Of a stretch of 23,649 nucleotides of DNA, positions 1-23,649 are shown piece after piece. A model generated the notes under the pieces. It was given only the letters and a program-made list of their open reading frames with translations, ran no database searches and was not told where the DNA came from. Every line of letters begins with the position of its first letter. The first letter of the stretch is position 1. The position numbers were made by a program, and so were the translations under genes. The DNA comes from a virus: positions 1 through 23,649 of the IMG/VR virus record IMGVR_UViG_3300042731_008445; one strand, written 5' to 3'.

Positions 1-644
1 TTATATACCCAAATATCCTTTGCTCTCCAATCATAAATAGGATAAACATTATAAACCAAGCTTACTACATGAGTAGTATACATTTTCCCTCTAAATGTTT
101 TTTTCCCCTCAAATCTAATTGTTCGATATCTATGTAATGACTCATCAGCTCGAATACCAACTAAACAAGCTGTATTTTCACCCTTTCCATACCATTTACC
201 AAAAGCTGGAACAAACTCTTCGAACTCCATACCTATTTTAAAAAAATCAAAATAATTAATATCTGTTATAGATTCTTTTGGAGGTTGCCTAACCCAATCT
301 TTATTTTTCTCCCAACACATCCATTTAGGTTCATATTGACTAACTGCATTTCTTAATGATATTGGTAGACATACCCAATATAAATCAATATTATTTTTAT
401 ATAATTCTACAATTTCATATATATGTTCAATTGTTAATTTATATTGCGCTTCCAAATCAACTATTAACACTCCTATTTTTCTATTTCTTTTAATTGCTTC
501 ATCCATACACAAATGTAACATTACAGTCGAATCTTTGCCTCCTGAAAAAGACAAATATATTTTTTCAAAATTATCAAAAACATATTTTATCCTTTCAATT
601 GAAGCGTCTAAAACATTAATTTTTTTATAGTTCTTATTCGGCAT
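1..644 (-). CDS. PAPS reductase/ATP-PPase family protein, IbrA/YbdN-like (C terminus outside window)
   Basis: I translated this from the minus strand because the gene runs off the left edge. ATG at 644-642 is preceded by AAGGA about 9 nt upstream and overlaps the end of the upstream gene by 11 nt, so the two are probably translationally coupled. The N terminus carries the PP-loop SGGKDST (residues 34-40) of the adenine nucleotide alpha-hydrolase fold. Further on are the blocks SLRNAVS, EPKWMCWEKNKDWVRQ, FFKIGMEFEEFVPAFGKWY, TACLVGIRADESLHRYR and YPIYDWRAKDIWVY, the pattern of the IbrA/YbdN (DUF3440-type) branch rather than of the assimilatory CysH enzyme. Members are common on phages and islands, usually next to an IbrB/ParB-like protein, so such a gene may lie just outside the window. 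The reaction is unknown for this branch; nucleotide binding is the safe statement. About 214 residues are visible. Confidence 0.88.
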   Translation of the reverse strand, partial: MPNKNYKKINVLDASIERIKYVFDNFEKIYLSFSGGKDSTVMLHLCMDEAIKRNRKIGVLIVDLEAQYKLTIEHIYEIVELYKNNIDLYWVCLPISLRNAVSQYEPKWMCWEKNKDWVRQPPKESITDINYFDFFKIGMEFEEFVPAFGKWYGKGENTACLVGIRADESLHRYRTIRFEGKKTFRGKMYTTHVVSLVYNVYPIYDWRAKDIWVY

Positions 645-951
645 ATTTCACATCCTTGAAATATTTTACAATATAACCAACATTAATTTCTTTTAATTCC
701 CCATATAAAACCTTATAGTATTTAACGTTTTGTATATATTCTGATTTTTCATAAATTTCTACCAAATCACCATCTTCGCCATCAAAATAATAATCATAGT
801 AAATATGTTTGGCTGAACATTCACTTATAAATCGATATTGTTTCATTTGCTTGTCAAAAGTATTATCTTTTTTTATTCCCTTAATAATAGATGCTGTTAC
901 TTTAATATTATCTCTATAACCTCCGCGCAAAAAAAATGTTGTTATTTTCAT
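634..951 (-). CDS. hypothetical protein, 105 aa
   Basis: I do not recognise this family. It is a mixed-charge soluble protein rich in Tyr, Lys and Asp, with no signal peptide or membrane segment; a central DYYFDGEDGDLVEIYEK acidic stretch stands out. The start ATG overlaps the stop of the upstream 110-aa gene as ATGA, and AAAGGA lies just upstream, so coupling is likely. Its own end overlaps the start of the PAPS-reductase-like gene by 11 nt. This places three genes (110 aa, 105 aa, PAPS-reductase-like) in one operon, and suggests the small proteins belong to the same function or regulatory unit. No function is assigned. Confidence 0.72.
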   Translation of the reverse strand: MKITTFFLRGGYRDNIKVTASIIKGIKKDNTFDKQMKQYRFISECSAKHIYYDYYFDGEDGDLVEIYEKSEYIQNVKYYKVLYGELKEINVGYIVKYFKDVKYAE

Positions 952-1280
952 ATATAATCCTTTATTTTTTCATTTTTAGAAAGCATTTTAACTGTGTCTC
1001 TGAATAAGTCTATAATATTATTTAACTCTTGTATTTTGACTTCCTTAATAATTAATCCATCAGATATTCTCATTGTATAATTAATCATTGATGACAATTC
1101 TTTAGGATTATAAAACCAATCATCAATAATATTTTCAGACCATAACCAACCTAAGTCGTAAGCTATTTGATACCCTTCAATTTTCTTGTAATAACATTTA
1201 GAAATATTTATAGGTCTTTTAAATTGTGCAAAATATTCTTTTACTGTTTTTATATTTTCTATTATTTTTTCATTTTTCAT
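948..1280 (-). CDS. hypothetical protein, 110 aa
   Basis: Unrecognised. It is a soluble, helix-rich protein of 110 residues with an aromatic centre (LGWLWSENIIDDWFYNPKEL) and no export signal. The start at MKNEKII is preceded by AGAGGC about 7 nt upstream. The gene follows the 194-aa gene after a 76-nt gap in which I see no convincing terminator or promoter, so it is probably co-transcribed from the promoter at 1976-2004. It overlaps the next gene by 4 nt (ATGA). No function is assigned. Confidence 0.7.
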   Translation of the reverse strand: MKNEKIIENIKTVKEYFAQFKRPINISKCYYKKIEGYQIAYDLGWLWSENIIDDWFYNPKELSSMINYTMRISDGLIIKEVKIQELNNIIDLFRDTVKMLSKNEKIKDYI

Positions 1281-1356
1281 TATAAGCCTCTAAAATAGTT
1301 CCGCATATTCTAATACCTTAATTAATATTATTCGCTTGATTTCATTTTCATCTTTT

Positions 1357-1941
1357 TTATTTTTTCAAATCAAAATCGGAAACATCATGTGTTGCATTAT
1401 CACCGCATTTTTCACAATGTATTTTTCTAATTAACACTTTCGCATAATTATCACTGGAACCCATTCTATCTTTTTCGTATTTAATTGTATATTTATGATT
1501 ACAACATTCTTTCAATTCCATTATTAACTTACTTTTTTCATGTTCTCCCGCGTGAAAAAGTCCTTCATCTTCGCCTTCATTTTGGTATTTATTTTTGAAA
1601 TTATTGATTTTGTTTACCATTTCATTATACTTATTTTCATCTGCATTTATATTTTTTCGAATGGGATATTTTCCGTCTAAGAATTTCATTAATGGCGCAT
1701 ATTCAATTTTTTCTTCAGCTTCTCGTTTTTCTTTTTCTTCATTTTCTATATTTTTTTCTTCGCGATATAATTCTGATCTGATATCGTCGATATTATCTAG
1801 TATTTCTTTTTTATTCTTCTTAATTATTGCTATCATTTTTTCTCGCTCGGCTTTCTGCATCCAGCTAATGTTAGCCCTTAACTCTCCACGATATACTAGC
1901 CCGCATCTTCTAATTAATTCTTTCATTTCTTTTCTTTCCAT
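1357..1941 (-). CDS. coiled-coil protein with C-terminal Cys/His cluster, 194 aa
   Basis: Starts at MERKEMKEL, 9-16 nt after the long purine ribosome site GGAGGAAGGGG, and has its own near-consensus promoter (1976-2004). The N-terminal 50 residues (GLVYRGELRAN, then KAEREKMIAIIKKNKKEIL) loosely resemble the small TubC-N-like helical module seen at the start of some phage and replication proteins; this is a weak likeness. Residues about 50-85 are a highly charged coiled coil (EEKNIENEEKEKREAEEK). The C terminus has CCNHKYT and HCEKCGDNATH, which could bind a metal ion. It is probably a cytosolic nucleic-acid or regulatory protein; function unknown. It heads the transcript that continues into the 110-aa, 105-aa and PAPS-reductase-like genes. 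Confidence 0.75.
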   Translation of the reverse strand: MERKEMKELIRRCGLVYRGELRANISWMQKAEREKMIAIIKKNKKEILDNIDDIRSELYREEKNIENEEKEKREAEEKIEYAPLMKFLDGKYPIRKNINADENKYNEMVNKINNFKNKYQNEGEDEGLFHAGEHEKSKLIMELKECCNHKYTIKYEKDRMGSSDNYAKVLIRKIHCEKCGDNATHDVSDFDLKK

Positions 1942-2021
1942 TTCCCCTTCCTCCTTTTTTTATTTTGTATAATTAATTATACAAATTATACTGCAATTTG
2001 TCAAGCCCTATCCCAAAAGAA
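1939..2021 (-). repeat. promoter/ribosome-site cassette, copy 2 of 2
   Basis: About 80 bp reaching from the TTTTCTTTTGG motif through the promoter to the GGAGGAAGGGGAAATG start signal. It is nearly identical to 2222-2306, differing mainly between the -10 and the ribosome site and at a few bases upstream of the -35. The duplication carries regulation, not coding sequence. Confidence 0.8.
1976..2004 (-). promoter_or_regulatory. consensus sigma-70 promoter with inverted repeat (cassette copy 2)
   Basis: On the minus strand TTGACA (2004-1999), a 17-bp spacer and TATAAT (1981-1976) match the consensus at all 12 positions. The spacer and flanks contain the inverted repeat ACAAATT-7 nt-AATTTGT, which would place a dimeric repressor between the -35 and -10. 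It drives the 194-aa gene. The same promoter plus ribosome-site block recurs at 2222-2306. Confidence 0.85.
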
Positions 2022-2023
2022 AA

Positions 2024-2224
2024 TTAACTCAATTTATTGCAAAAATTAATAAAATCTTTTTTTGATTGATATTCTAACATTTTTTCTTCTAAAATTTTTA
2101 ATCCTTCTTCAAAAATAATGTCTCCAGATTCCGTGTGTAATTTATCAATTTTTTCTAAAACTTCCTTTAGCATTGGGATACTTAGTGATTTTATTTTGGC
2201 TCTGAGTAACTCTAATTTATTCAT
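2024..2224 (-). CDS. hypothetical helical protein, 66 aa
   Basis: I place the start at MNKLELLRAK (ATG 2224-2222), directly after GGAGGAAGGGG. A longer reading to 2287 would run through the promoter at 2259-2287 and is rejected. The 66-residue product is predicted to be mostly amphipathic helix (LLRAKIKSLSIPMLKEVLEK, then ILEEKMLEYQSKKDF), with no signal peptide or membrane segment. It is unrecognised; small helical proteins with a private promoter in phages are often regulators or host-takeover factors, but nothing here proves that. The gene ends just before the second promoter cassette and could be a single-gene transcript or read into the 194-aa gene. Confidence 0.68.
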   Translation of the reverse strand: MNKLELLRAKIKSLSIPMLKEVLEKIDKLHTESGDIIFEEGLKILEEKMLEYQSKKDFINFCNKLS

Positions 2225-2306
2225 TTCCCCTTCCTCCTTTTTAATTTTGTTATAACATATTATACAAATTATACTGCAATTTGTCAAGTTCTATACCAAA
2301 AGAAAA
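2222..2306 (-). repeat. promoter/ribosome-site cassette, copy 1 of 2
   Basis: Nearly identical to 1939-2021. It begins in the T-rich tail of the terminator at 2298-2371 and ends at the ATG of the 66-aa gene. Shared elements in order are TTTTCTTTTGG, TTGACA, ACAAATT/AATTTGT inverted repeat, TATAAT and GGAGGAAGGGGAAATG. Confidence 0.8.
2259..2287 (-). promoter_or_regulatory. consensus sigma-70 promoter with inverted repeat (cassette copy 1)
   Basis: TTGACA at 2287-2282, 17-bp spacer, TATAAT at 2264-2259: a 12/12 match. It carries the same ACAAATT (2264-2270) and AATTTGT (2278-2284) inverted repeat as the second copy, so both promoters could share a repressor. It drives the 66-aa gene. Confidence 0.85.
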
Positions 2307-2371
2307 GCCTACCTAATACTAAGTTTTTTCAAACTACGGCATGTAGCCGACCTTCATATTAAGTAGGCTTT
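2298..2371 (-). terminator. intrinsic terminator ending the 2574-2298 RNA
   Basis: Arms 2304-2312 and 2363-2371 pair over 9 bp (AAAGCCTAC with GTAGGCTTT). After one mismatch, 2314-2318 pairs with 2357-2361 over 5 more bp. The minus-strand product ends in TTTTCTTTT at 2306-2298. The loop holds a further small hairpin, CGGC-TACAT-GCCG (2337-2349), so it is larger than a minimal terminator and may be part of the RNA fold. Confidence 0.75.
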
Positions 2372-2574
2372 GACTTTTCCGACTATAACTTGCCGGTGGG
2401 GTTAGGCAAATTAAAAACTGCTTGAGTTTTTGTCGACGGAAAAGAACCTTTCACATATAACCCCCGCTACGCAGTGATTATATATCTGCTGGGGATGTAT
2501 GTCTACAACCCCGCTACTTTTTCTACCTAGCTTTCGAGAAGACTAGGTACTGGAAGTGATAACTTCCAGGATAC
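2298..2574 (-). ncRNA. candidate structured phage RNA of about 275 nt, unknown class
   Basis: The 386-nt gap between the endolysin gene and the 66-aa gene has a near-perfect promoter, a GC-rich structured body and a terminator, with no credible ORF. Hairpins in minus-strand order are: CTGGAAG/CTTCCAG (2569-2563 with 2556-2550); TACCTAG/CTAGGTA (2549-2543 with 2530-2524); GGGG-T-TGTA/TACA-T-CCCC (2512-2491); GCAG/CTGC (2489-2471); CTTTTCCG/CGGAAAAG (2444-2437 with 2381-2374). The last encloses AAAAACT/AGTTTTT (2431-2413) and TTGCC/GGCAA (2409-2390), making a three-way junction. The terminator fold follows. Loop 2398-2404 can pair with 2458-2464 (pseudoknot). I checked it by eye against tmRNA and 6S features and found none. 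Function unknown; ends are estimated from the promoter and terminator. Confidence 0.75.
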
Positions 2575-2581
2575 AATATAT

Positions 2582-2610
2582 ATAATACTACATATAACAA
2601 TTTTTGTCAA
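2582..2610 (-). promoter_or_regulatory. sigma-70 promoter of the 275-nt RNA
   Basis: TTGACA at 2610-2605, 17-bp spacer and TATTAT at 2587-2582 match consensus at 11 of 12 positions. The -35 begins at the very next base after the endolysin stop codon (2611-2613). Predicted start of transcription is near 2574. Confidence 0.82.
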
Positions 2611-2982
2611 CTATTTTTTCTTCAACTGAAAATGCGGGTAGTCTTTAAATGTTTGCCAATTGCCTCCCCATTCTAAGACAATAAAAGATTGTTTTGCAAT
2701 TGTTAATACAACACCAGCCATTTGATAGAATCTATTGATATTATGCCAATCAATAGGATATGGCACTATATCAATTGCAGTCGATGGGGTTTTATTATGC
2801 CTACTATTAGGATATATTAATTTAGAAAACCCTTGTCGATAAGCTTTATTCTGTTCTTGTTCGCTTCTGTGCCCACACACAACACTAAAATTATAATACT
2901 TGATTGCTTTTTCCATAACAATTTGAATATCAAGATGGCAAGTAGCAAGTCTGGTCTGTGATAATTTACTAAATTTTGGCAT
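2611..2982 (-). CDS. endolysin, M15-family zinc peptidase (VanY/T5-endolysin type)
   Basis: This 123-residue protein has the zinc-ligand pattern of M15 peptidases: H62 and D71 in SRHNKTPSTAID, and H117 in the DYPHF motif, with D114 in the position of the catalytic acid of the T5 L-alanyl-D-glutamate endopeptidase. The early HRSEQEQNKAYRQGFSK segment is the substrate-side loop region of this family. Length fits single-domain phage endolysins. It would cut peptidoglycan stem peptides at the end of infection. No signal peptide is present, so release needs a holin, and candidates lie just upstream in the same operon. The start lies 2 nt after the stop of the XhlA-like gene, with only a weak ribosome site (GGT), suggesting coupling. 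Confidence 0.9.
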   Translation of the reverse strand: MPKFSKLSQTRLATCHLDIQIVMEKAIKYYNFSVVCGHRSEQEQNKAYRQGFSKLIYPNSRHNKTPSTAIDIVPYPIDWHNINRFYQMAGVVLTIAKQSFIVLEWGGNWQTFKDYPHFQLKKK

Positions 2983-2984
2983 GA

Positions 2985-3455
2985 TTATTTACCAATTATT
3001 TCTTTTGTAATTTTTAAAAAAAGCAAAGTCAAACCACCTAAAGAAGCAAACACTCCAACACAAGTTGCAACTAATGTAATTAATATCATTGCAACACGAT
3101 CTTTTAAATGCTTATTGAAAGCCTTTATTTCAGCAGAATTCTTATCAATAGCCGCCTTATCAGATAACCTTGCCTGCTCATTTGTATATGAAACACTGCT
3201 TATTGTTTTAAGTGTTTCTCTAATAATTTGCAAGTCATAAGATAACTCTTTTAAACGTATACTAAAACTTGCATTACTGACATTCATTGTTCGCATCTCT
3301 TTTTCTAAGCTATCAATTTTAGACAATGTATCTACTTGAAATTTTTTAGTATATTTTTTTTCTTCTTTTAATGAATTTTTTAAATTTTCGATCTCATTTT
3401 CAAAATATGAAAATTTCTTAACGCATTCAACATTCATTTTACAGTTAATCGGCAT
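2985..3455 (-). CDS. XhlA-like coiled-coil protein with C-terminal membrane segment, 156 aa
   Basis: Residues about 15-110 form a long coiled coil (FENEIENLKNSLKEEKKY onwards), followed by one strong transmembrane segment at about 118-146 (VAMILITLVATCVGVFASLG, then GLTLLFLKI) and a short basic end. This layout resembles haemolysin XhlA-type lysis accessory proteins and other C-anchored phage lysis proteins, though it is longer than typical XhlA (about 90 aa). It sits between a lipoprotein and the endolysin and has GAGG upstream of the ATG, which supports a role in lysis, as holin helper or inner-membrane spanin component. The exact role is inferred from layout and position. Confidence 0.72.
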   Translation of the reverse strand: MPINCKMNVECVKKFSYFENEIENLKNSLKEEKKYTKKFQVDTLSKIDSLEKEMRTMNVSNASFSIRLKELSYDLQIIRETLKTISSVSYTNEQARLSDKAAIDKNSAEIKAFNKHLKDRVAMILITLVATCVGVFASLGGLTLLFLKITKEIIGK

Positions 3456-3456
3456 C

Positions 3457-3939
3457 TCAAAACCTCAGTAAAAATAAAAAGTAAGGATTATCAATATACA
3501 TAGCTCCTAACTCAACAGGTATTTTTTCAAAAAATCTATAGCTAATACCACCGCCATATTTGCCTTTTAAATCACTTATTCCTATTAATGACCAACGCCT
3601 TACATCCGGCTCAAAATCAGGGTATACAGGCTTTGTAATGCTACCATTGTCGACATATTCTATAATTGTATCACCTTTAATATACTTAACTACTTCTTTT
3701 ATTATAACTTCACCGTTAGTTTTTTTTGTAGTTGTTTTTGTTCTTGTTTCTGTCGCAGGTTTTATTACTTTTTTTGTCTCGCCCAAATCCTCTTTAGCTG
3801 GGTTTTTTAAAGCATCTTTTCTTATTTCATTATTACTTTGTTTTTCCTTTAAAATTAATTCTGCTTTCCTACAACTTGATACACTAAAGATATTAGCAGT
3901 AACTAAGCCTAAAATTGTTATTATTAGATATTTTTTCAT
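3457..3939 (-). CDS. lysis-cassette lipoprotein with barrel-like C terminus, 160 aa
   Basis: The N terminus is a lipoprotein signal with a relaxed lipobox SVSSC (Cys23). A Lys/Thr-rich, probably disordered linker follows (ATETRTKTTTKKTNGEV). The last 60 residues read as alternating beta strands ending in a terminal Phe (YGGGISYRFFEKIPVELGAM, then LFLLRF), like the last strands of an outer-membrane barrel. Mature lipoproteins in lysis cassettes are often outer-membrane spanin subunits (Rz1/o-spanin), and the XhlA-like neighbour could be the inner partner. That is inference; the barrel-like tail is not typical of classical Rz1. The start MKKYLII follows AGAGGTTTC. Confidence 0.7.
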   Translation of the reverse strand: MKKYLIITILGLVTANIFSVSSCRKAELILKEKQSNNEIRKDALKNPAKEDLGETKKVIKPATETRTKTTTKKTNGEVIIKEVVKYIKGDTIIEYVDNGSITKPVYPDFEPDVRRWSLIGISDLKGKYGGGISYRFFEKIPVELGAMYIDNPYFLFLLRF

Positions 3940-3967
3940 GAAACCTCTTTGTTTACTATTTTGAAAA

Positions 3968-4177
3968 CTATTTTTGCTTAAGTGTCTTCACACTTAACAA
4001 CCCTACAATAAATGGGACAGTGATGCTTATGAATTGAATCATAATTGTATACTGCTTATGACTAATTAATAACATAGTTACAATAAACAAAAATATAATC
4101 AATAAAAAAGAACACATCTTGCTTGCACTCGTCGAAAAAGTGCTTAATCCTGTTTCTATAATTTCTTTTAATTTCAT
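3968..4177 (-). CDS. putative holin, two transmembrane helices, 69 aa
   Basis: I start this at MKLKEIIE (4177) because TTGGAGG lies 7 nt upstream of that ATG; a start 10 codons earlier lacks a ribosome site. The 69-residue product has two hydrophobic helices at about 21-38 (MCSFLLIIFLFIVTMLLI) and 43-63 (YTIMIQFISITVPFIVGLLS), a short turn between them and a basic C terminus (KTLKQK). Size and topology fit class II-type holins, which form inner-membrane holes to release the endolysin. Position just upstream of the lipoprotein, XhlA-like and endolysin genes supports this. Confidence 0.72.
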   Translation of the reverse strand: MKLKEIIETGLSTFSTSASKMCSFLLIIFLFIVTMLLISHKQYTIMIQFISITVPFIVGLLSVKTLKQK

Positions 4178-4206
4178 TATTTTACCTCCAATTATTAATA
4201 ATTGCA

Positions 4207-4722
4207 TTACAATTTTCTTCCTGAAAATTCACCATTTTGATCTTCAACAACTCTTTCATCCCAGTTTGCCCATCCGCCAAAAGAAGTATCTGGAGGAGTA
4301 ATTTTGATTTTCTCACCATTTATTTCTGCTTCGTAGGGTTGAAAATGTTTAGCTCTTTCTGCTTCATCAATAAGGTAAGGCTCTATAATATTTTCTTCTT
4401 CATCCGCGATCGGCAATATTTTATATTTATACAATCCATTTATTTTGTCTTCTTCTGATCTTACATCTTTCGCCCTAAAACCATATCTAACACCATTCCT
4501 TTTTCTGACATCACATATTTTAGGTTCTTTATTCAATGAAATTAAAAAATCTATTAATGCTGGGATATTCTCACTAGGCATAATCCCAACAATTAATTGT
4601 CTACCTTCATAATCACGTCCAACGTGTATTCTTTGCTCTACTTTGAATTCTTTATATTTTCGTCGATGACCATCATTAAAATATGGTGGGATAAGCTCTG
4701 TAAAATATATTATAACTTCCAA
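4207..4722 (-). CDS. hypothetical phage protein, 171 aa
   Basis: Starts with TTG (4722-4720) behind AGGAGG, which is itself encoded by the last Gly-Gly codons of the upstream 835-aa gene; the stop and start are 1 nt apart, so coupling is likely. The protein is soluble and charged, with no signal peptide. The first 70 residues look alpha/beta (RIHVGRDYEGRQLIVGIMPS), and the C-terminal third is an extended segment with PPDTSFGGWANWDERVV. I do not recognise the family. Between the large fibre-like protein and the lysis genes it could be a fibre assembly or adaptor protein, but nothing in the sequence shows it. Confidence 0.72.
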   Translation of the reverse strand: MEVIIYFTELIPPYFNDGHRRKYKEFKVEQRIHVGRDYEGRQLIVGIMPSENIPALIDFLISLNKEPKICDVRKRNGVRYGFRAKDVRSEEDKINGLYKYKILPIADEEENIIEPYLIDEAERAKHFQPYEAEINGEKIKITPPDTSFGGWANWDERVVEDQNGEFSGRKL

Positions 4723-4723
4723 T

Positions 4724-7231
4724 TTAGTTTCCTCCTAAATTTATTTTCCTATCTGATTTTTTTAAGAATATATTTGTTGTATTTTTAGCATCAATTATTT
4801 TTTCGTCGATTGCTAAATCAATCAATTCTATATTTTTGAAATTTCCATTGAACCGATCTGTTCCAAATTTCCCTATATTCAATATCCCAGAATTAGAATG
4901 GTCTAAAGTTCCAGCTATAGCAGTATTTAATTTCTCTATCCCATCTTTTATTATTTTTGCTCTAATATTACCACCTTCTTGTTTCAAAACAAAAGATAAT
5001 TTTGCTGTAATCCCTTTCTGAAAATCAGCTGTATCTAAATTAAAATTGCCACCACCTCCCTGAAGTTGGAATCCATAAGCCGCCGCACCAAAAGTTCTAA
5101 TTTTGTAATTATTCCCTCTACTATCGTCGGTACTGAAAAATCTAAATTCTCCTGCAGCATAATTATTGCCGTCTGAAATAGGCGTAATATCTGCAGATAT
5201 TATAAATTCTTGCGGGAAATATTCTAACTCATACGTTAAATTGTCAGAAGTTCTAGTTACTGTTGTTGCTGCTGTTTTGATATATGAAGTTGGAAATGAT
5301 CCTTGCTCTAATTGTGCACCCCAAATAATCAAAGTATCTCCAGTACCAAGATAGTTTCGCCCGATACCATTGAAATCAATATCCAACATGGATATAACAA
5401 AAGGTCTTACACTAATAAGATTCAAACTTCCAACAATTTCAATTTTCCAATAATAATTGTCATAGGAAAAAATATTTATTGATTTTATTATTCCGTTGCC
5501 GGAGATTCCTGAATTTCCAACTAGTCCGTTCTGCACATCAAAATTAGCCCAAACATACCCAGCACCGCCTCCAAAGCGAATTTGCATGAAAGGAATAGAA
5601 CTATTTTTGTGAACAAAAATAGAAGCGGAATATGTATTGTCTCCGATAGGCACTGCCTGTTGGTATATTCTATGTAATCCATCAAAAGCGGTATCGGTCA
5701 ATGTATCAGCTGTTTGTTTACCATCTGGAGCAATATGTGTATTATTTGTGATATTAATATTATCATTGAATGGCCATGCTAAGTAATTTTCACTTTGAAT
5801 CAAAAAATTAGTTCTTTGTTCCTCAATCAACACACCTTTCTTTTTTTCTTCAGAGATTAAATTGCCTGTAGCTTCACTTACTATATTCGACACAACTGTA
5901 TTTGCATTTTCTGTTTCATAGTATTTGGGGAATAAATTAAAGTCTTGTAGAGTTCCATGATTATTATTCCCACTTGTATCATAGGCTATTTCACCTTCTG
6001 TTTCATTTAGTTTCCAAAGACCTATTAAGCCTGATGTTATTACATTCCCTTGATGAATTTGTTGGACTTCTGTTAAATTTATTTCTCTTGAGTGAACTTG
6101 CATATCCGCAATAATCCCTTCGAAATAATTAGCTTTTCCAAAAGAAAAAGCATTTGCTGTTCCCGTGTTGAAGCCTATTTTGGGCAGACTTCCTTTAAAT
6201 TCTCCATCTCTATAGAGTTTTACTTCACTCCCATTATAGGCAACAGTATAATAATAAATCCCTCCAGCATCATCAGCCACAAAAGGAGAAAAATCAAGAT
6301 GCCCATTTATATAAATATGAAAACCATTTCTCCACGTAGAAAAAGGAGCTATATGTAATTTGTTTTCGTCCGGAACTGGTTGCCACTCAAAAACCTTTGC
6401 GTAATATTCATATACAGACCTTCCTGTTTTAAAAGAAATTGAAAATTGACTTAAATTATTGAACTCTGGGAATTTTGAATTTATGCCTACATAGTCATCC
6501 ACCCCATCAAAAAATAAGTTCTCTCGCTGCCACTGCTTCAAAGTAAATTCACTCGGATTTTGATTTGTTTGGCCTGTTACATCTTCTGCCATTGCTTTCG
6601 CAATGTATACATTGCTTGCATTTCCAGCAGAATTATTCTTAATGTAAAAAGCAGTGTTAGCACTTTCAGTTGTGTTTGTGAATGATATTCTTTTCCAGTT
6701 TTCATTAATACTAATATTAGGAGAGTAAACCCCTCCCACATATAGTCTAATAGTAGTTGATCCCGACACAGTTCTAGCATATATACTTGCTGTTGCACTT
6801 GAACCTATCACATTTTGAAAAACGCCAGTTTGATATATGCTAGACGAAGGATTAGTCCCAAAAGAAAGTTCCAACACTTTTTCAACATCCCCACTTGGTC
6901 CAACAATATCTGTTTCCCCTACTTTTGTTGCAGTTAATTGTTCTATCCATTCATCTTGAAGAAAATTATTAGAATATTTTAGTAAATTTTCTACACGCCT
7001 ACTTCCCTCAAACCTCATCTCATTGATTTTTGCATTTTTCATTAACCCTTCAAAATCAAAAATGCTTCCAGTTGTAGAGCGTTCCGTATTAGAATTAATT
7101 GAATTATCAATAGTGTCAGTATCTTCAATTACAATATGGTTAGTGCCAGTATCTTCAATTACAATATTTGCATATAGAATATTATAATATAATAATGTCA
7201 ATATAATTATTATTATCTTTTTCATGTTCAT
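4724..7231 (-). CDS. large exported LamG/jelly-roll tail-fibre-like protein, 835 aa
   Basis: I choose MNMKKIII (7231) because AGG sits 7 nt upstream; an ATG 18 codons earlier lies inside the previous gene. Residues 1-21 form a classical signal peptide ending in ILYA. A 10-residue repeat follows (IVIEDTGTNH, IVIEDTDT). Domains by eye: a carbohydrate-binding-like jelly roll at about 80-225 (NLLKYSNNFLQDEWI), a concanavalin/LamG domain at about 238-420 (LFFDGVDDYV, then GLIGLWKLNE), a second jelly roll at about 480-660 (TNFLIQSENYLAW, GAQLEQGSFPTSYI) and a second LamG-like domain to the end. The GAQLEQGSFPTSYI block is typical of phage receptor-binding or fibre proteins that bind glycans. A virion protein with an export signal is unexpected. 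Confidence 0.82.
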   Translation of the reverse strand: MNMKKIIIIILTLLYYNILYANIVIEDTGTNHIVIEDTDTIDNSINSNTERSTTGSIFDFEGLMKNAKINEMRFEGSRRVENLLKYSNNFLQDEWIEQLTATKVGETDIVGPSGDVEKVLELSFGTNPSSSIYQTGVFQNVIGSSATASIYARTVSGSTTIRLYVGGVYSPNISINENWKRISFTNTTESANTAFYIKNNSAGNASNVYIAKAMAEDVTGQTNQNPSEFTLKQWQRENLFFDGVDDYVGINSKFPEFNNLSQFSISFKTGRSVYEYYAKVFEWQPVPDENKLHIAPFSTWRNGFHIYINGHLDFSPFVADDAGGIYYYTVAYNGSEVKLYRDGEFKGSLPKIGFNTGTANAFSFGKANYFEGIIADMQVHSREINLTEVQQIHQGNVITSGLIGLWKLNETEGEIAYDTSGNNNHGTLQDFNLFPKYYETENANTVVSNIVSEATGNLISEEKKKGVLIEEQRTNFLIQSENYLAWPFNDNINITNNTHIAPDGKQTADTLTDTAFDGLHRIYQQAVPIGDNTYSASIFVHKNSSIPFMQIRFGGGAGYVWANFDVQNGLVGNSGISGNGIIKSINIFSYDNYYWKIEIVGSLNLISVRPFVISMLDIDFNGIGRNYLGTGDTLIIWGAQLEQGSFPTSYIKTAATTVTRTSDNLTYELEYFPQEFIISADITPISDGNNYAAGEFRFFSTDDSRGNNYKIRTFGAAAYGFQLQGGGGNFNLDTADFQKGITAKLSFVLKQEGGNIRAKIIKDGIEKLNTAIAGTLDHSNSGILNIGKFGTDRFNGNFKNIELIDLAIDEKIIDAKNTTNIFLKKSDRKINLGGN

Positions 7232-7235
7232 GAAA

Positions 7236-7670
7236 TTACCTACAAATAATGAATGTTTCAACTTTTGAGTCCCCTTCGAAAGCATCTATTTCAATTATGA
7301 CTTTAGACGGCGGTTTATAATTTATGCCACCTTTTATACTCATTTGTTTTTTATCTCTGTATTTTTGCAATTCTATTTCATAATAATCTTTTACAATATT
7401 CGCACTCTTAAGTCCTTTTTCTTTATTTTTATTGTACCCGATTATTTTTATTTTTTTTGCAAATTGCAAAATTTTAACATTTTTATTTATAATTTCTTGA
7501 GCATCATCTGAATAGATAGTCGCTAATTTTACAATATCGTATTTACCCCCTTCCCCATTTACTGTTTGAACTTTAAAATCATTTAATGTTTTTGTATTTT
7601 TTTGAAAGGTTCCCGTCGGAGAAGCACACCCTAAATAGAATAACAAATACAATAATATATATATTCTCAT
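7236..7670 (-). CDS. lipoprotein, 144 aa
   Basis: The N terminus is a lipoprotein signal with lipobox YLGC (Cys15), preceded by AAGGAG at the ribosome site. The mature part holds a central alpha/beta region, KKIKIIGYNKNKEKGLKSAN, which loosely recalls the loop of OmpA-C-like peptidoglycan-binding domains, but the usual Asp and Arg anchors are not clear, so I do not claim that family. It is predicted to sit on the periplasmic or outer face of a membrane. It lies between two signal-peptide-bearing fibre-like genes, with a 13-nt gap upstream and 4 nt to the next start, so the three are expressed together. Confidence 0.72.
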   Translation of the reverse strand: MRIYILLYLLFYLGCASPTGTFQKNTKTLNDFKVQTVNGEGGKYDIVKLATIYSDDAQEIINKNVKILQFAKKIKIIGYNKNKEKGLKSANIVKDYYEIELQKYRDKKQMSIKGGINYKPPSKVIIEIDAFEGDSKVETFIICR

Positions 7671-7683
7671 TTTTTTCTCCTTA

Positions 7684-9291
7684 TCAATCAGAAATTAAGG
7701 CATGAAAGTTGATTACTAATATGTTATTTGCAGCGGTTTCATTTTCTACAAAAAATTGTAATTTATCATTAGTTTTTAGCGAAACTGAAACGAAAAAAGA
7801 TGCTGATCTTGGGTTAGTCGGACTTGTCGATGTTGTACCCTTACTTCCATTGACTTCAACACCATTTAAATATGTGTAAACATTCAATATTTGTGTGCCG
7901 CCGCTTACAGGTTCCATAATACAATTCCCTTGAATTTTCAACACTACATCTTCTAACCCTATATATGTTACTACTCCAGTTGTTGTACTCACAACTATTC
8001 TTTCAGTATTTTTTTCTACAAAAATATCTGCTATGATCCCAGTTGAAACACTGATACCCGCAATAGGCGTGGCTGTTGCATTTCCCTCGAAATAAATATT
8101 AGTAAAAACTTGGCTGTCTCTAAGTTTTGTATTTCCTGCATATTTCCCAGTCAGTTGCTCTTGTTTTTGGCTGCCGGGCGCAAATATGCCGGCACCTTCT
8201 AAAACTATATTATTATCAGCAAGAACACTTGATAATGTTGACATAGTAGGCTCGAAATCAAATATATATTCATTTGAACCTGGTATGAAAGCACAATTAT
8301 GTATTTGATAATAATTTAAAAAACCATCAACAGTAATCATAGTTGTTGAGCTAACTAAATTCTTCCAAGCCCCAGCTCCGGAATTTCTAAAAACCAAAGC
8401 AGCATTATTATTAAATTTTATACCTTCTCCGATGTCTTGCGCGAGGAAAAAATCATTAAAAGTTTGGACAGTATTGATATTCCCCAAATCGGTAGTCCCG
8501 TTAATAACAAATCTACTTATAGCAATGATGCCATCAGAAGTTCCATTTATATTGAAAAATGGAGCAAATGGGGAGCTTTGCACGCCATCAAACATTGTGA
8601 TCAGTCCTGGAGCGATGGCATTGTGCATCGTGCTTGTTGATATATTAACTAATACTGTATCACCTGGTACTGCATGCCTAATACTAACAAACCCGCCAAT
8701 GGGGTAATTAAATGGATAAGGACTGTATATAGTATTGTGTATCTCATAATTTGCCCCACTTTGAAAAGTAATATTGTATCCGTCAAACGTAGCGTTATCT
8801 ATAATATCTTGCAAGCTATTAACATATACAGTTCTTGCACCTATTATACTCCGCCAATTACCAGTATTAATGTCTTTCATTTGTATACTATTATTATTAT
8901 TGCGGAACCCCATAGCAGTAGTAGTAGAACCGAGTTGGAGGTATGAATTATCATATATTCTTAATTTAGTGTCTACAATTCCACCTCCACCGTCGGTTAA
9001 GCCTTCAATTGCAAAAACTTTGTTGCCGTCCATTTCATTATCATAGCTTCGGATAAGTCCAGCTGTCGTCGTTGACACTGGCATATCTACAAAAGTTTTT
9101 TCTTGCCCTTCTTGCACTTCTATATGCCCGTCAAGAATTAATGTTCCGGTAGATGTTAACGTTCCGTCTGAAGTATTAAGCCATTGCAATTGACCAGTTG
9201 GACTTACTGTTACTTTTTTCGGGATAGAAGCAAAACTTTTAGAAATTCCAAAAACTAAAAATAGTAATATTAATATTTTTATTCTTTTCAT
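7684..9291 (-). CDS. exported tail-fibre-like protein with beta-helix and C-terminal beta-sandwich, 535 aa
   Basis: Residues 1-21 are a signal peptide (MKRIKILILLFLVFGISKSF then Ala). The next region (LQWLNTSDGTLTSTGTLILD, QLGSTTTAMGFRNNNNSI) has the short repeating beta turns of phage fibre shafts. A long Ser/Thr/Asn/Gly-rich middle part (SLQDIIDNATFDGYNITFQ onwards) looks like a right-handed beta helix. The last 100 residues (YTYLNGVEVNGSK, ASFFVSVSLKTNDKLQFFVE, NNILVINFHALISD) resemble C1q/TNF-like trimer heads found at fibre tips. The start follows AGAGGTAA and lies 12 nt from the previous stop. Sequence style says virion fibre; the signal peptide says export. Both readings are reported. 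Confidence 0.8.
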   Translation of the reverse strand: MKRIKILILLFLVFGISKSFASIPKKVTVSPTGQLQWLNTSDGTLTSTGTLILDGHIEVQEGQEKTFVDMPVSTTTAGLIRSYDNEMDGNKVFAIEGLTDGGGGIVDTKLRIYDNSYLQLGSTTTAMGFRNNNNSIQMKDINTGNWRSIIGARTVYVNSLQDIIDNATFDGYNITFQSGANYEIHNTIYSPYPFNYPIGGFVSIRHAVPGDTVLVNISTSTMHNAIAPGLITMFDGVQSSPFAPFFNINGTSDGIIAISRFVINGTTDLGNINTVQTFNDFFLAQDIGEGIKFNNNAALVFRNSGAGAWKNLVSSTTMITVDGFLNYYQIHNCAFIPGSNEYIFDFEPTMSTLSSVLADNNIVLEGAGIFAPGSQKQEQLTGKYAGNTKLRDSQVFTNIYFEGNATATPIAGISVSTGIIADIFVEKNTERIVVSTTTGVVTYIGLEDVVLKIQGNCIMEPVSGGTQILNVYTYLNGVEVNGSKGTTSTSPTNPRSASFFVSVSLKTNDKLQFFVENETAANNILVINFHALISD

Positions 9292-9302
9292 TTATTTACC
9301 TC

Positions 9303-9614
9303 TTAATTTAGTGGCGGCACATTATAAATATCTTCATATTTTTGATAATTTAAAAATGTTCTACTTGACCAATATATATCGAAATTCGCATCCCCAGTAA
9401 CATATCTATATTCGGTTACGCCAGTAACAGCCTCACTTGATCGCATTATATACCAATCAGTTTCGCCACGAGTGGACGTAAAGCCAAAATAACTTACTAC
9501 CGGATCACTTTCATTTATTTCTGCAATTCCAAATCCACTCAGGTATTGCCTTGCAAAAACGTACCCAGCAAACAATACTAATAACAATAAAGCAATAATC
9601 AAATACTTTTTCAT
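9303..9614 (-). CDS. small exported virion-like protein, 103 aa
   Basis: Residues 1-21 are a signal peptide or N-terminal anchor (MKKYLIIALLLLVLFAGYVF then Ala). The rest (YFGFTSTRGETDWYIMR, YRYVTGDANFDIYWSSRTFL, then YEDIYN) follows a pattern I know from small phage structural proteins: a Gly-Phe/Trp-Tyr-Ile-Met block, a Tyr-Arg-Tyr block, then Asn-Arg-like/Leu-x-Tyr. In those phages the protein has no export signal. The ribosome site is AGGAGGAAAGT. The gene is the first after the promoter at 9721-9749 and the terminator at 9632-9678, so its expression may depend on read-through. Function unknown. Confidence 0.75.
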   Translation of the reverse strand: MKKYLIIALLLLVLFAGYVFARQYLSGFGIAEINESDPVVSYFGFTSTRGETDWYIMRSSEAVTGVTEYRYVTGDANFDIYWSSRTFLNYQKYEDIYNVPPLN

Positions 9615-9631
9615 ACTTTCCTCCTATAATC

Positions 9632-9678
9632 AAAAAAAAGAGCCAAAACTACATGTAATATGTAATTCTGGCTCTTTT
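9632..9678 (-). terminator. intrinsic terminator or attenuator upstream of the 103-aa gene
   Basis: Arms 9636-9645 and 9669-9678 pair over 10 bp (AAAAGAGCCA with TGGCTCTTTT), and the stem continues with two mismatches to a 5-nt loop at 9655-9659. On the minus strand it is followed by 8 T residues (9639-9632). On the plus strand the T tract is shorter, so it is mainly a minus-strand terminator. It lies between a promoter and the ribosome site of the 103-aa gene. Confidence 0.85.
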
Positions 9679-9720
9679 GTATTAGATCACCATAATATTA
9701 AGATAATTATTTTAATTGAC

Positions 9721-9749
9721 ATTATACAAAATTATTATATTTTTTTCAA
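9721..9749 (-). promoter_or_regulatory. near-consensus sigma-70 promoter
   Basis: TTGAAA at 9749-9744, 17-bp spacer and TATAAT at 9726-9721: an 11 of 12 match. The -35 overlaps the stop codon of the upstream lipoprotein gene (9746-9748). A transcript starting near 9714 would meet the terminator at 9678-9632 after about 40 nt. Confidence 0.75.
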
Positions 9750-10324
9750 TATTTATTAATTTTCAAATATATAGTCGCCCAAGTTTTTGGTTTAAGCTTA
9801 AAAATTACTAAGCTTATTTGCGAAGAAATATAACTCTTCCATTCCATAGTTGTATGAGGCCAATCATCAAAAGGGTATACTTTCCAGCCCTCTTCTGCTG
9901 GCAATTTAGGATATAATTTTATTTGTTCTTGTGTTGATGGATGTTCTACTATATAATAATATTCTACAATCCTACTGGCAGTCAACATAGACTGACCTGT
10001 TTTGTTGAAAACAGGCATAATTTTTCCAGTTGAATTTATCCAAAACCCACCTGACCACAAATAATATGAAGTCCACTCTTCTTTATACACATTCGTTCCA
10101 TCAAGCCTTTCTCTACTTATTAATTTTTCTTCTGGTTCTTCTGGCTTTTTTTCTTCTTCCTTTTCCTCTTCCTCTTCTTCTTGTTTAGGTTTATTTTCTG
10201 TTTTTGCTACTTCTTCTTGTTTAGTCTTTTCTTTTTCAAGCCCTAACAATTTATTTAACCATTCACATCCACTAAAATTTAAATTCATAATACATAACAT
10301 AAATAATATTAATATTTTTTTCAT
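9746..10324 (-). CDS. lipoprotein with Glu/Lys-rich linker, 192 aa
   Basis: The signal sequence ends in lipobox FSGC (Cys20). Residues about 28-72 are an uninterrupted Glu/Lys/Pro-rich stretch (EEVAKTENKPKQEEEEEEKE onwards), probably an extended linker across the periplasm. The C-terminal domain of about 120 residues is aromatic (TSYYLWSGGFWINSTGKIMP, EEGWKVYPFDDWPHTTMEW) and largely beta; I do not recognise it. The start overlaps the stop of the upstream small gene by 4 nt (ATGA). It may be a surface or periplasmic protein made during lysogeny or late infection; this is inferred only from the lipobox. Confidence 0.75.
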   Translation of the reverse strand: MKKILILFMLCIMNLNFSGCEWLNKLLGLEKEKTKQEEVAKTENKPKQEEEEEEKEEEKKPEEPEEKLISRERLDGTNVYKEEWTSYYLWSGGFWINSTGKIMPVFNKTGQSMLTASRIVEYYYIVEHPSTQEQIKLYPKLPAEEGWKVYPFDDWPHTTMEWKSYISSQISLVIFKLKPKTWATIYLKINKY

Positions 10325-10524
10325 TTGATTTTCTCCTTGTCATTTTTTATTCTAGTTTTATGCATTTTGTCGTTGAAAATATACTTCATTGTATTGCATC
10401 TATGACATATTTTTACAAAGTCTAATTGCATTTCTATTTTTTCTCTTTTCCCTTTTTGAAAATAAATTTTTACATTGTTATGTTGTTCCCATTTATGCTT
10501 ATGGAAAAAATGAAAAAAATTCAT
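10321..10524 (-). CDS. small zinc-ribbon-like protein, 67 aa
   Basis: This is a 67-residue basic protein with HKHKWE near the N terminus (from residue 8) and CHRC in the middle, spaced as in small prophage His/Cys proteins of the DUF1660 style (HKW ... CxxC). A single zinc ion could be held by these His and Cys residues. The ribosome site GGGAGG is 12 nt before the ATG. It is the first gene after the structured RNA at 10725-10543 and overlaps the lipoprotein gene by 4 nt. Function unknown. Confidence 0.65.
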   Translation of the reverse strand: MNFFHFFHKHKWEQHNNVKIYFQKGKREKIEMQLDFVKICHRCNTMKYIFNDKMHKTRIKNDKEKIK

Positions 10525-10542
10525 TTTATTTTAACCTCCCAA

Positions 10543-10725
10543 TAAAAAATAGAGTACTCAGGTGATGAGACCTTTATACTCTATATATTGTTATCGTTAG
10601 TGCTCATCCACTATCGACCTATTAAGATTTGATATTGAGCGATTAGGCTTATAATAGCTCTGGAGTTCTATATGCTAACTTTATCCAGTTACTCAATATC
10701 AATAGTTTATTTTAGTTAATTGACA
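10543..10725 (-). ncRNA. candidate structured phage RNA of about 180 nt, unknown class
   Basis: It lies in a 242-nt gap with a promoter at one end and a terminator at the other. An 11-bp perfect stem (10702-10692 with 10639-10629, CTCAATATCAA family) closes two inner hairpins: CTGGA/TCCAG (10688-10684 with 10664-10660) and GCT/AGC (10658-10656 with 10649-10647). It is followed by a 9-bp hairpin with one mismatch (10617-10609 with 10602-10594) whose loop is GATGAG, and then by the terminator hairpin with loop CTCATC, the exact complement. No ORF of note. It could be a stand-alone small RNA or a 5' leader of the 67-aa gene. It lacks the long single-hairpin form of 6S RNA. Confidence 0.72.
10544..10583 (-). 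terminator. intrinsic terminator ending the 180-nt RNA
   Basis: Outer arms TAGAGTA (10550-10556) and TACTCTA (10577-10583), inner arms AGGT/ACCT (10560-10563 with 10570-10573) and a 6-nt loop, followed on the minus strand by six T residues (10549-10544). It lies about 20 nt upstream of the ribosome site of the 67-aa gene. Confidence 0.82.
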
Positions 10726-10731
10726 TATCTT

Positions 10732-10759
10732 ATTATACACATTTTTTAAAATATGTCAA
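10732..10759 (-). promoter_or_regulatory. consensus sigma-70 promoter inside an inverted repeat
   Basis: TTGACA at 10759-10754, 16-bp spacer, TATAAT at 10737-10732: all 12 positions match. A 9-bp inverted repeat (ATATGTCAA at 10751-10759 and TTGACATAT at 10720-10728) covers the -35 and the predicted start of transcription, an arrangement suited to an operator. Confidence 0.83.
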
Positions 10760-10766
10760 GTTTAAT

Positions 10767-11159
10767 CTATTTTATTTTCTTTTCTTTTTTTAATTCAATT
10801 ATCGCTTGTTCTCTTTGGGTTTCTAATATCTTTTTTTGTATTAGTTGTTCATTTTTATTTTTTAATACTTTAGCTTTATTAACTTTTATTCCTTGACCTT
10901 TCGAACCTTCCCATGCATTTCTATTTTTATTATCTTCAGGTAAATCAGATATTTTCATTACTTCATAATCTAAATCTGCAAGAGAATCTTTAATATTTTC
11001 TTTTGTTACAGGATGGATATATCCTTTTTGAATTTTAATTAATTCTCTTTCTGCCCAGTTATCAAAACCTCCATATTTTTGTAAAGCTTCAATAGTAGGA
11101 TACATTATATTAACTTCTTTATTCTTATGAAAAAAAACTATTATTTTATCATTTTTCAT
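10767..11159 (-). CDS. hypothetical protein, 130 aa
   Basis: Soluble 130-residue protein with AAGGAG before the start. The first half includes YPTIEALQKYGGFDNWAERE and GYIHPVTKENIKDS; the last third is Lys/Glu/Gln-rich helix (KAKVLKNKNEQLIQKKILET). I do not recognise it. It directly follows the fibre-like gene, the position of fibre assembly chaperones in Mu-like phages (Mu U), so that role is possible but not shown by any motif. It ends only a few bases before the promoter of the 180-nt RNA. Confidence 0.7.
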   Translation of the reverse strand: MKNDKIIVFFHKNKEVNIMYPTIEALQKYGGFDNWAERELIKIQKGYIHPVTKENIKDSLADLDYEVMKISDLPEDNKNRNAWEGSKGQGIKVNKAKVLKNKNEQLIQKKILETQREQAIIELKKEKKIK

Positions 11160-11174
11160 TATCTATTCTCCTTT

Positions 11175-12005
11175 TTATGTTTGATTACCAAAAACAACCA
11201 TATTGATAGTCGGCAAATCAGCATAAGAACTTGATCCATTAATGCATCTTAATTCTTGACTGCCTACAGTTTTGGCAAAATCAAAAACTTGTCGAGCAGA
11301 CATATTCCCAGAGTAAGAATCAGATTCTATACCAAAAACTGAACAAAAATTAGTATCTGCAAAATCTCTATCGAAATTAACTCTGTAATGCCCCACTGTT
11401 AAATCAACAATACTAGAAACATTAAAACTATCTCTAATAGCAATAGTCCCCGTACCATTAAAATTTATCCAAGCTTTACAGGTATTTTTTTTGTAAAGTG
11501 TATTTGCATCTGGCGTGCCTGAAGGATCAGCAGTTAATTTCAGTTTACTTGTTTTAATTCTTGAGAAATCAATATTTAACATTCTAAAATTAGTTCCATC
11601 ACAAACTAAAAATGTATCACTTGTTGTACTGATATCCCCATCTTCGGGATCAGATGTCCCATCTGCTTGTTTAATATTAAGAACACCTAAACCATTAACA
11701 TTAACAGTTGATGCACCTGTATTAGCATTAGTTGCTCTATATCTTACTAGCATACCATTGAAATATGATGTAGGTGATTTTTTGTTCCCAACTACTGATA
11801 ATACATAAGCATTTGCACTTCCTGAATCAGTGTAATAACTTCCCCCAGCCACATAATTCGAAATTGATTTTGATAGTTGCGTTACGTCTCCACCTGAAAG
11901 CGAAATCCCAGTGTTTAAAATGGCATTTTCCAATTCATCCATAGGTTGATTAAATTCATCTGGGTCGAGAGTTGTAGAAGTTGTTTGTGTCGGTATATTT
12001 TTCAT
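11175..12005 (-). CDS. tail-fibre-like protein, 276 aa
   Basis: I start it at MKNIPTQTT (12005): GGAGG lies 7 nt upstream and is encoded by the final Gly-Gly codons of the gp48-like gene, whereas the ATG 4 codons earlier overlaps that site. The N-terminal 60 residues (LDPDEFNQPMDELENAILNT) look like the baseplate-attachment part of fibre proteins. The middle (YRATNANTGASTVNVNGLGV, SDTFLVCDGTNFRML) is a pattern common in phage fibre proteins. The C terminus is a beta-rich domain (VGHYRVNFDRDFADTNFCSV) ending in a hydrophobic strand. There is no signal peptide, unlike the fibre-like proteins downstream. It occupies the gp49/S position of Mu. Confidence 0.82.
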   Translation of the reverse strand: MKNIPTQTTSTTLDPDEFNQPMDELENAILNTGISLSGGDVTQLSKSISNYVAGGSYYTDSGSANAYVLSVVGNKKSPTSYFNGMLVRYRATNANTGASTVNVNGLGVLNIKQADGTSDPEDGDISTTSDTFLVCDGTNFRMLNIDFSRIKTSKLKLTADPSGTPDANTLYKKNTCKAWINFNGTGTIAIRDSFNVSSIVDLTVGHYRVNFDRDFADTNFCSVFGIESDSYSGNMSARQVFDFAKTVGSQELRCINGSSSYADLPTINMVVFGNQT

Positions 12006-12006
12006 A

Positions 12007-12615
12007 TTATCCTCCATATATATATTGTATTTTAATATTAGCTGGTTTAAGTTTGTTAAATAAGCATCTCAAAATTACAGTTTCATCTTTTATCCAAGCA
12101 TGAGGCCATGTCCATGGCCATCCAGTAGGAGGAACTAAATCTAAAAAAGTAACTACCATTGTATTTCTGGCTTCTATTTCAGTTCCCACCCAAACATGCG
12201 GCCATGTCCATGGCCATCCAGTAGCTTCAAAACCAGTTTGTATGTCTATGTTAATATTTAAAGTATTTGCAAGTAATAAAAAATCTTCTTCTATAGAAGC
12301 TCCATTTGATTGAATTTTCAATAAAATATTATCTATTCTTTTCTGCAAAGTATCTTCTATCTTAAAACAATCGTCTGGGATACCATATTGTTTTTCCCAT
12401 TCAACAATTAATCGATCTGTTTGCCTTACATCCATTTCATTATAAACTTCATTAATTTTTAATTTTATTCTTACAATTTCTTCAGACAAAGCATTTAATA
12501 ATTTTCGCATATTAGAAGTTAATATATTTTTAGCTTTCCAAATTTTCCCAGAGGCCATTTCATTTGTTAAACTATTTGCTTCTTTATCTGCTGAATTTAT
12601 TTTTAAAATACTCAT
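12007..12615 (-). CDS. baseplate protein, Mu gp48 (DUF2313/YmfQ) family
   Basis: A 202-residue protein directly after the baseplate J gene, with a 4-nt overlap (ATGA), the position of Mu gp48. The N-terminal half has the family pattern of an early Leu-rich helix and a conserved WEKQYGIPDD block at about 73-82, followed by QKRIDNILLKIQSNGAS. It is thought to close the baseplate wedge and connect to fibres. Unusual here is a 32-residue tandem duplication: GWPWTWPHVWV and GWPWTWPHAWI recur 32 residues apart, encoded by a 25-bp identical DNA block at 12104-12128 and 12200-12224. Confidence 0.86.
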   Translation of the reverse strand: MSILKINSADKEANSLTNEMASGKIWKAKNILTSNMRKLLNALSEEIVRIKLKINEVYNEMDVRQTDRLIVEWEKQYGIPDDCFKIEDTLQKRIDNILLKIQSNGASIEEDFLLLANTLNINIDIQTGFEATGWPWTWPHVWVGTEIEARNTMVVTFLDLVPPTGWPWTWPHAWIKDETVILRCLFNKLKPANIKIQYIYGG

Positions 12616-13931
12616 GGATAAGTTACGTCTCCTAATAATGCTAATTCACCACTAGCAATACTTATATCCCCAGTCGGATCTGATAAAGTAAAAGATTGTA
12701 ATCTAGAACCAGTATCATCAATAGTATTAATAAGAACACTACTATATAACAATTCAGGAATACTTTCAGATACATTAACTTGGTCTTTGAAAAAATTACT
12801 TAATTCTATTTGAATTGCATCTCTCATACTTTGTGTATCTGGAGTAATATTTGAAAATGTAAAATTTTGAATTACAGGCGTAGGAGCGGATACAATTACA
12901 TCACTATCCCCCATTGGCACGACCTTAATTTCTAATAATTTATTTTTCACCTTTTCTACTTCACTAGCACTGGGGATCGGGCTAAAATCATTATATCGAA
13001 CAAAATATATTGTTGCTTGACCATTAGCAGGGGTGGCGGAAAAAACCCAAACTTTCGTAACTCCAGAGATTTCTTTAGCTTTCAATTTAATTGCAGTTTC
13101 ATTGAACCCACCTCCTGCGATAGGGTTTTGAACTTTAAATTTTAATCTTGCCCGATATTCTTCAGTGGTTTCAATATCAGTACCACCTGCGACGCCGTCA
13201 ATTTGTACGTATCCAGAAGTATTAACACTTGGAATTGGAACAATAAATGAAACTTCTGCTCCATTTTCAAGGTTCGTAGATTGACCAAATCCTTCTGATA
13301 ATATTTCAAGTTGGGCTTTTGTGTATAAAACATCAAATGTCCCAGATGTGCTTGCTACTCCTGGCGCAGCTGGATTAATATTATATGTGAATTCTTCAGC
13401 ACTAATAACTATAATACTGAAAGTTCCGTTATAGTCAGGCTCATTTGCTCCACTTATGGTAACAGTCATATTAGACGATAAATTGTGTGGGGTTGAAAAA
13501 ACTACTGTAGCAATGCCGGATGATTGTGTTATCCCTGAAGCTATAATAGTATTTGAAATAATTGTAGCGTCTTGTAAAGTTTTATACGTTTCATTTGTTT
13601 GACTTTGTAAGACGCTATCTTTTGGGATAAGTGTACTTTCAACTCCTTCTACATTTACTAAGCCTTGTGCTTGTGTTGCTGGATTAAGTTCTAATCCTAA
13701 TATAGCACCTATTCTAGTTAATGAAGTAGCACTAGCAGTATCTATGAAAAACTCGTTAAGAAGTGTTTTTGTTAGGAAAACATAAATTGAATATGAAATA
13801 CCAGCAAGTCCAGCAATTATACCGGGCAGAAACCCTACTTTTAAAAATGGATTACTATTAGGTAATTTATTTTTTACATCAACTTTTATTGTGTCGTTTA
13901 TTTCTTGGCGAGAACGGATTTGTATCGGCAT
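12612..13931 (-). CDS. baseplate J-like protein (Mu gp47)
   Basis: A 439-residue baseplate wedge protein of the Baseplate_J family, in the expected position. N-terminal FLPGIIAGLAGISYSIYVFL, LTRIGAILGLELNPATQAQG and the later GVAGGTDIETTEEYRARLKF and NPIAGGGFNETAIKLKAKEI are characteristic. Between about residues 135 and 205 there is an inserted beta module (ATVVFSTPHNLSSNMTVTIS, then EPDYNGTFSI) that also occurs in the tail-terminator-position protein at 21765-23051. It would polymerise around the tube to form the wedge ring. The start at MPIQIRS follows AGGAGAATATA. Confidence 0.93.
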   Translation of the reverse strand: MPIQIRSRQEINDTIKVDVKNKLPNSNPFLKVGFLPGIIAGLAGISYSIYVFLTKTLLNEFFIDTASATSLTRIGAILGLELNPATQAQGLVNVEGVESTLIPKDSVLQSQTNETYKTLQDATIISNTIIASGITQSSGIATVVFSTPHNLSSNMTVTISGANEPDYNGTFSIIVISAEEFTYNINPAAPGVASTSGTFDVLYTKAQLEILSEGFGQSTNLENGAEVSFIVPIPSVNTSGYVQIDGVAGGTDIETTEEYRARLKFKVQNPIAGGGFNETAIKLKAKEISGVTKVWVFSATPANGQATIYFVRYNDFSPIPSASEVEKVKNKLLEIKVVPMGDSDVIVSAPTPVIQNFTFSNITPDTQSMRDAIQIELSNFFKDQVNVSESIPELLYSSVLINTIDDTGSRLQSFTLSDPTGDISIASGELALLGDVTYP

Positions 13932-13942
13932 ATTATATTCTC

Positions 13943-14395
13943 CTATTCAAAAGTTGTATTTTCCCACAAAGTAAAAGAAATACTTTGTGTTGAATTATCA
14001 GGTTTTGTAAATATTATTTCAATAGATATATTATTATTGGATATTAAAGTTGAATTAACTACAATATTTTTTACATGGTTATCATTTAACAGCCATTGTA
14101 AACAATCATATGTATAATCTTTAGCAATATTTGCTGTGGCCGTTGTAGCTCTTTCTTGATCAAGTAACCAAAGTTTAGAGCCTATTTCAAATGTTTTATC
14201 TTCATTAAGTAGATTCCCCCACCAACCACGTCTTAAATGAGATTCTGCGACTTCGCTTTCATCTGCTCTTTTATCTGAAAATAATGAAAGTACAATTGAT
14301 GTTGCAAACCCATCATCCCCTAATAAATCACCATTGGCATCTAAACCAATATCATAATAGCCTAAATCAGTTTTAATTAATTTTACTTCTGCCAT
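13943..14395 (-). CDS. baseplate protein, Mu gp46 family
   Basis: A 150-residue protein with the gp46-type core: DLGYYDIGLDANGDLLGDDG at the N terminus, then FATSIVLSLFSDKRADESE, HLRRGWWGNLL and SKLWLLDQERATTATAN. It corresponds functionally to gp25/gpW-type wedge proteins that join the J protein to the hub. The stop is followed after 11 nt by the baseplate J start. Upstream, a 35-nt gap separates it from the spike gene, and this gap contains a parS-like palindrome. The ribosome site is weak (AGAG). Confidence 0.92.
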   Translation of the reverse strand: MAEVKLIKTDLGYYDIGLDANGDLLGDDGFATSIVLSLFSDKRADESEVAESHLRRGWWGNLLNEDKTFEIGSKLWLLDQERATTATANIAKDYTYDCLQWLLNDNHVKNIVVNSTLISNNNISIEIIFTKPDNSTQSISFTLWENTTFE

Positions 14396-14407
14396 TTTTT
14401 ACTCTTT

Positions 14408-14423
14408 TGTTCCATGTGAAACA
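14408..14423. other. parS-like 16-bp imperfect palindrome
   Basis: TGTTCCATGTGAAACA matches the bacterial parS consensus (TGTTNCACGTGAAACA) except for one central base (C to T at position 8). It fills most of the 35-nt gap between the gp45- and gp46-like genes. The match is seen; ParB binding is inference, and one mismatch near the centre can weaken binding greatly. Confidence 0.4.
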
Positions 14424-14430
14424 TTTTAAA

Positions 14431-14931
14431 TTATTCTGTAAAATTTTTTGTTGATAATTCTGTCGCACTCATTTGTTGAATGGGTGCAGATGATGGACTA
14501 CCTGACCCAGCAGAAGTATGGGTGTGTGAATTAAATAATGTTTTTAAAGCCCCACCTCTTACTATCGGTTCAGTATCCCCGTTAATATTTACTACGCCAG
14601 AACTTTGTATATCGATATTCCCATTTTTATCTAAAAATATTTTTGATTTTGTTTTGGGATTAAAAATAACAACTTCACCCTCATTACTAGTTTTTTCTCT
14701 ATCAGGCCCGCTTAATACAAAAGCAACCTTATTATCTTCATTGCCTTGTACATTTAAAATTAAACAAACTGTGTTTAATGATGGACTTGCATTATATCCA
14801 TATGGATATATTAATGTTATATTTTGTGCAACATTTCCTAAAGTTGTAACTTGAATTGTTGGGAATTCACCTGTATCATTCATTTGTAAACTTGTATAAG
14901 CCCATTTAACAATATTTCTTAAAATACTCAA
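14431..14931 (-). CDS. baseplate spike, Mu gp45 family
   Basis: I prefer a TTG start at 14931 (MSILRNIVKWAY): AAGGTAGGG lies just upstream and the gpP-like stop is 1 nt away. An ATG at 14964 would overlap gpP by 32 nt and has no ribosome site. The N-terminal part is the OB-fold hub-joining domain (FPTIQVTTLGNVAQNITLIY, CLILNVQGNEDNKVAFVLSG). The middle is a short beta-helix stem (TKSKIFLDKNGNIDIQSSGV). The tip region contains SHTHTSAGSGSP, matching the HxH iron-binding motif of gpV/gp45 type spikes. It would pierce the outer membrane as a trimer. Confidence 0.9.
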   Translation of the reverse strand: MSILRNIVKWAYTSLQMNDTGEFPTIQVTTLGNVAQNITLIYPYGYNASPSLNTVCLILNVQGNEDNKVAFVLSGPDREKTSNEGEVVIFNPKTKSKIFLDKNGNIDIQSSGVVNINGDTEPIVRGGALKTLFNSHTHTSAGSGSPSSAPIQQMSATELSTKNFTE

Positions 14932-14932
14932 T

Positions 14933-16030
14933 TTAATCCCTACCTTTTTTATTATATCTAGCATCTAATTCATCTATAGATGCTTGTAATGTATAAGCAT
15001 CTGAAGAAACACAACTTAATAATGTAGTCGTTCCTGTGGTTAAACTTAAACCATAAGTTACTGATTTTATTAGCATTTCTGCATTGATTTTATTTACTTC
15101 ATCAATAATTTCTACCAAAGTGTTCGGCATCCAAATATTGCCATTAGAATCAATTACATCTTGTACAGTCCCATTCCAAACTATTGATCTTGCACGTCTT
15201 ACATTAACTTCCCATTTTGCGCGGTTAGTTAATGTTTTTTTATTCATTGTATTTTCAGACAATATAATCAATTGCTTACTTTTTCTTATCTCATTGTCAT
15301 AAGCTATGCCTTTAGACATAACCAAATCTGATGGGTTATACTTTGACCCAGAGTTAGGCGACCCTTGCGACACCATCGTAATTTTGTAAAACCTTCCTGT
15401 ATCATCGAAAACAGGCGAAGCAAATTTCACATTATTCTGCTTCTCTTTATCTCCATCATAAAAAAATAATTTTGTATCAGTACTTATTGTTGATGCTCTA
15501 TCAATAACTATATTGCCATCACCATCACTATTAAGTAATACTTGTCTTTTCCTTGCATATTTTTCTAAAAATTGAAATATAGTTTCTCCGACAGAAACTT
15601 GTATAATATCATTCTTTGAAAAATTCTCTAAATTACCTACTTTATCAATTACTTTTACATTTGAGTTACCAGAAGCAATTAATGTTTTTTCAATTACTGA
15701 TTTCAAGCTTATATTAGATTGTATATTTAACCCCAAAGGAGCTGAACTATCTATAATATCACTAGTTTTATCTCTCCCAGAAACACTTATACTATGCGTT
15801 GATATATCTATATTGTTAATTATAGGATCAATAAACCCAGTTATAACTGGTATCCCGTTAATTAAAACTCTTGCAACAGCCCCGTTTTTTAGAGGAATAT
15901 TATTAATCTTTTCAGGTTCAGTAGAACTAAAAGTAAATTCTCCCGATAAATTTTCTATATTTTTAGTTACCGAAATATCCGTAAAACCACTATAAGCAGT
16001 TCCTTCAACTTCCAAAAGAATATCACTCAT
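14933..16030 (-). CDS. baseplate hub protein, Mu gpP (gp44) family
   Basis: A 365-residue hub protein related to T4 gp27 and P2 gpD. Typical parts are the N-terminal beta domain (LLEVEGTAYSGFTDISVTKN, GEFTFSS), the VLINGIPVITGFIDPI block, the SVSGRDKTSDIIDSSAP block, then EKYARKRQVLLNSDGDGNIV and, later, TLTNRAKWEVNVRRA and WMPNTLVEIIDE. It joins tube and spike. The ATG lies 8 nt inside the end of the gpN-like gene, and the order gpN-gpP-gp45-gp46-gp47-gp48 is that of Mu. Confidence 0.93.
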   Translation of the reverse strand: MSDILLEVEGTAYSGFTDISVTKNIENLSGEFTFSSTEPEKINNIPLKNGAVARVLINGIPVITGFIDPIINNIDISTHSISVSGRDKTSDIIDSSAPLGLNIQSNISLKSVIEKTLIASGNSNVKVIDKVGNLENFSKNDIIQVSVGETIFQFLEKYARKRQVLLNSDGDGNIVIDRASTISTDTKLFFYDGDKEKQNNVKFASPVFDDTGRFYKITMVSQGSPNSGSKYNPSDLVMSKGIAYDNEIRKSKQLIILSENTMNKKTLTNRAKWEVNVRRARSIVWNGTVQDVIDSNGNIWMPNTLVEIIDEVNKINAEMLIKSVTYGLSLTTGTTTLLSCVSSDAYTLQASIDELDARYNKKGRD

Positions 16031-17219
16031 TTGTTAATACCTTAATATTGCCTCTAATAAATTGTAAATCAATAAAATTATTTAAATCAATTAAATTTTC
16101 ATAATTATCTAAAGAACCATAATATTGATAAGTAAGAGCTGTTAATGTAGTTTCTTGTGTGTTTGTTTCAATAATTTTTGCTGTATTAATTTTTTTCTTT
16201 TCTAAAAAATTATTTGCTTCACTTTGTAAAGTTTTCAAGCTATCAAAAACCCCATTGACAATTTCATCGCCCTTACTAAATACTCTATTAACTTGTTCAT
16301 TTAATATATTTTTAGTTTCATCTATTGCATCAGTTGATATATATTCAATATCTATTGCTTCAACATAAGCGTAAGATATTGAACTAATTAATATTAAATT
16401 ATTAATTAATCCATTATTTATATATCTCTCTTTATTTGTTGTACTATTTTGAGCAATAGGTTCATCTTCACTTCCATAATCAAATAATGCAATAAATAAA
16501 ATTAACCTGTCTTTCGCTGTTTCTCCTAATAATCTTACCTCATCAAATATTGCTTGTATTTGCGCTTCTAACAGTTCGATATCTTTTAAATATTTCCCAA
16601 CTACATCTTCAAGTTCTTCAATCAGCTCTGTGAATTTATTGATTTTTTCAGAAAAAGTTTTTATTTCACTAACTTTTTTATTGATTTTAGTTGTAAATTC
16701 TGATATTTTAGCTTTTGCAGCATCAAAATTACTGATTTTATTAGCAACACTTTTGAAATTGGAAATAAATGTCGCTCCCATTTCCTCAGTTGTATTTTTT
16801 GCTAAAGTATTTATTTTTGCAGGATTGACAATTGCTATTGGTAATATATTAGTATCTGTTTTTGCGAATGTAATACTAAAAACTGCTTCACCTAAATTCC
16901 TATAATCTTCTCTAATAGTATAAGTTCCTTCCACCTTTACAAGCATTCTATCCTGCATAGGCAATTGCAATATCCCACTGCCTTCAAGATTTAAGGCTTT
17001 TTTTAATCGGTCTCTATTAATTTTATAATTATCATTTTTTATTTCGGCCTCTATCGTGAAAACATCATTAAATAACCCGTTTTGCTCAACAAATCTTCTA
17101 TTAGATTTTGGATATTCATGTGTTATTGTTTTTTGGCCGGTAGTCAAAGAGCTATTCCGCCAAAAAAAGGGGACTCCACGAAAAGAAGCTATTAATGATT
17201 CTTCGCTTGCTAAAGTCAT
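16023..17219 (-). CDS. DNA circularisation protein, Mu gpN family, with C-terminal LysM-like module
   Basis: The N-terminal 110 residues fit the DNA_circ_N family: SFRGVPFFWRNSSLTTGQKT, HEYPKSNRRFVEQNGLFNDV, LNLEGSGILQLPMQDRMLVK and YRNLGEAVFSITF. In Mu-like phages this is a tail and baseplate protein needed for infection, despite the name. Residues about 140-330 are long helices with coiled-coil character (KISNFDAAKAKISEFTTKIN). The last 45 residues (ETTLTALTYQYYGSLDNYEN, LIDLNNF, IRGNIKVL) have the layout of a LysM peptidoglycan-binding module. The start overlaps the tape-measure stop (ATGA). Confidence 0.9.
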   Translation of the reverse strand: MTLASEESLIASFRGVPFFWRNSSLTTGQKTITHEYPKSNRRFVEQNGLFNDVFTIEAEIKNDNYKINRDRLKKALNLEGSGILQLPMQDRMLVKVEGTYTIREDYRNLGEAVFSITFAKTDTNILPIAIVNPAKINTLAKNTTEEMGATFISNFKSVANKISNFDAAKAKISEFTTKINKKVSEIKTFSEKINKFTELIEELEDVVGKYLKDIELLEAQIQAIFDEVRLLGETAKDRLILFIALFDYGSEDEPIAQNSTTNKERYINNGLINNLILISSISYAYVEAIDIEYISTDAIDETKNILNEQVNRVFSKGDEIVNGVFDSLKTLQSEANNFLEKKKINTAKIIETNTQETTLTALTYQYYGSLDNYENLIDLNNFIDLQFIRGNIKVLTNE

Positions 17220-18886
17220 AAGCTTTCTTCCATATTAATACCAAGATTAACATTACTGTTATTAGATTTAGTTTTTGAAACAATACTTTGAACCGCCCCT
17301 TTAGGCGCATTTACATTCATATTAATATTAGCATCTAAGCTTGATTGTACCCCTGCTCCGACTGTGGCTAATTGCGGAAGTTGAAAGCCTTTTGCTGCTA
17401 AATTTGCACCTTTTATAATGCCTAAAACTCCGGCAATTTTTTCTATCATTTTAAAAAGAGCCGCTGCTCTTGGGAAAAGTTTATTAAAAAGATCAACAAT
17501 ATTTAATAATGCTTTTTTAAAAATATCCCATTTTTCAATTAGTAGTATTATAGCAGCGGTTACTGCTGCTATCCCTAATATTATTAATGTTATTGGTCCA
17601 AGAATTGCTCCCCAAGTTGTGCCGGCTGTGATGCCTAAAGTTACCAATGTGAATTTTAATGTTGCTAAAAGAGGCAATATTATAGCTACTGCTAATGTTA
17701 TGCCTGATATTACCCCAACTATTGCACCTAAAACTAAAATAACAGTTTTGGACGCGGGACTTAAAAGTTCAAAAAAAGTTAAAAGCTTTATCCCTACTTT
17801 TAAAACTTTCTTAATAGCTGGGAAAAGCAACGTGCCAAATTTGATCGCGACTACTGTAAGCGTGCCTTTGAAAATTTTAAATTGTCTTGATATATTTTCC
17901 ATTTGTAAATTATAAGCATCTGTCAACCCAGTCCCATTTTTAATATCTTCATTTGTTTTAACTACAATTTTACGCAAATTTTCTATTTCTTTTGCTCCTA
18001 AAGAGCCTGCCGCTGTCATTGCCCTTATATTAGGAAACATGTCAGACAATGCATCCTTATTTTTTTCCAAAACAGATGGGATTTTGGCCAAAACATCTGC
18101 CCAATTAGCACTCTGTAAAGCGGCTGCTCCCACTGGTATTTTTGCTTTTTTAAATATTTTAATTGCTTCTTTAGATGGCGCAAGTAAACCACTCATAGCA
18201 GACCTTAAGGCAGTACTAGCCTCTTCTGTTGATAACCCCGCTAAAGTTAATTGAGACATAGTCGCAAGCAATTCTTTATACCCTACACCTGCCTGTTTGG
18301 CTACTGGAGCCACCTTTCCTACATTGACAGCTAATGCAGCAACTGTAGTTTTACCAGCCCTTTGCGACGAGAAAAAAGCATTTGATACATCTTTTGCATC
18401 TGTTACTTCCTTACCATAAGCATTCATTATAGATGTTATGCCATCTACGGCAATGCTTAAATCGGTAACACCTCCAATAGCAAGTTTTTGCGCTTGTTGA
18501 TATATGCCTATTGATTTTTCTACATCCCCAATAGCGGATACTGTGTCAAATAATGCTTTATTAGAATCTTGAATGCTAAACCCCATCTTTAAAGCTTGCA
18601 TTGATGCTTTTTTTAAATCTCCACCAAATTCATCTAGTGTATCTTGATCTAAAAGAGTAAAAACATTAGATATTTCTTGCTGAAATTTCGAAGCAGCTAT
18701 TATAGAACCTCCAAAACCTGCTGTTATTGCAGCTGTTGCCACTAATGCAGGAGCTCTAAGTTCTTGAAAAGCTCTTTTAATATCTTTACTTCTTCTTTTC
18801 AATAATCTTAGTCTTGTATTAATATTTTTTATCTGTTTTGAAAATCGATCTCTCGCAAGGATAACGTACGACGCTGTAAAAGCCAT
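17216..18886 (-). CDS. tail tape measure protein
   Basis: A 556-residue protein of the TIGR01760-type tape measure family. The conserved block FQQEISNVFTLLDQDTLDEF, then NAYGKEVTDAKDVSNAFFSS, KTTVAALAVNVGKVAPVAKQ, VGYKELLATMSQLTLAGLST and AMSGLLAPSKEAI is clear. Hydrophobic helices at about residues 340-465 suggest the membrane-inserting part. It is short for the family, so the tail should be short. GAGGAA precedes the ATG by 5 nt, and the gene begins 9 nt after the stop of the frameshifted chaperone product. Confidence 0.94.
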   Translation of the reverse strand: MAFTASYVILARDRFSKQIKNINTRLRLLKRRSKDIKRAFQELRAPALVATAAITAGFGGSIIAASKFQQEISNVFTLLDQDTLDEFGGDLKKASMQALKMGFSIQDSNKALFDTVSAIGDVEKSIGIYQQAQKLAIGGVTDLSIAVDGITSIMNAYGKEVTDAKDVSNAFFSSQRAGKTTVAALAVNVGKVAPVAKQAGVGYKELLATMSQLTLAGLSTEEASTALRSAMSGLLAPSKEAIKIFKKAKIPVGAAALQSANWADVLAKIPSVLEKNKDALSDMFPNIRAMTAAGSLGAKEIENLRKIVVKTNEDIKNGTGLTDAYNLQMENISRQFKIFKGTLTVVAIKFGTLLFPAIKKVLKVGIKLLTFFELLSPASKTVILVLGAIVGVISGITLAVAIILPLLATLKFTLVTLGITAGTTWGAILGPITLIILGIAAVTAAIILLIEKWDIFKKALLNIVDLFNKLFPRAAALFKMIEKIAGVLGIIKGANLAAKGFQLPQLATVGAGVQSSLDANINMNVNAPKGAVQSIVSKTKSNNSNVNLGINMEESL

Positions 18887-18895
18887 TAATTCCTC

Positions 18896-19542
18896 TTATT
18901 TTTTTTGTGAATTTGCAGTATTGATATCGGTTATCATCACATCAATATCATCTCTTATTTTCAATATTTCTGGTATGGGCATTTCCATTATTTCACTATA
19001 AGAAATTCCACCTTTCATAAATCTTAAAATATACATTTGCTGAAAATGAAAGTCTTTTTTTCTATGCCTTTTTGTAAAACTTTCATTTAGTTTTTTGGGG
19101 AAGTAGACAAAAAATTGTCTATATACCTCCCTAACAATAATTTCATATCCAAATGAGAAAGTTTATCTACTGTCTCTTGTACAAAATGATGCCTGCTATC
19201 GTCTGGATCAATATAACAACTTTTTTTATCTTTTAATATATTTTTAAAATTGTCATAACATTTTTTCATGTCTCCAACCGATGCGAGTAATGATACAATA
19301 CTAAGAGCTTTATCATTATCGTCAATTTTTTCTTTCCCCTTTTTTTCTTCTTCTTTTATATCTTTGAAAGTTTTTAATAAGTGGATTTCTTTACCCACCT
19401 CTTCTTCAATTGGTGCAATATAAATGTCTAATTTACTTGTCGGAGCAAGCATTAAAATTTCTTTTGCTTCTCTCCCTGTGCCATTGAAAGAGTACTCGAA
19501 AGGCTGAACTAATGTATGCCTAAAATCCTTTATATACTCCAT
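18896..19542 (-). CDS. tail assembly chaperone -1 frameshift fusion (215 aa predicted)
   Basis: The zero-frame gene ends at 19087. It ends in a classic slippery site, A AAA AAC, at 19096-19090, directly before its TAA. Slipping back one base there continues an open frame for 64 more codons (LNESFTKRHRKKDFHFQQMY, ILRFMKGGISYSEI and so on) to TAA at 18896-18898. The extension has no start codon of its own near its beginning and fills the otherwise empty 200 nt before the tape measure gene. This is the lambda G/GT and Mu gp41-type arrangement: the short form and a minor long form bind and shape the tape measure during tail assembly. A second overlapping heptamer, C CCA AAA, precedes it. Joined reading is 19542-19090 then 19090-18899. 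Confidence 0.85.
19087..19542 (-). CDS. tail assembly chaperone, unshifted product (151 aa)
   Basis: I start this at MEYIKDFRHT (19542) because AAGGAG is 7 nt upstream. The frame extends 31 codons further (to 19635), but that part is almost all Lys/Arg and has a poor ribosome site. The protein starts with LVQPFEYSFNGTGREAKEIL, the typical opening of Mu-like gp41/gpG proteins in which an early beta segment is followed by LMLAPTSK. The C-terminal 60 residues are helical (DDNDKALSIVSLLASVGDMK). It would bind the tape measure protein and guide tube polymerisation. Its position between tube and tape measure is diagnostic. Confidence 0.85.
   Translation of the reverse strand: MEYIKDFRHTLVQPFEYSFNGTGREAKEILMLAPTSKLDIYIAPIEEEVGKEIHLLKTFKDIKEEEKKGKEKIDDNDKALSIVSLLASVGDMKKCYDNFKNILKDKKSCYIDPDDSRHHFVQETVDKLSHLDMKLLLGRYIDNFLSTSPKN
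19090..19096 (-). promoter_or_regulatory. -1 programmed frameshift slippery heptamer
   Basis: Minus-strand A AAA AAC in the zero frame, immediately followed by the TAA stop (19089-19087). Both tRNAs can re-pair in the -1 frame on AAA AAA. The in-frame stop next to the slip site favours pausing. No obvious strong downstream stem-loop was seen. Confidence 0.82.
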
Positions 19543-19648
19543 AAAATAACTCCTTTTGGATTTTCTCCGTTTTTGTAATTTCTTTTTTTTTATTTGCGAT
19601 CTTAATAGTTTTTTATGTTTGTTTTTTCGATTCATAAATCAACTAAAA

Positions 19649-20026
19649 CTATACAGCTTTTTCAGATTTCCATTCAATTTCTATCTCGCCATCTTGCTGT
19701 AGAGGTATTGTAATTTTATTCGTATTCCAAGCGTTTTGAAATGTGTAAGAAAAATCACTATCACTATTAGTAACACTTATCCTAGATGCTGTTTTTAATG
19801 TTTTCATTCTATTTGCAAATTCAATTGCATCTAGTGTTGGATATTGTTTATATTTCACCATTCCTACTTGCGTGGAAAAGTCCTCTGCCAAAATAACTTG
19901 ATTATCTGTTGTTGACTTAACTTCTGATTCAACCTGTCCCAAATCAATCTCTATAGACCCAGGTATGACAAATGGTACTGTTTCATCATTAACTGTTATA
20001 ATTCCGTTTGTTATCATTTTTGACAT
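19649..20026 (-). CDS. tail tube protein, Mu gpM family
   Basis: A 125-residue protein directly after the sheath gene, as in Mu. It begins MSKMITNGIITVNDETVPFV and has a beta-rich core (GSIEIDLGQVESEVKSTTDN, SRISVTNSDSDFSYTFQNAW) ending in the acidic IPLQQDGEIEIEWKSEKAV. The family forms stacked hexameric rings making the inner tube. The ribosome site AAGGAGG lies directly after the sheath stop. Length is normal for the family. Confidence 0.9.
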   Translation of the reverse strand: MSKMITNGIITVNDETVPFVIPGSIEIDLGQVESEVKSTTDNQVILAEDFSTQVGMVKYKQYPTLDAIEFANRMKTLKTASRISVTNSDSDFSYTFQNAWNTNKITIPLQQDGEIEIEWKSEKAV

Positions 20027-20035
20027 ATAGCCTCC

Positions 20036-21547
20036 TTAAAATACTATTGTTGTATTAATAATTCTTAATTGACCAACTATAGGTAATTTCATAGTTACAA
20101 CAAATTTACCTTCTTTAATATCTGTTGTAATTGTAATACTTTTTTTGAATTCAGCACCTAAAACATCACTTACTTGTGTTATCCCTAATGCACCTAATTC
20201 TAAATAAGCAGCAACAATACTAGCTTTTAGTTGCGTTGAATTAACCATATCAATATTACTTATAATATTTCCCCCCGTTAATCTTGTTTGGCGATATAAT
20301 TTTAATTTTCTAAAAATATATTCAGATGCAACCGATGCAGTATCTACTTGGTTTACATATTTCCAAGTTGGATCAGGATCACCTGCTGTGTTAGTTTTGT
20401 AGGTCGTGGTTACCCCTCTTGAAACAGAACCAGTATTACTATCATTATTAACAATAACCCAGCCGCCTGCATCTTCTATTGCCTTGATTTCACTTTCAGT
20501 AAGTTTGTTGCCAGCATCGACAATAGGTACTTCAATTGGAGTATTATGTAATGGTTTAGAGGCTTGATGTATCCCGCCAATTGCATCACCTGGATTATTT
20601 GCAGTAACATAAGGTGAGACATTAGTACCATCTGTCAGTCTAAGCGCACGGATAGTTGCTTGCTCTAAAGCTAGCATAAAATCAAACTCTTCCCTTACTC
20701 CGCCCTTATGGTCAGAATCATCTATAGATTCATTCCAATATGGACTTAATACTTTTGAATTTAAAGTATTAAGAGTAGTTTGAGCATTTGCGAAAGTATC
20801 TGTAATACCTGTCCATCCTACGCCCCAAGTGCTTTGGTTATTAATATCAAATCTTGATTCAAGCAAATCCTCAACAAAAGTAAAACCATATTCGCTCGGG
20901 AATATTATTGTTTGATATTGCTGGTCTCCTATTGCACTAAATATCCCAGTAGTACTTGGATCTGTTGCTCCACCTGAAAAGGCTGTCAATGTTATAGTTA
21001 TTCCTGGGATATTTCCTTCAACTTTGATTAAACTATCATTATAAACAGTTCCTTTATTGTCTGCGGTCAAAGCTACTGACCCAGTAGTATTGACAGCAGT
21101 AAAAGGTATTCTTGCATTAGCTAATACAGCTGCTTCTAAAGCATCTCCAATAGCTGTCGGATTATCGCCGCTAAGAACATCCAGCGTAAAAGCATAATCA
21201 GTTCCACTACCTATTTTCACAGTAATAGTTGCATCTGCAGTCGCATTAGTCCCAGTAAATGCAACTGTTCCAGTAGCAGCAGTTGAACCTCCAGCGTCAT
21301 CTAAGGGGATTACATCTATTCTAGTTTCTTTATTGAACTTTTTAGCTTTTCTTACCATTCCTGCAACCATAGAATTTGAACCAAATAGTGCGTCTTCTTC
21401 TCTATCATTTCCTATAGAGGAATATAAATTGCCTGCTGTTGCAGAACCCCCAGCTACTTTTTGACCAATAATTAATATTGCTTGAGGTGCTAAACTAGGT
21501 GTTGGGGTTTCTGCTATTTTATTTACAGTTACGAAAGGTGCTGTCAT
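20036..21547 (-). CDS. tail sheath protein, Mu gpL family
   Basis: A 503-residue contractile sheath protein. The N terminus (APFVTVNKIAETPTPSLAPQ, AILIIGQKVAGGSATAGNLY) and the ALFGSNSMVAGMVRKAKKFN block are characteristic of the Mu-type sheath. An inserted beta domain at about residues 88-200 (TGTVAFTGTNATADATITVK, TADNKGTVYNDSLIKVEGN) is usual for this subfamily. The C-terminal polymerising part (ASEYIFRKLKLYRQTRLTGG, VVTMKLPIVGQLRIINTT) is intact. It shows that the tail is contractile. The ribosome site is AAGGAG. Confidence 0.95.
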   Translation of the reverse strand: MTAPFVTVNKIAETPTPSLAPQAILIIGQKVAGGSATAGNLYSSIGNDREEDALFGSNSMVAGMVRKAKKFNKETRIDVIPLDDAGGSTAATGTVAFTGTNATADATITVKIGSGTDYAFTLDVLSGDNPTAIGDALEAAVLANARIPFTAVNTTGSVALTADNKGTVYNDSLIKVEGNIPGITITLTAFSGGATDPSTTGIFSAIGDQQYQTIIFPSEYGFTFVEDLLESRFDINNQSTWGVGWTGITDTFANAQTTLNTLNSKVLSPYWNESIDDSDHKGGVREEFDFMLALEQATIRALRLTDGTNVSPYVTANNPGDAIGGIHQASKPLHNTPIEVPIVDAGNKLTESEIKAIEDAGGWVIVNNDSNTGSVSRGVTTTYKTNTAGDPDPTWKYVNQVDTASVASEYIFRKLKLYRQTRLTGGNIISNIDMVNSTQLKASIVAAYLELGALGITQVSDVLGAEFKKSITITTDIKEGKFVVTMKLPIVGQLRIINTTIVF

Positions 21548-21549
21548 GT

Positions 21550-21753
21550 TTATTTCTCCTTTTTACTTTTTAAGATTTTTATATTTTCTAATTTTTGTTT
21601 TTTAATTTTTATTAATTTAATTATTTCTACACAGTTATCTCTTTTCGAGTCAAAGACTCTTTTGTACCAAAATTGTTTATCTTTTTGTTTATCTATATCT
21701 ATAATAGAACCTGCTTTATAATTCAGTAATCCTACATTAAGCTTAATTTTCAA
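21550..21753 (-). CDS. DUF2635-like small tail protein (Mu gp38 position), 67 aa
   Basis: Starts with TTG (21753-21751) after AAGGAGG. Short proteins at this place between the tail terminator and the sheath are of the DUF2635 type; the present one has the matching start (KIKLNVGLLNYKAGSIIDID) and the YxRxxxD-like segment FWYKRVFDSKRDNCVEI. The Lys-rich tail (KKQKLENIKILKSKKEK) is longer than usual. It lies 3 nt from the sheath start and would be translated with it. Function in Mu is not known. Confidence 0.7.
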   Translation of the reverse strand: MKIKLNVGLLNYKAGSIIDIDKQKDKQFWYKRVFDSKRDNCVEIIKLIKIKKQKLENIKILKSKKEK

Positions 21754-21764
21754 AATTTACCTCC

Positions 21765-23051
21765 TTAATCAAAATTTATAGTATCTGTTTTTGCAATATT
21801 ATTAAAATTATCTTTGTAGTTTATTTCAGCAGTATTAATAGGTATACTATTTACATTATTATTAACATTGCAATCCTCTATATGCCCATTTATTTGAAAA
21901 TTATATTCATGTATAGCAATCCCTTCAAAAGGACTTTCAAAAGGTGAATCATTTACATAGGTTATTCTAAAACCACCATTAAGATTTGTTGTTGGTTTAT
22001 AATTATCAAGTGTTTTTAATAAATATGCTCTTACATCTTGTGCCAAATCACTTATTGCCATTCCTGTTTTATCGTCTTGGTAAGACCCCACAAAATAAAC
22101 AGTAAAATTTTGATAAGTACTTTGATATGCACTAGTAGCATCTGACCTAATATCATTAGCATCTTGAGCAATTCTTTTATTCCTATTCGTAAGAAATTCA
22201 CCCATTTCGCCTACAAGCCAATATTTATTGTTATCATTAATATAATTTTTATTAAATAAATTAATGTCTAATACCCCTGTTATATTCACATTTGTAACTT
22301 TTATATTGCCTATTGCAGAAGCTGGCAAATTCTTATCAGCAACCGCATATGTAAATGTTGTATCATTAACTTTTGTTATTTTGTATCTACCATTAAACCA
22401 ATTATATCTATCTTCAATTAATATAGGTGAACCGGTTGCAGTAGAAGGTGCTGTTTTATCTATTTCAAAATAAGCTATATATCTATTAAGCAATGGGGTT
22501 ATACTCCCAACTACTGAATCCTTCGGGGTCCCCAAAACATTAATAGTAAAAGTATTCTCATCTATAATACTTGCTATACTAAATTCTTTATTATATTCAC
22601 TTATATCTGAATTAATATTAATTATAAAATTACTATTAACAACAAAACCATGTTTTTGTTTTGTTACAACAGTAGCCACCCCGGCTAATGTTGTAATACT
22701 TTCAATATCTACCGTAGGGGCTTCGGCAATACTAAAAGTTCCGTTATAGTCAGCTTCATTTGCTCCGTCTATTAATAAGTTATCCACACCTTTTGTAATA
22801 AAATGTTTGTCGTTTGTTAGCAAAAGACCTAAGCCATTTAGCTGTGAAAGGCTATTAATAGCTATTGGTATTTTGGCATCACTAATAGTTACATAATCAT
22901 TTGTATTGAAACTATGTACACTAGCTGTTACTGCTGTTACACTTCCAGAATTAAATGTTAAAGAGTTAATATTAACACTATTAGCATTAAATAATGTTGT
23001 ATTTTTTGGGATTTCTTCTTTTAATATACTTTCTAGTTCTGTTACTTTCAT
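21765..23051 (-). CDS. tail-terminator-position protein with inserted beta modules, 428 aa
   Basis: The position (after gpG, before DUF2635) is that of Mu gp37 (DUF1834), a tail terminator of about 170-200 aa, but this protein is twice that size. The C-terminal third (TYQNFTVYFVGSYQDDKTGM, AYLLKTLDNYKPTTN, FRITYVNDSPFESPFEGIAI, YNFQINGHI) fits a terminator fold. Residues about 25-255 are three or so degenerate copies of a small beta module (ASVHSFNTNDYVTISD; ATVVTKQKHGFVVNSNFII; ANEADYNGTFSI; DTTFTYAV). The same module is present in the baseplate J protein, so it was probably spread by shuffling and may decorate the tail surface. Start overlaps the upstream stop (ATGA). Confidence 0.78.
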   Translation of the reverse strand: MKVTELESILKEEIPKNTTLFNANSVNINSLTFNSGSVTAVTASVHSFNTNDYVTISDAKIPIAINSLSQLNGLGLLLTNDKHFITKGVDNLLIDGANEADYNGTFSIAEAPTVDIESITTLAGVATVVTKQKHGFVVNSNFIININSDISEYNKEFSIASIIDENTFTINVLGTPKDSVVGSITPLLNRYIAYFEIDKTAPSTATGSPILIEDRYNWFNGRYKITKVNDTTFTYAVADKNLPASAIGNIKVTNVNITGVLDINLFNKNYINDNNKYWLVGEMGEFLTNRNKRIAQDANDIRSDATSAYQSTYQNFTVYFVGSYQDDKTGMAISDLAQDVRAYLLKTLDNYKPTTNLNGGFRITYVNDSPFESPFEGIAIHEYNFQINGHIEDCNVNNNVNSIPINTAEINYKDNFNNIAKTDTINFD

Positions 23052-23497
23052 TTTGTTACTTCTTTTTGAATTTCTTTTTCAATAAGTTTTAACGCTTCAT
23101 TTTTCCCTGAATCAAAACTTTTTTTACCCCATGGTCTAGCTTTTATTTTTTTAGTCCCTTCATTTAGGAATTTTGCATATTCAACGCCCCTTGAGCCAAC
23201 CTCTAATTTTTCTAAGCCAGTTACTTCAAAACCCATTGATCTTCTTAACCGTCCGCTTAAATTGGCAGGATATTCACCGCCTGCAGATGCTCTATGTCTT
23301 CTTCTAACTCTCCCACGTCTAATTAAATATAATCTGCCCGTTTTATCTTTTGCTATAATCCCTTTACGTATTATTTCTCTAAAATTTTTACCTGCAAAAA
23401 ATAAACCACGTTCTATCCCATGCCAAGTATTTTTACCCAAAGCTTCTATTTGTTTAAGTATTTGTTTATTCTCTAATTTTATGCCGAGGTCTATCAT
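23048..23497 (-). CDS. phage morphogenesis protein, Mu gpG / HK97 gp10-like
   Basis: A 149-residue basic protein. The pattern WHGIERGLFFAGKNFREIIR, a charged loop KDKTGRLYLIRRGRVRRRHR, ASAGGEYPANLSGRLRRSMG, a beta part (FEVTGLEKLEVGSRGVEYAK), FLNEGTKKIKARPWGKKSFD and a final helix is the usual order of HK97-gp10-like/gpG proteins that act in head-tail joining or tail completion. The start is 1 nt after the upstream stop and has no clear ribosome site, so it is probably coupled. It overlaps the next gene by 4 nt. Confidence 0.85.
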   Translation of the reverse strand: MIDLGIKLENKQILKQIEALGKNTWHGIERGLFFAGKNFREIIRKGIIAKDKTGRLYLIRRGRVRRRHRASAGGEYPANLSGRLRRSMGFEVTGLEKLEVGSRGVEYAKFLNEGTKKIKARPWGKKSFDSGKNEALKLIEKEIQKEVTK

Positions 23498-23498
23498 G

Positions 23499-23649
23499 TT
23501 ATATATTATTTATATCTATTGATTTATCACCTAACAAGGATGTAAATATTTGTAAAAATTCGTTTCGTTCTTCTAAATTTTCAATTGCAAGTATTTTAAA
23601 ATGTTTATTGTTATATTCTACGATAGTTTCAGTATTTATGTTTGTAATA
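23499..23649 (-). CDS. C-terminal end of an unidentified gene (N terminus outside window)
   Basis: An open minus-strand frame enters from the right edge and stops at TAA (23501-23499), 1 nt before the ATG of the gpG-like gene. The visible 49 residues (ITNINTETIVEYNNKHFKIL, AIENLEERNEFLQIFTSLLG, DKSIDINNI) are not enough to name it. Codon style fits the neighbours and the close join suggests one operon. By synteny it could be a head-completion or DUF1320-like protein. Confidence 0.6.
   Translation of the reverse strand, partial: ITNINTETIVEYNNKHFKILAIENLEERNEFLQIFTSLLGDKSIDINNI

Follow-up and report, generated by a model that had tools for sequence, protein, structure and literature searches.

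What does a phage gain from a structured RNA that lies, with its own promoter and terminator, directly behind its endolysin gene? The question is raised by a stretch of 23,649 nucleotides of viral DNA (IMG/VR record IMGVR_UViG_3300042731_008445; hereafter, the window), for which an original prediction made from the letters alone had proposed such an RNA. The window belongs to a contractile-tail phage (encoding a tail sheath and a tape measure), the sheath of which has relatives at only about 28-36%, in Pseudomonadota. A second IMG/VR contig matches it without a difference over 7,982 nt and represents the same phage, both together covering about 34 kb. The early region of the phage includes a tRNA-Ser(GCT) gene (L139 4439-4533) and an RlaP-type (RNA repair) nucleotidyltransferase-like gene (L139 5207-6163). 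In L007 (7196-8922), a PAPS-reductase/DUF3440 gene is followed by a ParB-like gene, and a similar pair is found on a Bacillota MAG contig (L105; first gene, 68% identity).

A transcription unit behind the endolysin gene

The unit (2610-2298, minus strand) consists of a promoter, an RNA and a terminator (Table 1), and is followed by a 66-aa ORF. As originally described, the promoter matches the sigma-70 consensus at 11 of 12 positions, its -35 box starting at the base right after the endolysin stop codon TAG (2613-2611, minus strand). The GC content of the RNA (about 2575-2298) is 41%, vs 31% for the whole window, and no ORF of at least 60 aa was found within the unit, in agreement with the GC-richer, ORF-free stretch of about 275 nt reported before. 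Taken together with a folding z of about -6.7, the sequence lends good support to a stand-alone structured RNA with its own promoter and terminator.

Table 1. Predicted elements of the RNA unit and its surroundings, in window coordinates.
Feature	Position	Strand	Basis
Endolysin gene (M15 peptidase), directly upstream of RNA unit	2611..2982	-	PHROG 465 endolysin E=8.6e-40; Pfam Peptidase_M15_4
Sigma-70 type promoter TTGACA-17-TATTAT	2582..2610	-	11/12 consensus
Predicted stand-alone non-coding RNA, about 277 nt	2298..2575	-	folding z = -6.7
5' hairpins P1 (2569-2550), P2 (2549-2524), P3 (2514-2488)	2488..2569	-	folding
Possible internal promoter TAGACA-17-TATAAT, 22 nt 5' of conserved core	2477..2505	-	11/12 consensus; inferred
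Hairpin P4	2453..2485	-	folding; outside model R1 matches
Conserved core, DUF3800-associated RNA motif (AAAGGUUC, outer stem, two hairpins, UAG, GUC)	2369..2454	-	R3 model without window; covariation
AAAGGUUC box	2444..2451	-	alignments
Three-way junction: outer stem 2444-2437/2381-2374, hairpins 2430-2414 and 2413-2386	2374..2444	-	folding; compensatory pairs
Terminator stem with large apical domain and U-rich tail	2298..2371	-	inverted repeat I5; folding
Promoter and ribosome-binding-site cassette of next gene	2211..2306	-	direct repeat D1, second copy at 1928-2023

The possible internal promoter has counterparts in two related loci (L157 and L158), where a promoter-like site ends 3 nt before the conserved core, and a shorter transcript is therefore possible. 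The promoter-RBS cassette of the next gene is one of three near-identical copies (window 2287-2211 and 2004-1928, and L007 from 8942 onward); in one of them, a perfect 22-bp palindrome (TTTGTATAATTAATTATACAAA) covers the -10 box and is likely an operator.

The statement that gaps elsewhere in this phage measure only a few bases did not stand, since promoter-structure-terminator units also occupy two other intervals, 10766-10525 (242 nt) and 9745-9615 (131 nt). The first of these units (10759-10540, minus strand) lies between late genes. Its 12/12 promoter sits within an inverted repeat (TTGACATAT/ATATGTCAA), its fold resembles a three-way junction (z about -4 to -5), and a terminator and then a 67-aa ORF follow; it has no match in Rfam, nor did a single pattern scan reveal any relative. 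In the other, shorter unit (9749-9636, minus strand), a TTGAAA-17-TATAAT promoter is combined with a terminator stem of 19 bp, and the ORF at 9614 follows closely.

Predicted fold of the RNA

The folding energy of the RNA lies at z = -6.6 to -6.7 relative to dinucleotide shuffles, none of which folded equally well, and the 280-nt minus-strand segment that contains it has the lowest z among 168 segments from both strands of the window. The predicted fold comprises the hairpins P1-P4, the three-way junction and a terminator stem (2371-2304) followed by UUUUCUUUU, thus reproducing by folding the hairpins, junction and T-tailed stem that had been noticed before. The large apical domain of this stem explains why a simple terminator scanner missed it.

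Relatives identified with covariance models

Neither the Rfam models, at gathering and relaxed thresholds, nor BLASTN against phages, plasmids and E. coli gave a match to the window RNA. Gapped DNA patterns run on IMG/VR returned, besides the same phage, only chance-like matches (judged by eye or by model score), and no RNA was seen near those relatives of the endolysin, baseplate and PAPS-reductase genes that were inspected. A tRNA or tmRNA was rejected, as there was no ARAGORN or Rfam match, which agrees with the original view that the RNA is not a tmRNA.

Whole genomes were then searched with a covariance model built from a single sequence (R1; window 2519-2374); all searches together covered some 2,000 genomes plus a small number of collections. 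R1 gave two matches among 398 Pseudomonadota genomes (33.6 and 31.7 bits), which are close relatives of one another and were thus counted as one event; no match was obtained in Fusobacteriota, Bacillota or Bacteroidota. Both matches cover the three-way junction and have AAAGGUUC, CCG, ACAA, CUCA and AUAG in common with the window, with a GC-rich outer stem in place of its AU-rich one. Both are convergent with a DUF3800 gene and lie at its 3' end (Pfam PF12686, 39.6 bits; for the fragment in L155, 20.1 bits vs a cut-off of 21).

DUF3800 genes were then picked by protein similarity alone in two Roseobacter plasmids and a Gordonia phage. A second model, R2, built from the R1 matches, found the RNA beside these genes in the same place (Phaeobacter plasmid, Ruegeria plasmid and Gordonia phage Kenna), with E-values, rough as are those of all three custom models, of 6.6e-14, 6.9e-10 and 6.4e-10. 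R2 scores the window core at 75 bits and detects no second copy in the phage; it found no match in Bacillota, and 0.9 Mb of other viral DNA, scanned as a false-positive control, gave nothing with an E-value under 0.8. The RNA was absent from a more distant archaeal DUF3800 locus (L167). Finally, a model built from eight DUF3800-locus RNAs with the window left out (R3) recovers window positions 2454-2369 at 44.0 bits (rough E=1e-9 in 356 kb), and the window and its identical copy have the best R3 scores among 34 loci.

The core of the window RNA is thus homologous to small RNAs associated with DUF3800 genes, and by sequence and structure it belongs to a family related to Rfam DUF3800-IX (RF02968), with which it has in common the outer stem, two hairpins, a UAG-type junction and the linkage to DUF3800. 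The AAAGGUUC box sets the family apart. L159 (23.2 bits) and L156 (21.1 bits) match RF02968 weakly, both below its 36.8-bit cut-off; the phage RNA, in which the core is embedded in a longer RNA without a protein gene, does not match it even at E <=10. The original assignment to an unrecognized class hence stands as regards the Rfam cut-off of the nearest family, and gives way as regards the core (2454-2369).

Compared with the R2/R3 members, the phage RNA has the homologous core, the AAAGGUUC box, the junction and the GUC tail. However, these members match over about 72 nt and are convergent with DUF3800, whereas the phage RNA extends to about 277 nt, having four additional hairpins, a third hairpin of greater length and a terminator of its own. 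We found no relatives of hairpins P1-P3 and P4.

Covariation of the three-way junction

The covariation test that had been suggested for homologues gave a strong signal in the three-way junction. In an alignment of 10 distinct sequences, which was fitted to the model and thus leans to its structure, 94% of the cells pair, and 13 of the 21 base pairs change on both sides and are still paired, a result that 0 of 500 shuffles reach. Such both-side changes number 28, vs 6.8 +/- 2.1 in the shuffles, and the covariation score is 0.459, vs 0.192 in the shuffles and at most 0.151 when slid. It is the outer stem and the second stem that covary.

These data bear on whether the motif acts as DNA, either as a recombination site such as an integron attC or as a bidirectional terminator. 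It is true that the motif is located where genes end and that L162 has an integron-like integrase (identified by eye) close to it, and the complementary strand of the motif pairs almost as well as the RNA strand (207 vs 215 of 227 cells). Nevertheless, we consider an action as DNA highly improbable: the conserved U-G pair (in eight of the 10 sequences) favours the RNA strand, L157, L158 and the window each have a promoter-like site immediately upstream of it, and the related DUF3800-IX is classed by Rfam as an sRNA gene (RF02968). The attC element was also set aside by its architecture, one long hairpin vs a three-way junction.

Linkage to DUF3800 genes

Eight family members are convergent with a DUF3800 gene and lie no more than about 15 nt from its 3' end, the RNA directly abutting the gene in all eight pairs, and each RNA is presumed to be the partner of the adjoining DUF3800 protein. 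The AAAGGUUC box is identical in 8 of the 10 other members, L159 having AAACGUUC and L166 AAAGAUUC. In Gordonia phage Kenna, gp54 (L159 1881-2703; annotated as hypothetical) is DUF3800-like, with 25% identity to the L156 protein and a match to PADLOC DUF3800_VII; its RNA lies on the opposite strand with a 3-nt overlap with the gene end. In three DUF3800 loci (L155, L162 and L157), which represent two lineages, a methyltransferase gene is found on the other side of the RNA, and the integron-like integrase of L162 adjoins its DUF3800 gene.

Among 78 genomes from the order of one R1-matched genome, seven carry the RNA: five with an adjoining DUF3800 gene (truncated in L155), one with a 24-aa remnant and one with none. 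In L163 (1416-1572), a well-preserved RNA stands beside only this C-terminal remnant, and L166 carries a weaker copy with no DUF3800 found. These two cases show that a copy lacking an intact neighbouring DUF3800 gene can be a relic, and the phage RNA might likewise be the transcribed, functionless trace of a DUF3800 locus that the phage once acquired. We regard this as improbable, because the AAAGGUUC box, stable stems, a terminator and a promoter close to consensus are all still present in the phage copy, and the 34 kb of phage sequence yielded no DUF3800 remnant.

In the approximately 34 kb available for this incomplete phage, neither tblastn nor profile searches detected a DUF3800 gene, and Pfam found none among the phage proteins submitted to it. 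An adjoining convergent DUF3800 gene, which is an association and not part of the definition of the RNA, is thus lacking for the window RNA in this sequence. The rest of the genome may contain such a gene: the two contigs add up to only about 34 kb, and no terminase or portal was identified in them. A complete DUF3800-RNA system could then be split over the phage genome, the pair protecting the phage or lysogen from other phages, much as the adjoining pair of Kenna, which sits between the immunity repressor and the integrase, might do. This is an unlikely arrangement, however, as the RNA abuts DUF3800 in all eight known pairs, while its neighbours here are the endolysin gene and the 66-aa ORF.

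Context of the DUF3800 protein

The PADLOC model DUF3800_VII matches the DUF3800 proteins of the new loci. We take the name of this model to refer to type VII retrons. Neighbours of the DUF3800 genes include an HsdS subunit and a PtuA-like (Septu-like) ATPase in L165, a type III methyltransferase in L164 and a TIR protein in L155. These neighbours, the PADLOC model and the place of the Kenna pair suggest a role of DUF3800 in defence.

DUF3800 has been described as a nuclease with an RNase H fold that accompanies putative ncRNAs and occurs in some Cas12a2 (V-A2) and VI-F CRISPR loci (PMC10910872; PMC12669027). The literature searched yielded no published function for the DUF3800-associated RNAs, which have hitherto been known from comparative genomics. 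The occurrence of the nuclease in RNA-guided loci raises the idea that the phage RNA uses the host DUF3800 protein as a guide or cofactor would, for instance against competitors or host transcripts, and does not inhibit it; the added hairpins could carry a targeting sequence. We find this rather doubtful, since no guide segment is apparent in the family of about 72 nt and the RNA has no significant complementarity to its own phage (its best duplexes are no stronger than with shuffled RNA, so that an antisense role there was rejected).

A candidate RNA decoy of host DUF3800

Two phage RNAs offer precedents. The RNA anti-CRISPR Racr is a solitary phage-encoded RNA, a copy of the RNA component of a defence system of bacteria (PMC10651486), and the pseudo-ToxI of phage PhiTE mimics the RNA partner of a bacterial toxin (PMC3475682). 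In the phage studied here, the RNA is present and DUF3800 was not found, in a genome that is incomplete and with a defence role of DUF3800 that we infer. The likeness has limits: Racr mimics CRISPR repeats, whereas no such resemblance has been established for the window RNA, for which inhibition is proposed by analogy, and ToxI is a repeat array, whereas the window RNA is a single three-way junction with DUF3800 as its putative partner.

An RNA half without DUF3800 in 34 kb, taken with the analogy to pseudo-ToxI and Racr, makes occupation of a host DUF3800 nuclease the simplest reading. We give an even chance to the proposal that the RNA is an RNA-only mimic or decoy of the DUF3800-associated RNA that titrates this nuclease. 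The phage, which as far as known encodes the RNA alone, would express it from the near-consensus promoter and end it at its own terminator; the RNA would bind in trans to the DUF3800 protein of the host, by way of its AAAGGUUC box and three-way junction; and the bound protein, presumably active against phages, would be kept inactive or misassembled, as by an antitoxin mimic. The extra hairpins and the terminator stem would stabilise the RNA. Among the roles originally left open, anti-defence now leads, and packaging and lysis timing have gained no support.

Somewhat more tentatively, we propose that phages inhibit DUF3800 systems by RNA-only mimics fused to structured modules, here an RNA moron behind the endolysin gene; this would be the first counter-defence against DUF3800 and, after pseudo-ToxI and Racr, a third kind of mimicry by RNA. 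Mimics of this sort can escape BLAST and Rfam and yet be found by a single-sequence covariance model. An RNA kept seemingly without its protein, under its own promoter and terminator, would offer a direct test of whether DUF3800-RNA pairs act as defence or in a toxin-antitoxin-like manner, and the same phage RNA may serve as a test case for a new RNA-based counter-defence.
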